Source: an uncultured Gemmatimonadota bacterium (GTDB lineage: Bacteria > Gemmatimonadota > Gemmatimonadetes > Gemmatimonadales > Gemmatimonadaceae). Taken from it: a stretch of DNA of 64,000 nt. Each line of letters opens with the position of its first letter. Position 1 is the stretch's first letter. Position numbers and translations under genes: made by a program. The stretch covers positions 47,498-111,497 of the forward strand of contig CADEDA010000004.1 of assembly GCA_902825965.1 (NCBI GenBank). Direction: 5' to 3'. Shown in pieces: positions 1 to 64,000 of this stretch. The notes under the pieces are model-generated. The model had not been told where the DNA came from. It did not search any database and saw only the letters and a program-made list of their open reading frames with translations.

Positions 1-21
1 CCTCCCCCGTAGCCACTGTCG

Positions 22-2142
22 GTGAACACGTACATAATTGCGCCAATGGCGCGTTTGTCGACGGCGGGTCAATCGGCGGCCCTTTCCAAGGAACTCGCGG
101 ACTTCCTGATCGAGTTCTCGATCGGGCTGCACAAGAACGCCATCTACCCGCCGGGCCATCCGCTGCTCCAGGGCACGTCGGCCGAACTCTCGCGCCGACT
201 GGAGGCCCTTCTCAAGGACCGCCAGACGCTCTCGCTCGGCGTCGCACGGCACCAGTTGATCATCGAGGGCGTCGCGACCGAGGAGAACAATCCGGTGCTG
301 CGCGAACTCGCGTCGCGCCTGCATCGGCACCACCTCGGCGCGGTCAAGTTCACGCAGGGCATCAGCGAGGACGAGCTGATCCACATGCTCGCGACCGTGT
401 CGGTCGATTCCGGCCGCCTGCCGCGCCCGCTCGGCATGGAGGGGCCGGAGGTGCTCGCACAATGGGCGCACATCCGGCTCTTCCCCATGACGTTCCAGCA
501 GTTGCAGCTGCTGGACGAGGCACCGAGCGACACGCCCGAGGATCCGGACGACCAGATCCGCGCGGCCGGTGCGGGCAACCGGTCGGCGCAGCTGTGGATC
601 GGCCTGGCGCGCGCGGCGCTGGTCAAGCAGCTCGGCGACAAGGTGAGCGACGACGACGCGGAGTCGGTGGACCCCAAGCTCGTCGCCAAGGCCATCGAGG
701 AGACCAAGCGCGACACGGCGTACGACCAGGTCGTGGTCGGCTACATGCTGCAGATCGCCGAGGAACTGAAGGGCAAGAGCGGCAAGGAGAGCGCGGCGCT
801 CAAGAAGCGCGTGAGCTCGCTGCTGGGCACGCTCACCCCCGAGGCGCGCAAGCGCATCCTCGAGATGGGCGGCAACATGCGGCAGCGCAAGAAGTTCGTC
901 GCGGACGCGGCGCAGGGCATGGCAGCCGACGCCGTGATGGCGCTGGTGCGCGATGCGGCGGAGACCTCGGGGCAGGCGATCTCGCACTCGATGGTCCGCA
1001 TGCTCAACAAGATGGCGGCCAACGCCGAGTCGGAGTCGGACCGCGTGCGCACGCAGGCCGACGGCGCGCTGCGCGAGCAGGTGCAGCAGCTCATCGCCGG
1101 TTGGGAGCTCGAGGACCCCAACCCCGACGGCTACCGCGTCGCCCTCGAGAAGCTGTCGGCGCGCCAGGCGCGCTTCACCAATGTCGACAACCTGTATCCG
1201 ATCGAGCCGGAGCGGCTGATCGAGATGGGACTGGAGATCGAGACGCTGGGCGACCAGATGTGGCGCTCGGCGGACATGCTCGCCGGCCGCGGCGAGATCG
1301 TGCCGCTGCTCAACATGCTCGACGCGGCAAAGTCGTCGTGGATGCGCGAGGCGATCTGGCGGCACATCGCGACGCCGACGCGCCTGCGCGAGCTGCTCAC
1401 CACCGACCCCTTCCCGATGGCCGCACTCTCGCGCCTCGTGCCGCAGATGGGCATCGGGGCCGCGGAGCCGCTGCTCGACGCGATGGATGAGGCGACGGAC
1501 GACAAGACCAACGAGCGCTACATCGAGCTGCTGCAGCTCGTGGGCCCGGTGGCGGGTCCGGTGATCCTCGACCGCCTGCCGGGGCTGCGCTGGTCGCTGG
1601 TGCGGCCGTTGCTCGCGCTGCTGGGGCGCAACCCCGAGTGGAACAGCGGCTACGACCCCGCCCAGTGGCTCACGCATCCCGACGCGCTGGTGCGCCGCGA
1701 GGCGCTGCGCCAGCAGTTGCGTGCACCCGAGACGCGCGAGCTGGCGATCGTGCGTGCCCTCGCCGACGCGGATGAGGCCACGCTGCGGCTGGGCCTCGGG
1801 GCCGCGATGACCAACTGCCCGCGCGACGCGGCGGCGATGCTGCGCGTGCGCGCCGAGGACGAGACGATCAACGAGGACCTGCGCGCGCTCGGCGTGCGCG
1901 CGCTCGCGAGCCACCGCGCCGCGGATACCGCCGCCTGGCTCGCCGAGCGTGTGGTGCGGACGAGCAAGTTGTTGAAGCGTCCGACACTGGCCAGCAAGTC
2001 CCCGGTGATGCTCGCGGCCCTCGAAGGGCTCGCGACCCACTGGCGCAACGACAAGACCGCCAAGGACGCGATCGCGCTGGCCGCGTCGAGCAATGACCCC
2101 GAGATCCGCGGCGCCATCGCGACGCGTGGGAGCGCGACGTGA
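22..2142 (+). CDS. HEAT-like repeat protein of the c-di-GMP operon
   Basis: This 706-residue soluble protein has no family I can name with certainty. Residues about 25-125 form a compact domain with a Y-P-P-G-H-P motif and a hydrophobic L-I-I-E-G strand. The same pattern recurs at the N-terminus of the HD-GYP protein encoded next. From about residue 400 to the end there are repeated alpha-helical pairs rich in Leu, Ala and Arg that resemble HEAT/Armadillo repeats, suggesting a protein-protein scaffold. No signal peptide or membrane segment is visible. The start is GTG at 22; an in-frame ATG at 46 is equally possible because little upstream sequence is available. The stop overlaps the next start by four bases (GTGA), so translation of the two is probably coupled. 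A regulatory or scaffolding role for the phosphodiesterase and cyclase downstream is inferred from this arrangement only. Confidence 0.7.
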   Translation: MNTYIIAPMARLSTAGQSAALSKELADFLIEFSIGLHKNAIYPPGHPLLQGTSAELSRRLEALLKDRQTLSLGVARHQLIIEGVATEENNPVLRELASRLHRHHLGAVKFTQGISEDELIHMLATVSVDSGRLPRPLGMEGPEVLAQWAHIRLFPMTFQQLQLLDEAPSDTPEDPDDQIRAAGAGNRSAQLWIGLARAALVKQLGDKVSDDDAESVDPKLVAKAIEETKRDTAYDQVVVGYMLQIAEELKGKSGKESAALKKRVSSLLGTLTPEARKRILEMGGNMRQRKKFVADAAQGMAADAVMALVRDAAETSGQAISHSMVRMLNKMAANAESESDRVRTQADGALREQVQQLIAGWELEDPNPDGYRVALEKLSARQARFTNVDNLYPIEPERLIEMGLEIETLGDQMWRSADMLAGRGEIVPLLNMLDAAKSSWMREAIWRHIATPTRLRELLTTDPFPMAALSRLVPQMGIGAAEPLLDAMDEATDDKTNERYIELLQLVGPVAGPVILDRLPGLRWSLVRPLLALLGRNPEWNSGYDPAQWLTHPDALVRREALRQQLRAPETRELAIVRALADADEATLRLGLGAAMTNCPRDAAAMLRVRAEDETINEDLRALGVRALASHRAADTAAWLAERVVRTSKLLKRPTLASKSPVMLAALEGLATHWRNDKTAKDAIALAASSNDPEIRGAIATRGSAT

Positions 2143-3398
2143 GCGAGCCGGTCAACTTCCTCAATCGGTTCGCCAAGGCCCTCTCCACCATGGGGCTCTA
2201 CGGCGATGGGCACCCGGCCCGCGAGCGCGCGATCGATGACGCGTACGAGACGCTGCTGCGGCTGCAGGAGGACGATCGCCGGCCGCGGTTCAGCTTCCTC
2301 GGCCAGGACGTCGTGTACGGCGAGATGGCGATGCGCGAGATGGGCGACTGGGACTGGGGACTCCGCCTTGCGAACGCCGGCGTGCAGCGCATCGAGTTCG
2401 AGATGGGCACGAGCCGGGACGAGTTCGAGGTCTTCCTGGGCGAGGTGGTCGCGCGGCTCACGCTGCAGGCCATCGACAGCAGCACCCGCAGCCCCGAGCG
2501 GCGGTCCACCATCAAGTTCGGCGCGATCGGCGTGAAGGGCTCGGACGACACCGTGCGGCCGGTGGAGCAGATCGTCGTCCCCACGGCGTCGGTGACCTAC
2601 TCGCTCAACGACGAGGCCGAGGCGATCCGCTGGATGCACGAGGAGGTGCAGTCGCGCGGTGAGCTGCCGCTCGACGAGGCGGAGAGCGTGGTGCGCAACC
2701 TCGCCGTCGCGATGCACGGCGACCAGAACATCGTGATACCACTGCTGCAGCTGAAGGAATTCGACCAGTACACCACGACGCACTCGCTGAATGTGAGCGT
2801 GCTCACCATGGCGCTCGCCGAATGGATGGGCATGAGTGCCCGTGACGTGCGTGCGTTCGGGGTGGCAGGCTTGTTGCATGACCTCGGCAAGGTGCGGATC
2901 CCCAAGGAAGTGCTCACCAAGCCGGGCAAGCTCACGGACGACGAGTGGATGATCATGCGCAAGCATCCGGTGGATGGCGCGAAGATCATCTATGAGAGCG
3001 ACCGCGACCTCGACCTGGCCGCCGCCGTCGCGTACGAACACCATATCATGGTGAACGGCGAGGGGTATCCGCGCCGGCACTTCCAGCGCGGGGTACACTC
3101 GGCCAGCAAGCTCGTGCACGTCTGCGATGTGTATGATGCGTTGCGCACCAATCGTCCGTACCGCCCGGCCTGGGACTCGGAGAAGGTGCTTTCGCACATC
3201 GAGAAGGGCGCAGGGCCGGACTTCGACCTCGAGTCCGCCACCGCGTTCATCGCCATGATGCGGAACTGGGAGCCGCGCCTGGCCGTGGTGGACGACAAGA
3301 CCAGCTTCACCATCGGCACCCCAGCGGCGTCCGCGCCCGCGTCCGCGTCCGCGCCCGCGTCCGACAGCCCCACCCCGCCCCCGGGAGGCTCGACATGA
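2139..3398 (+). CDS. HD-GYP domain cyclic-di-GMP phosphodiesterase
   Basis: The C-terminal half (about residues 195-365) is an HD-GYP domain, the metal-dependent phosphohydrolase family that degrades c-di-GMP. The first metal-site His is in T-H-S-L-N (residue 215). The HD pair is at 247-248 in L-L-H-D-L-G-K, an E-H-H lies at 300-302, and N-G-E-G-Y-P gives the GYP signature at 309-311. Residues 5-105 carry the same N-terminal domain as the upstream protein (Y-G-D-G-H-P here). The last 25 residues are an Ala/Ser/Pro tail. There is no transmembrane segment, so the enzyme should be cytoplasmic. It starts at GTG 2139 inside the previous stop, and its own stop is shared with the next ATG (ATGA). 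All catalytic landmarks are present, so activity is likely; partner and input signal are unknown. Confidence 0.93.
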   Translation: MSEPVNFLNRFAKALSTMGLYGDGHPARERAIDDAYETLLRLQEDDRRPRFSFLGQDVVYGEMAMREMGDWDWGLRLANAGVQRIEFEMGTSRDEFEVFLGEVVARLTLQAIDSSTRSPERRSTIKFGAIGVKGSDDTVRPVEQIVVPTASVTYSLNDEAEAIRWMHEEVQSRGELPLDEAESVVRNLAVAMHGDQNIVIPLLQLKEFDQYTTTHSLNVSVLTMALAEWMGMSARDVRAFGVAGLLHDLGKVRIPKEVLTKPGKLTDDEWMIMRKHPVDGAKIIYESDRDLDLAAAVAYEHHIMVNGEGYPRRHFQRGVHSASKLVHVCDVYDALRTNRPYRPAWDSEKVLSHIEKGAGPDFDLESATAFIAMMRNWEPRLAVVDDKTSFTIGTPAASAPASASAPASDSPTPPPGGST

Positions 3399-4285
3399 GC
3401 CCGCAACGCTTCCGCTCCCTCGACGACCCCGAGGCCCTGCGCTCGCTCGTGCGCAACCTGCGCGAGGCGATCTACATCACCAACGCCCGCGGCGACATCC
3501 TCGATGCCAACCCCGCGTTCTTCACGCTGCTCGGTGTGCGCTCGCTCGCCGACCTGCAGCAGTACGGCGCCAACGAGCTGGTGGTGGACCCCTCGCGACG
3601 CCTGCAGCAGATGGAGATCCTGGAGCGCGACGGCTACGTGCGGGACTTCGAGTTGCAACTGGTGCGGCCCGACGGCGGCCTGCTCACGGTGCTCGACTCG
3701 CTCTACGCGGTGCGCGACACGGTGAACGACGAGATGCTCTATCACGGCGTGTTGGTGGACATCTCGCAGCGCAAGCGCATGGAGGAGGAGCTGCGCCAGC
3801 AGTCGATGCGCGACCCGCTCACCGGCTGCTTCAACCGTCGGTACCTCGCCGAGATCGACGAGGAGATGAGCCGCAGCGACGGCACCTGGGGCTGCCTGTT
3901 CATCGACATCGACCACTTCAAGCACTACAACGACACGCACGGCCACCAGATGGGCGACAACACGCTCATCCGCATGAGCCGATTCCTCATGCGGCAGGTG
4001 CGCGCCGAGGAGCCGGTGGTGCGTGTGGGCGGCGACGAGTTCGTGATCGTGATGCGCGGCGCGAGCGAGGCGCAGACCATGATGGTCGCGCAGCGCATGC
4101 AGGCCGCGGCGCTGCGTACGGCGCCGGTGCCGTTCTCGCTGGGCTGGGCCGCCCGCACCTCGTCCGAGAACCTCATGAACACCATGCACCGGGCCGACCA
4201 GAACCTGCTGGCCGTGCGGGTGATCGAGCGCACTCCCACCCGGATCACCGGGGCCATCCCCCGCGAGGACGACCAGCGGACCTGA
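3395..4285 (+). CDS. PAS-GGDEF diguanylate cyclase
   Basis: This 296-residue cytoplasmic sensor-cyclase has a PAS domain at about 15-125, ending in the usual D-I-S-Q-R-K linker, then a GGDEF domain from D-P-L-T-G (140) onward. The active-site loop G-G-D-E-F is at 212-216. The metal and guanine-binding motif D-I-D-H-F-K...N-D...G-H-Q-M-G-D at 171-188 is intact, so it should make c-di-GMP from two GTP. Asp188, replaced by Ser in the Hypr cGAMP synthases, is conserved, which argues against cGAMP production. The autoinhibitory site five residues before GGDEF reads R-A-E-E (203-206) rather than RxxD, so product inhibition may be weakened. The start overlaps the HD-GYP stop by four bases, so opposing enzymes are made from one coupled message. 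Confidence 0.95.
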   Translation: MSPQRFRSLDDPEALRSLVRNLREAIYITNARGDILDANPAFFTLLGVRSLADLQQYGANELVVDPSRRLQQMEILERDGYVRDFELQLVRPDGGLLTVLDSLYAVRDTVNDEMLYHGVLVDISQRKRMEEELRQQSMRDPLTGCFNRRYLAEIDEEMSRSDGTWGCLFIDIDHFKHYNDTHGHQMGDNTLIRMSRFLMRQVRAEEPVVRVGGDEFVIVMRGASEAQTMMVAQRMQAAALRTAPVPFSLGWAARTSSENLMNTMHRADQNLLAVRVIERTPTRITGAIPREDDQRT

Positions 4286-4340
4286 TGTGCAAGTTCCGGC
4301 GCGGCCGGCGTCTCCTCGGTGACCCTGACCGGGAGACCCC

Positions 4341-6626
4341 GTGTTCCGCGTGTTCCGTTCGATCGCGCTGTTCCCCCTGCTCGCCACCGTGGCGGGCGCC
4401 CAAGAGATCGATCGCGTCATCCCCTGCGAGACGCGCACCTGCATCCAGGCCCCCTGCCCACAGCCGCCCTGCCCGGTGCGCGGCGGCGTGGAGCGCAGCG
4501 CGCGCGAGGTGACGGTCACGCTCGAGGGGCGGGTGCTGCGCTACGAGGTCACCGAACGCTGGACCAACCGCGGCCGCGCCATCGGTGAGGCCGACTACGT
4601 GCTGCCGCTGCCCCGCGGGGCGGCGTTCGAGGATCTCGCGCTCGAGATCGACGGCGAGATGGTCACCGGCGAGGCGCTCGCGGCCGGGGAGGCGCGGCGC
4701 ATCTACGAGGAGATCGTGCGCCGGCAGCGCGATCCCGCCCTGGTGGAATGGATGGGACTCGGCGTGCTCCGCACCCGCATCTTCCCCATCCAGCCCGGCG
4801 AGACGCGCACCGTCACCGTGCGCTTCCGGGCCGTGGCCGAGCGCGAGGGGGATGCCCTGCGCGTGGACGTGCCGGCACCTCGTGGCCAAGGAACCGCGAG
4901 CGGAACCGCGCTGATGTTGCGCACGCCGGCCGGCGACGGCTACGGCGAGGCGTGGTCACCCACGCATCGCGTCGAGACGCGATTGGATCGGCGCGGCGGT
5001 GGTGAGCGTCGGGTGGCGCTGGTGGAGGATGCCTCGGGCACCGTCACGTTGCTGGTGCCCGTGCGGGATGCGTCGCGCGCGGCCATCTCGGTGCTCACGC
5101 ATGCGCCGAGCGACGACGAGGGGTATGCGCTCATCACGCTCGCGCCGCCGGCCGTGACCCGCCGGGCGACCGCGCGCGACGTGACGTTCGTGATGGACGT
5201 CTCGGGGTCGATGGCCGGCACCAAGCTCGAGCAGGCCAAGGCTGCGGGTCGGCAGCTGCTCAACTCGCTCTCGGCGCAGGACCGGTTCCGTGTGATCGCG
5301 TTCTCCAACGACGTGGAGGAGTTCGCGGAGGGATGGACGAATGCCAACGGGGCCGCGCGCGCCCGCGCGACGGCGTGGATCGAGGACCTCCGGGCGACCG
5401 GCGGCACCAACATCGCGGGAGCGCTCGAACGCGCGCTCGAGGTGGCGAGTGGGGCGGAGCGCCTGGCGCTCGTGCTCTTCATGACCGACGGCGCGCCCAC
5501 CGTGGGGGAACGCCGGAGCGAGCGCCTCGCGGCGCGCGCGTCGGAGTTGCGCGGGGCCCGGCGCGTGTTCACCTTCGGCTTGGGTGCCGACGTCAACGCC
5601 TCGTTGCTCGAACAGGTGGCGCTCGATGGCGCCGGCACCGCGCACTTCGTGCGCCCGGAGGAGGATGTGGAGCGCGTGGTGGGGGTGGTCGCGCAGCGTC
5701 TGACGCGTCCTGTGGCGACGAACCTCAAGGTCCGCGCCAGCGGCGTGCAGCTGCATGCCGTGCAGCCTGCCGGCCAGCTCGACCTCTTCGCCGGGCAGGA
5801 ACTCACCGTGCTCGCGCGCTACCGTCGCAGCCACGGCGGCTTCGGCAGCGGCCTCGGCGGCGGCGCCGTGACCGGTCGCATCACCATCACCGGCGAGTCC
5901 GCCGATGGACCGGTGACGTGGACGTCCAACGCGGCCTTCCCCGCGCGTCGCAGTGCCGATGCGTTCGTGGGCCGGCTGTGGGCGACGCAGCGCGTGGGCT
6001 GGCTCAGCGCCGAACGCCGCAAGCACGGCGCCTCGCAGGAGGTCGATCAGGAGATCCGCATGCTCGGCGAACGCTGGGGCATCCCGACCGAGTTGACGTC
6101 GTATCTGGTGCGCGAGCCGGGCATGGCGCGGCAGAACGTGCAGGATGTCGGCCGGCGCGCGCAGCCGGCGCGTGACCGTGGTGACGTGGGCAGCGCGTTG
6201 AACTCGACGGTGGTCACCGGCGTCGCGCCGGCGCCGGCGGGTGCCGCGTCCGGAGCCCCGGCGACGGCGTCGAGCGACTTCGAACGCGCGAAGGCCGCGG
6301 CCGAGATGCGGAGCGCACGCTCGCTGGCCGACGTGGCGCGGCGCGAGGAGGACGGGAGCCGTCGCGTGGGCAGCCGCAGCTTCGTGCGCCGCGACAGCAG
6401 CTGGGTGGACCTGCGGCCGGCGGCTGCGGGGGCACGCACGGTGACCGTGATCGCGTACTCGCCGGCGTACTTCGCGCTCATCGAGCGCATCGCGGACCTG
6501 CGCGAGGTGTTCGCACTCGGCGAGCGGGTGGAGGTGCACGGGCGCGCCGTGACGCTGCGCGTGGCGGCGGACGGCGTGAAGACGCTGGACGCGGCGGCGC
6601 TCGCCGCCATCACCCGCGACTGGTAG
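4341..6626 (+). CDS. VIT and vWA domain exported protein
   Basis: This 761-residue protein has an N-terminal signal peptide (residues 1-20, ending V-A-G-A-Q), a Cys-containing spacer, a VIT domain (about 50-170, with Y-V-L-P-L-P) and a von Willebrand A domain. The metal-ion-dependent adhesion site D-V-S-G-S is near residue 286, with the supporting T-G-G-T-N and M-T-D-G-A elements about 67 and 95 residues later. VIT-vWA proteins of Gram-negative bacteria are exported and bind partners through the metal site; the specific ligand is not known. Positions about 500-515 are Gly-rich and 640-700 look disordered. The start GTG at 4341 sits eight bases after GGGAG. The ECF sigma gene follows after 16 bases, so the three may be one transcript. 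Confidence 0.85.
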   Translation: MFRVFRSIALFPLLATVAGAQEIDRVIPCETRTCIQAPCPQPPCPVRGGVERSAREVTVTLEGRVLRYEVTERWTNRGRAIGEADYVLPLPRGAAFEDLALEIDGEMVTGEALAAGEARRIYEEIVRRQRDPALVEWMGLGVLRTRIFPIQPGETRTVTVRFRAVAEREGDALRVDVPAPRGQGTASGTALMLRTPAGDGYGEAWSPTHRVETRLDRRGGGERRVALVEDASGTVTLLVPVRDASRAAISVLTHAPSDDEGYALITLAPPAVTRRATARDVTFVMDVSGSMAGTKLEQAKAAGRQLLNSLSAQDRFRVIAFSNDVEEFAEGWTNANGAARARATAWIEDLRATGGTNIAGALERALEVASGAERLALVLFMTDGAPTVGERRSERLAARASELRGARRVFTFGLGADVNASLLEQVALDGAGTAHFVRPEEDVERVVGVVAQRLTRPVATNLKVRASGVQLHAVQPAGQLDLFAGQELTVLARYRRSHGGFGSGLGGGAVTGRITITGESADGPVTWTSNAAFPARRSADAFVGRLWATQRVGWLSAERRKHGASQEVDQEIRMLGERWGIPTELTSYLVREPGMARQNVQDVGRRAQPARDRGDVGSALNSTVVTGVAPAPAGAASGAPATASSDFERAKAAAEMRSARSLADVARREEDGSRRVGSRSFVRRDSSWVDLRPAAAGARTVTVIAYSPAYFALIERIADLREVFALGERVEVHGRAVTLRVAADGVKTLDAAALAAITRDW

Positions 6627-6642
6627 TCGAGGCGTAGCCGCC

Positions 6643-7179
6643 GTGGACCAAGGACAGCTCGCCGAACGTCTCTTCCGCGAGTACAACACCACGCTCGTAC
6701 GGTATCTCACCCGTCGGCTGGGTGACCGCGACTGGGCGGAGGAGATCGCGCAAGAGACGTTCGTCCGGGCCCTGCGGCAGGAGGCGATCGTGAACGAGCG
6801 CTCGTGGGTGTTCGCGGTGGCGCACAACCTCGTGCGCGACGGGGCGCGGCGTGACGCGCGGAATCGTCGGCACCTGGAGTTGTTGGCCGCCGAGGAGCGC
6901 GAGGCGCAGGTGCCCGACGTGGAATCGACGATGGAGGCCGCGCAGGAGCGCGCCCGGGAACGCAGTGCGGCGCGCAAGGCGCTGGACGCCTTGAGCGAGA
7001 AGGACCGACAGGCGCTGTTGCTGAAGGAGGAAGGGCTCGACTATGGCGAGATCGCCGCGGTGATCGGGATCGAGAAGAGTTCGGTGGGCACGACATTGTC
7101 GCGGGCGCGCAAGCGACTCGCTGAGGTCTATGAGGCGCAGCAGCACGCGCGCCGCGGAGGGTCGCATGCAGCATCCTGA
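6643..7179 (+). CDS. ECF RNA polymerase sigma factor
   Basis: At 178 residues this has the size and two-domain plan of an extracytoplasmic-function sigma-70. Region 2 is at about 8-75 (L-F-R-E-Y-N then the acidic W-A-E-E-I-A-Q-E-T-F core-binding stretch). Region 4 is at about 120-170 (L-S-E-K-D-R-Q-A-L-L, then a helix-turn-helix including Y-G-E-I-A-A-V-I-G and the recognition helix S-S-V-G-T-T-L-S-R-A-R-K-R-L). It would direct polymerase to a stress or envelope regulon. The start is GTG 6643. The gene overlaps the following putative anti-sigma gene by 14 bases, the usual arrangement for a sigma factor held inactive by a co-translated membrane partner. Confidence 0.93.
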   Translation: MDQGQLAERLFREYNTTLVRYLTRRLGDRDWAEEIAQETFVRALRQEAIVNERSWVFAVAHNLVRDGARRDARNRRHLELLAAEEREAQVPDVESTMEAAQERARERSAARKALDALSEKDRQALLLKEEGLDYGEIAAVIGIEKSSVGTTLSRARKRLAEVYEAQQHARRGGSHAAS

Positions 7180-8224
7180 CGACGGACTGATCCACGCCTG
7201 GCTCGACGGCGAGCTCGACGCCGAGGAGTCGGCGCGTGTGGAGCGATTGGTGGCCGAGGACGCGGCGTGGGCGGCGGCGGCGGCCGAGGCGCGCGGCTTG
7301 GTGGCGGCGAGTGCGCGGATCCTGCGGGCGTTGGACGAGGTGCCGGGCGATGTCATCCCCAGGCCGGGGGGCGCGGCAGCGTCGGACAGTCCGCGGGTGA
7401 CGCCTGGTGTCGCGGGTCGCGGTCGTGTGTTGCGCCCGTGGATGAAGGTCGCGGCCGGTGTCGTGTTGGTGGTGGGCGTCTGGTCGGCGATCCCCGGTGG
7501 ATTCTCCGCGCCGGCGCCGGCGTCGGCGCCCGAGACAGCGCTCCTGGCGACGTCCGAGCCGACACCTGAGCCCACAGCTCAACTGACACCTCAATCGACA
7601 CCTCAACCGACATCGGCCGACTCACCGCCGCGTGCCGCGACGAAGGTCGCGGCAGCGGGGTCGGCGCACCGCGAGGCGTCGCGGGAGCGTGATCGTCCGG
7701 ACGCGCTGCGCGATGTGGTGGTGACGGGCGTGACGTCGTCCGCCGCGGGATCGACGGGTGCGACGTCCGAAGAGCGCTCAGCGGAGCGCTCAGCGGAGCG
7801 CGTTGCGGAGCGCTCAGTGGCAGAGCGGCTCAATCGCTCGCGAGCGGAGACGGCCGGCCTCGGCGGCGTTGCACCGGTGGCAGCGCCGACCTCTGCGGCG
7901 CCGGCTGCACTGACTGCCGCGCCACGTGCCGCACTGTCGTCGCAGCGAGACGCCTCTGGGCCGCCGACCGCGGATGCCGTGGATGCACCGCGTCTCATCG
8001 GATGCTGGCGCACGATGACAACGGCGCTGGCGGATTCAGTGCTGGTGTCGCCGCAGATCGTGCGGCAGTCGGGTGACACGCTGGTGATCGCGATCTCGGC
8101 GCGCGGTGCCGCGGCGACGGTGCTGCGGCAAGGTGAGGCCGTGCTGCGCGGGACGGCGGTGGATGCGGCGGGCAAGGCGACCGCGTTCCGGGGGGTGCGG
8201 GTGGCGTGTCCGCGGGGCCGATAG
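7166..8224 (+). CDS. Membrane anti-sigma factor with repeat-rich periplasmic region
   Basis: The start ATG at 7166 was chosen because GGAGG precedes it by five bases and the reading begins with M-Q-H-P-D-D; this overlaps the sigma gene. Residues 1-75 form a short helical domain beginning with H-A-W-L-D-G-E-L-D, typical of anti-sigma N-termini, but no His-Cys-Cys zinc motif is present. One membrane helix follows at about 95-113. The rest would lie in the periplasm: a Pro/Thr repeat segment (about 130-155), an Ala-Glu-Arg-Ser repeat segment (about 200-216) and a compact C-terminal domain with L-I-G-C-W-R. The repeats are also visible at DNA level. Function as anti-sigma is inferred from position and N-terminal domain. 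Confidence 0.8.
   Translation: MQHPDDGLIHAWLDGELDAEESARVERLVAEDAAWAAAAAEARGLVAASARILRALDEVPGDVIPRPGGAAASDSPRVTPGVAGRGRVLRPWMKVAAGVVLVVGVWSAIPGGFSAPAPASAPETALLATSEPTPEPTAQLTPQSTPQPTSADSPPRAATKVAAAGSAHREASRERDRPDALRDVVVTGVTSSAAGSTGATSEERSAERSAERVAERSVAERLNRSRAETAGLGGVAPVAAPTSAAPAALTAAPRAALSSQRDASGPPTADAVDAPRLIGCWRTMTTALADSVLVSPQIVRQSGDTLVIAISARGAAATVLRQGEAVLRGTAVDAAGKATAFRGVRVACPRGR
7770..7821 (+). repeat. 12-bp tandem repeat inside the anti-sigma gene
   Basis: The unit GCGGAGCGCTCA is repeated about four times, with the third copy diverged to end in CGTT. The 12-base period keeps frame and encodes repeated A-E-R-S. The core AGCGCT is itself a palindrome. Length change by slippage would alter the periplasmic linker without a frameshift. 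Confidence 0.8.
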
Positions 8225-8234
8225 AACGATCTGC

Positions 8235-8254
8235 TTTCGCCACGCGTGGCGAAA
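8235..8254. promoter_or_regulatory. Perfect 20-bp palindrome after the anti-sigma gene
   Basis: TTTCGCCACGCGTGGCGAAA reads identically on both strands with no spacer and lies ten bases after the anti-sigma stop. With no loop and no T-tract it is a poor intrinsic terminator. A dimeric repressor operator or protein-binding site for the RHS gene downstream is more likely. This is inference from symmetry alone. Confidence 0.55.
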
Positions 8255-8279
8255 CATCACCAGCGAGGCACCGACCCTC

Positions 8280-8312
8280 TTGGGCGCCCAATTGGCGCCC
8301 AATGGGCGCCCA
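8280..8312. promoter_or_regulatory. Three phased GGCGCC palindromes upstream of the RHS gene
   Basis: GGCGCC cores occur at 8283-8288, 8294-8299 and 8305-8310, exactly 11 bases apart, each embedded in a near-perfect palindrome (TTGGGCGCCCAA for the first). Spacing of one helical turn puts all three on the same DNA face, as expected for cooperative binding of a symmetric regulator. The rest of 8225-8452 shows no other gene or clear hairpin. Confidence 0.5.
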
Positions 8313-8452
8313 CGACGCGAACGATCTCTCCAGCGAGACTCGCAACCTGCTGTGAAATAGCGACTTACGTCAGACGGCGGAGCGGCACGCTCGATGCCTA
8401 GTGGTCACGCGGAAGTTGACGCCATTCATCACCGCGTGTTCCGGAGGTCCGT

Positions 8453-11400
8453 GTGTCTGCATCGTTCCGCGCCGCTGGCAATAGAGCAACCGTCAGTGGC
8501 TGGATGGCCGCCGCGGCGATCCTGCTCTTCCTCGTCTCCTTGCTCATGGCCCCACGAGTGGCAGCGGCGCAGTTCTGCATCGACTGCCCGAACCAGGCGC
8601 CGACCGTACAGATCGTCGCACCGACGGTTGTCACGAGTGCAACGCTCAACTTCAGCATCCACGCGTCCGACGATGGTCTGCTCGACACCTACACATGGCA
8701 GCTGTGGGACAACGGCGTCGAGGTGACATCGTGGGTGCAGAGCATGACGCCACCGCTAGCCTACGGTCCGTCGCTGACCGCTGCAGCGACCGTCACGCTG
8801 ACCGCCGGTGTGCACTGGCTGAAGACCAGGATCTGCGATACGTGGTGGTCTGGTGCCTCATGCACGGTCGACTCGTTGCAGGTGACCTACAACGCACCCC
8901 CGCCCCCGGACTCGGTGGCGTCGCCGGTGCTGACGCTGGCGCAGCGGAACGACGCGCGCTTTCTCGACGGATGCGCGACCTGCGCCTCGGCGACGGCGGC
9001 CTATGCGACGCCAGCTTTCGTCGTGGGTGGTAGCGCGCAGGGTGCCGGCGTCCGCTACTCCTCCGAACTTGCGCACGCCACGGGCTACGTCGAGGTCGAT
9101 GCGAACATCAATTCGGTGCGACGGCCTTACGCGATCGGCATTCGACTTCGCAAGTCGAACGGAAGCCTCATTCAGTTGTCCAACGGCGCAACTGAAGCCT
9201 TCGTCGACTCCGCCGTGGGTACCGTGCGGCTCGCCGCACAGTTCGATGCCAGCAGCGAACCGACTGGCCTCATGGAGGTCAGCGTCGAGGTGTCCGCGTA
9301 TTACGGACCGCCCACCACCACGGCTCAAACACGCAGTGACACGCTGACAGGCGTGCGGATCTTCATCCACAACGCCAAAGACAGCCCCTATGGACGAGGC
9401 TGGACGGTTCCGGGGGATGAGCGGATCCATCTTCAGTCAACCGGCGATCTGGTGGTCACCGACGGCGCGGGCAACCTGAGCTTCTACCAGCTGTACTCAT
9501 GCGGTGGATCCCCGTGGGTATGCACCTACACGTCCCCCGCCGGTGCATTGGCGACCATGCGGCGCGAGGAGCGTACGCCGCACCTCGGCGGCGCGCCGGA
9601 CACGCTCTGGGTTCGTGACAACGGAGATGGCACGACCGCGGAGTGGGGAAGCAACGGCCTGCTCAAGTTCCACGGCGACTACTGGGGCAACCGACTGACA
9701 TTCTCACGGATGGGAAGCGGTGATGTCACACGCGTCTACCGGATCTCCGTAGAAACCGAAGCCGGATCCGGCGCCGGTGGTTTCGGTGGGACCGCGATCA
9801 CCAAGCACATGACCTTCGCTTACGACGGCAACGGCAAGCTCAGCTCGATCACACTGCCGGATGGTCGGGTGAGTACCTTCTCCGTGGGGTCGGGCAGCGG
9901 AGGGCTATTGTCCACCGCGACCGATCCCGACGGGGTCACCGCCTTGGCGGCGACGTATCTCGACGGCCGTCTTGTGTCGATCGCAGGACGCAACACCGCG
10001 CGCGACACTCTGGTGTACGACGCGTTCGGACAGCTGAAAATGCGCGGAGGTCCCGCTGTCGCGACGAGCGCCGGCACCACGCGCGACACCGTCGCCGTTG
10101 GCTCCCTTCGCGCGAAGCTGCTGACGGGCAACGGCACCTCAAGCACGGGCTCAAAGTCAAGCGCGGTGCTCGCCGACAGCGCCTACCAACTCCTGACGGA
10201 CCGTGCGGGCACGACCACGCGTGTGTGGTCCGCGCCAGGTGGGACCCCGGCTCGCGTGAAGAGCAAGACCAGCACGGGGAAGGTCGACTCCGTCTTCGTC
10301 ACGTACAACGCGTCACACCAGCCAGTCACGGATGGCGGAACCGGTCGCGCCGGCACCGAATACACCTGGAGTGGCGCGAAGATGACCGCGGCCACCGACC
10401 TGGGAAGTGGACTGGTGACGGAGTACTTCCATCGCGCGCACGGCCAGGTGGACTCGGTGCGAGTGAACGGCACGCGCCAACTGCGGAACTTCTTCAGTGG
10501 CTACGCGCTCGCCCCGGACAGTTCGGTCGCCGACGGGTCGAACGTCGTCCGCTACACGTACGATTCCCGCGGGCGCGCACTGACGGTGCGCGACGTGAAC
10601 AACATCACGATCACCAACACCTACGAGACCACGCACGGCAACCTCGCGTCGGTATCACGAAGTGCCTCTGGTGCCACGACCATCACGGGGAACTTCACCT
10701 ACGATGCCTCGGGCCGCCAGCTGACCTCCACCGACCCGCTCGGGCGCGTGTACACGACCTCCTACGACACACTCAGCCGCGTAAAGCAGCGTGTGGGACC
10801 GCTCTCAACCTCCACGACGCGCACGTACAACGATGTCGCCGGGACGTATTCCCTGACGGACGCCAAGGGCCAGGTCTACACCACATATGTCAACGCAGCG
10901 GGCTGGGTGACGCAGCAGCAGGATCCGCGCGGCAATCGCGACAGCGTGCGCTACGATGCCAACGGTCGCGTGGAGACGTCGTGGTCACGGCGCGGCGATG
11001 TGGTGAAGTACACCTACGACGGGCTCGGGCGCGTGCTGACCCGCACGGACTCGGTGCCGGGGCAGGCGGCGAACGTCACGACCTTCGCCTACGACTCACT
11101 CAAGACATGGGCTTCGGTGGCCAACGCCGAGAGTGTCGATACGATGTTCTACGACGCGGCGGGTCGGCTTCGCGAGACCAAGACCGTACGATCCGGATAC
11201 GCGCACCACGTGCGTTACACGTACACCGGGAGCACGCTGGCCAGCATGCTGCGGGTGTCGCGTGATACCGGAAGTGTCGCGGTCTGGGCGGATACGATGG
11301 GAGTTGACTACGATACGTGGCGACGCGCGTATCGGTTCAAGGACTTCGGTGGCGCGGTCACGGTTGCAGCGATGGATGTGAGCGGCCGTCCGTCCGTTGA

Positions 11401-13090
11401 CACCTTGCCCACGAGTGCGACTGCGTCGTCGAGGATCCGAAAGACATATGGATACTCTCCGGCCAGCGACATGCTCTCCGAGACATTCTCCGGAGCGCCA
11501 AACTACCTGCTGAGCCGCGAGTACGGGGACTACGACGCACTCGGACGGATCGGCTCCATCACGCGCCAGGGGTCGCCGGTGCCGGTGGTGCGGCTGCACG
11601 AGTACGACGCGCTCGGTCGACTGAAGAAGTTCCGCGATCAGCAGACCACGAGGGAGGTCGAGTACTTTCAAGTTCCCAACGATCCCTACGGAGACTGTCC
11701 GGGCTGCTTCAATATCGACTCCACCGTGACCGACGTGGTCACGGTGCTCGATTCAGCCGTGTATGCGTACGACTCGGTGAGCAATCGCCGGGACAGTGGA
11801 GACAGCCTGCAGACGGGGAACCGTCTGATCAAGCGAGCGGGCTGGACGATCACGTACGACAGCGCCGGCTTCATCACCAAGCGGACCAAGGGATCCGACA
11901 CCCTCAGCTATACGTGGAACGGTCTGGGTCAGCTGACCGAGGTCCGATCGGCGGCCGCCTCGACGGTGACGACGACAACGTACGGCTACGACGGCCTCGG
12001 GCGCCGTGTGCGCAAGACCGTCGGCGGCGTGAGCACGCGCTATCTCCTCGACGGGGACCGTGTACTCGTTGAACTCGACCACTCGTGGTCGCCGGTCGCG
12101 AAGTACTCCTACTATCCGGGAGCCGACCGTCCGCATGCGATGCTGCGCGACAACAAGCGGTACTACTACGCGCAGGACATGCAGGGGAATGTGACGGGGC
12201 TCATTGACTCCGTCGGGAACGTCACCCAGCATTACAACTATCGGCCGTACGGCGAGGTGCCGGCGGACGGCGGGCAGACGGTTGCGAATCCGTATCGGTA
12301 CAAGGCGCGCGAGTGGGATGCGGAGGCGCAGCTGTACTTCATGCGGGCGCGGTACTATGACCCGGTGCTGGGGCGGTTCATTTCGGAGGATCCGATCGGG
12401 TTGGCGGGGGGTGTCAATCCGACGGCGTTCGTTGATGGTGAGCCTGTTGGGCGGGTTGATCCAAGCGGGCTAGATTGGCACTGCATTGAGAACCGTTCGT
12501 TCGTCTCGGTCGGTCCGACAAGTGGCAGTTCCGGCACTGGGGGAAGTTGGGCCACCTCGTCTGAAGAGTACTATCGCTGCTCGTGGGTGAGCAGCCGAGG
12601 TGTTTGGGGTTCGCCGCCGCGTGGAAGTATCCCCTGGCCAGTTGGAGAAGGCGCGGTAGTTGTTGGTGAACTCTCAGGACTAGAAAAGCGCAATATCTGG
12701 GAGCACCGGACGGCGCTGCGGCAACAGTGTTCGGCAGATGCAGGGCACTTCGGGCTCAGCCTGCTGAAGGACGTGACGTTCGTCAAGTTGTTCGAGAATC
12801 TGCGACTCGCGTATGGGGCGAGCGGCGTCCTAGCGCGTGGGGTCAGAACCGCGGCTTTCGCGTCTGGGGTTTCCACCGGAGTGTCCCTAGTGAACTCGGA
12901 TGTCCGGCAAGTCTTCGAAGGTCCGTTCGCTCCGTCACCCGCGTACGACCCATCGAATGGCACGACCTACGACAGCTGGAGAGCAGCAACAACGATCTTC
13001 GTCGTGAAGGCGCTCCCCGCCTATGGCTCCGCCTACGAAGGCTGGGAGGCCGTGTTTGCTTGCGCAGCCGCGATCAGGAGCGGCAGATAG
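8453..13090 (+). CDS. RHS/YD-repeat protein with variable C-terminal tip
   Basis: This 1545-residue protein has an N-terminal hydrophobic signal (about residues 18-38, ending A-A-A-Q), an Ig-like or carbohydrate-binding-like region (to about 350), and then many YD repeats of the type Y-D-x-x-G-R. It closes with the conserved RHS core end A-R-Y-Y-D-P-x-L-G-R-F-I-S-E-D-P-I-G at about 1298-1316. In RHS families the beta-cocoon encloses a C-terminal effector that differs between strains. Here the tip is about residues 1343-1545, with a Cys-containing start, Ser/Gly linker and a hydrophobic Ala/Leu/Val stretch; I recognise no enzyme family in it. GGAGG at 8443-8447 supports GTG 8453. DNA after about 12,400 is visibly less G+C-rich than the rest, consistent with exchange of the tip. 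Confidence 0.88.
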   Translation: MSASFRAAGNRATVSGWMAAAAILLFLVSLLMAPRVAAAQFCIDCPNQAPTVQIVAPTVVTSATLNFSIHASDDGLLDTYTWQLWDNGVEVTSWVQSMTPPLAYGPSLTAAATVTLTAGVHWLKTRICDTWWSGASCTVDSLQVTYNAPPPPDSVASPVLTLAQRNDARFLDGCATCASATAAYATPAFVVGGSAQGAGVRYSSELAHATGYVEVDANINSVRRPYAIGIRLRKSNGSLIQLSNGATEAFVDSAVGTVRLAAQFDASSEPTGLMEVSVEVSAYYGPPTTTAQTRSDTLTGVRIFIHNAKDSPYGRGWTVPGDERIHLQSTGDLVVTDGAGNLSFYQLYSCGGSPWVCTYTSPAGALATMRREERTPHLGGAPDTLWVRDNGDGTTAEWGSNGLLKFHGDYWGNRLTFSRMGSGDVTRVYRISVETEAGSGAGGFGGTAITKHMTFAYDGNGKLSSITLPDGRVSTFSVGSGSGGLLSTATDPDGVTALAATYLDGRLVSIAGRNTARDTLVYDAFGQLKMRGGPAVATSAGTTRDTVAVGSLRAKLLTGNGTSSTGSKSSAVLADSAYQLLTDRAGTTTRVWSAPGGTPARVKSKTSTGKVDSVFVTYNASHQPVTDGGTGRAGTEYTWSGAKMTAATDLGSGLVTEYFHRAHGQVDSVRVNGTRQLRNFFSGYALAPDSSVADGSNVVRYTYDSRGRALTVRDVNNITITNTYETTHGNLASVSRSASGATTITGNFTYDASGRQLTSTDPLGRVYTTSYDTLSRVKQRVGPLSTSTTRTYNDVAGTYSLTDAKGQVYTTYVNAAGWVTQQQDPRGNRDSVRYDANGRVETSWSRRGDVVKYTYDGLGRVLTRTDSVPGQAANVTTFAYDSLKTWASVANAESVDTMFYDAAGRLRETKTVRSGYAHHVRYTYTGSTLASMLRVSRDTGSVAVWADTMGVDYDTWRRAYRFKDFGGAVTVAAMDVSGRPSVDTLPTSATASSRIRKTYGYSPASDMLSETFSGAPNYLLSREYGDYDALGRIGSITRQGSPVPVVRLHEYDALGRLKKFRDQQTTREVEYFQVPNDPYGDCPGCFNIDSTVTDVVTVLDSAVYAYDSVSNRRDSGDSLQTGNRLIKRAGWTITYDSAGFITKRTKGSDTLSYTWNGLGQLTEVRSAAASTVTTTTYGYDGLGRRVRKTVGGVSTRYLLDGDRVLVELDHSWSPVAKYSYYPGADRPHAMLRDNKRYYYAQDMQGNVTGLIDSVGNVTQHYNYRPYGEVPADGGQTVANPYRYKAREWDAEAQLYFMRARYYDPVLGRFISEDPIGLAGGVNPTAFVDGEPVGRVDPSGLDWHCIENRSFVSVGPTSGSSGTGGSWATSSEEYYRCSWVSSRGVWGSPPRGSIPWPVGEGAVVVGELSGLEKRNIWEHRTALRQQCSADAGHFGLSLLKDVTFVKLFENLRLAYGASGVLARGVRTAAFASGVSTGVSLVNSDVRQVFEGPFAPSPAYDPSNGTTYDSWRAATTIFVVKALPAYGSAYEGWEAVFACAAAIRSGR

Positions 13091-13119
13091 TGTTCCGCTG
13101 GCCTTCCCGTGAGCGCTAA

Positions 13120-13518
13120 ATGCGATACGACGGACTGTTCGCTCGCTCGAAACCTCCAGCTTGGCTTGTCGCTGTCGCGATCGTCGCTCAGTACGGCGAT
13201 CTCTGGTTGCTAGTGCAAACGGCAGCCGCCGCAGGTGCGCAGCTTCACATATCGACGGTCGAGATTGCCTTGGCCTTCGCCACGGCTGTACTCGCAGCTA
13301 CCGTAGTGGCATATCTGCGGGTACGTCGAGACGAACCAGCCGTGTGGACGTACGTTCGCTGGACGATCTTCGCCTACCTACAAACCATGGTGGGTGCCAT
13401 CGTGGAATATCGAGTGCGCGGAGACGCCGATGCGTTCATTGCTTGGCTCTTGCTTGCACCTTTGCTCGGAGGTGGGATCGCATTCAACATCCGCTTCTGG
13501 CGCGCGAGGTGGAACTGA
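13120..13518 (+). CDS. Small four-helix membrane protein behind the RHS gene
   Basis: This 132-residue protein starts 29 bases after the RHS stop and has four hydrophobic segments (about residues 13-33, 46-66, 78-96 and 106-124) separated by short charged turns, the layout of a small inner-membrane protein. I recognise no family. Its base composition is lower in G+C than most of the window, like the RHS tip. Position immediately behind an RHS effector is where cognate immunity proteins are found, and a membrane immunity protein would suit a membrane-active toxin. That role is inferred, not shown by a motif. It could also be an unrelated acquired gene. Confidence 0.6.
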   Translation: MRYDGLFARSKPPAWLVAVAIVAQYGDLWLLVQTAAAAGAQLHISTVEIALAFATAVLAATVVAYLRVRRDEPAVWTYVRWTIFAYLQTMVGAIVEYRVRGDADAFIAWLLLAPLLGGGIAFNIRFWRARWN

Positions 13519-13937
13519 GGGTCCCCCCCGCCGCTTCTCAAGTCTTAGGCTGACAACTGGGCGGGTGCTGTCGTACCGGGAGCCTCGGTCCGAGTGGACG
13601 TGCCTCCCGCGCGGACATCGCGGTGTGAGCTGGAGCCCGTTCGCATGGCAGAACCGACGTTTGTGCTTGTGATTGACAGCGCTGCTGCGTTGTCAGAGGA
13701 GCGTACGCACGAGCGTGTGGCGGAAGGCAGGTCGCGACTCGACCGACACCGGAGCGTGGTCCGCTCCAAGCCCCGTGCGCGAGCGGCGCGCCACGGGTTC
13801 AGCCGATCGATCGCCCGCAGCCAATCCACTGCTGCACGTCATTCTGCTGGGCTCACCATTCGGTCCCGAAGGCGTCCCGGAGAATCGTCGTCGCTGCACT
13901 CGCCGTTCGTACGGTCCAAGCGCGCGACGGCCTTCGT
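13519..13937. other. Gene-free 0.4-kb stretch
   Basis: Readings on both strands here lack the codon bias of the window and any recognisable domain. They look like chance frames extending from the opposite strand of the SCP2-like gene. I see no strong hairpin, RNA gene or transposon end. It may be a remnant left by turnover next to the RHS locus. Confidence 0.5.
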
Positions 13938-14381
13938 TCACCGAACGAACGTCGCCTCCCGCGCACACCCGCACAACACGGTCGCCACCCGCGCGTGCAG
14001 CATCAGCGTCATCAGCGAGCCCGTCACCCGCAACTCCCCTCGCGTCACCGCCGCCACGGGTTCCAACTCCCCTCGCATCACGCGCTCCCACACCGCATAC
14101 GGCGCCCGAAACACGAACGGCGCCGTCACCGCATTGACCGTCCGAAGCTCCGCCGCCCGACAACGCCCACCCTCGAGCGCCAGCTCCACCGCCACCGGCT
14201 CGGGGTAGCCCAACTCCGGCGCTGCCTCCAGCACGAACGCGATCGGCCAGCGCCACGCCGCGCCCACGCGGCGGAACTCGGTGTCCGCCTCGATCGCGTT
14301 GCGGAACGCCAGCGCCCACTCGGGCGTGAACGGCCGGTGTCGTCGACCCGTGGCGTCGTTCCGCTCACGCACCTCGCTCAC
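13938..14381 (-). CDS. SCP2 sterol-binding-like small protein
   Basis: This 147-residue soluble protein resembles the SCP2-like lipid-binding fold. It has an N-terminal segment W-A-L-A-F-R-N-A-I-E, a central strand pattern V-E-L-A-L-E-G-G-R-C, and an A-P-Y-A-V-W-E-R-V-M-R-G-E-L-E-P-V stretch. The last of these matches the conserved W-x-x-(I/L)-x-x-G-x-x-x-P region of SCP2 domains. Such proteins bind lipids or hydrophobic ligands. It overlaps the upstream membrane-protein gene by four bases, suggesting coupled translation and a lipid-related job for the pair. Assignment to SCP2 is a pattern judgement. Confidence 0.65.
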   Translation of the reverse strand: MSEVRERNDATGRRHRPFTPEWALAFRNAIEADTEFRRVGAAWRWPIAFVLEAAPELGYPEPVAVELALEGGRCRAAELRTVNAVTAPFVFRAPYAVWERVMRGELEPVAAVTRGELRVTGSLMTLMLHARVATVLCGCAREATFVR

Positions 14382-15394
14382 GGCGTCGGCGCCTCGGCGA
14401 TCACCTCATCCGGCCGCTCGCGCAACGCGCGCAGCACCGTGCTCCCGGCGGCGAGAGCGCCCAGCAGCAGGTAGAGGTAGAACGTGTAGAAGCGCCACCA
14501 GAGCAGCGCACCGGCCAGCACGCTGGCCGCGAGCAACGACCCGAACGCGAGCTTGAACGAGAACTCCACGGCGCCGCCACCACCCGGTGCCGGGGCGATC
14601 GAGCTGCCGAACATCAGCACCAGCGACCACACCACCAGTGGCGCGACGGCGGTGTCCGGCGCCATGCCCTGCAGCAGCACGGCCAGCACCGTGATGCGGG
14701 CGAAGATGTGCAGCACCGAGGCGAGCGTCGCGGCGAGCAGGATGCGCTTCTTGGCACTGCGCAGTTGCCCCATGCTCCGGCGCAGCGCCTTGAGCGCACG
14801 CTGCACGCGACGCCAGGCCCCGGCATTGAAGCCCAGGCGTCGCGCGAACGCGGGCGGCTTGCCGCGGGAGTGATGCCGCGCGAGGAACCAGCCGCCCACG
14901 CCGGCACCTCCGACGAGCAGTGCCCACGCCGCGATCACGCCCATCAGCAGGCCGATGATCCCGCCGGCCTCACGGAACAGGAGGGTGAGCAGTACGGCGG
15001 TGATGATGAGCGAGACGAGCTCGAGGAAGAGCTCGATGAACAGCACAAGGATGCTCGCCGCCGCCGGCCATCCCGCTTCGGCGAGGATCAGGTAGCGCGC
15101 CGGCTCGGCCCCCGAGCGGCCCGGCGTGATGCCGGCCGCGAAGTCACCGCCGAGGATCACCCGCGTGGATGTGCGGAACGGCAGCTCCATCCCGATGGCG
15201 AGGGCGCTCCAGCGCAGCTTGAGCGATCTGGCCACGATCTCGACGGCCACCACGCCGAGGGCCCCGCCGTGGGCCCACCACGGCAAGAGCGGGGGAGCGC
15301 CACCCTGCGCCCACCCGCTCCAGACGATCCACCCCGAGATGCCGAGCGCCGCGGCGAAGGACAGGACGACGATCAGCCATCGCCGCGCGCTCAC
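14378..15394 (-). CDS. Lysylphosphatidylglycerol-synthase-type membrane protein (flippase domain)
   Basis: This 338-residue polytopic protein has about eight hydrophobic helices and fits the LPG synthase transmembrane / UPF0104 family. The conserved G-G-D-F-A-A-G-I-T-P-G-R-S-G-A-E-P region (about 84-100) is the family hallmark, and A-P-x-P-G-G-G-G-A-V-E near 276-288 is the second signature. Members lacking the C-terminal aminoacyltransferase, as here, are thought to act as lipid or glycolipid flippases in the inner membrane. The gene starts at GTG 15394, ten bases after the upstream lipoprotein gene, and overlaps the SCP2-like gene, forming a three-gene minus-strand operon. Confidence 0.85.
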   Translation of the reverse strand: MSARRWLIVVLSFAAALGISGWIVWSGWAQGGAPPLLPWWAHGGALGVVAVEIVARSLKLRWSALAIGMELPFRTSTRVILGGDFAAGITPGRSGAEPARYLILAEAGWPAAASILVLFIELFLELVSLIITAVLLTLLFREAGGIIGLLMGVIAAWALLVGGAGVGGWFLARHHSRGKPPAFARRLGFNAGAWRRVQRALKALRRSMGQLRSAKKRILLAATLASVLHIFARITVLAVLLQGMAPDTAVAPLVVWSLVLMFGSSIAPAPGGGGAVEFSFKLAFGSLLAASVLAGALLWWRFYTFYLYLLLGALAAGSTVLRALRERPDEVIAEAPTP

Positions 15395-15404
15395 GGATGC
15401 GATC

Positions 15405-16379
15405 TCACTTCATCTCGACGGACCAGAGCTCCACACGATTGGCCGTGAAGAGCGGCACCGCGACAAGGTTGCGTGCCGCGTCGTAGCCGAGGTCGGCCGG
15501 CGCGGGCAGGCCCTTGCGCAGCGTCCTGGACGAATCGTTGGCGAACACGGTGAGCGAGCTGTCGGCCCAGCTGGTGTACAGCGCGCGCCCGTCGGTGAGC
15601 ACCACCACACCGTCGGCGCCGCCGGGGCCGGTGCCGATCACGGTCGCTTCCTTCGCGCCCACGGCCCAGGACCAGAGATTGGGCGAGTTGTAACCCACGA
15701 GCAGCCAGGCGTTGCGCGCAGCGTCCCAGGTGATGCCGTTGACGGCCGATTCCTTGGGCAGCACCACCGCCTCGCTGGCCTTGCCGCCCCGCACCGCGAA
15801 CACGCGGCTCTTGCCCGGATGCGACACGGAGCCGTCCGCACCGAACGCGATGCCGGTGTCGGTGATGTAGATCGTGCCGTCGCTGCCGGCCGCCACGTCG
15901 TTCAGGAACAGCGCCTGCATGGGCGCGAGGTCGATCGTCGCGACCTCGGTGCCCGACGTCACGTTGAAGCCACGCAGCACGTCGATGTCGGCGACCCAGA
16001 GCGTGTCGCCGGTGAGCGCCATGCCCTTGGGTGCGTGCAGCGTCACGTCGGCGTCGGCCCCGTTGATGAACGGCAGCGAATCGATCTTCTGCCCATCGGG
16101 TCCCAGGCGCAGGATGTAGCCGTTGTCGTCCTTCTGCGGCGGGTTGCCGTTGATGTTGGAGACGTACCAGACCTGGCGCGTGGCATCCCACAGCACGGAC
16201 TCCGGCGTCGAGAGGCCGGCATCGACCACGGCGAACGGCAGGTTGGGATCGCGCGCTGGCGAAGTGCCGGCTGTCGTGCCGGCGGTCCCGGGGACGTCTT
16301 CCTTCGCGCCGCAGGCGGCGGCGCCGAGCATGAACAGCGCCGACGCACGGCGCGTAAGGGAACGGATGTCGATGATCAT
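15405..16379 (-). CDS. SMP-30/gluconolactonase-like beta-propeller lipoprotein
   Basis: This 324-residue protein begins with a lipoprotein signal (L-G-A-A-A-C, Cys near 23). It continues as a six-bladed propeller-like sequence with repeated W-Y-V-S-N, L-W-V-A-D-I-D, I-Y-I-T-D-T-G and A-L-Y-T-S-W motifs, the pattern of the SMP-30/NHL superfamily. Members bind a metal ion and include lactonases, but catalytic residues cannot be fixed here, so a ligand-binding role is possible. AAGGAG eight bases upstream supports ATG 16379. It would sit in the periplasm anchored to a membrane and heads the operon with the flippase-like gene. Confidence 0.8.
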   Translation of the reverse strand: MIIDIRSLTRRASALFMLGAAACGAKEDVPGTAGTTAGTSPARDPNLPFAVVDAGLSTPESVLWDATRQVWYVSNINGNPPQKDDNGYILRLGPDGQKIDSLPFINGADADVTLHAPKGMALTGDTLWVADIDVLRGFNVTSGTEVATIDLAPMQALFLNDVAAGSDGTIYITDTGIAFGADGSVSHPGKSRVFAVRGGKASEAVVLPKESAVNGITWDAARNAWLLVGYNSPNLWSWAVGAKEATVIGTGPGGADGVVVLTDGRALYTSWADSSLTVFANDSSRTLRKGLPAPADLGYDAARNLVAVPLFTANRVELWSVEMK

Positions 16380-16512
16380 CGGGGGGATCTCCTTGGGTAC
16401 GGATGACTGGCGGGGAATCTAGCCACTGGTGAACCCCCGTCCGACCCCCAAAGTGCCCTCGATGTCATACTATATAGCTCGCAGTGGTCCCCACCCCTGA
16501 GGAGGTAGGTTC
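16380..16512. promoter_or_regulatory. Divergent promoter region, propeller lipoprotein / VPS10 protein
   Basis: This 133-base gap separates divergent genes. An AT-rich island with CATACTATATAG at about 16468-16479 stands out against the surrounding G+C and probably holds -10 elements. GAGGAGGT at 16499-16506 is a strong ribosome-binding site for the VPS10 gene. No convincing -35 was identified. Confidence 0.5.
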
Positions 16513-19500
16513 GTGTCCGTCCGTCCCCGGAAGGGTCACCAGACCCGTCACCTGATCCGTCGCACCGCGCTTGCGGCACTGACCGCGCTGGCGCTCGTGC
16601 CCGGCCTCGCCGCCGCACAGGCGGTCCCGGCCACCGCGCTCAACGGCCTGCGTTGGCGTGAACTCGGCCCCGCCCGCGGTGGCCGCTCGGTCGCCGTCGC
16701 CGGCTCCACCAGCCGCACGCTCGAGTATTGGATGGGCACCACCGGTGGCGGGGTCTGGAAGACCACCGACGGTGGTGCGAACTGGCAACCGGTCACCGAC
16801 CGCTACTTCGGCGGGACCATCGGCGCGATCGCGGTCGCCGAATCCAACCCCGACATCGTGTACGTGGGCGGCGGCGAGACGCACATCCGCGGCAACACCT
16901 CGCACGGCGACGGACTCTGGAAGACCACCGACGCGGGCCGCACCTGGACGCTGATGGGGCTCAAGGAGACGCGGCACATCGCGCGCATCCGCGTGCATCC
17001 CACCAATCCCGACATCGTCTATGTCGGTGCGCTGGGCCACGCGTTCGGTCCCAATCCCGAGCGTGGTGTCTTCAAGACCATCGACGGCGGCAAGACCTGG
17101 ACGCGCATCCTCTTCCGCAACGATTCCACGGGTATCTCGGACCTGGTGATGGATCCGGGCGATCCCAACACGCTCTACGCGGCGTTCTGGCACGCCTACC
17201 GCACGCCCTGGTCGCTCAACTCGGGTGGACCGGGCGGCGGCCTCATGAAGACCACCGATGGGGGGGCCACCTGGCGCGAACTGAGCGCCAACCCCGGACT
17301 GCCGCGCGGCGTGTGGGGCAAGGTGGGCATCGCGGTCTCGCCGGCCAAGACGAGCCGCGTGTGGGCCATCATCGAGAACGACTCGGGCGGCGTCTACCGC
17401 TCCGATGACGCCGGTGCGACCTGGCAGTGGATCAACAAGGACCGCAACCTGCGCCAGCGCGCCTGGTACTACTCCAAGATCTTCGCCGATCCCAAGGACA
17501 CGAACGTCGTCTACGGGCTCAACGTGAACTTCTTCCGCTCCACCGACGGGGGCCGGACGTTCCGCCAGACCATCCAGGTGCCGCACGGCGACAACCACGA
17601 CATGTGGATCGCGCCCAACGACCCGATGCGCATGATTGAGGGCAACGACGGCGGCGCGAACGTGAGCTTCAACGGCGGGCAGACCTGGAGCGAGCAGGAC
17701 TTCGCCACGGCGCAGATGTACCACGTCTCCACGTCGAACCACTTCCCCTACTGGGTCTGCGGCGCGCAGCAGGACAACTCCACGCTCTGCGGTCCGAGCC
17801 GCAAGCAGGGCAACATCGGCATCGGGGACTGGGTGGAGGCAGGTGGCGGCGAGTCCGGCTACGTGACGCCGCATCCCACCGATCCCGACATCATCTTCGC
17901 CGGCAGCTACTCGGGATTCCTCTCGCGCAAGGACATGCGCACGGGCCTGCAGCGCAACATCAACGCCTGGCCGATGAACCCGATGGGGCACTCGTCGGAG
18001 GACATCAAGTACAAGTTCCAGTGGACCTTCCCGATCGTCGTGTCGATGCACGACCCGAAGGTGCTCTACGCGGGCGGCAGCCACCTCTTCCGCTCCACCA
18101 ACGAAGGCCACTCGTTCGACATCATCTCGCCGGCACTCGCGCGCAACGATCCGCGTACGCTCGGGCCCTCGGGCGGCCCGATCACCAAGGACCAGACGGG
18201 CGTCGAGACCTACGGCACGATCTTCACGCTGGCCGAGTCGTTCCAGTCGAAGGACGTGCTGTGGGTGGGCACCGACGACGGCTGGGTGCAGCTCACGCGC
18301 GACGGCGGCAAGTCGTGGCGGAACGTCACGCCCAAGGGGCTGGGCGACTTCACGCGCATCTCGATGATCGAGGCGTCGCACTACCAGGACGGCGTCGCGT
18401 ACCTCGCGGGCAACCGCTTCCAGATGGACGACTTCACGCCGCAGCTCTGGAAGACCACGGACTACGGCGCCACCTGGACGCGGATCACCAACGGCATCCC
18501 GGCCGATGAGTTCACGCGCGTGATCCGCGAGGATCCCGAGCGGCGCGGCATGCTGTACGCCGGTACGGAGCGCGGGGTGTGGGTGTCGTTCGATGACGGT
18601 GCCAACTGGCAGCGCCTGCAGCGCAACCTGCCGCCGGTGCCGGTGCACGACCTCGTCATCAAGGAAGGCGACCTGATCGCCGGCACGCACGGCCGCTCGT
18701 TCTGGGTGATCGACGACCTCTCGGCGCTGCGGCAGATGTCGGCCGCGGTGCTCGCCAAGCCGGCGCACCTGTTCAACCCGCGCGACACCTACCGCATCGA
18801 GTGGGGCGGTGGCGGCTTCGGCGGCGGCGGCGGTGGGGCGAACGCCGCGGCGGCCTCGCGTCCGGGGCAGAACCCGACGTCGGGTGTGGTGGTCTACTAT
18901 CACCTCGCCAGCGCGAACCAGAAGGTGAAGCTCGAGTTCATCGCACCCGACGGCACCGTGATCAAGAGCTACGAGTCCGCAGACTCGGCGCAGCTGGCGG
19001 CCGAGCGCGCCGCCGCGGCGGCTGCGGCGCAGGGTGGCGGCGGCGGTGGTGGTCGTTTCGGCGGTGGCGGTGCGCAGCGCCCGGCGAACGCCGCGGGTCT
19101 CAACCAGTTCGCCTGGGACATGCGCTACCCGGACGCGAGCTCGTTCACCGGCATGATCATGTGGGCCGGCTCGGTTCGCGGCCCGATGGCCCCGGCCGGC
19201 ACCTACACCGTGCGCATGACCGTGGGCAGCGGCAGCAGCGAGCTCGTGCAGTCGACGCAGGTGAAGCTGCTCAACGACCCGCGCACGACCGCCACCGCGG
19301 CGGACCTCGTCGCGCAATTCGAGTTCCTCATCAAGGTGCGCGACAAGACCAGCGAGGCGAACGATGCGGTGAAGACCATCCGCAACGTGAAGGCGCAGCT
19401 CGCCGATCGCGTGGCGAAGGCGCCGCGCCTCAAGCGCTCCGCCGATGCCCTCGCCGCGGCGCTCTCGGCCGTGGAGCAGGAGGTGTACCAGGTGAAGAAC

Positions 19501-19809
19501 CAGAGCGGGCAGGACCCGCTCAACTACCCGATCAAGCTCAACAACAAGATCGCGGCACTCGCCGGCGTGGCGGGCTCGGGTCCGTACGCGCCCACCGTGC
19601 AGGCGCAGACGGTGTTCACCGAGCTCGTGCAGCTGCTGGACGTGCAGCTCAAGCAGATGCAGAAGCTCTTCAAGGAGGACCTGGAGCGCTTCAACGAGCA
19701 GGCGAAGCAGGCCGGCGTGGACGTGATCGTGCCGAAGGCCGAGGAACCGCCGGCCCCGCGGCCGGTGGTGACGGCGGACGACGACATGGCGATGGACGCT
19801 GCTGCGTGA
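16513..19809 (+). CDS. Exported VPS10/sortilin-like beta-propeller protein
   Basis: This 1098-residue exported protein has a signal peptide ending L-A-A-A-Q near residue 36. It continues as a long series of BNR/Asp-box-like blades, with repeated G-G-x-x-W-K-T-T-D-G-G-x-x-W motifs, typical of the sortilin N-terminal or xyloglucanase-like propeller found in many Gemmatimonadota and Bacteroidetes. Two Gly-rich low-complexity stretches lie at about 770-785 and 838-858. The tail beyond 935 is helical and Lys-rich, ending in an acidic Asp/Met segment. Function is unassigned: family members are secreted and often annotated as glycosyl hydrolases without proof. The start is GTG 16513 after GAGGAGGT. 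Its stop overlaps the GNAT start (GTGA). Confidence 0.88.
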   Translation: MSVRPRKGHQTRHLIRRTALAALTALALVPGLAAAQAVPATALNGLRWRELGPARGGRSVAVAGSTSRTLEYWMGTTGGGVWKTTDGGANWQPVTDRYFGGTIGAIAVAESNPDIVYVGGGETHIRGNTSHGDGLWKTTDAGRTWTLMGLKETRHIARIRVHPTNPDIVYVGALGHAFGPNPERGVFKTIDGGKTWTRILFRNDSTGISDLVMDPGDPNTLYAAFWHAYRTPWSLNSGGPGGGLMKTTDGGATWRELSANPGLPRGVWGKVGIAVSPAKTSRVWAIIENDSGGVYRSDDAGATWQWINKDRNLRQRAWYYSKIFADPKDTNVVYGLNVNFFRSTDGGRTFRQTIQVPHGDNHDMWIAPNDPMRMIEGNDGGANVSFNGGQTWSEQDFATAQMYHVSTSNHFPYWVCGAQQDNSTLCGPSRKQGNIGIGDWVEAGGGESGYVTPHPTDPDIIFAGSYSGFLSRKDMRTGLQRNINAWPMNPMGHSSEDIKYKFQWTFPIVVSMHDPKVLYAGGSHLFRSTNEGHSFDIISPALARNDPRTLGPSGGPITKDQTGVETYGTIFTLAESFQSKDVLWVGTDDGWVQLTRDGGKSWRNVTPKGLGDFTRISMIEASHYQDGVAYLAGNRFQMDDFTPQLWKTTDYGATWTRITNGIPADEFTRVIREDPERRGMLYAGTERGVWVSFDDGANWQRLQRNLPPVPVHDLVIKEGDLIAGTHGRSFWVIDDLSALRQMSAAVLAKPAHLFNPRDTYRIEWGGGGFGGGGGGANAAAASRPGQNPTSGVVVYYHLASANQKVKLEFIAPDGTVIKSYESADSAQLAAERAAAAAAAQGGGGGGGRFGGGGAQRPANAAGLNQFAWDMRYPDASSFTGMIMWAGSVRGPMAPAGTYTVRMTVGSGSSELVQSTQVKLLNDPRTTATAADLVAQFEFLIKVRDKTSEANDAVKTIRNVKAQLADRVAKAPRLKRSADALAAALSAVEQEVYQVKNQSGQDPLNYPIKLNNKIAALAGVAGSGPYAPTVQAQTVFTELVQLLDVQLKQMQKLFKEDLERFNEQAKQAGVDVIVPKAEEPPAPRPVVTADDDMAMDAAA

Positions 19810-20288
19810 TCGTCCGGCAGGCGACGGCGCAGGACCACGTTGGGGTGCTCGCGATGAACAACGCCGCGACCCCCAACGTGAACGCCCTGCCGCAGCACGA
19901 GTTCGACTGGATCGTCGCGCGGGCCAACCATTTCATGGTGGCGGAGGACGCCGAGGGGCTCGCGGGCTTCGTGCTCTGCGTACCGTCAGGCCTCGACTAC
20001 TGGAGCGCGAACTACAAATGGTTCACGGCGCGGTATCCGGACTTCATGTACCTGGACCGCGTGGTGGTGGCCGAGCGTGTGCGCGGGCAGGGTGTGGGCA
20101 CGCGGTTGTACGAGGACATGCACCGTCGTGCGCAGGGTCGCTGGCCGCGCATCACGCTCGAGGTGAACCTCAAGCCACCGAACCCCGGCTCCGTGCGCTT
20201 CCATGAGCGGCTGGGCTACGAGCCGGTGGGGGTGCGGGAGTACGATGAGGGGCGCTGCGTGGTGCAGATGTATGAACGGCGGGTGTGA
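19806..20288 (+). CDS. GNAT family N-acetyltransferase
   Basis: This 160-residue single-domain GNAT has the acetyl-CoA pyrophosphate loop R-V-R-G-Q-G-V-G at about 93-100, preceded by the beta-4 strand Y-L-D-R-V-V-V. Motif B follows as P-N-P-G-S-V-R-F-H-E-R-L-G-Y, the typical substrate/CoA closing segment. The start GTG at 19806 overlaps the VPS10 stop by four bases, so it is translationally coupled to an exported protein although it should be cytoplasmic. The acceptor substrate is unknown. A strong palindromic terminator lies 26 bases after the stop. Confidence 0.88.
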   Translation: MIVRQATAQDHVGVLAMNNAATPNVNALPQHEFDWIVARANHFMVAEDAEGLAGFVLCVPSGLDYWSANYKWFTARYPDFMYLDRVVVAERVRGQGVGTRLYEDMHRRAQGRWPRITLEVNLKPPNPGSVRFHERLGYEPVGVREYDEGRCVVQMYERRV

Positions 20289-20354
20289 GGTGTGAGGAGC
20301 AGTGGACGCGGAAAAGGCCGCCCGTACGGGCGGCCTCCTCCCACCTCACCCCTG
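20284..20354. terminator. Bidirectional terminator between GNAT and fabI, with repeat flanks
   Basis: A 22-base perfect palindrome (20315-20336, core GGCCGCCCGTACGGGCGGCC), preceded by AAAA, separates two convergent genes. Its flanks are inverted copies of a GGTGTGAGG-type sequence, extending the possible hairpin. The same flank-plus-palindrome pattern recurs after ettA. Confidence 0.75.
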
Positions 20355-21260
20355 CAGTTTCGGCACGGTCGCCCCATCCACCGCCATACCCATGGCGTGG
20401 TAGCCCTTGTCCACGTAGACCGTTGCGCCGGTGATGCCGCTGGCGAGCGGCGAGCAGAGGAACGCGGTCGCCGCGCCGACTTCGGCGGCGTCGAGGGCCT
20501 GGGGGAGTGCACTGTTGGACTCGCAGTACGTCACCATGGCCCCGATGATCCCGATCGCACTCGCGGCGCGCGAGGCGTAGGGGCCGGCACTCACCGTGTT
20601 CACGCGGACGCCCCACTTGCGGCCGGCCTCGTAGGCGAGCACGCGTGTGTCGCTCTCGAGCGCCGCCTTGGCCGAGCTCATGCCGCCTCCGTAGCCGGGG
20701 ATCGCGCGCTCGCTGGCCATGTAGGTGAGCGAGGCGACCGCCGCGTCGGGCCGGAGCATGGGGCCCAGGTGCTGCAGCATGCCGATGAGCGAGTACGCGC
20801 TGGTGCCGATCGCGGCGAGGTATCCCGCGCGCGAGACCTCGAGCAGCGGCTTCTTGACCTCGGGGCCGTTGGCGAGGGAGTGCACGAGGATGTCGAGCGG
20901 CCGGTCGCCGAAGTCCGCGCGCAGCCGCGCGGCGAGTCCCGCGATGGAGAAGTCGCCGGTGTCCTTGTAGCGCTTGTTCTCGCGCACGTCGGCCGGCGCC
21001 TGCTCGAGCGTGTCGAAGGCGGCGTCGAGCGGATAGATCCGCTCGAACGAGAGCAGCGACCCGTCGGCGAGCTTGCGGGACTCGTCGATCTTCCCGCGCT
21101 CGAGGAGGTTGAGGAAGATGTTGAGGGCCGGGGGCCAGGTGGCGACGCAGACCGTCGCGCCGGCCTCGATGAGGTGCTTGGCGATGGCCCAGCCGAAGCC
21201 GTTGTCGTCGGCGACACCGGCGACGAGGGCGCGCTTACCGCGGAGGTCGATGGGGAGCAT
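20346..21260 (-). CDS. fabI: Enoyl-ACP reductase, plant/chlamydial type
   Basis: This NADH-dependent enoyl-[acyl-carrier-protein] reductase performs the last step of each fatty-acid elongation cycle. At 304 residues it is about 40 longer than the Escherichia coli enzyme. The nucleotide-binding segment is [10 protein letters not shown] (15-24). Active-site Tyr180 and Tyr190 are followed by Lys198 in [10 protein letters not shown], giving the Y-x7-K spacing of plant enzymes rather than Y-x6-K. The surrounding [16 protein letters not shown] and the extra loop near 45-105 match plant and chlamydial enzymes closely. It is transcribed alone and convergent with the GNAT gene. Function is certain by homology; the evolutionary link is a motif-based inference. 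Confidence 0.95.
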
Positions 21261-21309
21261 GGCGTGATATGCCCTCGCTGGTGGGGAGAATCAAGTCGTG
21301 GGGCGAAGG

Positions 21310-21371
21310 GGGAGTGAAATACTCCCGACTGTCTGGTGATGTTGACGCGGCATCCTATAAGGGCGTATGAT
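21310..21371 (+). promoter_or_regulatory. Promoter and inverted repeat upstream of susC-like gene
   Basis: TTGACG at 21342-21347 and TATGAT at 21366-21371, 18 bases apart, make a good sigma-70-type promoter for the SusC-like gene. Just upstream an inverted repeat GGGAGT-GAAAT-ACTCCC (21310-21326) could be an operator. The start ATG at 21435 has no obvious Shine-Dalgarno sequence. Confidence 0.55.
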
Positions 21372-21434
21372 TGGCCCCCCGACATCTGTACGGCTGATGT
21401 ACGCGTTTTGTCCCACACCACGGTACACCACATC

Positions 21435-24400
21435 ATGAATCATCGAGTATTTCGGCTGCTCTTGGGCCTGCTCCTCCTCGCCGCACCGGCGATGGCCCAG
21501 GGGCAGAACGTCACTGGTAAAGTGACATCCGAGCAGGGCACGGCGCTCTCCGGCGTGCAGATCGTCGTGAAAGGCACGACGGTCGGCACGGCGACGAACG
21601 ACGCCGGCAACTACACCGTCCGGGCCGCACAGGGCCAGGTGCTCGTCTTCCGCCTCATCGGGCATGCCCCGCTCGAGCGGACGGTCGGGAGCGAGACGGT
21701 GATCAATGTGTCGCTGCGTCGCGTGGCGACCCAACTCGATGCGACCGTGGTCACGGCGCTCGGCCTCACCTCCATGCAGCGCTCCATCGGCACGGCGCAG
21801 CAGTCGGTGGACGGGCCGGCGATCGCGCAGACGGGGCGCGAGAACTTCATCAATGCGCTGCAGGGTCGCGTGGCCGGCGTCGAGGTCACGAGCTCCTCGG
21901 GTGTGCCGGGCGCCTCGGCCTCGATCACCATCCGCGGGGTGAGCTCCATCTCCAGCTCCAACCAGCCGCTGATGATCGTCGATGGACTGCCGATCGACAA
22001 CAAGACCTTCAACACGCAGTCGCTGACCTCGGACGCCCCGGGCGGCACGACGGCGTTCTCCAACCGCGGCGTCGACTTCACCAACCGCTCGGCCGACATC
22101 AATCCCGAGGACATCGAGACGCTCGTGGTGCTCAAGGGCCCCGAGGCCTCGGCGCTCTACGGCATCGAGGCGGCCAATGGCGCGATCGTCATCACCACCA
22201 AGCGCGGCCGTGCGGGCCAGGGCGGCTTCGAGTACAGCAACAGCTTCCGCCTCGACGGGACCCGCACCAATCCCAAGGTGCAGCGCACCTACGGCCCGAC
22301 CACCACGTCGGGCGGCAACCTCGGCGAGTTCCAGTACTTCGGCACGCCGTACGCCGACACCACGACCTTCTACAACAACATCGACGGGTTCTTCCGCACG
22401 GCGGTGACGGCGCGGCACAACCTCTCGTTCAGCGGTGCGGCGCCCGACAACCGGATCAACTACCGGCTCGCGCTGTCGTCGGACAACAACCAGGGCGTGG
22501 TCCCGGGCGCCGACTACAGCCGTCGCAACCTCACCGGTGCGACGCAGCTGCAGGTGAACGATTGGATTCGCACCGACCTCTCCATGGCGTACTCCTACAC
22601 GAGCAACGACCAGTCGTGGAAGGGCGCCGGCGGCCCGCTGATCGGCCTGCTGCTCTGGCCGCAGACGGATGACGCCAAGGACTACCTGACGCCGGCCGGC
22701 ACGCGCCGTCGCATCACGAACCTCGCGACGAGTGCGGCCGAGGTGGACAATCCGTACTTCAACGTCGCCAAGAACCGCAACGGCACCAAGAACAACCGCC
22801 TCATCACCAACCTCGGCTTCGTCCTCACGCCGATGTCCTGGGGCTCGCTCAAGACGAATCTCGGCGTGGACGGCTACACGTTCGAGAACCTGCTGCTCCG
22901 CCATCCCGAGAGCGCGTTCGGCGCGAACGTCAACGGCATCCTCGACGTCGCCACGGACGTGGTCCGCAACATCAACTCGCAGACCGTCCTCAACATCAAC
23001 CGGTACGAGATCACCGGTGACATCGGGGTCACCGGCTTCGTCGGCAACGCGATCAAGGACGAGAAGTCGGTGGTGAACGGCTCGCGCGGCGAGAACTTCC
23101 TCGACAACGACTTCGTGTCGGTGAACAACACGCTCACGCGCACCAACCGCTCGGTGATCACGCAGCGCCGTTCGGTGAGCCTCTTCGGCTCGGCGACGGT
23201 GGACTACAAGGACTACCTGTTCCTCAACGTCACCGGCCGCAACGACTGGACCTCGACCATCCCGACGGACCGCAACTCGTTCTTCTACCCGTCGGTGAAC
23301 GCCAGCTTCATCTTCTCCGATGCGTTCCCGTCGGTGGCGAAGTACGTGACCGGCAAGCTGCGCGCCGGCTACGCCGAGGTGGGCAAGGACGCACGGCCCT
23401 ACGCCTTCCGCCCCTCCCTGGAGTTCAAGACCACGTCGTTCGGCGGCTACGGCTACGGCTTCACGGGCCCGAACCTCGGCCTGAGCCCGGAGTTCGCGCG
23501 GTCGTACGAGATGGGCGCCGAGCTCGGCTTCCTCGAAGACCGCGTGGGTCTCGACGTGACGGTGTACCGCAAGCAGACCAAGGACCAGATCGTCAACGAC
23601 ATCCGCGGCTCGTACGCCACGGGCTTCATCCTGTTCAACCTGAACGGCGCGGTCACGCGCAACACCGGCCTCGAGGTCACGCTGCGCGGTTCGCCGCTGC
23701 TCAAGCAGGACTTCTCGTGGGACGTGCTGGTCAACTTCGACCGGGCCCGGGGCAAGGTGCTCGAGCTGCCGAACGCGCTGCCCGAGTCGTACGTCTCCGA
23801 CACCTGGCTCTACAACAACGTGCGCAACGGCACGTCGGCGGGACTCTCGACGCGGTCGCTCACCGGTCAGTTCTACCTGCGCAACGATGCGGGCGACATC
23901 CTCATCGACCCGAGCAACGGCCTGCCGATCCGCTCGACGGCCTTCATCGACGCCGGCTACGACCGGCAGCCCGACTTCAGCGTGGGGCTCACGAACACGC
24001 TCACGTACAAGAAGTTCTCGCTCAGCTTCCTGCTCGACTTCCGGAAGGGCGGCGACATCCTCAACGCCACGGAGCACTTCCTCACGGCGCGCGGCCTGAG
24101 CGAGCGTACGTTGGACCGCGAGACGCCGCGGGTGATCCCGGGCGTGCTGCGTGACGGCCGCGAGAACACCGCGACACCGACGCGCAACAACATCGTCGTC
24201 ATCCCGGCGGTGCAGACCGGCTACTACACCAGCATGAGCGAAGAGCTGTTCATCGAGAAGGACATCAACTGGATGCGGCTCAAGGACGTCACGCTCCGTT
24301 ACGAGCTGCCGGGCGAGTGGCTCCGGGCGCGCACGGCGAGCGTGTTCGTCACCGGCACCGACCTCTTCGTGATCACGAACTACTCCGGCCTCGACCCGAT

Positions 24401-24509
24401 CGTGAACGGCAACAGCGCGGCGGTCGGTGGCTCGGGTGGCCAGGGCATCGACTACGGCAACTTCCCGATCCCGCGCGGCCTGGCCTTCGGACTCAAGGTG
24501 GCTTTCTAA
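21435..24509 (+). CDS. SusC/RagA-type TonB-linked outer-membrane transporter
   Basis: This 1024-residue outer-membrane receptor starts at ATG 21435, which opens a clean signal peptide (M-N-H-R-V-F-R..., cleavage after A-M-A-Q). Residues about 23-95 form a carboxypeptidase-regulatory-like domain (V-T-G-K-V-T...G-T-A-L-S-G-V-Q-I-V-V-K-G-T). The TonB plug follows (A-L-Q-G-R-V-A-G-V-E-V then I-R-G-V-S-S-I and M-I-V-D-G-L-P), and then a long beta-barrel ending in aromatic-terminated strands. SusC proteins import oligomers with a SusD lid using TonB energy; the substrate cannot be read from sequence. The SusD-like gene starts two bases downstream. A promoter lies about 65-90 bases upstream. Confidence 0.93.
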   Translation: MNHRVFRLLLGLLLLAAPAMAQGQNVTGKVTSEQGTALSGVQIVVKGTTVGTATNDAGNYTVRAAQGQVLVFRLIGHAPLERTVGSETVINVSLRRVATQLDATVVTALGLTSMQRSIGTAQQSVDGPAIAQTGRENFINALQGRVAGVEVTSSSGVPGASASITIRGVSSISSSNQPLMIVDGLPIDNKTFNTQSLTSDAPGGTTAFSNRGVDFTNRSADINPEDIETLVVLKGPEASALYGIEAANGAIVITTKRGRAGQGGFEYSNSFRLDGTRTNPKVQRTYGPTTTSGGNLGEFQYFGTPYADTTTFYNNIDGFFRTAVTARHNLSFSGAAPDNRINYRLALSSDNNQGVVPGADYSRRNLTGATQLQVNDWIRTDLSMAYSYTSNDQSWKGAGGPLIGLLLWPQTDDAKDYLTPAGTRRRITNLATSAAEVDNPYFNVAKNRNGTKNNRLITNLGFVLTPMSWGSLKTNLGVDGYTFENLLLRHPESAFGANVNGILDVATDVVRNINSQTVLNINRYEITGDIGVTGFVGNAIKDEKSVVNGSRGENFLDNDFVSVNNTLTRTNRSVITQRRSVSLFGSATVDYKDYLFLNVTGRNDWTSTIPTDRNSFFYPSVNASFIFSDAFPSVAKYVTGKLRAGYAEVGKDARPYAFRPSLEFKTTSFGGYGYGFTGPNLGLSPEFARSYEMGAELGFLEDRVGLDVTVYRKQTKDQIVNDIRGSYATGFILFNLNGAVTRNTGLEVTLRGSPLLKQDFSWDVLVNFDRARGKVLELPNALPESYVSDTWLYNNVRNGTSAGLSTRSLTGQFYLRNDAGDILIDPSNGLPIRSTAFIDAGYDRQPDFSVGLTNTLTYKKFSLSFLLDFRKGGDILNATEHFLTARGLSERTLDRETPRVIPGVLRDGRENTATPTRNNIVVIPAVQTGYYTSMSEELFIEKDINWMRLKDVTLRYELPGEWLRARTASVFVTGTDLFVITNYSGLDPIVNGNSAAVGGSGGQGIDYGNFPIPRGLAFGLKVAF

Positions 24510-24511
24510 CC

Positions 24512-26116
24512 ATGTCGACTCCTACTGCGAAGACCCTACGCCCGATGCGATTCCTCCGGCGCGTCCTGCTCGCCACCGGCCTGCTCGTCGGCACGGCGGC
24601 CTGCGAGGACTTCCTCGACGTCAACGACAATCCCAACGGCCCCGAGGTGGTGTCCCCCAACCTCTACCTCGCGCCGATGCTCCACTGGATGGCGACGTCG
24701 CCCCAGTTCGACGGCCGCTTCGTCGGCCGCTACACGCAGCAGTTCTTCCTCACCGCCACCACGATCGGCACCTGGGACCGCATGGGCTACGATGCGGCCA
24801 GCGACAACGGTGCGCAGCAGTGGCGCGACGTGTACTGGTCGTTCGGGCAGAACCTCGTCGACATGATGAACAAGTCGCGTGACGAGGAGCGCTGGGACCT
24901 GCTCGGCGTCGGCCACATCCTGAAGGCCTGGGGCTGGCAGGTGCTCACCGACCTGCACGGCGAGATCATCGTGCGGGAAGCGATCAACCAGAACACCTTC
25001 AGCTTCAACTACGACACGCAGGAGTACGCCTACCAGGCGGTCCGCGCACACCTCGACACCGCCATCACGCTCCTGCAGCGCACCGACGGCGCCGTGAACT
25101 CGGCCTACCTCGGCCGCACGGACCGCGTGTACAACGGGGACCGCAACAAGTGGCTCAAGTTCGCGTATGGGCTGCTCGCAATCCACCTCAACCACTACTC
25201 GAACAAGGCCTCGTACGACCCCGCCGCAGTGATCGCGGCCGTGGACCAGTCGTTCGTGGGCAACATCGACGACGCGCTGCTCCAGTACCCCGGCAACGCC
25301 AACGACGACATCAACTTCCTCGGGCGTACGCGCGGCAACTTCAATGCGCACCGCCAGACCAACTTCGTGGTCGGCCTGATGAACGGCACGGCGTTCGGTG
25401 GCGTGGTCGATCCGCGCATGAGCCGCATGCTCGCGCCGTCGCCGGACGGCCAGTACCGCGGTCTCGACATCAACGTCGCGAACTTCGGCGCGCTCACCAC
25501 GGCGCAGCAGCCGAACAACTTCTACGGCTATGCCGGTGCGGGCGGCACCAATCTCCCCGGGCGCTACCTGTGGGCGAACCGTGCGCGCATGCCGATCATG
25601 ACGTACTCGCAGCTGCAGTTCGTGAAGGCCGAGGCGGCCTACCGCTCGGGCAACCTGCCGCTGGCGCTGAGTGCCTACACGCTCGGCGTGGGGTCGCACA
25701 TCGACTTCGTGAACGCACGCAACCTGGATGACGGCCAGTCTCCGACGCAGATCACGCCGGCCGAGCGCGCGGCGTTCCTCGCGGCCCCGGCGATTGTCCC
25801 GGCGACCGCAGCCGGCATGTCGCTCACGCGGATCATGTCGCAGAAGTACATCGCCCAGTGGGCCTGGGGTCACAACGAGCTCTGGATGGACATGCGGCGC
25901 TACCACTACACCGACATCGATCCGGCCAGCGGCCAGCAGGTCTACCCGGGCTTCACGCCGCCGGTGTCGCTGTTCGCCGACAACGCGGGCGCGGTGGCCC
26001 AGCGCATCCGCCCCCGCTTCAACTCCGAGTATGTGTGGAACCGTCCGGGCCTCGATGCGATCGGCGGCCTCGCGACGAACTACCACACCGTGCCGCTCTG
26101 GATCACCCAACCGTAA
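24512..26116 (+). CDS. SusD/RagB-type substrate-binding lipoprotein
   Basis: This 534-residue surface lipoprotein has its lipobox T-A-A-C near residue 31, followed by E-D-F-L-D-V-N-D-N-P-N, a typical start of mature SusD-like proteins. The helical TPR-like scaffold and the C-terminal K-Y-I-A-Q-W...N-E-L-W-M-D-M-R-R-Y segment fit the SusD_2 subfamily. It caps the SusC barrel and captures substrate. The ATG at 24512 is two bases after the SusC stop, so the pair is one operon. No polysaccharide-degrading enzyme is adjacent, which suggests a peptide, glycan or organic-matter uptake system of unknown specificity. Confidence 0.92.
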   Translation: MSTPTAKTLRPMRFLRRVLLATGLLVGTAACEDFLDVNDNPNGPEVVSPNLYLAPMLHWMATSPQFDGRFVGRYTQQFFLTATTIGTWDRMGYDAASDNGAQQWRDVYWSFGQNLVDMMNKSRDEERWDLLGVGHILKAWGWQVLTDLHGEIIVREAINQNTFSFNYDTQEYAYQAVRAHLDTAITLLQRTDGAVNSAYLGRTDRVYNGDRNKWLKFAYGLLAIHLNHYSNKASYDPAAVIAAVDQSFVGNIDDALLQYPGNANDDINFLGRTRGNFNAHRQTNFVVGLMNGTAFGGVVDPRMSRMLAPSPDGQYRGLDINVANFGALTTAQQPNNFYGYAGAGGTNLPGRYLWANRARMPIMTYSQLQFVKAEAAYRSGNLPLALSAYTLGVGSHIDFVNARNLDDGQSPTQITPAERAAFLAAPAIVPATAAGMSLTRIMSQKYIAQWAWGHNELWMDMRRYHYTDIDPASGQQVYPGFTPPVSLFADNAGAVAQRIRPRFNSEYVWNRPGLDAIGGLATNYHTVPLWITQP

Positions 26117-26122
26117 CCATCC

Positions 26123-26893
26123 ATGACTCGCCTTCGCGCCTTCGCGGCACTGCTCCTGACGCTGGCCTTCTCGGCGTGCGAGAAGAACCAGATCCAGGAG
26201 ATCACGGCACCGGAGCCCGGTGCCCGCATCCGATTCTTCAACTTCAGCCTGAACGCCCCCGGCGTGCACTTCTTCGCCGGGACGAACAAGCTGACCGCCA
26301 CCCTCTCGACCAACGGGGCGGAGTCCAACACCGGCGTCACGTACGGCGGCGTGGGGTCCAACGGCTTCTACGCCGGCATCGCGCCGGGGCAGTACGACTT
26401 CTCCAGCCGCATCACGGCCGTCGTGGACAACAACCTGGCGATCAACACCCGCCAGGCCACGCTCGAGGACGGCAAGGCGTACTCGTACTTCCTCAGCGGG
26501 TTCTATGACGCGGTGGGGAAGGCGTCCACCAGCTTCATCGTCGAGGACAACTTCCCCGTGGCGTTCGACTACGCGGTCGCGCAGGTGCGCTTCGTGCACG
26601 CGATCCCCAACGCGAACCCCATGGCCCTCATCGTGACGAACACCACCACGAACGAGGTCGATACGCTGGGGACCGAGGTGACCTACCAGAACGCCGGTCC
26701 GTTCGTGTCGCTGCCGGCCGGTCGGTACAACCTCGCGACGCGCTATGCCGGGGGCACGACGAACATCATCACCCGCACCGCGGTCGACTTCGTCGGCGGC
26801 CGCACCTACACCATCGGGGCGCGCGGCGACATCACGGTGGTCTCCACGACGGCGACCAACCGCCCGTTCCTGGACAACACGGCGAATCGCTGA
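26123..26893 (+). CDS. DUF4397 domain lipoprotein
   Basis: This 256-residue lipoprotein (F-S-A-C, Cys about 19) carries two related beta-rich halves, each with an R-(F/I)-x-(F/H)-x-x-x-N-A start, a Gly-x-Y turn and a final strand, as in DUF4397. The family is found on surface proteins and is thought to adopt an Ig/transthyretin-like fold; no activity is known. It follows the SusD gene by six bases and ends the locus before a strong terminator, so it is probably an extra surface component of the same uptake complex. Confidence 0.8.
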   Translation: MTRLRAFAALLLTLAFSACEKNQIQEITAPEPGARIRFFNFSLNAPGVHFFAGTNKLTATLSTNGAESNTGVTYGGVGSNGFYAGIAPGQYDFSSRITAVVDNNLAINTRQATLEDGKAYSYFLSGFYDAVGKASTSFIVEDNFPVAFDYAVAQVRFVHAIPNANPMALIVTNTTTNEVDTLGTEVTYQNAGPFVSLPAGRYNLATRYAGGTTNIITRTAVDFVGGRTYTIGARGDITVVSTTATNRPFLDNTANR

Positions 26894-26915
26894 TCCGCCG
26901 GCTCCTCGCGGGACC

Positions 26916-26944
26916 GACGCCCCCGGCCATCGGCCGGGGGCGTC
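26916..26944. terminator. Strong bidirectional terminator after the susCD locus
   Basis: A 13-base-pair perfect stem (GACGCCCCCGGCC paired with 26932-26944) with a three-base loop ATC lies between two convergent genes. There is no long T-tract on either side, but stem strength and placement fit a transcription stop for both directions. Confidence 0.8.
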
Positions 26945-26964
26945 GTCGTTCCGCGACGCGTTCG

Positions 26965-28173
26965 CTACGCACTGGCCGTGCGCGCGCACTCGGCGAGCAG
27001 CGCCCCGGCCACGAACAGGGCGTCCTCGTCCGGATCGAAGCGCGGCGTGTGCACACCCGCCGCACTCCGTCCCTCGCGCCAGGTCCCCACGCGCATGAAG
27101 CACCCATCCATGCGCTCGGTGTAGAACGCGAAGTCCTCGCCACCCATGTTCGTCGTGGCAAGGGAGGTGAGTGCGCGTTCGCCCAGCAGGCCGCGGGCAG
27201 CGGACTGCGCCCACGCCGCACCCTGCGGCGTGTTCACGAGTGGCGGCGTGCCTTCGCTCAGCGTGACCGTCGCCGAGAGTCCGTGGGTGTCGGCCACGGC
27301 ATGCGCCAGGCGCGTGAGCTCCTCGCAGAGCAGTGCCCGTGTCGCCGGCACGGTCGCCCGGATGGTCCCGCTGCACCGCGCCGACTCGGGGATCACGTTG
27401 GGAGCGTGCCCCGCCTGCACCATGCCCACGCTCACGACACCCGGCAGGGCGGGGTCCAGCCGGCGCGACACGATGGTTTGCACGGCCATGAGGAACGCAC
27501 CGAGCCCCACGACGGGATCGCGCGTGTCCTGCGGCCGCGCGCCATGGCCGCCGCGGCCGGCGAACGTGATCGCAAAGGTGTCGGTGCTGGCGGCGAGCGG
27601 ACCGGCGGTCGCGACCACCTCCCCGACGCAGAAGCGCCAATCCACGTGCGCGCCGAAGATCGCGTGCACGCCGTCGAGCGCGCCGCTCTCCAGCACCTTG
27701 GTCGCGCCTTCGCCCACTTCCTCGGCCGGCTGCAGGATGAGACGCACGGTGCCGGCAGCCGGTGCGCGCAGGAGCGCCATGCCCGCCGCCACGGCCCACG
27801 CGGCGTGCATGTCGTGTCCGCAGGCGTGCATCACGCCGGCGCGCTGCGAGGCGAACGGCAGGCCCGTCTCCTCGCTGATCGGCAGGGCATCGATGTCGCC
27901 GCGCAGCGCGATCACCGGCGCCCCGGGCCGCGTGCCGGGGATGGTCGCCACCAAGCCCGTGCCCGCGATCTCCCGCACGTCGTCGATCCCGGCTGCATGC
28001 AGGGCCGCGCGCAGCGTGGCCTGCGTACCCTGCTCCTGCCAGGAGAGCTCCGGCGCGGCGTGCAGGGTGCGACGCAGCGCGATGATGGCGGCACGTTCGG
28101 CCTCGGGGAACCCCGCGACCACTGCGCGCACGCGCGCCTCGCGCGCGGCCGTCACCGCGTCCTGCGCACTCAC
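26965..28173 (-). CDS. M20-family N-acyl-amino-acid hydrolase (probable desuccinylase)
   Basis: This 402-residue amidohydrolase of peptidase family M20 has the metal-site motifs R-G-D-I-D-A-L-P, H-A-C-G-H-D-M-H and A-E-E-V-G-E-G-A in order, plus the dimerisation-lid G-R-G-G-H-G-A. It should remove an acyl group from an N-acyl-L-amino acid in the cytoplasm. The GTG at 28173 overlaps the stop of the racemase gene by four bases, so they are co-translated. Next to an N-acylamino-acid racemase and a GNAT, the best reading is the L-specific desuccinylase of the D-to-L amino-acid route. Family membership is clear; substrate is inferred from context. Confidence 0.88.
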   Translation of the reverse strand: MSAQDAVTAAREARVRAVVAGFPEAERAAIIALRRTLHAAPELSWQEQGTQATLRAALHAAGIDDVREIAGTGLVATIPGTRPGAPVIALRGDIDALPISEETGLPFASQRAGVMHACGHDMHAAWAVAAGMALLRAPAAGTVRLILQPAEEVGEGATKVLESGALDGVHAIFGAHVDWRFCVGEVVATAGPLAASTDTFAITFAGRGGHGARPQDTRDPVVGLGAFLMAVQTIVSRRLDPALPGVVSVGMVQAGHAPNVIPESARCSGTIRATVPATRALLCEELTRLAHAVADTHGLSATVTLSEGTPPLVNTPQGAAWAQSAARGLLGERALTSLATTNMGGEDFAFYTERMDGCFMRVGTWREGRSAAGVHTPRFDPDEDALFVAGALLAECARTASA

Positions 28174-29294
28174 GCGCGCAACTCCTCGGTCCGCACCGTC
28201 AGCGCCTCGATCCGCGCCCGATCGACCTCGACGCCGAGCCCCGGCCGGTCCAGCGGCACGCGCACGGTGCCCTGTGCGTCCATGGTCCACTCCGGCGACA
28301 CGATGTCCTGCGCCCAGTAGCGCGCACTCGGCGAGAGGTCGCCGGGCAGCGTGAAGTTGGGCAGGGAGGCGAGGGCCACGTTGTAGGCGCGACCGATCCC
28401 GCTCTCGAGCATGCCGCCGCACCACACCGGGATGCCGAGGGTCTCGCAGTAGTCGTGGATGGCGATGGACGGGGCGTACCCGCCCACGCGGCCCGGCTTG
28501 ATGTTGATGATGCGGCCGGCACCGAGCGTCACCATGTCCTGCGCCCGCTCGAGCGAGGTGATGGACTCGTCGAGGCAGAGCGGGGTCCGCAGCTTCCGCT
28601 GCAGCTCGGCGTGGCGCACGATGTCATCGTGGGCGAGCGGCTGCTCGATCATCATCAGGTTCAGGTCGTCGAGCGCGAGCAGGCGGTCGGTGTCGGCGAG
28701 GGTGTACGCGTTGTTGGCATCGGCCATGAGATGGGCCTCGTGGCCCACGGCCTCGCGCACCGCACCCACCCAGTCGACGTCGCGCCCGGGAGCGATCTTG
28801 ATCTTCACCTTCTGGTACCCCTCGGCCAGCGCTTCGGTCGCCTTGGCGATCAACGTGTGCACATTCCGCTGGATGCCGAGGGAGATGCCGGTGGCGATCC
28901 GCTCGCGTGTGCCGCCGATGAGCCGGGCGAGCGGCAGGCGGGCCTGCTCGGCAGCGATGCCCCAGCAGCCCATCTCGAGCGCGGCCTTGGCCATGTTGTG
29001 CCCGCGCACGTCCTGCTCGAGGAGGTCGTGTACGGCGCTGGGCGCGTCGACGCTGCGGCCGAGCAGTCGCGGGGCGAGCACGCGCACGATGGTCGGCCAG
29101 GCGGTGTCGAGCGTCTCGGACGAATAGTTCGGCAGGTCGTCCACCACGCTCTCGGCCCAGGCCTGCGCGCCATCGGCATCGAAGAGCTCGAGCAGCAGGA
29201 TGCGGCGCTCGCGCATCTCGCCGGAGGAGATGCGGAACGGTTCGCGGAGCGGGAGGCGGATCTCGCGCAGGACGATGCGGTCGAGTCGGATCAT
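28170..29294 (-). CDS. Enolase-superfamily N-succinylamino-acid racemase / o-succinylbenzoate synthase
   Basis: This 374-residue protein is a muconate-lactonising subgroup enolase-superfamily member. The K-x-K catalytic pair is K164/K166. The Mg ligands are D192 (A-D-A-N-N), E217 (I-E-Q-P) and D242 (L-D-E-S), and the opposing base is K266 (N-I-K-P-G-R-V-G-G). This set defines the NSAR/OSBS family. No other menaquinone gene is nearby; instead an M20 deacylase overlaps it and a GNAT gene lies seven bases upstream. That is the three-gene cluster known to convert D-amino acids irreversibly to L-amino acids via N-succinyl derivatives. Racemase is therefore the favoured role, though a dual OSBS activity cannot be excluded. 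The start ATG at 29294 has no clear Shine-Dalgarno. Confidence 0.9.
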   Translation of the reverse strand: MIRLDRIVLREIRLPLREPFRISSGEMRERRILLLELFDADGAQAWAESVVDDLPNYSSETLDTAWPTIVRVLAPRLLGRSVDAPSAVHDLLEQDVRGHNMAKAALEMGCWGIAAEQARLPLARLIGGTRERIATGISLGIQRNVHTLIAKATEALAEGYQKVKIKIAPGRDVDWVGAVREAVGHEAHLMADANNAYTLADTDRLLALDDLNLMMIEQPLAHDDIVRHAELQRKLRTPLCLDESITSLERAQDMVTLGAGRIINIKPGRVGGYAPSIAIHDYCETLGIPVWCGGMLESGIGRAYNVALASLPNFTLPGDLSPSARYWAQDIVSPEWTMDAQGTVRVPLDRPGLGVEVDRARIEALTVRTEELRA

Positions 29295-29301
29295 GGAAGG
29301 G

Positions 29302-30069
29302 TCACCGCAGGAGCAGGTAGGTGCCGCCGGCGGCATCGGCGACGAAGCCGCGGACGTGGTAGCCGAGCGGGAGGTAGTGCGTGAAGGCGCGGCGCGTGGC
29401 GAAGCGCCAGCGCCGTGCGGCCGCGAGGTCGCTGGCGGCGAGCGCCGAGATGTCGCGTGGCACGCGCACACCTACGGCGCGGGCATCGACCAGCGGTCCC
29501 TCGCGGGCATCGGCGCCGACCGCCAAGGGCAGGCCATCGGGCAACACCTCCAACGGCGTGGCCGCGCGGGCGGGATCCACGGCCCAGGTGATCACGAAGC
29601 GGTCCGTTGGCATGTCGCCCTGCAGGGGCGAGTTGGTGGCCTCGCCGTACATGGCCACCACGTACTCGTCCGCCCGCGCGCCCATGCGATTGAGGTTCAG
29701 GTGCGCGTTGCGCGCGACGAGCGGGTCGTAGGTCCAGTAGATGGTCTCGATGCCGCGCGTGCGGCACTGGTCGCGCTGATACGCCTTGAGCGCCTCGCCC
29801 AGGTGCATGCCCTGCGCGTCGGGATGTACGGCGAGCATGTCGGACCAGTGGATGAGCTTGCCGTCCTTCACGCCGGTCACGCCGAAGACGAAGCCGAGCA
29901 TGCGTCCGTCCTCGGCGAAGGCACCGGCCGTCACGCCGCCGGTCTTCTGCGCGACGAGCAGCATCGCCGCCGGGATCTTCTCGGTGAATCCCTGTCCCCA
30001 GGTGAGTTCCTGGAGTGCGACGCAGGCAGCCCGGTCGGCATGGGTGGCGAAGTCGCGGATCAGGGGCAC
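29302..30069 (-). CDS. GNAT-superfamily acyltransferase (probable D-amino-acid succinyltransferase)
   Basis: This 255-residue protein belongs to the large predicted GNAT group commonly found beside NSAR genes. The N-terminal domain has W-G-Q-G-F-T-E-K-I-P, V-F-G-V-T-G and the acyl-CoA-binding H-P-D-A-Q-G-M-H-L-G-E-A-L-K. The T-Y-D-P-L-V-A-R-N-A-H-L-N-L-N-R-M-G-A segment is a hallmark of the group. In the described pathway this enzyme succinylates a D-amino acid before racemisation. It is the first gene of the operon, starting at GTG 30069, only about 80 bases from the divergent PAP2 gene. Substrate assignment is inferred from neighbours. Confidence 0.85.
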   Translation of the reverse strand: MPLIRDFATHADRAACVALQELTWGQGFTEKIPAAMLLVAQKTGGVTAGAFAEDGRMLGFVFGVTGVKDGKLIHWSDMLAVHPDAQGMHLGEALKAYQRDQCRTRGIETIYWTYDPLVARNAHLNLNRMGARADEYVVAMYGEATNSPLQGDMPTDRFVITWAVDPARAATPLEVLPDGLPLAVGADAREGPLVDARAVGVRVPRDISALAASDLAAARRWRFATRRAFTHYLPLGYHVRGFVADAAGGTYLLLR

Positions 30070-30134
30070 TGCGAAGGGCGTACGGAGAGGGGAGTGGGGA
30101 AGACGGAAGCCGGTCGCTCCCGTCGCTCGACACT

Positions 30135-30142
30135 GCTAAACT
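30135..30142 (+). promoter_or_regulatory. -10-like motif giving a possibly leaderless PAP2 message
   Basis: GCTAAACT ends eight bases before the GTG start at 30150. If TAAACT is the -10 element, transcription would begin at or next to the start codon. Similar GCTAANNT or GATAAATT motifs occur at 35907, 49506 and 58773 ahead of other genes. No -35 consensus is apparent. Confidence 0.35.
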
Positions 30143-30149
30143 ACAGGCC

Positions 30150-30977
30150 GTGACTTCACTTCGCTCGGCTGCAGTGCGGGTGTGCGTGGTCCTGGCTGCC
30201 GCCACCATGCCGCTGTCCGGTGCGTCGGCGCAGGCGCCGGGCGCCGTGGACGTCGCGCCGGCGCCGATCGTCACGCGCCGCGACCTCGTCTGGCTGGTCG
30301 TCGGCAGCGGCGTCACCATCCTCGCGCAGCGGGCCGACCTCGACGTCCGCCGGCAGGTCCGCAGTGCGGGCACGCAGGACAACGGCGGACTCGATGCCCT
30401 GGCCCGGGTCGGCAACGTCTGGGGACAGCCGCTGGCGCTGCTGGGCGGCATGGGCCTGTGGGTCGGCGGTCGCGTCGGCCAGCGCCCAACGCTCGCGGCG
30501 AGCGGGCTGCGTGCCGTCGAGGCCATCGGCGTGAGCGGCGTGCTCGGCAAGGTGGCGAAGGGTGCGTTCGGGCGTGCGCGGCCGCGCGTGAACGGCACGG
30601 ACGCCTGGGACGTGGATCCCGGCCGCGGCTTCTCGCTCAGCGACGGCGACTACGAATCCCTGCCGTCCGGCCACACCACCGCCGCGTTCGCATTCGCGGC
30701 CGCCGTCACCAGCGAGGTGCGACATCGCGCGCCGCAGCACGCCCGCTGGGTGGGCATCGCGAGCTTCAGCGTGGCCGCCGCGACGGCCTACGCGCGCGTG
30801 CACGACGATGCCCACTGGCTCAGCGACGTCGCCGCGGGTGCCACGCTCGGCGCCACCACCGGATGGGCCGTGACGCGTTGGCACCGCACGCGACCCGGGA
30901 ACCGCGTCGATCGTCTGCTCCTGGGCGCCGGTCCCGAGGGCGCCGCACTCATCGGAGTGAGTCTCCCGTGGCCGTAG
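30150..30977 (+). CDS. PAP2-family membrane-associated phosphatase
   Basis: This 275-residue protein has a signal-like N-terminus (to A-S-A-Q near 25) and the complete PAP2 triad of motifs. These are K137-x6-R144-P145, P-S-G-H with His175, and R216-x5-H222-x3-D226. Family members dephosphorylate lipid phosphates such as phosphatidate or undecaprenyl pyrophosphate at the periplasmic membrane face; the substrate here is unknown. GTG 30150 was chosen because it begins the signal peptide. The stop lies within the next gene (10-base overlap). Confidence 0.87.
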   Translation: MTSLRSAAVRVCVVLAAATMPLSGASAQAPGAVDVAPAPIVTRRDLVWLVVGSGVTILAQRADLDVRRQVRSAGTQDNGGLDALARVGNVWGQPLALLGGMGLWVGGRVGQRPTLAASGLRAVEAIGVSGVLGKVAKGAFGRARPRVNGTDAWDVDPGRGFSLSDGDYESLPSGHTTAAFAFAAAVTSEVRHRAPQHARWVGIASFSVAAATAYARVHDDAHWLSDVAAGATLGATTGWAVTRWHRTRPGNRVDRLLLGAGPEGAALIGVSLPWP

Positions 30978-31498
30978 ACGGCATCTTCATCACCTCCGAG
31001 CTCGAAGGCGCGCTCGCCGACCGGATCCACGCCCACCAGCTGGTGTTCGATCCGAAGATGGCGAACCACCTGCCGCCGCACATCACGCTCATCGGGTCCT
31101 CGGGTGCGGGTCCGGCCCCGCCGACCACCCCCATCGCCGAACTCAAGGCGCGCATCCTGCCGGTGACGCGGACCACGGCCCCCATCACGCTGCGCTTCGG
31201 GCCACCCGAGCGCTTCGTGCAGCGCGAGATCGTCTCCATGCGCCTCGATCCGCACGGCCCGCTGCGTACGCTGCACGAGCGCCTCAAGGGGTGCGGCCTC
31301 CCGTTCCTGCAGAGCCGGTACCCGTTCACGCCGCACTGCACGCTCAACCTGTATCCGACGCTCACACCGGAGCGGCTGCGCCGCATGCTGGCCATCCGCG
31401 AGGACGAGCCGTTCGTGGTGCACACGCTCTGCATCTACCACACGAAGGAGCCGCAGAAGCCCAAGCTGCTCTTCACCGCCAAGCTCGAGGGCCAATGA
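30968..31498 (+). CDS. 2H phosphoesterase (2'-5' RNA ligase-like)
   Basis: This 176-residue soluble protein has the two H-x-T motifs of the 2H superfamily, H38-I-T40 and H123-C-T125, each starting a strand of the bilobed fold. Members hydrolyse 2',3'-cyclic phosphates or related RNA-end and nucleotide substrates. GGAGTGAG upstream supports GTG 30968. It is tightly packed between a phosphatase and a hydrolase (overlaps of 10 and 4 bases), so all three share a message. The physiological substrate cannot be inferred. Confidence 0.85.
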   Translation: MAVDGIFITSELEGALADRIHAHQLVFDPKMANHLPPHITLIGSSGAGPAPPTTPIAELKARILPVTRTTAPITLRFGPPERFVQREIVSMRLDPHGPLRTLHERLKGCGLPFLQSRYPFTPHCTLNLYPTLTPERLRRMLAIREDEPFVVHTLCIYHTKEPQKPKLLFTAKLEGQ

Positions 31499-32412
31499 AC
31501 GTCCCGCGCCCGCTCGGCGTCACGCGTCTTGGCTTGCTCCTCGGCCTTTTCTTCATGGGGAGCGCAGTCCCGGCGCAGGCGCGCCTGCTCCGGGCCGGCG
31601 ACGTGGACACGTTGCCGGCCGGACCGGCGACCGCGCGGCTCGCCTACGGCAGTGACTCGTTGCAGTTCGGCGACCTGCGCCTGCCCGACGGCCCCGGGCC
31701 CTTTCCCGTCGCCGTCGTCATCCACGGCGGCTGCTGGGTCACGCGCTTCGCGTCGCTGCGCAACAGCACGGCGCTCGCCGACGCGTTGCGCCGCGCCGGC
31801 ATCGCCACCTGGAACATCGAGTACCGACGCGCCGACAGTCCGGGCGGCGGATGGCCCAACACCTTCCTCGACGCCTCCGCGGCCACCGAGCACCTGCGGG
31901 TGCTGGCGACGCAGTACCCGCTCGACCTCTCGCGCGTGATCAGCATCGGGCATTCGGCGGGCGGGCATCTGGCGCTGTGGCTGGCGGGCCGCGCACGCAT
32001 CCCCGCCGGCAGTCCGCTCGCCCTCGGCGATCCCCTGCCGCTCCGTGGGGCCGTCGCACTGGCCGGCATCGCCGACCTGGCGGACTTCCGCACGTATCAA
32101 CAGAACAGCTGCGGCAACGTGGTCGACGGTCTCATGGGCGGCGACCCGATGCAGGTCCCCGATCGTTATGCGGCCGGCTCACCGGTCGCCCTCTTCCCGC
32201 TCGGCGTGCCGCAGGTGCAGGTGGTGGGCACACTCGACCGCGTGATGCCCGCGCGCGCGCGCGAGGCCCACGCCGCCGCCGCGCGGGCGAGCGGGGATGC
32301 CGTCACGCTCGAGGTCATCGAGGGGGCCGGCCACCACGAGCTGATGTCACCGCGCACGGCGGCCTGGCCACGCATCGAGGCGGCGGTGCGGCGCCTGCTC
32401 GCGATGCCCTAG
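31495..32412 (+). CDS. Exported alpha/beta hydrolase (esterase/lipase type)
   Basis: This 305-residue protein begins with a signal peptide (cleavage near A-Q-A-R at 23-26). The oxyanion-hole motif H-G-G-C-W is at about 79-83, the nucleophile elbow is G-H-S-A-G-G-H with Ser154, and the catalytic His probably lies in G-A-G-H-H-E-L near the end. This is the BD-FAE/hormone-sensitive-lipase-like layout seen in carboxylesterases and kynurenine formamidase relatives. The ATG at 31495 overlaps the 2H gene by four bases. Confidence 0.85.
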   Translation: MNVPRPLGVTRLGLLLGLFFMGSAVPAQARLLRAGDVDTLPAGPATARLAYGSDSLQFGDLRLPDGPGPFPVAVVIHGGCWVTRFASLRNSTALADALRRAGIATWNIEYRRADSPGGGWPNTFLDASAATEHLRVLATQYPLDLSRVISIGHSAGGHLALWLAGRARIPAGSPLALGDPLPLRGAVALAGIADLADFRTYQQNSCGNVVDGLMGGDPMQVPDRYAAGSPVALFPLGVPQVQVVGTLDRVMPARAREAHAAAARASGDAVTLEVIEGAGHHELMSPRTAAWPRIEAAVRRLLAMP

Positions 32413-32419
32413 GCTTCCG

Positions 32420-33334
32420 TCAGGGCTGCGGGGATTCGACGTCGCGCGCACCCACCGCGCGCAGCCACTTGGACAACGCGCTGAAGTAGGTGGCGGAGTC
32501 GGCGATGAAGGCGCGGTCGTGCCCGCCGGTGAGCCGCACGAACTCCTTCGGCGCCGGGGCGGCCGCGAAGAGTGCCTCGCCGAACGTGAACGGGATCACG
32601 CGATCGTCGGTGGCGTGCAGCAGCAGCTTGGGCATCGCGATGGAGTCGATGCGCTCGATGCTGGCGAAACGCTCGGTGGCGAGCGTGCGGATCGGCATCC
32701 AGGGATACCGCGAGGCCCCCACATCCGGCACCGAGGTGAACGCGCCCTCGAGCACCAGTCCCGCCGCCTCGACCTGCGCGGCGAGGTGCGTGGCCACACC
32801 CGAGCCGAGGGAGTGCCCGTAGATCACGATCCGCGAGGCCGGGATCCCGCGCTGCTGCACCATCCAGTCGTAGACCGCGCGGGCATCGCCGTAGAGCAGC
32901 TCCTCGTCGAGCGGGCCGTCCTCGCTCGCCCCGAAGCCGCGATAGTCGAACGCGACCACGCCCACGCCGGTCGCCACCACCGCGCGCGACCAGTCCTGAC
33001 GCAGCGGGATGGAGATGTTGCCGGCGTTCCCGTGGCAGACGAGCAGCCAGAGGCCGAGGGTGTCGTCACGGGCGGGCGGCGGCACCACCCACGTGACCAG
33101 CGCCAGCGAGTCGGGTGACAGCACCGTCGCGGGTTCCACGCGGAGGTCGGCGGCGGCGGCGACCATCTCGCGCCCCCCGTAGCTCGTCGGGTGGTAGACG
33201 AAGCCGTCCTCGTTCACGCGCATGTACGCGATGGCGCCGACGTACCCGAGTACCGCGATGAGCACCGGGACGACGAGCAGCCAGCGCCGGTTCGTCGGCG
33301 GCGCGGCGGGGATACGTGCGTGGATGCCGCTCAT
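32420..33334 (-). CDS. Membrane-anchored alpha/beta hydrolase
   Basis: This 304-residue protein has one N-terminal membrane helix (about 18-38) followed by an S33-like hydrolase domain of the bem46/ABHD17 type. The oxyanion region is V-C-H-G-N-A-G-N, a D-Y-R-G-F-G-x-S strand-turn follows, and the nucleophile elbow is G-H-S-L-G-S-G. The acid is probably in H-A-T-D-D-R-V-I and the His in G-G-H-D-R-A-F. The active site would face the periplasm. It starts 25 bases after the TlpA-like gene and is probably the last gene of that operon. The substrate is unknown. Confidence 0.85.
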   Translation of the reverse strand: MSGIHARIPAAPPTNRRWLLVVPVLIAVLGYVGAIAYMRVNEDGFVYHPTSYGGREMVAAAADLRVEPATVLSPDSLALVTWVVPPPARDDTLGLWLLVCHGNAGNISIPLRQDWSRAVVATGVGVVAFDYRGFGASEDGPLDEELLYGDARAVYDWMVQQRGIPASRIVIYGHSLGSGVATHLAAQVEAAGLVLEGAFTSVPDVGASRYPWMPIRTLATERFASIERIDSIAMPKLLLHATDDRVIPFTFGEALFAAAPAPKEFVRLTGGHDRAFIADSATYFSALSKWLRAVGARDVESPQP

Positions 33335-33358
33335 CGGTGGCTGCGTGCGGGGAGGATG

Positions 33359-33889
33359 CTACTTGAGCGCTTTCTGGATCGCACCTTCGATGTCCTGCGT
33401 GCCGCCGACGCCGGCGTACACGACGACGCCGGCCTTGTTCACCACCACCACGTAGCTCGTCGCGGGCACGTCGTACTCGCCCACCGCATCCCCCTTGCGG
33501 TCGTAGAGGTGGGTGAACCCGCCGAGGTGCTGCGCGGTGTAGCGGCGCACGCGTTCCGCGGACTGGTTGGCACTCACCGCCACGCCCACGAAGGTCACGG
33601 ACGCATGCTTGCGCTGTGCCGCCTCCATGCGTGGCTCGAGTTCCTTGCACACGCTGCACCACGTCGCCCAGAACTCGATCACCGCCACCTTGCCCTTGAT
33701 GGTCTCGGCCAGCGTGACCGGCTTGCCGTCGAGCGTCTCGAGCGCGGCGTCGGGCGCCTTGGCCCCGACGTCGATGCCGAGCTGCGCGTCGGCACGGCGC
33801 GGCAGGAGCAGGGTGGTGGCCAGCGCGGCGGTCAGCAGGACCATCGAGCGGCGGCGACGCCAGGTGGCGCGCAGGAGCGTTCCGATCAT
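33359..33889 (-). CDS. TlpA-family thiol-disulfide reductase
   Basis: This 176-residue exported thioredoxin-fold protein has a signal peptide ending A-D-A-Q near 36, an AhpC/TSA-like start (A-P-D-A-A-L) and the redox site W-C-S-V-C (Cys78, Cys81). The cis-Pro motif is V-P-A-T-S-Y. It should reduce disulfides in the periplasm, for example in cytochrome c maturation or metal-protein assembly. The ATG at 33889 overlaps the stop of the CcdA-like gene by four bases. That pairs it with the membrane protein that would supply its electrons. Confidence 0.9.
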   Translation of the reverse strand: MIGTLLRATWRRRRSMVLLTAALATTLLLPRRADAQLGIDVGAKAPDAALETLDGKPVTLAETIKGKVAVIEFWATWCSVCKELEPRMEAAQRKHASVTFVGVAVSANQSAERVRRYTAQHLGGFTHLYDRKGDAVGEYDVPATSYVVVVNKAGVVVYAGVGGTQDIEGAIQKALK

Positions 33890-34593
33890 ATCAGCAGTTT
33901 CCCCATCTCGATGAGATACCACTCGGCCACGCCGAGCATCAGCAGGGCGAAGAGCCGCTTCACCCACAGCATCCATACCCCGGCGCGCGGCAGACGGGCC
34001 AAGGCGCCGCTGGACAGCCCCACGGCCACCAGCAGCGCGCACATCCCCACGGAGAAGGTGAAGAGGTACACGAAGCCCAGGACCGCGCTGCCCGTGGTCG
34101 TGACCCAGGTGAGGATCGCCGCCATGACAGGGGCCCCGCAAGGCGCGGCCACCAATCCGGACATCGACCCCATCACGAACGCCCCGACCGCGCGTCCGCC
34201 CGTGCCGGCGGTCGCCGCGCGCTGCAGGATCGCGTTGGGGAGGCGCACCGGGATCACATCGAGCATCGCGAGGGCGGCGAGCACGAGCACGTTCGCCATC
34301 GCGAAGTACAGCCAGGGATTGGTGCTGATGCTGCCGAACATCGTGCCCGTGAGTCCGGCGATCAGGCCCAGCACCGAGTAGAAGGTCGCCAGGCCGAACA
34401 CGTACGAGGCCGTGAGGGCCAGGGTGCGCCAGCGCGGCGGCGGCTGCTCCCCCACCGCCTGCCCGCCGACGATCGCCGCCGTGATCGGGATCATCGGGTA
34501 GATGCAGGGTGTGAGGCTGGTCAGCACGCCGGCGAAGAAGATCACCGGCAATGCGGCCACGGGACTGGAGGAGAGCGACTCGGCGAGCTGCAC
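33886..34593 (-). CDS. CcdA/DsbD-type transmembrane electron transporter
   Basis: This 235-residue protein has six hydrophobic helices and the two conserved membrane cysteines of the CcdA/DsbD-beta family, in S-L-T-P-C-I-Y-P-M-I-P (helix 1) and A-A-P-C-G-A-P (helix 4). It should pass electrons from cytoplasmic thioredoxin across the inner membrane to a periplasmic partner. The next gene, coupled by a four-base overlap, encodes a suitable TlpA-like acceptor. The protein lacks the periplasmic alpha and gamma domains of full DsbD, so the split-gene arrangement replaces that fusion. Confidence 0.9.
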   Translation of the reverse strand: MQLAESLSSSPVAALPVIFFAGVLTSLTPCIYPMIPITAAIVGGQAVGEQPPPRWRTLALTASYVFGLATFYSVLGLIAGLTGTMFGSISTNPWLYFAMANVLVLAALAMLDVIPVRLPNAILQRAATAGTGGRAVGAFVMGSMSGLVAAPCGAPVMAAILTWVTTTGSAVLGFVYLFTFSVGMCALLVAVGLSSGALARLPRAGVWMLWVKRLFALLMLGVAEWYLIEMGKLLI

Positions 34594-34641
34594 GCTTCGG
34601 GGGAGACGGTGTGGGGGAGGGACGCGAGGTGCGACCGTGGT

Positions 34642-35751
34642 TCAGCGCGGCCGGCCATCCGCCAGGATGACGATCGGGGTCGCAGCCTCGACGCGGCGCT
34701 CCTTCCGTACGTGCAGTACGACGCCCGCGGATGGGGCGTTCACCGCACGGCGGCTGCCGGATGAACCGACGAGGTGGCCGAGAAGTTCGTTCGTGGCGAC
34801 GGTCTGGCCCGGGCGGACGGCCGGGAGCCAGTGTGCGCCGCTGTCCGCGCTGACCACCACGCGGCGGTCGTGGCGCACGGGTGCGGCGGGCGTCGTGGCG
34901 GGGCTCGCGGCCGGCCCGGTGAGGACCCCGAGTCCCGTGAGCACGTTGCGGGCCCCGCGCAGGAACGCCGCCGTGGCCTCCGCCTCCTCCCGTGCGGCGC
35001 CCGACTCGAACACCGTCATCGCCGGCACGCCGGAGAGGTGCGCGGCCGTCTGCAGGAAGCGGGAGGTCGCGACCGTGCGTGGTCCCTCGGTGTCCCACAC
35101 CACGCGCGGCGTGCCCCAGAGCTGCGCGAGATGCAGCGCGCGGGCGTCGACACTGGAGTCGAGTCCCGGCCGGGCGACGTAGGCGAACGCGCCGACGGCC
35201 TCGTCGCCATCGGAGCCATGCAGGTCGATCAAATAGTCGCTCTGTGCGACTATCTCGCGCATCAGGAGGGCGGCGAGCCGTTCGGTGGGACGGCCGTCCG
35301 CGCGACCGGGGAAGACCCGGTTGAGGTTGAGGCTGTCCAGCGGGCTGAGCTGCGCGAGTCCGGCGGCGTACCCGGCCGCATTGGCCGTCTCGACGAGGAG
35401 CACCGTGCCCCGAAGGGTGCCCTGCACCGTGGCACCTTCGAGTTCCACCGCGAGCCGCTGCAGGGCGCGCATGGCCGAGACCTTCCCGCCGTGCACGCCG
35501 GCGACGAGGGCGACCCGCGGTCCGGGCGTCGTCCCGCCGAAGGTCCGGACCGCGAGCGGCGGGGTGCTGTCCGGACGCAGGCTGCGGTCGACACTGGGAA
35601 CAGGGTCCGACGGGCAGCCGACGCTCGGCAGGAGCAGGGCGCCGGCGACCAGCACGTGCAGTAGTCTCCGCGACGTGCGACGAAACCGCCCGCCATCGCC
35701 GCTCGTCCTTCCCGCATACCTGTTCCGGAGTCCGATCATGCGCATGCCCAT
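34642..35751 (-). CDS. AstE/aspartoacylase-like lipoprotein with altered zinc motif
   Basis: This 369-residue protein has a lipoprotein-type signal (P-S-V-G-C, Cys about 46) and a succinylglutamate-desuccinylase/aspartoacylase (M14-like) domain. The normal first zinc motif H-G-x-E reads H-G-G-K here (A-G-V-H-G-G-K), while the third-ligand region I-D-L-H-G is intact. Loss of the metal-binding Glu suggests altered or lost catalysis. The C-terminal A-G-x-V domain (about 290-365) resembles the biotinyl-like tail of the family. The start is uncertain among ATGs at 35751, 35745 and 35739; none has a good ribosome-binding site. Confidence 0.75.
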   Translation of the reverse strand: MGMRMIGLRNRYAGRTSGDGGRFRRTSRRLLHVLVAGALLLPSVGCPSDPVPSVDRSLRPDSTPPLAVRTFGGTTPGPRVALVAGVHGGKVSAMRALQRLAVELEGATVQGTLRGTVLLVETANAAGYAAGLAQLSPLDSLNLNRVFPGRADGRPTERLAALLMREIVAQSDYLIDLHGSDGDEAVGAFAYVARPGLDSSVDARALHLAQLWGTPRVVWDTEGPRTVATSRFLQTAAHLSGVPAMTVFESGAAREEAEATAAFLRGARNVLTGLGVLTGPAASPATTPAAPVRHDRRVVVSADSGAHWLPAVRPGQTVATNELLGHLVGSSGSRRAVNAPSAGVVLHVRKERRVEAATPIVILADGRPR

Positions 35752-35842
35752 CCGTTCAATCTACCCGGCGCTCGCCAGCACCATCATGCAAGCCTGGAAG
35801 CCGCTGGCGGTGGCCCTCCTGGGGTTCGCCATCCTGACGTGA
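35738..35842 (+). CDS. Possible 34-residue membrane peptide
   Basis: This short reading opens with ATG 35738, seven bases after CGGAG (35726-35730). It encodes a basic N-terminus and a hydrophobic stretch L-A-V-A-L-L-G-F-A-I-L. Third codon positions are almost all G or C, like genes in this window. It overlaps the 5' end of the AstE-like gene on the other strand, so one of the two starts may be misplaced. No homology is recognised. Confidence 0.3.
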   Translation: MRMPIRSIYPALASTIMQAWKPLAVALLGFAILT

Positions 35843-35984
35843 AGCTCAAGTGCTGCTGACGCCACGCGGGGCGCCCGGGGAGAAGCTCCAAGTGGCTGTG
35901 TGAGGCGCTAAGTTACGGGGATGTGAGAGGTGGTGCCCTGTTGGTTCTCCCACCTCACACCTCCCACCTCACACCTCTCCATTC
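35752..35984. promoter_or_regulatory. Leader region upstream of ettA with repeats
   Basis: GCTAAGTT at 35907-35914 is a possible -10 element for ettA. Two near-identical words, GAAGCTCAAGTG (35841-35852) and GAAGCTCCAAGTG (35882-35894), stand about 41 bases apart. At about 35925-35978, GTGAGAGGTGG and two tandem copies of CCCACCTCACACCT form an inverted pair able to fold into a hairpin just before the GTG start. The latter belong to a dispersed repeat seen twice more in the window. Confidence 0.45.
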
Positions 35985-37658
<1,674 letters not shown>

Positions 37659-37662
37659 GGGC

Positions 37663-37708
37663 AGGTGGGAGGTGTGAGGTGTGAGGGGGGCGCCCGTGCG
37701 GGCGCCCC
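37663..37708 (+). terminator. Terminator after ettA with GGTGTGAGG flank
   Basis: A ten-base-pair perfect stem, GGGGCGCCCG (37687-37696) with CGGGCGCCCC (37699-37708), has a two-base loop. It follows tandem copies of a GGTGTGAGG motif. No T-run follows, but the stem is strong and the position 28 bases past the stop fits. Confidence 0.65.
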
Positions 37709-37791
37709 TCGTGCGTACGGGGATGGAGCGAGGGAACGTCGTGCGACACATCTGGGTAGCAGGACCAGGGCGGCTCACCGGGTGAGGGGCG

Positions 37792-39210
37792 ATGAACGCG
37801 GAGACGTGGATGCGGCTGCAGCGGCGATCGCTGGTGCGCGCAGTCGGGCGGGTGGCGATCGTCCCCGCGATGCTCGGGTCGGCGGGCGCTCCGCTCATGG
37901 CGCAGGGCACGATCCGCGGGCAGGTGCTCGATTCACTCTTCGCGCGCGCGCCGCTCGCCGGGGCGACCGTGGTGCTCCAAGGCGCCCCGCACACCGCGGT
38001 CACGGACCGGTCGGGGCGCTTCGTGCTTCGCGACGTGCCGGCGGGGCGGTACCAGGTGGCGTTCTTCCACCCGCTGCTCGATTCCCTCGAGATCTCCGCC
38101 GCAGCGGTGCCCGTGGAAGTGCGCGACGGCGGGGCGGCAGCGGTGACCCTCGGCATGCCCTCGGTGGCGCGGCTGGCGGCGGCACTCTGCCCCTCGGGCC
38201 TCGAACAGGCCACCGGTCTCGTGTTCGGCGTGGTCCGCGACGCGGAGCGTGAGGCGCCGCTCGACAGCGTGGTCATCAACGCCCACTGGTTCGTGGCGAC
38301 GCTCGAGCGCGGGGTCCTGCGCGAGTCCCGCGTGCAGGTCGACGCCATGTCGGGTGCCGATGGGCGCTATGTCCTCTGCGGCGTGCCCACGGACGTGGTG
38401 ACGACCATGCTGGCGCAGCGCGGAGAGCAGCGCACCGGCGACCTCCAGCTCTCGCTCGCCAGCGGCGACCTCGTCCGTCGCGACCTGTTGCTGAGCCTCA
38501 GCGACACCGCCGCGCGCCGTGCCCCGTTGATCGTCACCGACACCGGACTGCGTGCGGTCCCCGCGGGCAGTGCCCGGTTGCGGCTCCGCGTGGTGGACGG
38601 TCGCGGGCGTCCGGTGGGTGGAGCCTCCGTGGGGGTGCGGGGCGCGCCCGCGGGCGCCACCACCGATGCCGACGGGCGGGCGACACTCGTGCGCCTGCCG
38701 AGCGGCTCGCAGGCGCTGCTGGTGCGGAAGGTCGGCCAGGAACCCGTGCAGCAGGTGGTGGCGCTGCGTCCCGGTCGCGACGCGGAGGCGACCGTGCTGC
38801 TCGACCGTCGCATCGCCGAACTGCCCACGGTGGCGGTGACCGGACGCAAGGTGAACCGGACCCAGCTGGAGCGCGACATCGAGCGCCGTCTCCTCTCGGG
38901 ATTCGGCTACCAGTACAACGCGGCGCAGATCCAGCGCGCGGCGAGCGGACTCACGTTCTGGGCGATGGTGCCGGGCATCCGCGTGATCAACGACGGGTTC
39001 GATGCGCTCCCGCTCATGCGCAGCAGCTCGGGCGACCTCTGCGTCCCGAACGTCCTGTTCGATGGCGCACTCGTGCCGGATGTCGGGGCCTGGGAGCTGC
39101 GCATGTACCTGATCGGCGCGCGGCGCATGGAGATCTACCCGTACGCGGCCACGCGCCCGGTGGAGTTCCCCCGCGGCATCGACTGCGGCACCATCGCGAT
39201 CTGGTCGTAG
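37792..39210 (+). CDS. Exported protein with carboxypeptidase-regulatory-like and plug-like domains
   Basis: This 472-residue protein has a signal peptide (to L-M-A-Q near 38) and an Ig-like carboxypeptidase-regulatory-like domain (I-R-G-Q-V-L-D...L-A-G-A-T-V-V-L, about 40-115). Another such region follows (about 245-335, R-L-R-V-V-D-G-R-G-R-P-V-G-G-A-S-V). The end resembles a truncated TonB plug (about 345-472, with C-V-P-N-V-L-F-D-G and Y-L-I-G-A-R-R-M-E-I-Y-P), but there is no beta-barrel. Such barrel-less proteins are frequent in Gemmatimonadota; their role is unknown. The last residues I-D-C-G-T-I-A-I-W are typical of the group. Confidence 0.75.
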   Translation: MNAETWMRLQRRSLVRAVGRVAIVPAMLGSAGAPLMAQGTIRGQVLDSLFARAPLAGATVVLQGAPHTAVTDRSGRFVLRDVPAGRYQVAFFHPLLDSLEISAAAVPVEVRDGGAAAVTLGMPSVARLAAALCPSGLEQATGLVFGVVRDAEREAPLDSVVINAHWFVATLERGVLRESRVQVDAMSGADGRYVLCGVPTDVVTTMLAQRGEQRTGDLQLSLASGDLVRRDLLLSLSDTAARRAPLIVTDTGLRAVPAGSARLRLRVVDGRGRPVGGASVGVRGAPAGATTDADGRATLVRLPSGSQALLVRKVGQEPVQQVVALRPGRDAEATVLLDRRIAELPTVAVTGRKVNRTQLERDIERRLLSGFGYQYNAAQIQRAASGLTFWAMVPGIRVINDGFDALPLMRSSSGDLCVPNVLFDGALVPDVGAWELRMYLIGARRMEIYPYAATRPVEFPRGIDCGTIAIWS

Positions 39211-39221
39211 CCGACCCGAGC

Positions 39222-39836
39222 TCAGTGCGGGTGCTGCCCGCTCGCGAGTGCCAGGTGATGCACCACGTGATGGTCCCCGAGCGAGAGCACGCCAAGGAAC
39301 CCCAGTCCGCGCAGCCGGGCGATCGCGCGGGTATCCGTGGGGTCGGTCACGCGCACGGTCACCTGCGCACCGTCCGGTGCCTCGCTCGCGGTCCACGTGA
39401 AGCCGTCGGCCTTGCTCACGGTGGTGCCATGCGCCATCGCCATGCGGCGGATGGCGTCGCGCGTGCGGCCCGTGCCCGTCACGACGAAGCGCACGCCCCC
39501 GGGCACCGACTCCTGCTGCACCGCCGAGCGGATGGTGACGTCGTCCATGTCGATCAGGTGCTGGCGCAGCGCCTCGAGGTTCACCTTGGACCAATCCGTC
39601 TTGGGATCGGCGTCGAGCAGGCGCACGATCTCGGCGATGGTGGCGAACGCCTCCTGACCCGCCCGCGTGGGTGCGGGGCGCTTTGCCGCCTGCGCGGAAT
39701 CGTGCGACATGCCGGGCGTGTGCACGTGGGCCTGCGCCGCGAGCGGGGTGATGAGCAGCGTGGTATGCAGCGTGCCGAGTGTGGCGGCGAGCCCCAGCGC
39801 GGCAGCGCTCGGGAACGGGAATCGGGGGATACGCAC
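39222..39836 (-). CDS. Small exported protein, His-rich C-terminus
   Basis: This 204-residue protein of unknown function has a signal peptide (cleavage near P-L-A-A-Q-A at about 34). It then has His/Met residues (H-V-H-T-P-G-M-S-H), a helical domain with D-A-D-P-K-T-D-W-S-K-V-N-L-E-A-L-R-Q-H-L-I-D-M-D-D-V, and a C-terminus rich in His (G-D-H-H-V-V-H-H-L-A-L-A-S-G-Q-H-P-H). The His clusters hint at metal binding, which is inference. AGGAG six bases before GTG 39836 fixes the start. Similar short exported proteins occur beside metal-handling genes, but no such partner is adjacent here. Confidence 0.7.
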   Translation of the reverse strand: MRIPRFPFPSAAALGLAATLGTLHTTLLITPLAAQAHVHTPGMSHDSAQAAKRPAPTRAGQEAFATIAEIVRLLDADPKTDWSKVNLEALRQHLIDMDDVTIRSAVQQESVPGGVRFVVTGTGRTRDAIRRMAMAHGTTVSKADGFTWTASEAPDGAQVTVRVTDPTDTRAIARLRGLGFLGVLSLGDHHVVHHLALASGQHPH

Positions 39837-39959
39837 GAGGTCTCCTCGCAGGGGTCTGGTCGCGGTCCGGCCCGTGGTGCGCGTCGGTCGCGATGCTGCA
39901 CGATAGCACGCCGACCGGCTGTCTGGCAGCACGGGACCGCGGACGCTATCGTTGCCGCC

Positions 39960-42170
39960 ATGCGCCCCTCACCCTTGATCCTCCTGCTGGCGACGGCGCT
40001 CGTCGTCACGCCCTCCACACCGCTCGCGCAGCGGAGCTCCCGCGACGCGAGTGCGGCGGGAGCCCCCACGGTCGCGCTGCCCTTCACGCTCGACCAGGTG
40101 ATGAGCGCGCCGTACCCCACCAACCTCACGGCATCCCGCAGCGGCGAACGGCTCGCCTGGACGCTCAACGCACGCGGCCAGCGCAACCTGTTCGTGGCCG
40201 AGGGTCCGGCGTTCGAGGTGCGTCGCCTCACTGACTATCCGCAGGACGACGGACAGGAGCTCAACGCCGTACAGATCTCGGATGACGGGAAGTGGGTCGT
40301 GTACATGCGCGGCGGGGACTTCGGCTCCAACTGGGACGACGCGCTGCCGGTGAATCCCACGGCCAGCCCGACACCGGTGAAGGTCGAGATCTGGACGGTG
40401 CCGTTCGCCGGCGGCACACCGGTCTCACTCGGGGAAGGCGTGAGCCCCGTGATCTCGCCGCGCTCCGACCTCGTCGTGTTCGAACGGGCGCGGCAACTCT
40501 GGTCTGCGCCGATCGACGGCTCCGCGCCGGCCCGCAAGCTCTTCGACCAGCGCGGGAACGCCAGCGACGCGCAGTTCTCGCCCGACGGCAGCCGCATCGC
40601 GTTCGTGAGCGGCCGCGGTGACCACGCGTTCATCGCGGTGTACACGGACGAGGCCACGCCGCTGCAGTACCTCGCGCCGAGCACGAACCGCGACTGGAGC
40701 CCGCGCTGGTCGCGCGACGGCCGGCAGATCGTGTTCGCGCGGCGACCCGGCAGCGGCGGTCCCGCCGCGAACTCCCTCGAACCGCAGCCGGCACCCTGGA
40801 GCATCTGGATCGCGGACGTCGCAACCGGGACCGCGACGCCGCGGTGGGCCAGCGACACCTCGCTGCGGGCCGGGGTACCGTCCACGCACGGTGGCGTGAA
40901 CCTGCATTGGACGGCCGGGGACCGCATCGCGTTCCTGAGCTATCACGACGGCTGGCCGCACCTCTACTCCATGCGCGCCGCGGGAAGCGAGCCGCCGATG
41001 CTGCTCACGCCCGGTGCGCACATGGCGGAGTACATCACGCTCTCCGCCGACGGTCGCCACCTGCTCTACGCCGGCAACCTCGGCACCACGCCGGGCGACA
41101 TCGACCGCCGTCACGTGGTGCGCGTGCCGGTCGATCGCGCCGAGCCGGACGTGCTGACACCGGGCGCGGGCGTGGAGTGGACGCCGGTGGCGATGAGCAC
41201 CGGACGCATCGCGGCGATCGGGGGCGATGCGCAGCGTCCTCCGGTGCCGTTCGTGCTCGAAGCCGCCGGGGATGCCCGCCCGCGGCCGAACACGCCGCGT
41301 CGTTGGCTGGGTGAGGCCTTGGTGCCGGCGGACTTCCCTGCGCGCCAGCTGGTGCAGCCGCGGCAGGTGGTCTACAAGGCGGCCGACGGCGTGACGGTGC
41401 ACGCCCAGTTGTTCGAGCCCGTCGGCGCGGCCGCGCGCGATGCCGCCAAACGACCGGCCATCGTGTACGTGCATGGCGGACCGCCTCGCCAGATGCTGCT
41501 CGGCTGGCACTACGGCGACTACTACTGGAACGCCTACGCGATGAACCAGTACCTCGCGAATCGCGGGTTCATCGTGCTGTCGGTGAACTACCGGCTCGGC
41601 ATCGGCTACGGCTTCGATTTCCATCGACCGCCGCGCGCGGGCATCGCGGGCGCGTCGGAGTACCTCGACATCAAGGCCGCCGGCGAGTGGCTCCGTGCGC
41701 AGCCCAACGTGGATCCGGCGCGCATCGGCATCTACGGCGGGTCATACGGCGGCTACCTGACGGCGCTGGCCCTCGGTCGCGACTCCGAGCTGTTCCGCGC
41801 CGGCGTCGACATCCACGGCGTGCACGACATGACCAGCGAAGGCGGCTCGCGGTTCGGGGCCAGCAGCTGGCGCTTCGAGCGCAGCACGGCCGAGCTCGAC
41901 GCGATGGCGCGTACGGCCTGGGAGAGTTCGCCGGTCTCGACGGTGGGGACGTGGAGGTCGCCCGTGCTGCTGATCCACGCGGATGACGACCGCAACGTGC
42001 GCTTCAGCCAGACGGTGGACCTCCTGCAGCGCCTGCGCGCCCAGCGCGTGGACGTGGAGGAGATCACGATCGTGGATGACACGCACCACTTCATGCGGCA
42101 CGAGAACCAGAAACGCGTGAACGCCGCGATCGCCGAGTATCTCGAGCGCAAGCTCAAGCCGGTCATGTGA
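39960..42170 (+). CDS. S9-family prolyl-oligopeptidase-type exopeptidase
   Basis: This 736-residue protein has a signal peptide (to P-L-A-Q near 24), a WD40/TolB-like propeller (about 40-450) with repeated F-S-P-D-G-S-R-I-A-F-type blades, and an S9 catalytic domain. The nucleophile is Ser595 in G-G-S-Y-G-G-Y, the acid is in H-A-D-D-D-R-N-V (about 675) and the His in D-D-T-H-H-F-M (about 708). It should release dipeptides or short peptides outside the cytoplasm. The ATG at 39960 follows TATCGT by only six bases with no ribosome-binding site, suggesting a leaderless message. The stop overlaps the MBL gene. Confidence 0.9.
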   Translation: MRPSPLILLLATALVVTPSTPLAQRSSRDASAAGAPTVALPFTLDQVMSAPYPTNLTASRSGERLAWTLNARGQRNLFVAEGPAFEVRRLTDYPQDDGQELNAVQISDDGKWVVYMRGGDFGSNWDDALPVNPTASPTPVKVEIWTVPFAGGTPVSLGEGVSPVISPRSDLVVFERARQLWSAPIDGSAPARKLFDQRGNASDAQFSPDGSRIAFVSGRGDHAFIAVYTDEATPLQYLAPSTNRDWSPRWSRDGRQIVFARRPGSGGPAANSLEPQPAPWSIWIADVATGTATPRWASDTSLRAGVPSTHGGVNLHWTAGDRIAFLSYHDGWPHLYSMRAAGSEPPMLLTPGAHMAEYITLSADGRHLLYAGNLGTTPGDIDRRHVVRVPVDRAEPDVLTPGAGVEWTPVAMSTGRIAAIGGDAQRPPVPFVLEAAGDARPRPNTPRRWLGEALVPADFPARQLVQPRQVVYKAADGVTVHAQLFEPVGAAARDAAKRPAIVYVHGGPPRQMLLGWHYGDYYWNAYAMNQYLANRGFIVLSVNYRLGIGYGFDFHRPPRAGIAGASEYLDIKAAGEWLRAQPNVDPARIGIYGGSYGGYLTALALGRDSELFRAGVDIHGVHDMTSEGGSRFGASSWRFERSTAELDAMARTAWESSPVSTVGTWRSPVLLIHADDDRNVRFSQTVDLLQRLRAQRVDVEEITIVDDTHHFMRHENQKRVNAAIAEYLERKLKPVM

Positions 42171-43123
42171 TGCGGCTGCCTGCGGGCGGGGGCACGCGCC
42201 GGTCCGTGCTCGTGGTCGTGGCGGCCGTGTGGTCGGTCGCGCTGGCGGTGCCGGCCCACGCACAGGTGCCCGTGGCCCCCGCCCCGCCGCCGACGCAGCT
42301 GGTGGTGCTCGGGACCGGCACACCGAACGCCGATCCGGAACGCAGCGGGCCGGCGCTCGCGGTGGTACGCGGGACACGATCGTACCTCGTGGACGCCGGC
42401 CCCGGGATCGTGCGCCGCGCCGCTGCCGCCTCACGGAACGGCGTGACGGCACTCGCACCGCAGCATCTGCGGGTCCTCTTCCTCACGCACCTGCACAGCG
42501 ACCACACGGTCGGGCTGCCCGACGTGATCCTCTCGGCGTGGACGCTCGAGCGCGATGTGCCGCTCGAGGTCTACGGTCCGCCCGGGACCAAGGCGATGGT
42601 GGAGCACCTGCTCGCCGCCTACAGCGCGGACATCCGCAATCGCATCGATGGCGCCGAGCCCGCCAACGAGCAGGGCCACAAGGTCAACGTGCACGAGATC
42701 GCGCCGGGCCTGGTGTTCGACGACGGCAACGTGAAGGTGCGGGCGTTCGCGGTGCCGCACGGCGACTGGGAGGTCGCGTTCGGGTATCGGTTCGAGTCCG
42801 CGGACCGCAGCATCGTCATCTCCGGCGATACGCGGGCGAGCGACGCGGTGGTCACGGCCTGCAACGGCTGCGACCTGCTGGTGCACGAGGTCTACTCGGC
42901 CGAACGCTTCAAGACCCGCCCGCCGGAATGGCAACGCTACCATGCGCGGGCCCACACCAGCACCGTCGAGCTCGCGGCGCTCGCGACCCGGGCCATGCCG
43001 CGACAGCTCGTGCTGTACCACCAGCTCTTCTGGGGCACCGACGACGCCGGACTGCTCGCGGAGTTGCGGGCGGCGGGGTACCTGCGCGCCGCCGTCTCGG
43101 CGCGGGACCTGGCGATCTATTGA
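42170..43123 (+). CDS. Exported metallo-beta-lactamase-fold hydrolase (RNase Z/arylsulfatase-like)
   Basis: This 317-residue MBL protein has a signal peptide (A-H-A-Q near 32), H-L-H-S-D-H at 107-112, a later His in V-P-H-G-D-W, Asp in S-G-D-T-R and a C-terminal H in L-Y-H-Q. The G-T-G-T-P start and overall layout match the ElaC/arylsulfatase-like branch, but export excludes a tRNA-processing role. The ATG at 42170 is chosen; GTG 42167 one codon earlier would overlap the peptidase stop by four bases. Coupling to a secreted peptidase suggests a nutrient-scavenging role. Confidence 0.87.
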   Translation: MRLPAGGGTRRSVLVVVAAVWSVALAVPAHAQVPVAPAPPPTQLVVLGTGTPNADPERSGPALAVVRGTRSYLVDAGPGIVRRAAAASRNGVTALAPQHLRVLFLTHLHSDHTVGLPDVILSAWTLERDVPLEVYGPPGTKAMVEHLLAAYSADIRNRIDGAEPANEQGHKVNVHEIAPGLVFDDGNVKVRAFAVPHGDWEVAFGYRFESADRSIVISGDTRASDAVVTACNGCDLLVHEVYSAERFKTRPPEWQRYHARAHTSTVELAALATRAMPRQLVLYHQLFWGTDDAGLLAELRAAGYLRAAVSARDLAIY

Positions 43124-43163
43124 AGGCGTCGGGCGCGCCGCGCGCGCGGCGCGACCCGTGCGC

Positions 43164-43916
43164 TCAGCGGGTCACGCTGCGGACCACGCCGAGTGTGAGC
43201 GTGTGGTTGAACTCGTTGGTGGACGCCGGGCCGAGCGCGTTCCACAGGTTGAGGTACCCGACCTCGATGCGGTGGCGCGCGTCGAGCGGGACACCGACGC
43301 CGACGGCGGCGCGGTTCTGCGCGAGGCGCCCGGTCGCGGTGCCATGCCCGACCGGGACGAGGATCTCGTCGTAGACGTAGGCCAGGAGCGGCAGTCCGCC
43401 GCGCGTGAACCGGCTGAGCGGCATCTGCGCCCGCACGAGGTACCGCGCGCGCTGCTGATACTGGAAGGTCCCGGTCTCGCCGCCCACCACCGGTGCCAAC
43501 CAGCGCTGCTCCCAGCGATACCGGTGCGAGAGGCTCACCGCGCCTGCGCGACGGGCGAGTGCGAGCTGCTGCCAGGTGCGATGCTCGCGCAGCGGGGTCG
43601 CCGTGGGGCGTTCGCCGTACGGGGCGGTGGCGACGTAGGCGTAGCCGGCCGCGACGCGCACGCCGGGCGCGAGGGTCCACTGGACGCCGGGGCGCAGCAG
43701 CAGCTGCTGAGGCTCGTCGCCCAGCCCCATGCGCCGCCACTGCCCGTCGAACCACAGCGCCGTGCGTGCGCTGCGGGCCTCATCGACCGTGACGGTGACC
43801 TAGGTGGCGGCTTGATGCACGGCGATCCACCCGCCGGTCTGGGCCGCACAGGCGGCGCTCAAGACTCCGAGGCAGGCGGCCGATACTAGGGTGTCGCGAA
43901 GGATCGGGAGCACCAT
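43164..43916 (-). pseudogene. DUF2490 outer-membrane protein gene with an in-frame amber codon
   Basis: Reading from ATG 43916 gives a signal peptide (M-V-L-P-I-L-R... to C-A-A-Q-T-G-G-W) and then TAG at 43800-43802 (codon 39). The same frame continues for 211 more codons with clear DUF2490 features (L-W-F-D-G-Q-W-R-R, L-L-L-R-P-G-V, A-G-Y-A-Y, S-H-R-Y-R-W-E-Q-R-W and a final strand). DUF2490 proteins are small outer-membrane beta-barrels. Without readthrough or an internal start at 43730, which lacks a signal, no functional product is made. The rest of the frame is intact, so the nonsense change is recent, an assembly error, or suppressed. Confidence 0.75.
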
Positions 43917-43924
43917 CACAAAGT

Positions 43925-43955
43925 ACACAGCGACGCGCGACCGTGCATACTGTGT
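43925..43955 (+). promoter_or_regulatory. Inverted repeat and -10-like element before the riboswitch
   Basis: ACACAG (43925-43930) and CTGTGT (43950-43955) form a six-base inverted repeat. CATACT at 43946-43951 with an upstream TG is a plausible extended -10 for the riboswitch transcript. The site also lies just upstream of the divergent DUF2490 gene and could regulate both. Confidence 0.4.
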
Positions 43956-44007
43956 GACGGTGCCCTTGAGAACGACACTGTGGTCGCCGAGACTGACGCT
44001 CACAGAC

Positions 44008-44135
44008 GCTGCCCAGAGCAAAGCCGTCGAAAGACGGCGACGCAGAGCCACGGAGCTACCGCGGACCCCGTCCGCCACGCCAGCCGAGCCGCCAGCCCTT
44101 CAGACCGCATCCGTGGTCCGTGGTTGGCGGCTCTC
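44008..44135 (+). ncRNA. GEMM-class cyclic-dinucleotide riboswitch, cGAMP-type variant
   Basis: The segment reproduces the two-hairpin GEMM-I aptamer. AGAGCAAA (44015-44022) leads into a stem GCCGTC-GAAA-GACGGC (44023-44038) with the GNRA tetraloop, then GACGCAGAGCC (44039-44049), matching the family's GACGCAAAGCC. The second hairpin is CGG (44051-44053) with CCG (44084-44086), carrying the inner stem GCGGA/TCCGC. The base equal to G20 of c-di-GMP aptamers is A (44017), the change known in GEMM-Ib switches that sense 3',3'-cGAMP. GAGCCGCCAGCC (44086-44097) can pair with 44122-44133 over 12 bases (one G-U), overlapping the aptamer base, so it is a likely switching hairpin. The regulated gene starts at 44216. 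Confidence 0.75.
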
Positions 44136-44215
44136 GCATTTCGGCGGGCGCCACCGACGCCGTAAGGGCGCTGCACCACGACCACGGAGGCATCCCTCTC
44201 TGAGGAGCTTCCGAG

Positions 44216-46807
44216 ATGTCGACCCCGTTCCGCCGCACCACGCGCACTGCGCGTGCCCTGCGCCACACCACGCTGGTCCTGTCCGTGCTCGCGCCGCTCG
44301 CGTGCGAGCCCATGGATCCGTCCACGTCGCCCGACGATCCGCCGGAAGAGGTCGTGGTGAGCGCGGTGCGTGTGCTCCCGGAATCCTCGGCGGTGCTCGT
44401 GGGCCGCACCCTCACGTTGACCGCCGAGGCACGTGACGCGAGCGGGAACCGGATCCCGGGCGAGACGGTGACGTTCAGCAGCTCGGACACCGCGGTCGCG
44501 GAGATCGACGCGTCCGGCGTGCTCACGGCCAAGCGCAGCGGACGGGTCGACGTGGAAGCGCGCGTGCGCGGGGTGCGCGGCACGGGACGCGTGGTCGCGC
44601 AGGTGGAGCCGGTGGCGAGCGTACTCGTGTCGCCCTCGCGCACCAGCGTGCAGGTCGCGTCCGAGGTGACGCTCAGCGCGTCGACGCGGAGTGCGAGCGA
44701 TGCGGTGCTCAGTGGCCGCGCGGTCGTGTGGAGTTCGACCGCGACGTCGATCGCCACGGTCGATGCATCCGGCCGCGTGCGTGGCATCGCGCCGGGCAGC
44801 GCCGTCATCCGGGCGACGAGCGAAGGCATCGTCGGCACGGCGCAGGTGGACGTCTCGGCGGCACCGCCGCCGCCGGTGCCGGGGACCGTCGCCGACCTGT
44901 CGGTCGCGTCGGTCAGCGACAGCGGCCTCACCCTGCGCTTCACCGAGGTGGGCAACGGCAGCGGCGCGGCGGCGACGTACGACATCCGGTACGCGCGATC
45001 GCCCATCACGTTCTCGACCGCGAGCACGCCGGCGCGCGGCACCTGCTCGGCGTCGTTCGCCGGTACGGGCGTGGGCAACGTGCGCACCTGCACCATCCTC
45101 GGGTTGAGCAGTGGCACCGCATACTCGGCACAGGTGGTCGCGTATCGCGGCACCCTGGGCGCCGGCGCCGTGCTGGGCGCGACGTCGAACATCGCGAGTG
45201 CGACCACCACCGTGCCGGCCGTGGCGACGGTCACGCTGGCCCCGACGACCGCGAGCGTCCTCACCGGTGCCACGCAGGCATTCGGCGCGACGCTGCGCGA
45301 TGCGTCGGGCGCCGTGCTGACCGGCCGCAGCGTGACCTGGAGTTCGAGCAACACGGCCGTGGCCACGGTCAACGGCAGCGGCGTCGCGACGGGTGTGACG
45401 GCGGGCACGGCGACCATCACCGCGACGAGCGAGGGGCGCAGCGGCAGCGCGAGTCTCACGGTGAGCGTGCCGGCCCCGGCCCCCGTGGCCACCGTGACCC
45501 TGGCGCCGACGACGGCGAGCATCACCACCGGGAGCACGCGCAGCTTCGTGGCCACCCTGCGGGACTCGGCCGGCACCGTGCTCACGGGCCGGAGCGTCAC
45601 CTGGACCTCGAGCAACCCGGCGATCGCGACCGTCTCGAGCGGCGGCGTGGCGACGGGCGTGGCGGCCGGCACGGCGACCATCACCGCGACCAGTGAAGGG
45701 CGCAGCGGCAGCGCGACGTTGACCGTGACCGTCCCGGCGCCGGCCCCGGTGGCGACCGTCACGCTCACGCCAACGACGGCGAGCGTGTTCACCACCGCGA
45801 GCCAGACCTTCGTTGCGACGCTGCGGGATGCGGGCGGCAACACGCTCACCGGACGCAGCATCAGCTGGACCTCGAGCAACACCGCCGTGGCCAGCGTCAG
45901 CGCGAGCGGCGTCGCCCTCGGCCTCACCGTCGGCACGTCGACCATCACGGCGACCAGCGAAGGCCGCACGGCCACCGCGACGCTGACCGTGGTCACGCCG
46001 CCGCCGCCCCCGCCGCCGGGCACGTTCACGTTCTCGTCGGACTGGAGTGCCGCGACCGGCACCTCGGCGACGGCGCTGCGTGACGGCGGGAAGTGGGACA
46101 ACCTCTACTGCCAGCAGGCGGGTACCACGCTGACGGTGGTCCCCGGATCGACCGTCGGGTGGACCAAGACCGCGAACGTGCTGCGGCTCCAGGAACTCGG
46201 GCCGAGCGCCTGCGGCATGCTCGAGAAGCTGGATGCGGTGCCGCAGAGCACCACGCATTGGGGACGCTTCTACTTCCGCAACGACGAGGTCGGCGCGCGC
46301 CACAATCACGTCGCGACCCTGTTCCCCGTGGGCACCATCCAGCTCGCGCTGTGGAGCCGCTATGGGACGGCCGCCGGCGTGAACGTGTTCCTGCGCACGT
46401 ACTGGACACCGACCGGCGCCGCGCAGCCGTACCCCACCAACGTGTGGTCGATGGGCACCGCCGGTCGCCAGCAGCTCGACTTCCTGCCCAACGGCGTGTG
46501 GTACCGCTATGAGTGGATGATGGAGTACGTCACGCCGACGACGTATCGCATCTGGCCGCGCATCTACGACATGTCGGACAACCTGCTCTACGATGCGACG
46601 CGGTTCTACCAGAGCGACTACCCGCAGTCCGGCGCCCACTCGCTCGCGTCGTACTACGCGGCAGGCAACACCTTCGGGCTCACCGACGCCTCCATGGCGC
46701 GGCGCTTCGGGATCGGCAACGAGGGTCCGGGTGGATCGACGCTCTCGGGCATGTACTGGTACCACGCCGACGTGGCACTCAGCACGACGGGCTGGATCGG
46801 GCGCTAG
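44216..46807 (+). CDS. Ig-like (BIG2) repeat lipoprotein with lectin-like C-terminus
   Basis: This 863-residue surface or secreted protein has a lipobox-like L-A-P-L-A-C near residue 30 and five BIG2 Ig-like domains (about 47-130, 131-215, 335-420, 425-508 and 510-592). Each has a W-x-S-S-x-x-x-x-A-x-V core and an A-T-I-T-A-T-S-E-G-type end. A fibronectin-III-like domain at about 220-335 splits them after the second. A Pro run at about 595-602 leads to a 260-residue C-terminal domain with Trp/Tyr-rich beta strands resembling polysaccharide lyase or ConA-like folds. BIG2 proteins commonly mediate adhesion or carbohydrate binding. GGAG before ATG 44216 fits translation. Control by a cyclic-dinucleotide riboswitch fits a surface-attachment role. 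Confidence 0.85.
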   Translation: MSTPFRRTTRTARALRHTTLVLSVLAPLACEPMDPSTSPDDPPEEVVVSAVRVLPESSAVLVGRTLTLTAEARDASGNRIPGETVTFSSSDTAVAEIDASGVLTAKRSGRVDVEARVRGVRGTGRVVAQVEPVASVLVSPSRTSVQVASEVTLSASTRSASDAVLSGRAVVWSSTATSIATVDASGRVRGIAPGSAVIRATSEGIVGTAQVDVSAAPPPPVPGTVADLSVASVSDSGLTLRFTEVGNGSGAAATYDIRYARSPITFSTASTPARGTCSASFAGTGVGNVRTCTILGLSSGTAYSAQVVAYRGTLGAGAVLGATSNIASATTTVPAVATVTLAPTTASVLTGATQAFGATLRDASGAVLTGRSVTWSSSNTAVATVNGSGVATGVTAGTATITATSEGRSGSASLTVSVPAPAPVATVTLAPTTASITTGSTRSFVATLRDSAGTVLTGRSVTWTSSNPAIATVSSGGVATGVAAGTATITATSEGRSGSATLTVTVPAPAPVATVTLTPTTASVFTTASQTFVATLRDAGGNTLTGRSISWTSSNTAVASVSASGVALGLTVGTSTITATSEGRTATATLTVVTPPPPPPPGTFTFSSDWSAATGTSATALRDGGKWDNLYCQQAGTTLTVVPGSTVGWTKTANVLRLQELGPSACGMLEKLDAVPQSTTHWGRFYFRNDEVGARHNHVATLFPVGTIQLALWSRYGTAAGVNVFLRTYWTPTGAAQPYPTNVWSMGTAGRQQLDFLPNGVWYRYEWMMEYVTPTTYRIWPRIYDMSDNLLYDATRFYQSDYPQSGAHSLASYYAAGNTFGLTDASMARRFGIGNEGPGGSTLSGMYWYHADVALSTTGWIGR
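45224..46000 (+). repeat. Three tandem ~265-bp BIG2 coding repeats
   Basis: Three successive copies (about 45224-45480, 45490-45735 and 45745-46000) share long near-identical stretches, such as the segments encoding T-V-T-L-A-P-T-T-A-S and A-T-I-T-A-T-S-E-G-R. The similarity at DNA level points to recent duplication or homogenisation and offers a route to change domain number by recombination. Confidence 0.75.
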
Positions 46808-46841
46808 CGCAGTCGCGACATCGCGGGTGCACGGACGCACG

Positions 46842-46874
46842 GACGCGGGGGCCCACCTGGTGGGCCCCCGCGTC
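46842..46874. terminator. Strong bidirectional terminator after the BIG2 gene
   Basis: A 33-base palindrome with one central base (16 bases per arm, beginning GACGCGGGGGCCCACC) lies between two convergent genes, 35 bases after the BIG2 stop and six before the next gene's end. Stability and placement support termination in both directions. Confidence 0.8.
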
Positions 46875-46879
46875 GCTGT

Positions 46880-47356
46880 TCACGGCACGCGCTTGCCCTT
46901 GAGCGGCTGCGGACCGAGGTCCGGGATGTTCACGCCGACGAGCTCGCGCGCGACCGAGCCGCTCAGGAGGTCTCCCTCGGCCGTGAGGCGCCAGGTGGAG
47001 ATCGCTTCGATCGTACGGGACTCGCCGCCCGGCGCCGTCATCGTGCCTTCGGAGCGCGTGACGAAGGTGACGCTGCCGTCGATGCGTTTGGCGGCGAGCC
47101 GCACCGGGGGCCGCGGCGGCTGCCCTTCGATCGGCTGCGTGGTCAGCGTGCCGATCAAGGAATCGCCCTGGAGGGCGAGCACGAGTGTCGCCTTCGCGGT
47201 CACGGCGGTGACGCCGGCGTCGGTGACGCGCTGCCCGGCGGTGAGCTCGACCTCCCACTTGCCCACCAACGGATGGGATTGCGCGGCGAGCGCTGCGGTG
47301 GCGGCACTGAGCGGGAACAGGGTAACGGCGGCGAGGGCGACGAGCGAGGGGCGCAT
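46880..47356 (-). CDS. Small exported protein of unknown function
   Basis: This 158-residue protein has a signal peptide (A-A-L-A-A-Q near 25) and one beta-rich domain starting P-L-V-G-K-W-E-V-E-L, with alternating strand-like segments (L-V-L-A-L-Q-G-D-S-L-I-G-T-L). The pattern resembles the lipocalin-like small exported domains abundant in Gemmatimonadota. ATG 47356 was chosen because it directly opens the signal. It is convergent with the BIG2 gene and divergent from the ATPase gene. No function can be assigned. Confidence 0.75.
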   Translation of the reverse strand: MRPSLVALAAVTLFPLSAATAALAAQSHPLVGKWEVELTAGQRVTDAGVTAVTAKATLVLALQGDSLIGTLTTQPIEGQPPRPPVRLAAKRIDGSVTFVTRSEGTMTAPGGESRTIEAISTWRLTAEGDLLSGSVARELVGVNIPDLGPQPLKGKRVP

Positions 47357-47467
47357 GAGGGGCGGGGTTGAGGTGGTCACTGCGATTCGGTCACCACACT
47401 GCGCCCAAAGGTTCACGGGCCATGGACGGACAGTTGTCAGGGAGTTGCCGGGCGCCATCTTTCGCGG

Positions 47468-48655
47468 ATGGACCCCATCCGCAATCCCTTCGCACCGGGC
47501 GCAGGGGCCCCGCCGCCGGAACTCGCGGGACGCGATGCGCTGCTGCACGCCGTCCGGATCGCGCTTGCCCGGATCCGCGCCGGCCGCTCGGCGAAGAGTG
47601 TGCTGCTCGTGGGACTGCGCGGGGTGGGGAAGACGGTGCTGCTCGACCGGATCCGCGACATGGCGGAGGCCGATGGCCTGCAGACGGTGCGGCTGGAAGC
47701 CCCGGAGACACGCTCGCTGCCCGGACTGCTGGCGCCGGAACTGCGGCTGGCCCTGTTGCGCCTCTCGCGGAACGCGCGGGCCAAGGAGCTCGCGACCCGC
47801 GGGCTCCGGGCGCTCGCGGGTTTCGCGAAGTCGCTCAAGGTGAAGTACGGCGACCTCGAGGTGGGGCTCGACTACGACCCCGAACCCGGCCTCGCCGACA
47901 ACGGCGACCTCGAGCACGACCTGCTCGCCCTGCTCGAGGCCACGGGCGTGGCGGCGCAGCGGGCGGAGACGGCGCTGGTGCTCTGCGTGGACGAGATGCA
48001 GTACGTGAAGGAGGATGAACTCGCCGCGCTGGTCACGGCCCTGCATCGGGCGGCGCAGCAGCAGTTGCCGGTGGCGCTCGTCGGTGCAGGGCTGCCGCAG
48101 CTGCCCGGACTCATGGGCAGCGCGAAGAGCTACGCGGAACGCCTGTTCGAGTTCCCGCGCATCGGCCCGCTCCCGGACGACGCCGCACGCGATGCGATCA
48201 TCAAGCCGATCCGCGCGGAGGGCGCCGACATCACGCCGGAGGCGGTCGCGGCGATCCTCGAGCACACGCAGGGCTACGCGTACTTCCTGCAGGAGTGGGG
48301 CAAGCATGCGTGGGATGCGGCGGCGGCATCACCGATCACGGCCCATGATGTGGCACGCGCGACGGCGACGGTGATGGCGGCGCTCGACGAGAGCTTCTTC
48401 CGCGTGCGTTTCGACCGGCTCACGCCCAGCGAGAAGCGCTACCTGCGGGCGATGGCGCAGCTCGGGCCGGGGCCGCACCGCACCGAGGCGATCGCGCAGG
48501 TGCTGGGGCGCGAGGTTCCCTCGCTCGCCCCCACCCGGAGCTCGCTGATCGGCAAGGGCATGCTCTGGAGTCCGCTGCACGGCGACACCGACTTCACCGT
48601 GCCGTTGTTCGACGGCTTCATGCGCCGGATCATGCCGGGGGAGTCGTGGCGCTGA
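47468..48655 (+). CDS. AAA/STAND-type ATPase of the ATP-binding orphan class
   Basis: This 395-residue soluble P-loop ATPase has Walker A G-L-R-G-V-G-K-T at 49-56, Walker B A-L-V-L-C-V-D-E-M-Q with Asp175-Glu176, sensor-like V-G-A-G-L-P-Q-L and a C-terminal winged-helix-like region (about 310-385). It belongs with the AAA_16/Cdc6-like ATP-binding proteins seen scattered in actinobacteria and others, often with no conserved partner. It may act as a signal-transducing or DNA-binding switch; nothing nearby reveals its role. Its last 26 bases overlap the convergent methyltransferase gene. Confidence 0.85.
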   Translation: MDPIRNPFAPGAGAPPPELAGRDALLHAVRIALARIRAGRSAKSVLLVGLRGVGKTVLLDRIRDMAEADGLQTVRLEAPETRSLPGLLAPELRLALLRLSRNARAKELATRGLRALAGFAKSLKVKYGDLEVGLDYDPEPGLADNGDLEHDLLALLEATGVAAQRAETALVLCVDEMQYVKEDELAALVTALHRAAQQQLPVALVGAGLPQLPGLMGSAKSYAERLFEFPRIGPLPDDAARDAIIKPIRAEGADITPEAVAAILEHTQGYAYFLQEWGKHAWDAAAASPITAHDVARATATVMAALDESFFRVRFDRLTPSEKRYLRAMAQLGPGPHRTEAIAQVLGREVPSLAPTRSSLIGKGMLWSPLHGDTDFTVPLFDGFMRRIMPGESWR

Positions 48656-49481
48656 CGCCGTGACGCGCGAGCCGATGCGCGGCGACCGTCACGTACTCGA
48701 GCCGCTTGCCGCGCCGGGCGAGGAGGATCCCCAGCGCGGTGCCGATCGCCCGCCATCCGCCCTGCGACGGCTGTGAGAGGAAGCGCCACGGTGCGCGCAG
48801 CACGTAGCCGGCGAAGCCGCCGAGCACCTCCCGGCCGCAGCGGGTGAGGCGATCGAGACCGAAGCCGCATTCGGCGAGCTGCGGTTCGATGTCGTTCAGC
48901 GCCCAGAGGTTCATCTCGGGGATGCCCGTCCGCCGTGCGACGGACCCGACGAGGCGGGAGTAGCGCAGGCGCGCGATCGCGAGGTCCGCGAGGGCGAGCC
49001 GCGTCCCGGCGGGCAGCTGCGCCGCGAGCGCGCCGAGCCAGCTGCGGCGCGACTGGAAGTGGTATGCCGCATCCACGCAGACCACCGCCGTCACGCCCGG
49101 GGCGTGTTCCGCGACCACCACCGCCTCGGCGCGCATGGTGCGCACCGTGATGCGGTCGCTGAGGCCCCAGGTGTGCACTCGCTCCGTGATGCGCGCCGTG
49201 ATCGCCGGGTCGGGTTCCACCGCATAGACGTGCGCGGCCCCGAAGTGCTCGATCCACAGACGCGCTGAATCGCCGTACCCGCAGGCGCAATCGAGCACGA
49301 CATCCCCGGCGCGCAACTTGGCCGCTTCGCCGACGCGACGCGCGAGCTCCTGTGCCGCCTCGCCGTACCGCCGGACGCCGCGCCAGAACCCGAGGTTGGT
49401 CCACTCGCCGAGCGATCCCGCGTCGGCGGTGCGACGATTGACGAGAGCAGGGACGATGACGGGACGCGGATAGTCGGTCAC
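48630..49481 (-). CDS. SAM-dependent methyltransferase
   Basis: This 283-residue class I methyltransferase has motif I V-V-L-D-C-A-C-G-Y-G-D-S, the acidic V-E-P-D-P at the end of strand 2, and a V-V-C-V-D-A-A-Y-H-F motif IV region, similar to small-molecule or polyketide methyltransferases of the Ubie/ErgE type. The C-terminus has basic and hydrophobic stretches (A-G-Y-V-L-R-A-P-W-R-F-L). GTG 49481 is preferred over GTG 49526, which would leave only 14 bases to the divergent lipoprotein start. The acceptor is unknown. Confidence 0.8.
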   Translation of the reverse strand: MTDYPRPVIVPALVNRRTADAGSLGEWTNLGFWRGVRRYGEAAQELARRVGEAAKLRAGDVVLDCACGYGDSARLWIEHFGAAHVYAVEPDPAITARITERVHTWGLSDRITVRTMRAEAVVVAEHAPGVTAVVCVDAAYHFQSRRSWLGALAAQLPAGTRLALADLAIARLRYSRLVGSVARRTGIPEMNLWALNDIEPQLAECGFGLDRLTRCGREVLGGFAGYVLRAPWRFLSQPSQGGWRAIGTALGILLARRGKRLEYVTVAAHRLARHGVSATTPPA

Positions 49482-49540
49482 ACGGAGCGCGAGAGGGGAA
49501 CCTGCGCTAACTTCGCACCGGACCACACCCGGAGCCAGTC

Positions 49541-49768
49541 ATGCGTCGTCTCGCGTTCTGCCTGCTCGCCGTCGCCACCACCGCCTGCTCGTCCAAGCCC
49601 GACACACCCGCACCGCCGCGGTCCCAGGCGGAGCAGCGCGCCGTGGACTCGACCATCGGGGCCTCGGCACTGCCGGGCGCACGCGGCGTGCAGGGTGCGC
49701 TCAAGGCCAGCGATTCAGCCAAGGCACGGCAGGCCCAACTCGACTCACTCGCCAAGCAGCCGGAGTGA
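49541..49768 (+). CDS. Small lipoprotein
   Basis: This 75-residue lipoprotein has A-T-T-A-C (Cys16) after a short hydrophobic signal, then a charged, Ala/Ser/Gln-rich, probably disordered mature part. GGAG lies nine bases before ATG 49541, and GCTAACTT at 49506-49513 is a possible -10 element. The stop overlaps the SGNH gene start by four bases (GTGA). No domain is recognised. Confidence 0.7.
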   Translation: MRRLAFCLLAVATTACSSKPDTPAPPRSQAEQRAVDSTIGASALPGARGVQGALKASDSAKARQAQLDSLAKQPE

Positions 49769-50571
49769 CGTCGCCGGATCCCAGCGCGCCGCCGCCGCGC
49801 CGCTTCGAACGCTACGTCGCACTCGGCGACAGCTCGACCGAAGGGCTCGACGATCCGATCGCCCCCGGGCGCTACCGCGGCTGGGCCGACCGCTTCGCGG
49901 CACTCGTGGACGCGGCCCAGCATCCGGCGCCGCTGCTCTACGCGAACCTCGCCATCCGCGGCCGGAAGACGCGCGCGGTGCGCGACGAACAGCTCCCCGT
50001 CGCGCTGGCGATGCGTCCCGACCTCGCGACCGTGTTCGCCGGCACCAACGACCTGATCCGTTCGGCGTACGACGAGTCCGCCGTGCTCGCCGACCTCGCG
50101 GCCATGCACCGCGCCCTGCGCGCGCAGGGCGCGACGGTGCTGACCATCACCATGCCCGACCTCTCGGGCGTGATGCCGGCGGCCCGGCGGATCGCGCCGC
50201 GGTTGCGCGCGTTCAACGCCGCGGTGCGGGCGCTGGCCGACGAGACCGGCAGCCTCGTCGCCGACCTCGCGCAGCACCCCGTGGCGAGCGACGTCCGGTT
50301 GTGGAGCGAGGATCGGCTGCACGCCAACAGCGAAGGCCACCGACGGGTCGCTGCGGCCCTCGCCCATCGCCTCGGCCTGCCGCAGGCGGACGCTGCGTGG
50401 GCCGCTCCGCTGCCGCCCGCCCCGCGGCCGAGTCTCGGGGGCCGCGCCATGCAGGAACTCCGCTGGACCGGGAAGTATTTGCTTCCGTGGTTGCTGCGGC
50501 GCGCCCTCGGCCGTTCGTCGGGCGATGGCGTCGTCGCCAAACGTCCCACGTTGCTCCCGGTATCCGAATGA
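49765..50571 (+). CDS. SGNH/GDSL hydrolase
   Basis: This 268-residue esterase of the SGNH superfamily has block I G-D-S-S with nucleophile Ser23, block III G-T-N-D with Asn95 and block V D-R-L-H with Asp183 and His186; the block II Gly is probably in A-N-L-A-I-R-G. No signal peptide is present, so it acts in the cytoplasm unless exported otherwise. Family members hydrolyse lipids, acetylated sugars or thioesters. The C-terminal 40 residues carry a basic, hydrophobic segment. It is coupled at both ends to its neighbours by four-base overlaps. Confidence 0.88.
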   Translation: MTSPDPSAPPPRRFERYVALGDSSTEGLDDPIAPGRYRGWADRFAALVDAAQHPAPLLYANLAIRGRKTRAVRDEQLPVALAMRPDLATVFAGTNDLIRSAYDESAVLADLAAMHRALRAQGATVLTITMPDLSGVMPAARRIAPRLRAFNAAVRALADETGSLVADLAQHPVASDVRLWSEDRLHANSEGHRRVAAALAHRLGLPQADAAWAAPLPPAPRPSLGGRAMQELRWTGKYLLPWLLRRALGRSSGDGVVAKRPTLLPVSE

Positions 50572-51062
50572 CGGCACTCAGCGACATCCCGCTCACCCGG
50601 CTCGACGGCAGCGGCACCACGCTCGATGCATGGCGCGGACAGGTGCGCCTGATCGTGAACGTCGCGAGCCACTGCGGCCTCACGCCGCAGTACCGCGGGC
50701 TCGAGGCCCTGTACCGACGGTACGCTGCCCAGGGCTTCACCGTGCTCGGCTTCCCTTGCAACCAGTTCGGGGAGCAGGAACCGGGCGACGCCGAGGCGAT
50801 CCAGCAGTTCTGCACGCTGACCTACGACGTGACCTTCCCGATGTTCGCGAAGGTCGACGTGAACGGCGATGGCGCGCATCCGCTCTGGGTCCGGCTCAAG
50901 CAGGATCGCCCCGGCCTGCTCGGCACCGAGGCGATCAAGTGGAACTTCACCAAGTTCCTGGTCGATCGCGGTGCGCAGGTGGTGAAGCGCTATGCACCCA
51001 CCGACGAACCCGACACGATCGCGAAGGACATCGAGCGCTACTTGGCGACGAGCGCCTTCTGA
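50568..51062 (+). CDS. Glutathione peroxidase family thiol peroxidase
   Basis: This 164-residue Cys-type glutathione peroxidase homologue has the peroxidatic Cys36 in N-V-A-S-H-C-G, a Gln in P-C-N-Q-F-G (about 66) and a W-N-F pair in K-W-N-F-T-K-F completing the catalytic set. A Cys rather than selenocysteine codon occupies the active site, and Cys64 in F-P-C-N may act as resolving residue. Bacterial members generally use thioredoxin. It has no signal peptide. The start overlaps the SGNH gene (ATGA), and the 3' end overlaps the convergent lipoprotein gene by 25 bases. Confidence 0.92.
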   Translation: MTALSDIPLTRLDGSGTTLDAWRGQVRLIVNVASHCGLTPQYRGLEALYRRYAAQGFTVLGFPCNQFGEQEPGDAEAIQQFCTLTYDVTFPMFAKVDVNGDGAHPLWVRLKQDRPGLLGTEAIKWNFTKFLVDRGAQVVKRYAPTDEPDTIAKDIERYLATSAF

Positions 51063-51613
51063 ACCATGTCGCGGATGCGCAGCTCGAGCTGGCTGGTCGA
51101 GACACAGTTCACCTCGGCGCTGCTGGACGTGATCGGGTTCCGCCCCGTGCCGGTGATGAGCGTGAGGAGCTGCGAGCCGCCGGCTGCGTCCGCCTTCACC
51201 TGGGTCACGATCGACAGCGTGAGCTCGTAGGTCTCCGCATTCTGCATGGTGCCCGAGGAGCCGCAATCGACGTAGCGGTACACCGGCACCTTGCCGATCG
51301 AGCGCCGCATCTTCCAGCCCGTGTTGCCGATGGTCTTGGACTTGGGCTCGTTCATGGTGAGCGGGATCGCGAGTTCGCGGTACACGACCGGGAGCACCGC
51401 CCAGGCCTCGTCGACGCTGCCCGACACCGTCAGCGCGACTTCCTTGGTGATGTTCATGGTGTTGAACTGCACCGTGCTCCCGCTCGAGGTCACGACGCGT
51501 CCGGTGTTGACGGTCGGGGTCGGCATGGGATCGACGACCGGACCGCTGCCCGGCTGGGACGCGCAGCCGAGTGCGAGGAGTGCGGTGAGGGTGGCAGCAA
51601 GCGGACGACGCAT
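51038..51613 (-). CDS. Lipoprotein of unknown function
   Basis: This 191-residue lipoprotein has L-A-L-G-C near 17 after ATG 51613, chosen because it opens the signal. The mature domain has a BON/SRPBCC-like alternating pattern (A-L-T-V-S-G-S-V-D-E-A-W-A-V-L-P-V-V-Y-R-E-L), two Cys (D-C-G-S-S, N-C-V-S) that could form a disulfide, and a helical end. No family is recognised. It converges on the glutathione peroxidase gene. Confidence 0.7.
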   Translation of the reverse strand: MRRPLAATLTALLALGCASQPGSGPVVDPMPTPTVNTGRVVTSSGSTVQFNTMNITKEVALTVSGSVDEAWAVLPVVYRELAIPLTMNEPKSKTIGNTGWKMRRSIGKVPVYRYVDCGSSGTMQNAETYELTLSIVTQVKADAAGGSQLLTLITGTGRNPITSSSAEVNCVSTSQLELRIRDMVQKALVAK

Positions 51614-51714
51614 GGGACACTCGGGATGGTGGGGTGGACGCCGACGTGCGCAATGGACTCGTCGCGACGGCACGATGTTAATGCGGGCCGTGCAGGACGG
51701 ACAGGCTGACATCG

Positions 51715-52326
51715 ATGCGACCCTCGCGGGCGCCTGAGGTTCCCCGTCGCCTCTGGGCCTGGCTCCGGCCGCGGCTCACGGTCGCGAACCTGCTGACCGT
51801 CGCGATCCTGGCTTGGGCAACGCCGACACTGCTCCCGCACATCGGCGCGGTCTTGGGGGTCCGTTCGGGGCCGGACGACGTGCCGGCCTATTCATATGAA
51901 GCGCTGGACGGCCGGCGACTCGACGCGGACTCGCTCCGCGGTCACGTGGTCTTGGTGAACTTCTGGGCGACGTGGTGCCTGCCCTGCCGGGCCGAGATGC
52001 CTGCGCTCGAGGCGATGTACCGGCGGCACCGGGAGTCGGGATTCGTGATCGTCGGCCTCGCGGTGGACCAGGCCTCGACGGCCTCGGTCGAGGCGTTCGT
52101 GCGCGCGCGCGGGATCACGTACCCGATCGCCCACGTCGGGCGCGAGGCCGAGGCGGCGTTCGGCGGGATCCGGGGCTACCCGACGTCGTTCCTGCTCGAC
52201 CGGGATGGCCGGGTGCAGCACCGGGTGTTGGGGCCGATCGGCGCGGTGTCGCTGGAGGCGGCGGTGCGGCGGGAGCTGGCGCGGCCGGCATCGGCGCGGC
52301 CGGCATCGGGGCGGCCGCGAAGGTAA
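51715..52326 (+). CDS. TlpA/ResA-like membrane-anchored thiol-disulfide oxidoreductase
   Basis: This 203-residue protein has an N-terminal membrane anchor (about 22-45) and a thioredoxin-fold domain with W-C-L-P-C (Cys88, Cys91) and cis-Pro segment G-Y-P-T-S-F. It should act in the periplasm reducing disulfides, like ResA in cytochrome c maturation. The C-terminal tail repeats R-P-A-S-A/G-R-P. It stands alone upstream of the TolC gene with no CcdA gene adjacent; the CcdA-like protein at 33.9 kb could serve it. Confidence 0.87.
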   Translation: MRPSRAPEVPRRLWAWLRPRLTVANLLTVAILAWATPTLLPHIGAVLGVRSGPDDVPAYSYEALDGRRLDADSLRGHVVLVNFWATWCLPCRAEMPALEAMYRRHRESGFVIVGLAVDQASTASVEAFVRARGITYPIAHVGREAEAAFGGIRGYPTSFLLDRDGRVQHRVLGPIGAVSLEAAVRRELARPASARPASGRPRR

Positions 52327-52563
52327 GGGGCGGGGTTGCGGGGAGCGATCGTTCAGTTATACTGCTATATCGTTATACAGTGTCTGAACGGTTCCACCAC
52401 CCTCTCCGCGCCGGAATCCCCCGTGGTCCGATCCCCGCAGTTCCGCCCGCTGCCGTCCCCATCGACCTCGTTGCCCCCGTCGTCGCCCCCGTCGTCGCCC
52501 ACGTCGGTGCCCACGTCCCCTCGCGTCTCGCGGTGCCAGCGGGGCCGGTCGCGTTCCCGCGCC
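52327..52563 (+). promoter_or_regulatory. TolC-operon promoter, operator-like repeats and long leader
   Basis: TTGCGG (52336-52341) and TATACT (52358-52363), 16 bases apart, make a plausible promoter. The AT-rich core contains direct repeats GTTATAC (52356-52362, 52372-52378) inside an outer inverted repeat GTTCAG/CTGAAC (52351-52356, 52384-52389), as expected for a repressor operator over the -10. The leader up to ATG 52564 is about 190 bases and contains CCGTCGTCGCCC-type direct repeats near 52480-52530. A start further upstream is possible but would add an unlikely Pro/Ser-rich segment. Confidence 0.5.
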
Positions 52564-54048
52564 ATGTTCGCGGTCCTCCTCGCGGTCCTCCTCGCGGTCA
52601 GCGGACTCGCCCGACCGACGTCGGCGCAGGACACCCCGCGGGCCCTCACGCTGCAGCAAGCGGTTGCGCAGGCGGATCGCCAGGCCTACGGCAATCGCAT
52701 CGTGGACGCCGCCGCGGACGACCGCGTCGCACAGGCCCTCGCGCCGTACCGCGGCATCCTCCCCACGCTGCGCGTGGAAGCGAGTGTCGTGCGCACCACC
52801 GATCCCATCGCGGCGTTCGGGACCACCCTGCGTCAACGCGCCATCACACCGGCGGACTTCGATCCCACTCGACTCAACTTCCCGGCCGCGGTCGGGAACC
52901 GCGGCGCCGCACTGGTGATCGAACAGCCGCTGCTCAATGCGGACGCATGGGTGGGCCGTCGCGCCGCACGCGCCGCCGCCGACGCGCAGGTCGCGGTGGC
53001 GGAGTGGACGCGCCGCAGCACACGGACGGATGTGGTCCGCGCGTACTACGGTGCCACGCTCGCGGCCGAGAAGGCGGCCACGCTGCGGGTCGCGGAGCGC
53101 GCGGCCACCGCGCACGTGCTCCGTGCCTCGGCACTCGCCGACACCGGCCTCGTCACACGCTCCGACGCGCTGCTCGCCGAGGTGAAGGCCGGTGAGGTCA
53201 TGGCGCAGCGTCTCGCCGCCGAGGCCGACGCGTTGCACGCGGCGCGGGCGCTGGCCGTGCTGCTGGGCTCGCCGCAGTCCGCGCCTTCACTACCGGCGGC
53301 ACTCCCGGCGACATCGGCGATCGTGGCGCTCGTCGCCACCGATACCGCGGACGCCGCATCCGCGGACGGCGCGCACTCCCGCGCCGAGGTAGGGGCTGAC
53401 GGGCGCGCCGCAGCGCTCACCGATGTGCGCGTCGATGCGCGCGCAAATGCGCGCGCAAATGCGCGCGCCGATGTGCGGGCGGCCGATGCAGCCTACGTGG
53501 CGGCCCGCGCGGATGCCCGGCGCGCCCAGGCGCTGTACCTGCCGCGACTGAACGGGTTCGCGCGGTACGACTGGAACGACCGCAGCGGCTTCTTCCAAAA
53601 CGACCGCAGTTGGACCGCCGGCGTGATGGCCACGTGGACGCCGTTCGCCGGCGCGAGTGAACTCGGCGAGGTGCGGGGCACGGCGGCGCGCGCCCGTTCC
53701 GCCGCCGCGCAACGCGACGCGGCCGTCGCCCAGGCCGCGCTCACGCGGGCCGAGTCGAGGGGCACGCTGCAGGTCGCGCTCGCGCAGCTCGACATCGCCG
53801 AGCGTGCGGTGGCGCAGGCCGCAGAGGCGCACCGCGTCGTCGCCCGCAAGTACGACGGCGGACTCGCCACCATCTCCGACCTGCTGGAAGCCGCGGCCAT
53901 CGAGACGCAGGTGCGTCTCGCGCACGCGTTCGCCCGCTACCACCTGCTCGTCACTGCTGCCTCGCGCCGCCAGGCGCTCGGCGGCGACCCCGCCTACCTC
54001 GTCGCGCTCGATGCTGCGACACCCTCCCCCGACCGCGCCCCGCGCTGA
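52564..54048 (+). CDS. TolC-family outer-membrane efflux protein
   Basis: This 494-residue protein has a signal peptide (M-F-A-V-L-L-A-V... to T-S-A-Q near 22), which decided the start, and the two TolC-type coiled-coil repeats. These are rich in Ala (A-L-T-L-Q-Q-A-V-A-Q-A-D-R early; Y-L-P-R-L-N-G-F-A-R-Y-D-W mid; K-Y-D-G-G-L-A-T-I-S-D-L-L-E-A late). An unusual Ala/Asp/Arg insertion (about 260-310, with repeated A-R-A-N-A-R-A) lies between the repeats, encoded by a short DNA repeat. It forms the outer-membrane duct for the RND pump encoded next; its stop overlaps the adaptor start (TGATG). Confidence 0.88.
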   Translation: MFAVLLAVLLAVSGLARPTSAQDTPRALTLQQAVAQADRQAYGNRIVDAAADDRVAQALAPYRGILPTLRVEASVVRTTDPIAAFGTTLRQRAITPADFDPTRLNFPAAVGNRGAALVIEQPLLNADAWVGRRAARAAADAQVAVAEWTRRSTRTDVVRAYYGATLAAEKAATLRVAERAATAHVLRASALADTGLVTRSDALLAEVKAGEVMAQRLAAEADALHAARALAVLLGSPQSAPSLPAALPATSAIVALVATDTADAASADGAHSRAEVGADGRAAALTDVRVDARANARANARADVRAADAAYVAARADARRAQALYLPRLNGFARYDWNDRSGFFQNDRSWTAGVMATWTPFAGASELGEVRGTAARARSAAAQRDAAVAQAALTRAESRGTLQVALAQLDIAERAVAQAAEAHRVVARKYDGGLATISDLLEAAAIETQVRLAHAFARYHLLVTAASRRQALGGDPAYLVALDAATPSPDRAPR

Positions 54049-55091
54049 TGCCCATGACGCCGACCACACGCTCCAAGACGACGCTCGTCGCCATCCCCGC
54101 GCTGCTCCTCGTCGCCGCCTGCGGCGATGCCGCGGCGCATGACCAACCGTCCACCACCGCCGTGATCTCCGACGCGCCGAGCTACACCGTCGTCGATACC
54201 CTCGTCCCGACGCTGCTTGAGATCGACGGCGTCGCCACCGCCGTGCGCGAGGCGACACTCTCGACCAAGCTCATGGCCTCGGTGACCGAGGTACTCGTCG
54301 AGGAAGGCGAATCCGTGCGGGCCGGCCAAGTGCTCGCGCGCCTGGACGCCCGCGACCTGCACGCGAAGCGCGAGCAGGTGGCCGCCGCGGTGGCCGCAGC
54401 CACCGCCCAGCAGGCGCAGGCCAGCGCGCACGCCGCGCGCATGCGAGCCCTCTTCGCCGACAGTGCCGCCCCCAAGGCGATGCTGGAGTCCGCCGAGGCG
54501 ACGCTCGCGCAGGCCGCGTCCTGGGTGCGCGCGGCGCAGGCCGCCGGCGCGGAACTGGACGCGGTGGAGCGTTACGCGGAACTGCGGGCCCCGTTCGCGG
54601 GCCGCGTCACGCAACGCTTCGTCGACGTCGGCGCGTTCGTCGCGCCGGGTGTGCCGCTGCTCACCGTGCAGGATGCCTCGACGTTGCGCGTCACGGCCCA
54701 TGTCGCACCGGAGCAGGCCCGTGGGCTGCGCCACGGGCAGTCGATGATGGCTCGACTGGAAGGTGTGGATGCCATCGCGACGATCGAAGGGGTGGTGCCC
54801 GTCATGGGCGGTTTGCACGCCGTGAACGCGCTCGTGCAGAACCGCGACGGGCGACACCTCGCCGGCAGTGCCGCGGTGCTGCAGTGGGCCACCGGATCCC
54901 GCCGCGCGCTCGCGGTCCCCGCGGACGCGCTGATCCGGGAGGGTGACCTCGTCGGGGTGCTGGTGCGCGGCGCGCAGGGCGATGCCCGGCGCTGGATCCG
55001 CGTCGGTGCGCAGTCCGGCGGGATGGTGGAAGTGACCGCGGGCCTCCAGGCCGGCGACCACGTGGTGCGTCGCACCACGGGAGCACGTTGA
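54048..55091 (+). CDS. RND efflux periplasmic adaptor lipoprotein
   Basis: This 347-residue membrane-fusion protein has a lipobox V-A-A-C (Cys about 25), a barrel/lipoyl half-motif (A-T-L-S-T-K-L-M-A-S-V-T-E-V-L-V-E-E-G-E-S-V-R-A-G-Q-V-L-A), an Ala-rich coiled hairpin (about 110-165) and the second lipoyl half (A-P-F-A-G-R-V-T-Q-R). Beta-barrel and membrane-proximal domains follow. It links the TolC-type duct to the inner-membrane pump. It overlaps the TolC gene by one base and precedes the permease by one base. Confidence 0.92.
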   Translation: MPMTPTTRSKTTLVAIPALLLVAACGDAAAHDQPSTTAVISDAPSYTVVDTLVPTLLEIDGVATAVREATLSTKLMASVTEVLVEEGESVRAGQVLARLDARDLHAKREQVAAAVAAATAQQAQASAHAARMRALFADSAAPKAMLESAEATLAQAASWVRAAQAAGAELDAVERYAELRAPFAGRVTQRFVDVGAFVAPGVPLLTVQDASTLRVTAHVAPEQARGLRHGQSMMARLEGVDAIATIEGVVPVMGGLHAVNALVQNRDGRHLAGSAAVLQWATGSRRALAVPADALIREGDLVGVLVRGAQGDARRWIRVGAQSGGMVEVTAGLQAGDHVVRRTTGAR

Positions 55092-55092
55092 G

Positions 55093-58000
55093 ATGGGCAT
55101 CTCGGGACGGATCGCGCAGGCCTTCCTGCGCTCCAAGCTGACGCCGTTGGTCACGGTGGCCTCGCTCGCGGTGGGACTCATCGGCATGCTGGCAACGCCG
55201 CGCGAGGAGGAGCCGCAGATCTCGGTGCCGATGATCGACGTGATCGCGGCCCTGCCGGGCGCCGGTCCTGCGGAGGTCGAGCAGCGCATCGCCCGCCCCA
55301 TCGAGCGGCGCATGCAGGAACTGCCGGGCGTGGACCATGTCTACACCATGAGCGGGGACGGCTTCGCACTCGTGACCGTGCGCTTCGCGGTCGGTGAGGA
55401 CCAGGAACGCAGCATCACCAAGGTGCATGCCAAGCTCGCGGCGGCGATGGACGATGCACCGCCGGGGGCCCTGCCACCGCTGGTGAAGCCGCATTCCATC
55501 GACGACGTCCCGATCCTCGCGCTCACCCTGCACAGCAGCAGCAGCGACGCCAACACGCTGCGCCAGATCGCGACACACCTCGAGGAGGAGGTGCGCACGG
55601 TGCCCGAGGTGGCGGAGACGTTCATCACGGGTGGCCAACCGCGGCAGGTGGAGGTGCTGCTCGATCCGGCGCGGTTGACGGCGCGAGGGGTCACGCCCGG
55701 GGAGGTGGCCCTGGCACTCGCCGCGGCCAATGCCCGGCTGCAGGCCGGTGAACTCGCGGCAGCCGGCGCAGTGGTGCGCGTGGACGTCGGCCGGGCGCTC
55801 ACGAGTGCCGCCGACGTGGGGGCGGTGATCGTCAGCGCCCGCGGTGGTGTGCCGGTGTCGGTGCGCGATGTCGCCACGGTGCGCGAAGGCTTCGGCGAGC
55901 CCAGCACCTACGTCTCGCATCAGGACGCCACGACCGCGACGGCGGCGGCGGTCACGCTCTCCATCGCCAAGCGGCAGGGCGCCAATGCCACCGCCGTGAG
56001 CCACGCCGTGCTGGAACGCGTGGAGCAGGCGCGGGCCCGCCTGCTCCCGGGCGACGTGCGCCTCGACGTGACACGCGACTACGGCGAGACGGCCGGCGAG
56101 AAGGCGGACGAACTCATCCTCCACCTGCTCATCGCCACGCTCTCGGTGACCGCGCTCATCTGGATCTTCCTCGGCTGGCGCGAAGCCGTGGTGGTGCTCG
56201 TGGCGGTGCCCGTCACCCTCGCCCTCACGCTCTTCGTCTACTACGCGCTCGGCTACACCCTCAACCGCATCACGCTGTTCGCGCTCATCTTCTCCATCGG
56301 CATCCTCGTGGACGATGCGATCGTGGTGGTGGAGAACATCTACCGCCACCTCAAGATGGGTGACCGCACGCCGGAGGTCGCCAGCGTCGAGGCCGTGGAC
56401 GAGGTCGGCAACCCGACCATCCTGGCGACCTTCACGGTGATCGCCGCCATCCTGCCGATGGCCTTCGTCAGCGGCATGATGGGACCGTACATGCGTCCCA
56501 TCCCCATCGGGGCGTCGGTGGCGATGCTGGCTTCGCTCGCGGTGGCGTTCGTGGTGACGCCGTACCTCGCGTACCGCCTGCTCAAGGGGCATGTGGCGCC
56601 CACGGCGCAGCCGCATGACCGGGCGCACGAAGAGGAGGAGCAGTCGCGCTTCGGGCAGTTCTATGCGCGGCTGATGCGCGGCCTCATGGAAGGGCAGCGC
56701 CGGCGCGTGCTCTTCTACGGCGGCGTGGCCTTCCTGCTCGTCGCCTCGGTGGCGCTGGTGGCGGTGCGTGCGGTGCAGGTGAAGATGCTGCCGTTCGACA
56801 ACAAGAGTGAGTTCCAGGTGGTGCTGGACCTGCCCGAGGGCACACCGCTCGAGACCACGGCGGCCGCGGCCGAGGAAGTCGCGCGCTACCTGCTCACGGT
56901 CCCCGAGGTGCGCAGCACCGAGGTGTATGCCGGGACCTCGGCGCCGTTCAACTTCAACGGCCTCGTGCGGCACTACTTCCTGCGGCGCGGGCCCAACGTC
57001 GCCGACGTGCAGGTGAACCTCGCACCCAAGCATGCGCGCGACCGCCAGAGCCACGCGATCGCGGTTGCGGTGCGGCCCGGTGTGGTGGCCATCGCCGAGC
57101 GCTACGGTGCGGCGGCCAAGGTGGCCGAGATCCCGCCGGGTCCGCCGGTGCTCTCGACGCTCGTGGCCGAGGTGTACGCGGGAAGCGACTCCACGCGGCT
57201 CGCCGCCGCGATGCGTGTGCGTGAGGTGTTCCTCCGCACGCCGGGGGTGGTCGATGTGGACTGGACCGTCGAGGACGCGCAGGCGCAGCGCAGCTTCCGC
57301 GTGGACCGCGCGCGCGTGGCGGCGGCGGGTGCGAGCGTCGAGCAGGTGACCCGCACGCTCTTCCTCGCGCTGTCGGGCGCACCGGCGGGACTCATCGCCT
57401 CGCCCACGGCGCGCGAGGCCATGCCGATCGTGCCGCGCCTGCCCCAAGCGGCGCGCGGTTCGGTGGAGTCGCTGCTGCGCGTGCCGGTGGCCACCCTGCA
57501 GGGGCCGCAACCGCTCGCGCGGTTCGTGCAGGTGGTGGACGGGGTGCGGGAGAGCAGCCGCGTCCGGAAGGACCAGCGGCCGTCGATCTACGTGACGGGA
57601 GATGTCGCCGACCGCGTGGAGGCGCCCGTCTACGCGATCCTCGCCATGAACGCCGCCCTGGACACCATCCGCGTGCACGGCGTCGGGATCCGCCGCTACA
57701 ACGCCGTGGCGCCCGAGCGCCTCGACGAGGTGGCGGTGAAGTGGGACGGGGAATGGCAGGTGACCATCGAGGTCTTCCGCGACCTCGGCATCGCGTTCGC
57801 GATCGTGCTCCTGCTCATCTATGTGCTCGTGGTCGGCTGGTTCCAGTCATTCACGGTGCCGCTCGTGATCATGGCGCCGATCCCGCTCACGCTGGTGGGC
57901 ATCCTGCCGGGCCACGCGCTCACCGGTGCGTTCTTCACCGCGACCTCGATGATCGGCATGATCGCGCTCGCCGGCATCATCGTGCGCAACTCGATCCTGC

Positions 58001-58275
58001 TCGTGGACTTCATCCAGCTGGCCGAGGCCCGTGGCCGTTCGTTGCAGGAGGCGGTGCTCGAGGCCGGCGCGGTGCGATTCCGGCCGATCGCGCTCACGGC
58101 GGCGGCCGTGGTGGTCGGCGGACTGGTGATGGTGCTCGACCCGATCTTCCAGGGCCTTGCCGTCGCGCTGATGAGCGGCGCGGTGGTCGCGACCCTGCTC
58201 ACCATGGTGGTGGTGCCGCTGCTCTATTGGGAGCTGCGGCGCCGCCAGAGCGCTGCTGCGGAGGTGGAATCATGA
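55093..58275 (+). CDS. RND efflux transporter permease
   Basis: This 1060-residue inner-membrane pump of the AcrB superfamily has 12 hydrophobic helices in the 1+5 / 1+5 arrangement separated by two large periplasmic loops. The N-terminus contains P-R-E-E-E-P-Q-I-S-V-P-M, diagnostic of a branch distinct from AcrB. G-I-L-V-D-D-A-I-V-V-V-E-N at helix 4 has the paired Asp of the proton relay. Substrates are not evident. Because a PII-like and a DUF2892 gene follow, as in some metal or sulfur-compound RND clusters, that substrate class is one possibility. The stop overlaps the small gene downstream (ATGA). Confidence 0.93.
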   Translation: MGISGRIAQAFLRSKLTPLVTVASLAVGLIGMLATPREEEPQISVPMIDVIAALPGAGPAEVEQRIARPIERRMQELPGVDHVYTMSGDGFALVTVRFAVGEDQERSITKVHAKLAAAMDDAPPGALPPLVKPHSIDDVPILALTLHSSSSDANTLRQIATHLEEEVRTVPEVAETFITGGQPRQVEVLLDPARLTARGVTPGEVALALAAANARLQAGELAAAGAVVRVDVGRALTSAADVGAVIVSARGGVPVSVRDVATVREGFGEPSTYVSHQDATTATAAAVTLSIAKRQGANATAVSHAVLERVEQARARLLPGDVRLDVTRDYGETAGEKADELILHLLIATLSVTALIWIFLGWREAVVVLVAVPVTLALTLFVYYALGYTLNRITLFALIFSIGILVDDAIVVVENIYRHLKMGDRTPEVASVEAVDEVGNPTILATFTVIAAILPMAFVSGMMGPYMRPIPIGASVAMLASLAVAFVVTPYLAYRLLKGHVAPTAQPHDRAHEEEEQSRFGQFYARLMRGLMEGQRRRVLFYGGVAFLLVASVALVAVRAVQVKMLPFDNKSEFQVVLDLPEGTPLETTAAAAEEVARYLLTVPEVRSTEVYAGTSAPFNFNGLVRHYFLRRGPNVADVQVNLAPKHARDRQSHAIAVAVRPGVVAIAERYGAAAKVAEIPPGPPVLSTLVAEVYAGSDSTRLAAAMRVREVFLRTPGVVDVDWTVEDAQAQRSFRVDRARVAAAGASVEQVTRTLFLALSGAPAGLIASPTAREAMPIVPRLPQAARGSVESLLRVPVATLQGPQPLARFVQVVDGVRESSRVRKDQRPSIYVTGDVADRVEAPVYAILAMNAALDTIRVHGVGIRRYNAVAPERLDEVAVKWDGEWQVTIEVFRDLGIAFAIVLLLIYVLVVGWFQSFTVPLVIMAPIPLTLVGILPGHALTGAFFTATSMIGMIALAGIIVRNSILLVDFIQLAEARGRSLQEAVLEAGAVRFRPIALTAAAVVVGGLVMVLDPIFQGLAVALMSGAVVATLLTMVVVPLLYWELRRRQSAAAEVES

Positions 58276-58562
58276 AACTCGTCCTCTTGATGTACGGCGG
58301 ACCGTCGCCGGACCGCGTGGGCACGATCCTCGAGCGGCACGGCATCCACGAGTACACGTCGTTCGCCGGCGGCACGGGCGCAGGGCGCACCGGCAAGCGC
58401 GACGGAAGCCGTGCCTGGCCCGGCGCCACGACGACGACGTTCTCGATCGTGCCCGCGGACCACGTCGCCGCCACCGTGGCGGCGCTGGCGCAGGAGGCCG
58501 AGGCGCTGCCGCCCGGCGAGCGCCTGCACGTCGCGGTGCTCGAGACCCAACACTTCTTCTGA
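58272..58562 (+). CDS. PII-like small protein in the RND operon
   Basis: This 96-residue protein has a ferredoxin-like alternating pattern: an opening strand M-K-L-V-L-L-M-Y, helix, G-R-T-G-K-R loop (T-loop-like position), then T-T-T-F-S-I-V-P-A-D-H-V-A-A-T-V-A-A-L and a final strand H-V-A-V-L-E-T. The size and order match PII-superfamily proteins, and one PII subgroup (PII-NG/DUF3240-type) is known from RND efflux operons. The start overlaps the permease stop by four bases, so its amount is tied to the pump. It may sense a nucleotide or metal and modulate the pump; this is inferred. Confidence 0.65.
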   Translation: MKLVLLMYGGPSPDRVGTILERHGIHEYTSFAGGTGAGRTGKRDGSRAWPGATTTTFSIVPADHVAATVAALAQEAEALPPGERLHVAVLETQHFF

Positions 58563-58573
58563 CGGAGCCACCC

Positions 58574-58777
58574 ATGTGTGACGACCGCATCATCCGCCGG
58601 TTCGCCGGTGTCTTCGTGATGGCCTCCGTGGCGCTCGGCTACTGGGTGCACCCCGGCTGGTTCGCCTTCACGGCGTTCGTGGGCTTCAACCTCGTCCAGT
58701 CGAGCTTCACGGCGTTCTGCCCGCTGGAACGTCTGCTCGCCCGGTTCGGGCTCTTCGGCTGCCGCGTGCTGCGATAA
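58574..58777 (+). CDS. DUF2892 (YgaP-like) small membrane protein
   Basis: This 67-residue protein has two hydrophobic helices (about 9-27 and 28-47), and the C-P-L near 48-51 with flanking F-N-L-V-Q-S-S-F-T-A-F fits the DUF2892 family, which is often fused or adjacent to rhodanese and sulfur-handling proteins. It starts 11 bases after the PII-like gene and is part of the efflux operon. Cys residues at 2, 49 and 63 could bind metal or sulfur species. Confidence 0.8.
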   Translation: MCDDRIIRRFAGVFVMASVALGYWVHPGWFAFTAFVGFNLVQSSFTAFCPLERLLARFGLFGCRVLR

Positions 58778-58790
58778 ATTCCCCGCGACA

Positions 58791-58830
58791 CCGCCCCTGC
58801 GCGCCGGAGGTCCGGCGTGCGCGGGGGCGG
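58791..58830 (+). terminator. Large hairpin between DUF2892 and osmC-like genes
   Basis: CCGCCCCTGCGCGCCGG (58791-58807) pairs imperfectly with 58812-58830 across a four-base loop. It lies 13 bases after the DUF2892 stop and just ahead of CGAGGAG, the osmC ribosome-binding site. It may terminate the pump operon or limit read-through into osmC. GATAAATT at 58773 is a possible promoter element for osmC. Confidence 0.5.
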
Positions 58831-58848
58831 GACTCTCGAGGAGAACCC

Positions 58849-59325
58849 ATGGGGACTTACCACGCACGGGTCGAATGGGCGCGCGGCGCCGACACATTCG
58901 CCGGGCAGCAGTACTCGCGCGGGCATCGCTGGCACTTCGACGACGGGGTGAGCGTGCCCGCGTCGGCGCCGCCGAGTGTGGTGCGTGCGCCGTGGCATGT
59001 GACGGCCGCGGTGGATCCGGAGGAGGCGGTGGTGGCCGCGCTCTCGAGCTGCCACATGCTGTTCTTCCTGTCGTTCTGCTCCGCGGCCGGCTACATCGTC
59101 GAGTCGTACCAGGATGCCCCGGAGGGCATCATGACCCGCAACGACGCGGGGAAGGAATACCTCTCGCGGTTCACGCTGCGGCCGCATGTGGTGTATCGCG
59201 ACCGCGCGCCCTCGGCCGAGGAGTTCGCGGCCCTGCACCATCGCGCCCACGAGGAGTGCTACATCGCCAACTCCGTGCGTGGCGCGATCGACGTCATGCC
59301 GACGCTGGCGCTGGCTCCGGCGTGA
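58849..59325 (+). CDS. OsmC/Ohr-family peroxiredoxin-like protein
   Basis: This 158-residue OsmC-fold protein has the two redox cysteines, Cys68 in S-S-C-H-M and Cys137 in E-E-C-Y-I-A-N-S, with the typical H-x-x-A-H-x-x-C spacing before the second. OsmC proteins reduce organic hydroperoxides and can bind polysulfides. GAGGAG 6-10 bases before ATG 58849 supports the start. The last 32 bases overlap the convergent bestrophin-like gene. Placement behind a pump operon with a YgaP-like protein is compatible with a response to reactive sulfur or organic peroxide, though this is inference. Confidence 0.9.
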   Translation: MGTYHARVEWARGADTFAGQQYSRGHRWHFDDGVSVPASAPPSVVRAPWHVTAAVDPEEAVVAALSSCHMLFFLSFCSAAGYIVESYQDAPEGIMTRNDAGKEYLSRFTLRPHVVYRDRAPSAEEFAALHHRAHEECYIANSVRGAIDVMPTLALAPA

Positions 59326-60145
59326 GGATGGTCCGGACGTCGCGCGCGATCGTGGCGGCGATCTGGTCCAGCGGCAGGTCGTTGATGTCGGTGCCGAAGG
59401 GCTCCTCGACCTCGGTGGCGAGGAGCTCGAGGCCCATGGTCGCGAAGAACGTGAACATCGACGCGATCACCGTGCCGTAGCCGAACTCGCGCACGAGCCC
59501 GAACGGCATGATGAAGGCGTAGAGCACCACGAACTGCTTGATGTACGAGGAGTAGCTGAACGGGATCGGCGTCTTGCGGATGCGTTCGCAGGCGCCGGTC
59601 ACGTCGTCGAAGCCCTGCAGAAGCGGCGCGAACGCGATCCGGGACTCGGGCGCGAGGCGCCCGGCGGCCAGGTCCGCCTGCACCTCGGCGTGCAGGGCGC
59701 GCATCGTCTCGTTGGGCAGGTGCGGGCCCTCGGCGGAGAGTGGCCGCCGCAGGTGCGTGGCGAGCTGCGTGGGGTACAGCGCCAGCAGCTCCGCGTACCG
59801 CGCGCGACGTCCGGCGTGCGCCGGCGCCGCGAGCTGTGCCCCGAGCTGCTGCGACAGCCCGCGCGAGATGTTCACCAGCTGACCCCAGAGCCGTCGCCCC
59901 TCCCACCAGCGATCGTATGCCGTGTTGGTGCGGAAGACGAGCAGGAGGCCGAGGATGATGCCGAGGATGCTCAGGAAGGAGGGCCCGAGCGGCACCGCCA
60001 CCCGCATGAGGTCGGTCTCGACCCACACCACGAGGGCGGCCCAGATCCCGGCGCCGACCACGTCGAGGAACAGCGTGCGGAAGACCGGGCTGCGCGGGAA
60101 GTCGAACAGCACCCGCAGCCAGTTCTTCGGATCGTAGGTGATCAT
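59294..60145 (-). CDS. Bestrophin-family (UPF0187) membrane channel
   Basis: This 283-residue polytopic protein matches the bacterial bestrophin family, with R-T-N-T-A-Y-D-R-W-W-E-G-R-R-L-W-G near 74-90 as hallmark, hydrophobic helices around 30-70 and 190-230, and the C-terminal E-E-P-F-G-T-D-I-N-D-L-P-L-D. Bacterial homologues form pentameric ion channels, usually cation-selective. ATG 60145 begins the characteristic M-I-T-Y-D-P-K-N-W. It is divergent from the hydrolase gene at 60204, with CATAAT (60148-60153) as a possible -10 for the latter. Confidence 0.93.
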   Translation of the reverse strand: MITYDPKNWLRVLFDFPRSPVFRTLFLDVVGAGIWAALVVWVETDLMRVAVPLGPSFLSILGIILGLLLVFRTNTAYDRWWEGRRLWGQLVNISRGLSQQLGAQLAAPAHAGRRARYAELLALYPTQLATHLRRPLSAEGPHLPNETMRALHAEVQADLAAGRLAPESRIAFAPLLQGFDDVTGACERIRKTPIPFSYSSYIKQFVVLYAFIMPFGLVREFGYGTVIASMFTFFATMGLELLATEVEEPFGTDINDLPLDQIAATIARDVRTILTPEPAPASA

Positions 60146-60203
60146 GCCATAATTGTGGGAGCGGTCGCGCGACAATGGAACTCCGTCCCTCGAGCCCCCT
60201 GCC

Positions 60204-61301
60204 ATGAAGCCCTTCGCCTCGATGCTGCGCGCACTGGCCTGCGTCGCCGCCCTCGCATCCGCACTGCCGGCACAGCAGGCCTCGTCGCCGGCGCCGCGGA
60301 ACCGGCAGGTGGTGCCGATGGACTCCGCACGTGCCGCGCTGCTGTACGTGAGCAATCGCCCCGAGGACCACCCGGCGGCCAACTACGCCGCCGCCGTCGC
60401 CGCGAAGGCGCGCACCGACAGCATCTTCGCGGCGCGTGCGGCCGGCGTGATGCGCTACGAGAAGGCCCGCTACCGCAGCCGGCACGGCGACTTGGACATC
60501 CCGGTCTACGTGTTCGCGCCCCTCGAGACGCGCGGCGACCGCGCACACGCCGCGATGGTGTGGGTGCACGGCGGCGTGCACGGCAACTGGGACCAGAACT
60601 ATCTCCCGTTCATCATCGAGGCCACGCAGCGCGGCTACGTCATCGTCGCACCGGAATACCGCGGCTCCACCGGCTACGGCGAGGCTCACCACCGGGCGAT
60701 CGACTACGGCGGCAAGGAACTCGACGACGTCGAGGACGCGGTGGACTTCCTGCGCACCCGGCGCGAGGTGGATCCGGCACGCATCGGCCTCATGGGCTGG
60801 AGCCACGGCGGCTTCATCACCGCGCACCTCATGTCGCGCGCCTCGCGCACCCGGTTCGTCGCCGGCGCGGCGATCGTGCCCGTCACCAACCTGATCTTCC
60901 GCCTCTCGTTCAAGGGACCGGGCTACCAGCGCAGCTTCAGCACACAGGCCGGACTGCAAGGGCTGCCGTTCGAGAGGCGCGAGGAATACCTCAAGCGCTC
61001 GCCCTACTATTTGGTGGACTCGTTGCAGCATCCGCTGCTGGTGCATGTCGCCACCAACGACGAGGATGCGGACTTCGAGGAATCGCAGCCGTACATCGAC
61101 GCGCTCATGGCCCGCAAGCGCGGCATCGCCGAGCCCAAGGTCTACGTCGATCCCACCCCGGGGCCGGCGAGCGTGGGACACACGTTCAGCCGGCGCGTGA
61201 ACCGCGAGACGCTGCTGCGCGAGGATTCCCCGGAACAGGTGGACTCCTGGACGCTGGTCTGGGCGTTCTTCGAGCGGCACCTGGCGCCGGCGCGGCGATG
61301 A
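60204..61301 (+). CDS. Exported S9-type serine hydrolase without propeller
   Basis: This 365-residue protein has a signal peptide (to A-L-P-A-Q-Q near 28), a short helical stretch, then a dipeptidyl-peptidase-IV-like alpha/beta hydrolase domain. The oxyanion region is V-H-G-G-V-H-G-N-W, followed by P-E-Y-R-G-S-T-G-Y-G. The nucleophile is in G-W-S-H-G-G, the acid is probably in T-N-D-E-D-A-D and the His in V-G-H-T-F. It lacks the S9 propeller, so it may be an esterase or a dipeptidase. ATG 60204 starts the signal. The stop overlaps the ThrE gene (ATGA). Confidence 0.85.
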   Translation: MKPFASMLRALACVAALASALPAQQASSPAPRNRQVVPMDSARAALLYVSNRPEDHPAANYAAAVAAKARTDSIFAARAAGVMRYEKARYRSRHGDLDIPVYVFAPLETRGDRAHAAMVWVHGGVHGNWDQNYLPFIIEATQRGYVIVAPEYRGSTGYGEAHHRAIDYGGKELDDVEDAVDFLRTRREVDPARIGLMGWSHGGFITAHLMSRASRTRFVAGAAIVPVTNLIFRLSFKGPGYQRSFSTQAGLQGLPFERREEYLKRSPYYLVDSLQHPLLVHVATNDEDADFEESQPYIDALMARKRGIAEPKVYVDPTPGPASVGHTFSRRVNRETLLREDSPEQVDSWTLVWAFFERHLAPARR

Positions 61302-62539
61302 CCGAGCAGGACCTCGACGCGCGGGTGCGGTTCCTCACGGAACTCGCGCGTCGCTTGCACATCGCCGGGGTCTCGGCTTCGCGCCTCGAGGGCGCGGTGC
61401 GGGCCACCGCACGCGCATTGCACATCAGCGCCGAGATCTGGTCCACCCCCACCGGACTCCTGCTCTCGCTCGGCGACGCCGACGCGCTGCACGGCTCGCA
61501 GCAGACCCGCGTGCTGCGGCTCGAGCCGGGCAGCATCGACCTGCGCGCCCTCGTGGCCCTGGACCGCATCGGCGAGCAGGTGATCGCCAAGCAGGTCACC
61601 GTGGACGCGGCGTGGGAGGCGATGCGTGCACTCGACCGCCCGTTCACGCCCGGACAGCGCCTGCTCACGGTGCTGGCCTTCGGGCTCGCCTCCTCGGCCG
61701 TGGCAGGGCTGCTGCGCACCGGCTACGTGGACATCAGCGTCGCGGCGATCATCGGCTTGCTCATCGGATGGCTCGCGGTGGCCAGTGCGACGCGTCCACA
61801 CCTCGGTGCCGCGATGGAAGCGGTGGCGGCGATCATCGCCACCACACTCGCCACGGCATTCGGGCACTTCGTGGCGCCCATCTCCGTGCAGACCGTGGTG
61901 GTGGCGTCGCTGATCGTGCTCATGCCCGGACTCACGCTCACCACTGCGGTCACCGAGCTCGCCACGCAGCAACTCGTCACCGGGACCACGCGCTTCGCCG
62001 GCGCGCTGATGGTGCTGCTCAAGCTCACCTTCGGGACGGTCGCGGCCACACAGGTGCTCACCGCACTCGGCTGGACCGTGCCGCCAGTGAGCCCGGAGGC
62101 GCTGCCGCGGCTCGTCGAGGTGGTGGCCGCCGTGATGGCCGCCGGCTCGTTCGCCATCCTGTTCCGTGCGACCTCACGCGACGTGCCGTTGGTGATGGGC
62201 AGCGCGATCCTCGGGTACGTCCTGACGCGAGTCGCGGAGCAGGCCTTGGGCGCCAACGGCGGGAGCTTCGCCAGTGGGGTGTTCGTCGCCAGCCTCGCGA
62301 TGGCGGCACTCTCCAACGTGTACGGTCGGGTGAAGGGGAGGCCCGGGGCCCTGGTGCGACTGCCGGGCATCATGCTCCTCGTGCCCGGCAGCGTGGGGTT
62401 CCGTGCGCTGGGATTCGTGATGGAGCGCGAATACACCACGGGCTTCGATACGCTGGTGGCCGTGATGAGCGCGCTGCTCGCACTCACGGCGGGCCTGCTG
62501 TTCGGCAGCCTGCTGGTGCCGCCACGCCGGTATCTCTGA
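61298..62539 (+). CDS. ThrE-family threonine/serine exporter
   Basis: This 413-residue protein has a soluble N-terminal domain (about 1-120, with L-A-R-R-L-H-I-A-G-V-S-A-S-R-L-E and an S-T-P-T-G-L-L-L-S strand) and ten hydrophobic helices covering both ThrE halves. The motifs V-L-M-P-G-L-T-L-T-T-A and P-G-I-M-L-L-V-P-G-S-V-G-F are characteristic. It would export threonine, serine or small peptides by proton-motive force. Its four-base overlap with an exported hydrolase gene suggests a link to peptide or amino-acid turnover. Confidence 0.9.
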   Translation: MTEQDLDARVRFLTELARRLHIAGVSASRLEGAVRATARALHISAEIWSTPTGLLLSLGDADALHGSQQTRVLRLEPGSIDLRALVALDRIGEQVIAKQVTVDAAWEAMRALDRPFTPGQRLLTVLAFGLASSAVAGLLRTGYVDISVAAIIGLLIGWLAVASATRPHLGAAMEAVAAIIATTLATAFGHFVAPISVQTVVVASLIVLMPGLTLTTAVTELATQQLVTGTTRFAGALMVLLKLTFGTVAATQVLTALGWTVPPVSPEALPRLVEVVAAVMAAGSFAILFRATSRDVPLVMGSAILGYVLTRVAEQALGANGGSFASGVFVASLAMAALSNVYGRVKGRPGALVRLPGIMLLVPGSVGFRALGFVMEREYTTGFDTLVAVMSALLALTAGLLFGSLLVPPRRYL

Positions 62540-62646
62540 GCCGCGCGACGCCGAGGCGCGGCGCGGGGCTGCCACCCGACCCCCAGCGGTGTATCATGCG
62601 TAGGCTGCTGCAGACCGGTCCCACCCACTCCTTCCGATCCATCCCG
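62540..62646 (+). terminator. Possible terminator and leader before the FKBP gene
   Basis: CCGCGC (62541-62546) and GCGCGG (62556-62561) can form a short G+C-rich hairpin just after the ThrE stop. The in-frame ATG at 62596 would extend the FKBP protein by 17 residues, but the ATG at 62647 gives a normal lipoprotein signal. Confidence 0.4.
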
Positions 62647-63108
62647 ATGCGTTCCGCGATCCGCCACTCGGCCCTGTTGATGTTCGTCCTCGTCCTCGCC
62701 GCCTGTCAGGGCGAGAGTGTCTTCGTTCCGACCATCGAGGACACCAACTTCGCGCCGTCGCTGGGGGTGGACCTTGCGGCGTCCACGCGGAAGCCGTCGG
62801 GTCTCTACTATCGGGATATCACGGTGGGTGCCGGCGCGATCCTGCCGGACACCGGTGTGCGCAGCGTCAACGTGACCTACAGCGGTGCCCTGCGGAACGC
62901 GACGGTGTTCGATGCGGGCACGGCCACCTTCAGCGTCGGCAACGGTGGTCTCATCGCCGGCTTCGATGAAGGCCTGCGCGGCATGCGCGTCGGTGGACGT
63001 CGGCAGCTCATCATCCCGCCCAACCTCGGGTACGGTTCGATCCGGTTCGGCTCCATCCCGGCGAACTCGATCCTGGTCTTCGACGTCACGCTGAACGCGA
63101 TCAACTGA
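62647..63108 (+). CDS. FKBP-type peptidyl-prolyl isomerase lipoprotein
   Basis: This 153-residue lipoprotein has a lipobox V-L-A-A-C (about 19) and one FKBP domain with V-N-V-T-Y-S-G, F-D-A-G-T-A-T-F-S-V-G, G-L-I-A-G-F-D-E-G-L-R-G-M-R-V-G-G-R-R, I-P-P-N-L-G-Y-G and the terminal L-V-F-D-V-T-L. It should assist folding of exported proteins at the outer or inner membrane. The start at 62647 was chosen for the signal sequence; 62596 is an alternative. Confidence 0.9.
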   Translation: MRSAIRHSALLMFVLVLAACQGESVFVPTIEDTNFAPSLGVDLAASTRKPSGLYYRDITVGAGAILPDTGVRSVNVTYSGALRNATVFDAGTATFSVGNGGLIAGFDEGLRGMRVGGRRQLIIPPNLGYGSIRFGSIPANSILVFDVTLNAIN

Positions 63109-63113
63109 CGCCC

Positions 63114-63185
63114 CGTCACCCAGGTGACGCCACCCGGTGACGCCACCCGGTGACTCGTCTCCGGTGACTCGTCCCCGGTCAGGGG
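63114..63185 (+). repeat. GGTGAC tandem repeats and hairpin after the FKBP gene
   Basis: CGTCACC (63114-63120) can pair with GGTGACG (63123-63129). The latter begins a series of four tandem 13- to 14-base units starting GGTGAC (63123, 63136, 63149, 63163). The first two are identical and the last two differ at one base. It may be a terminator whose 3' arm was duplicated, or a protein-binding array ahead of the desaturase gene. Confidence 0.6.
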
Positions 63186-63249
63186 AGTCCTCCGAGCGTA
63201 TGGCGCCCGTGGGGCGTACATTGCGGTATCTCCCCCTGACCCACCCCCG

Positions 63250-64000
63250 ATGACCGCGACGCCCGGCATGCCCCGTCGATTCGAAGCCTCCGAATGGCGC
63301 GCGATCATCGCGCGCTACACCGGGCCCGATGTCGTCCGCTCGATCCGCCAGGTCGTCGTCACGCTCACGCTGCTCATCGGTGGGTTGGTGCTCGGCTACT
63401 GGCTGATGGACAAGGCTTGGTGGGCGACCGCGCTGCTCATCCTGCCCCTCGCGGGCCTGCTCATCCGCACGTTCGTCATCATGCACGATTGCGCCCACGG
63501 GAGCTTCCTGCCCTGGCCGCGCGCGAACGACGTGATCGGGTTCATCACCGGGGTGCTCACCTTCACGCCGTTCAGCCAGTGGCGGCGGGAGCACGCCATC
63601 CACCACGCCTCGTCGGGCGACCTCGATCGCCGCGGCGTCGGGGACGTCACCACGCTGACCGTGGCCGAGTACCAGGCGCTGTCGCGCGTCGACCGGTTCA
63701 AGTACCGGCTCTACCGCCACCCCTTCGTGCTGTTCGGCATCGGGCCGCTGCACATGATGATCCTGCAACGCTTCCGGCTGCCGGGCCTCACCAGCGGCCG
63801 CCAGCAGCAGTGGAACATCTGGCTCACGAACGTCGCACTCGTCGGCCTCGCCGCCATCTTCGGCATCACGGTCGGCTGGAAGGCGGTGCTCCTGCTGTAC
63901 GTGCCGGCCTACTACCTCGCGGCGGCCGGCGGCATCTGGCTGTTCTACGTGCAGCACCAGTTCGAGGAGGCCTACTGGGAGCGCGGGCGCGAGTGGGACT
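63250..64000 (+). CDS. Fatty-acid desaturase, partial (runs off the window)
   Basis: From ATG 63250 the frame is open to the window end (about 250 residues so far). It encodes a membrane desaturase with hydrophobic helices at about 37-75 and 95-107. Di-iron His boxes are H79-D-C-A-H83 and H115-A-I-H118-H119, and the third region begins near V-Q-H-Q-F-E-E-A-Y-W. It should introduce a double bond into acyl chains in the membrane, adjusting fluidity. Members with the Q-F-E-E-A-Y-W stretch are often annotated as DesA-like. The C-terminal His box lies beyond the window. Confidence 0.9.
   Translation, partial: MTATPGMPRRFEASEWRAIIARYTGPDVVRSIRQVVVTLTLLIGGLVLGYWLMDKAWWATALLILPLAGLLIRTFVIMHDCAHGSFLPWPRANDVIGFITGVLTFTPFSQWRREHAIHHASSGDLDRRGVGDVTTLTVAEYQALSRVDRFKYRLYRHPFVLFGIGPLHMMILQRFRLPGLTSGRQQQWNIWLTNVALVGLAAIFGITVGWKAVLLLYVPAYYLAAAGGIWLFYVQHQFEEAYWERGREWD

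Follow-up and report, generated by a model that had tools for sequence, protein, structure and literature searches.

cGAMP riboswitches have been described for Geobacter and other Deltaproteobacteria, in which they tune extracellular electron transfer. The locus described here, in a 64,000-nt stretch of DNA (hereafter the window) from a member of the Gemmatimonadota, raises the question of whether its riboswitch senses 3',3'-cGAMP or c-di-GMP. With confidence a little better than even, we favor the reading that the window carries a functional GEMM-I riboswitch whose pocket (A20, G48, A47 and C92) is of the cGAMP, GEMM-Ib-like type, and which would act as an ON switch and bind 3',3'-cGAMP in vitro at least as well as c-di-GMP.

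The aptamer, its gene and its genus

When the window was searched against Rfam using cmscan, one RNA reached the gathering threshold: the c-di-GMP-I (GEMM-I) aptamer RF01051 at 44007-44096 on the forward strand. The full model (1-87) was matched with a score of 46 bits against a curated cut-off of 35 (E 8.1e-6 over 64 kb and 4227 families). The alignment placed A44017 at model position 11, the position of Vc2-G20, where A marks the GEMM-Ib subclass. A preliminary description of this DNA had proposed a GEMM-I aptamer with this substitution, ahead of an adhesin-like, Ig-like surface protein gene in a Gemmatimonadota-type genome. The covariance model bore out the aptamer and the substitution, the genome belongs to the Gemmatimonadaceae, and the downstream gene encodes Big_2 and fn3 domains. 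The proposed extent was 44008-44135, and the aptamer proper occupies 44007-44096.

The 5' strand of P1 (GCUG, 44008-44011) was read from the sequence as the complement of 44093-44096 (CAGC); P1 is unpaired in the Rfam model. The equivalents of A47 (44044) and C92 (44092) are kept in the cmscan alignment, and the Vc2-48 position is occupied by G (44045). Judged by these bases, the pocket is of the cGAMP type, and the aptamer may prefer cGAMP. Family model and secondary structure are those of Vc2-type c-di-GMP-I riboswitches (RF01051), from which the window differs in the residue that recognises the alpha base, which is A and not G. The window shares the GEMM-I fold, A20, A47, C92 and, as proposed below, terminator-type ON control with the Geobacter GEMM-Ib switches (Gs1761, PDB 4YAZ; Gm0970). 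In contrast to the G48 and G21-C46 of the window, Gs1761 carries A48, and its 21-46 pair is flipped; G48 is therefore not common to the crystallised cGAMP switch. These positions follow the numbering of PMC6274999, in which a simulation of the Gs1761 aptamer showed residue A42, matching Vc2-48, in contact with the ligand part of the time.

Downstream of the leader, a putative Shine-Dalgarno-like GAGGAG (44202-44207) lies 8 nt 5' of the ATG of an open reading frame on the same strand (44216-46807). The 863-aa product contains five Big_2 stretches (Pfam, 4e-50) and an fn3 domain, and is probably a surface lipoprotein, its signal having been judged by eye. Unlike the Geobacter switches, the window type controls Ig-like lipoprotein genes, and its host genus is without a recognised cGAMP synthase. 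Gene type was considered as a discriminator between A20 and G20 leaders and was rejected, because lipoprotein and Big_2-type genes stand behind both.

The genome of the window (4.07 Mb in 73 contigs, 95% complete) harbors two GEMM-I aptamers; the second also has A20 and precedes a gene for a STAS-domain-like protein (by eye). Across the genus, 16 aptamers at threshold were found in 9 of 17 genomes. All 15 that were read by script have A20, and the sixteenth (L014) also has A in its leader; A20 is kept within the genus in two leader types, and G48 is kept in the aptamers ahead of Big_2 genes. In other genera of the family, the aptamers read alongside those of the genus have G20, and some lower-scoring ones have A20. 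In the second leader type, which precedes STAS-like genes, position 20 is A in two genera (g1 and g25) and in a single g6 genome, and G in three other g6 genomes; it therefore switches at apparently orthologous leaders. A GGDEF gene (37868-38314) lies directly upstream of the L014 aptamer (37551-37643, minus strand) on the same strand, and the window itself contains a canonical Asp-type GGDEF domain (3806-4216, plus strand).

A hairpin that shares the 3' end of the aptamer

The preliminary description had pointed to a 12-base hairpin overlapping the aptamer base as a possible switch. This is a real inverted repeat, in which 44086-44097 pairs with 44122-44133 through 11 Watson-Crick pairs and one G-U. 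It is the dominant element of the fold predicted for the leader (z -4.2), and its 5' arm overlaps the P1 3' strand and C92, so that the hairpin and a closed P1 exclude each other. The 3' arm is kept in relatives. In the window it is followed by a weak U-tract (TCTCGCATTT), and the equivalent hairpin of the relatives is followed by T-rich DNA.

The same arrangement was found across many A20 aptamers. An 8-12 nt complement of the aptamer 3' end occurred within 75 nt downstream, with a mean of 6.0 T per 10 nt behind the hairpin, in 63 A20 instances and in no G20 instance, among 146 A20 and 35 G20 aptamers whose 3' end was recognised (totals that include duplicate counts of some loci and a few fortuitous pattern matches). 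In shuffled DNA, a hairpin with a T-rich tail appeared in 3 of 176 cases (one shuffle each). In many G20 leaders, the start codon comes soon after the aptamer, approximately 90-105 nt from its core, and control in these cases is probably translational.

Geobacter cGAMP riboswitches are reported to exert terminator-type transcriptional ON control. By analogy, we infer that the window leader is also a transcriptional ON switch. Ligand binding would close P1 and thereby withhold 44086-44097 from the terminator-like hairpin; with the hairpin not formed, RNA polymerase would continue into the Big_2 lipoprotein gene. A scan for consensus promoters found none.

The source of the ligand and the identity of the messenger

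A source of cGAMP in the host is expected for function, although it lies outside the RNA definition of GEMM-Ib. Hypr GGDEF enzymes, which make cGAMP in Geobacter, have Ser in place of Asp at position 348 together with GGDE[F/Y], and often a residue other than Arg at 304 (PMC6456294). Neither a Ser-type Hypr GGDEF nor a DncV-like cyclase was recognised in the genome of the window: Asp occupies the Hypr position in each of its nine GGDEF domains, and no Ser-GGDEF pattern matched in this 95% complete assembly. Five good relatives likewise yielded no Ser-GGDEF, with Asp in every GGDEF readable at the Hypr position (four weak REC-type matches with an unreadable motif, and L177, are left out of this reading). 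The search for Hypr GGDEFs suggested in the preliminary description was thus negative. A SMODS search gave none in the genome and one in the genus. Together, the Asp-type GGDEFs and the SMODS result indicate that the genus has no recognised cGAMP synthase. A REC-GGDDF protein kept in the genus has Asp348, an unusual SYYDGD motif and Thr at the expected Arg304 (by eye), and might, speculatively, be a candidate unusual cyclase. Among Geobacter proteins, GSU1937 combines GGDDF with Hypr activity, although its residue 348 is Ser (PMC8835794).

The Asp residues at the Hypr position, and the absence of other cyclic-dinucleotide synthases of the kinds searched in the genome, speak for an alternative that we take seriously while holding it somewhat improbable: the switch works on c-di-GMP, as an A20 aptamer of relaxed specificity served by ordinary diguanylate cyclases. 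A natural A20 aptamer of Desulfobacca acetoxidans, which differs from that of the window in standing in tandem with an AdoCbl riboswitch, bound cGAMP better and kept most of its c-di-GMP binding (PMC9481103). A20 is therefore insufficient as a mark of cGAMP sensing. Further, in relatives, genes like that of the window are controlled by G20 leaders. However, a single mutation would restore G20, yet A20 is present in all aptamers of the genus that were read and G48 in those ahead of Big_2 genes. The c-di-GMP alternative is also at odds with the link of A20/G48 aptamers to Hypr enzymes within family f2, described below.

Of 394 genomes of the class searched with exact core patterns, 68 contained A20 cores and 99 contained G20 cores. 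G48 was present in 103 of 113 A20 cores and, among the matches listed, in 0 of 150 G20 cores (both counted by eye); the sequences are mutually related, and a p value for this coupling is descriptive only. Ser-GGDEF motifs matched in 55 of the 394 genomes, 44 of which were kept after judging by sequence. An initial pattern that required a terminal Leu missed genus g33, as revealed by a protein search, and was widened and rerun.

A class-wide Fisher test of A20 against Ser-GGDEF (p 1e-13) was set aside because it is confounded by relatedness, and we relied instead on a table within one sister family, f2, with G20 aptamers as the control. In this table, which is not corrected for phylogeny, Ser-GGDEF was present in 22 of 23 genomes with A20/G48 and in 4 of 51 others (22/1/4/47, p 9e-14); the corresponding counts by genus were 7/1/3/21 (p 3e-4). 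For G20 aptamers there was no association, with Ser-GGDEF in 9 of 22 genomes versus 17 of 52 (9/13/17/35, p 0.34). By sequence, the f2 enzymes are of the Hypr type. They keep GGDEF with Ser348 and have mostly Tyr, otherwise His, Gln or Asn, at residue 304, the same combination of Ser348, GGDEF and non-Arg304 as in the published Hypr enzymes (PMC6456294), whereas nearly all of the Asp-type domains among the 60 of 64 listed have Arg there. One f2 domain (L102) has the Geobacter Hypr GGDEF GmGacA (6d9m) as its best solved relative. Genes with these GacA features occur in f2 and some other families and were not found in the genus of the window. In the Ser-GGDEFs read from families f5 and f8, Ser is again paired with GGDEF, and residue 304 is Asp or Gly. 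No Ser-GGDEF was detected in the same genome for the family of the window (f1) or for most A20 genomes of f5, f7 and f8. Three f7 GGDEFs pair Ser348 with GGEEF, and are counted in the class-wide Fisher table and not in the f2 table; this pairing is reported to be inactive and absent from nature (PMC6456294).

No other result argues as strongly as the f2 table that what A20/G48 aptamers sense is made by Hypr enzymes, and part of the Gemmatimonadota probably uses cGAMP, a prediction that is well supported for f2. For the window, the earlier claim of cGAMP sensing is partly supported: A20, its coupling to G48 and the Hypr link in f2 speak for it, and the insufficiency of A20 and the failure to find a Hypr GGDEF in this genome or in five good relatives speak against it. 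The lack of a known cGAMP source in the genus and the difference of G48 from Gs1761 could also suit a sensor of another adenine-containing dinucleotide or an unknown messenger, which we consider highly unlikely, given that both A47 and C92 are conserved and that the Hypr GGDEF product is what the f2 association suggests. Although 46 bits is among the lower aptamer scores of the genus and several non-standard pairs are marked in the alignment, a decayed or non-functional GEMM-I relic is very improbable given that the core, tetraloop, hairpin and gene type are all kept in relatives with diverged sequences.

Range of the A20/G48 type and its meaning

In a scan of named genomes, which also gave apparent chance matches in unrelated DNA, A20/G48 cores among the matches listed came from Gemmatimonadota, Desulfuromonadales, Geobacteraceae, Nitrospirota, Acidobacteriota, Zixibacteria, Eisenbacteria and others; this pocket type is thus shared with Geobacteraceae records. 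When 17 core loci were checked against Rfam, 16 contained a GEMM-I aptamer at threshold, including that of Candidatus Manganitrophus, and one (L251) contained none. The earlier suggestion of a range beyond exoelectrogenic Deltaproteobacteria gains from these aptamers in Gemmatimonadota, Nitrospirota, Acidobacteriota and others and from the Hypr-type link in f2.

Several leaders contain more than one aptamer. In Candidatus Manganitrophus, a manganese-oxidising member of the Nitrospirota, and a relative, GEMM-I aptamers occur in pairs within a few hundred bases, with at least one A20/G48 aptamer per pair. At two other loci, three A20/G48 aptamers, approximately 157 nt apart, stand in a row ahead of one lipoprotein-like gene. 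At eight loci (some genomes are represented twice), a G20 aptamer adjoining the start codon of a lipoprotein gene lies 155-185 nt downstream of an A20/G48 aptamer that carries a terminator-like hairpin. The A20 aptamer comes first in every such pair seen, and both aptamers were confirmed by Rfam. By their layout, these tandem leaders look like a two-input gate for cGAMP plus c-di-GMP; no such A20-G20 pair figures among the tandem riboswitch gates tabulated in PMC9481103.

A literature search, limited in reach, for cGAMP together with Gemmatimonadota returned nothing on the subject. A broader picture, which we find doubtful as a whole, would be a Gemmatimonadota cGAMP system composed of GacA-like Hypr cyclases, dedicated A20/G48 switches for Ig-like surface lipoprotein genes, and tandem A20-G20 leaders that integrate cGAMP and c-di-GMP; the genus of the window would retain the cGAMP switches and supply them from an unrecognised synthase.

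The pocket type of the window is now found in several further phyla and ahead of Ig-like surface proteins. With its cGAMP-type switches and no known cGAMP enzyme, the genus of the window is a clean case in which to ask if A20 by itself reveals the messenger. In f2, a Hypr-type cyclase is tracked genome by genome, and the G20 aptamers provide an internal control; wider cGAMP signalling can therefore be put to a direct test.
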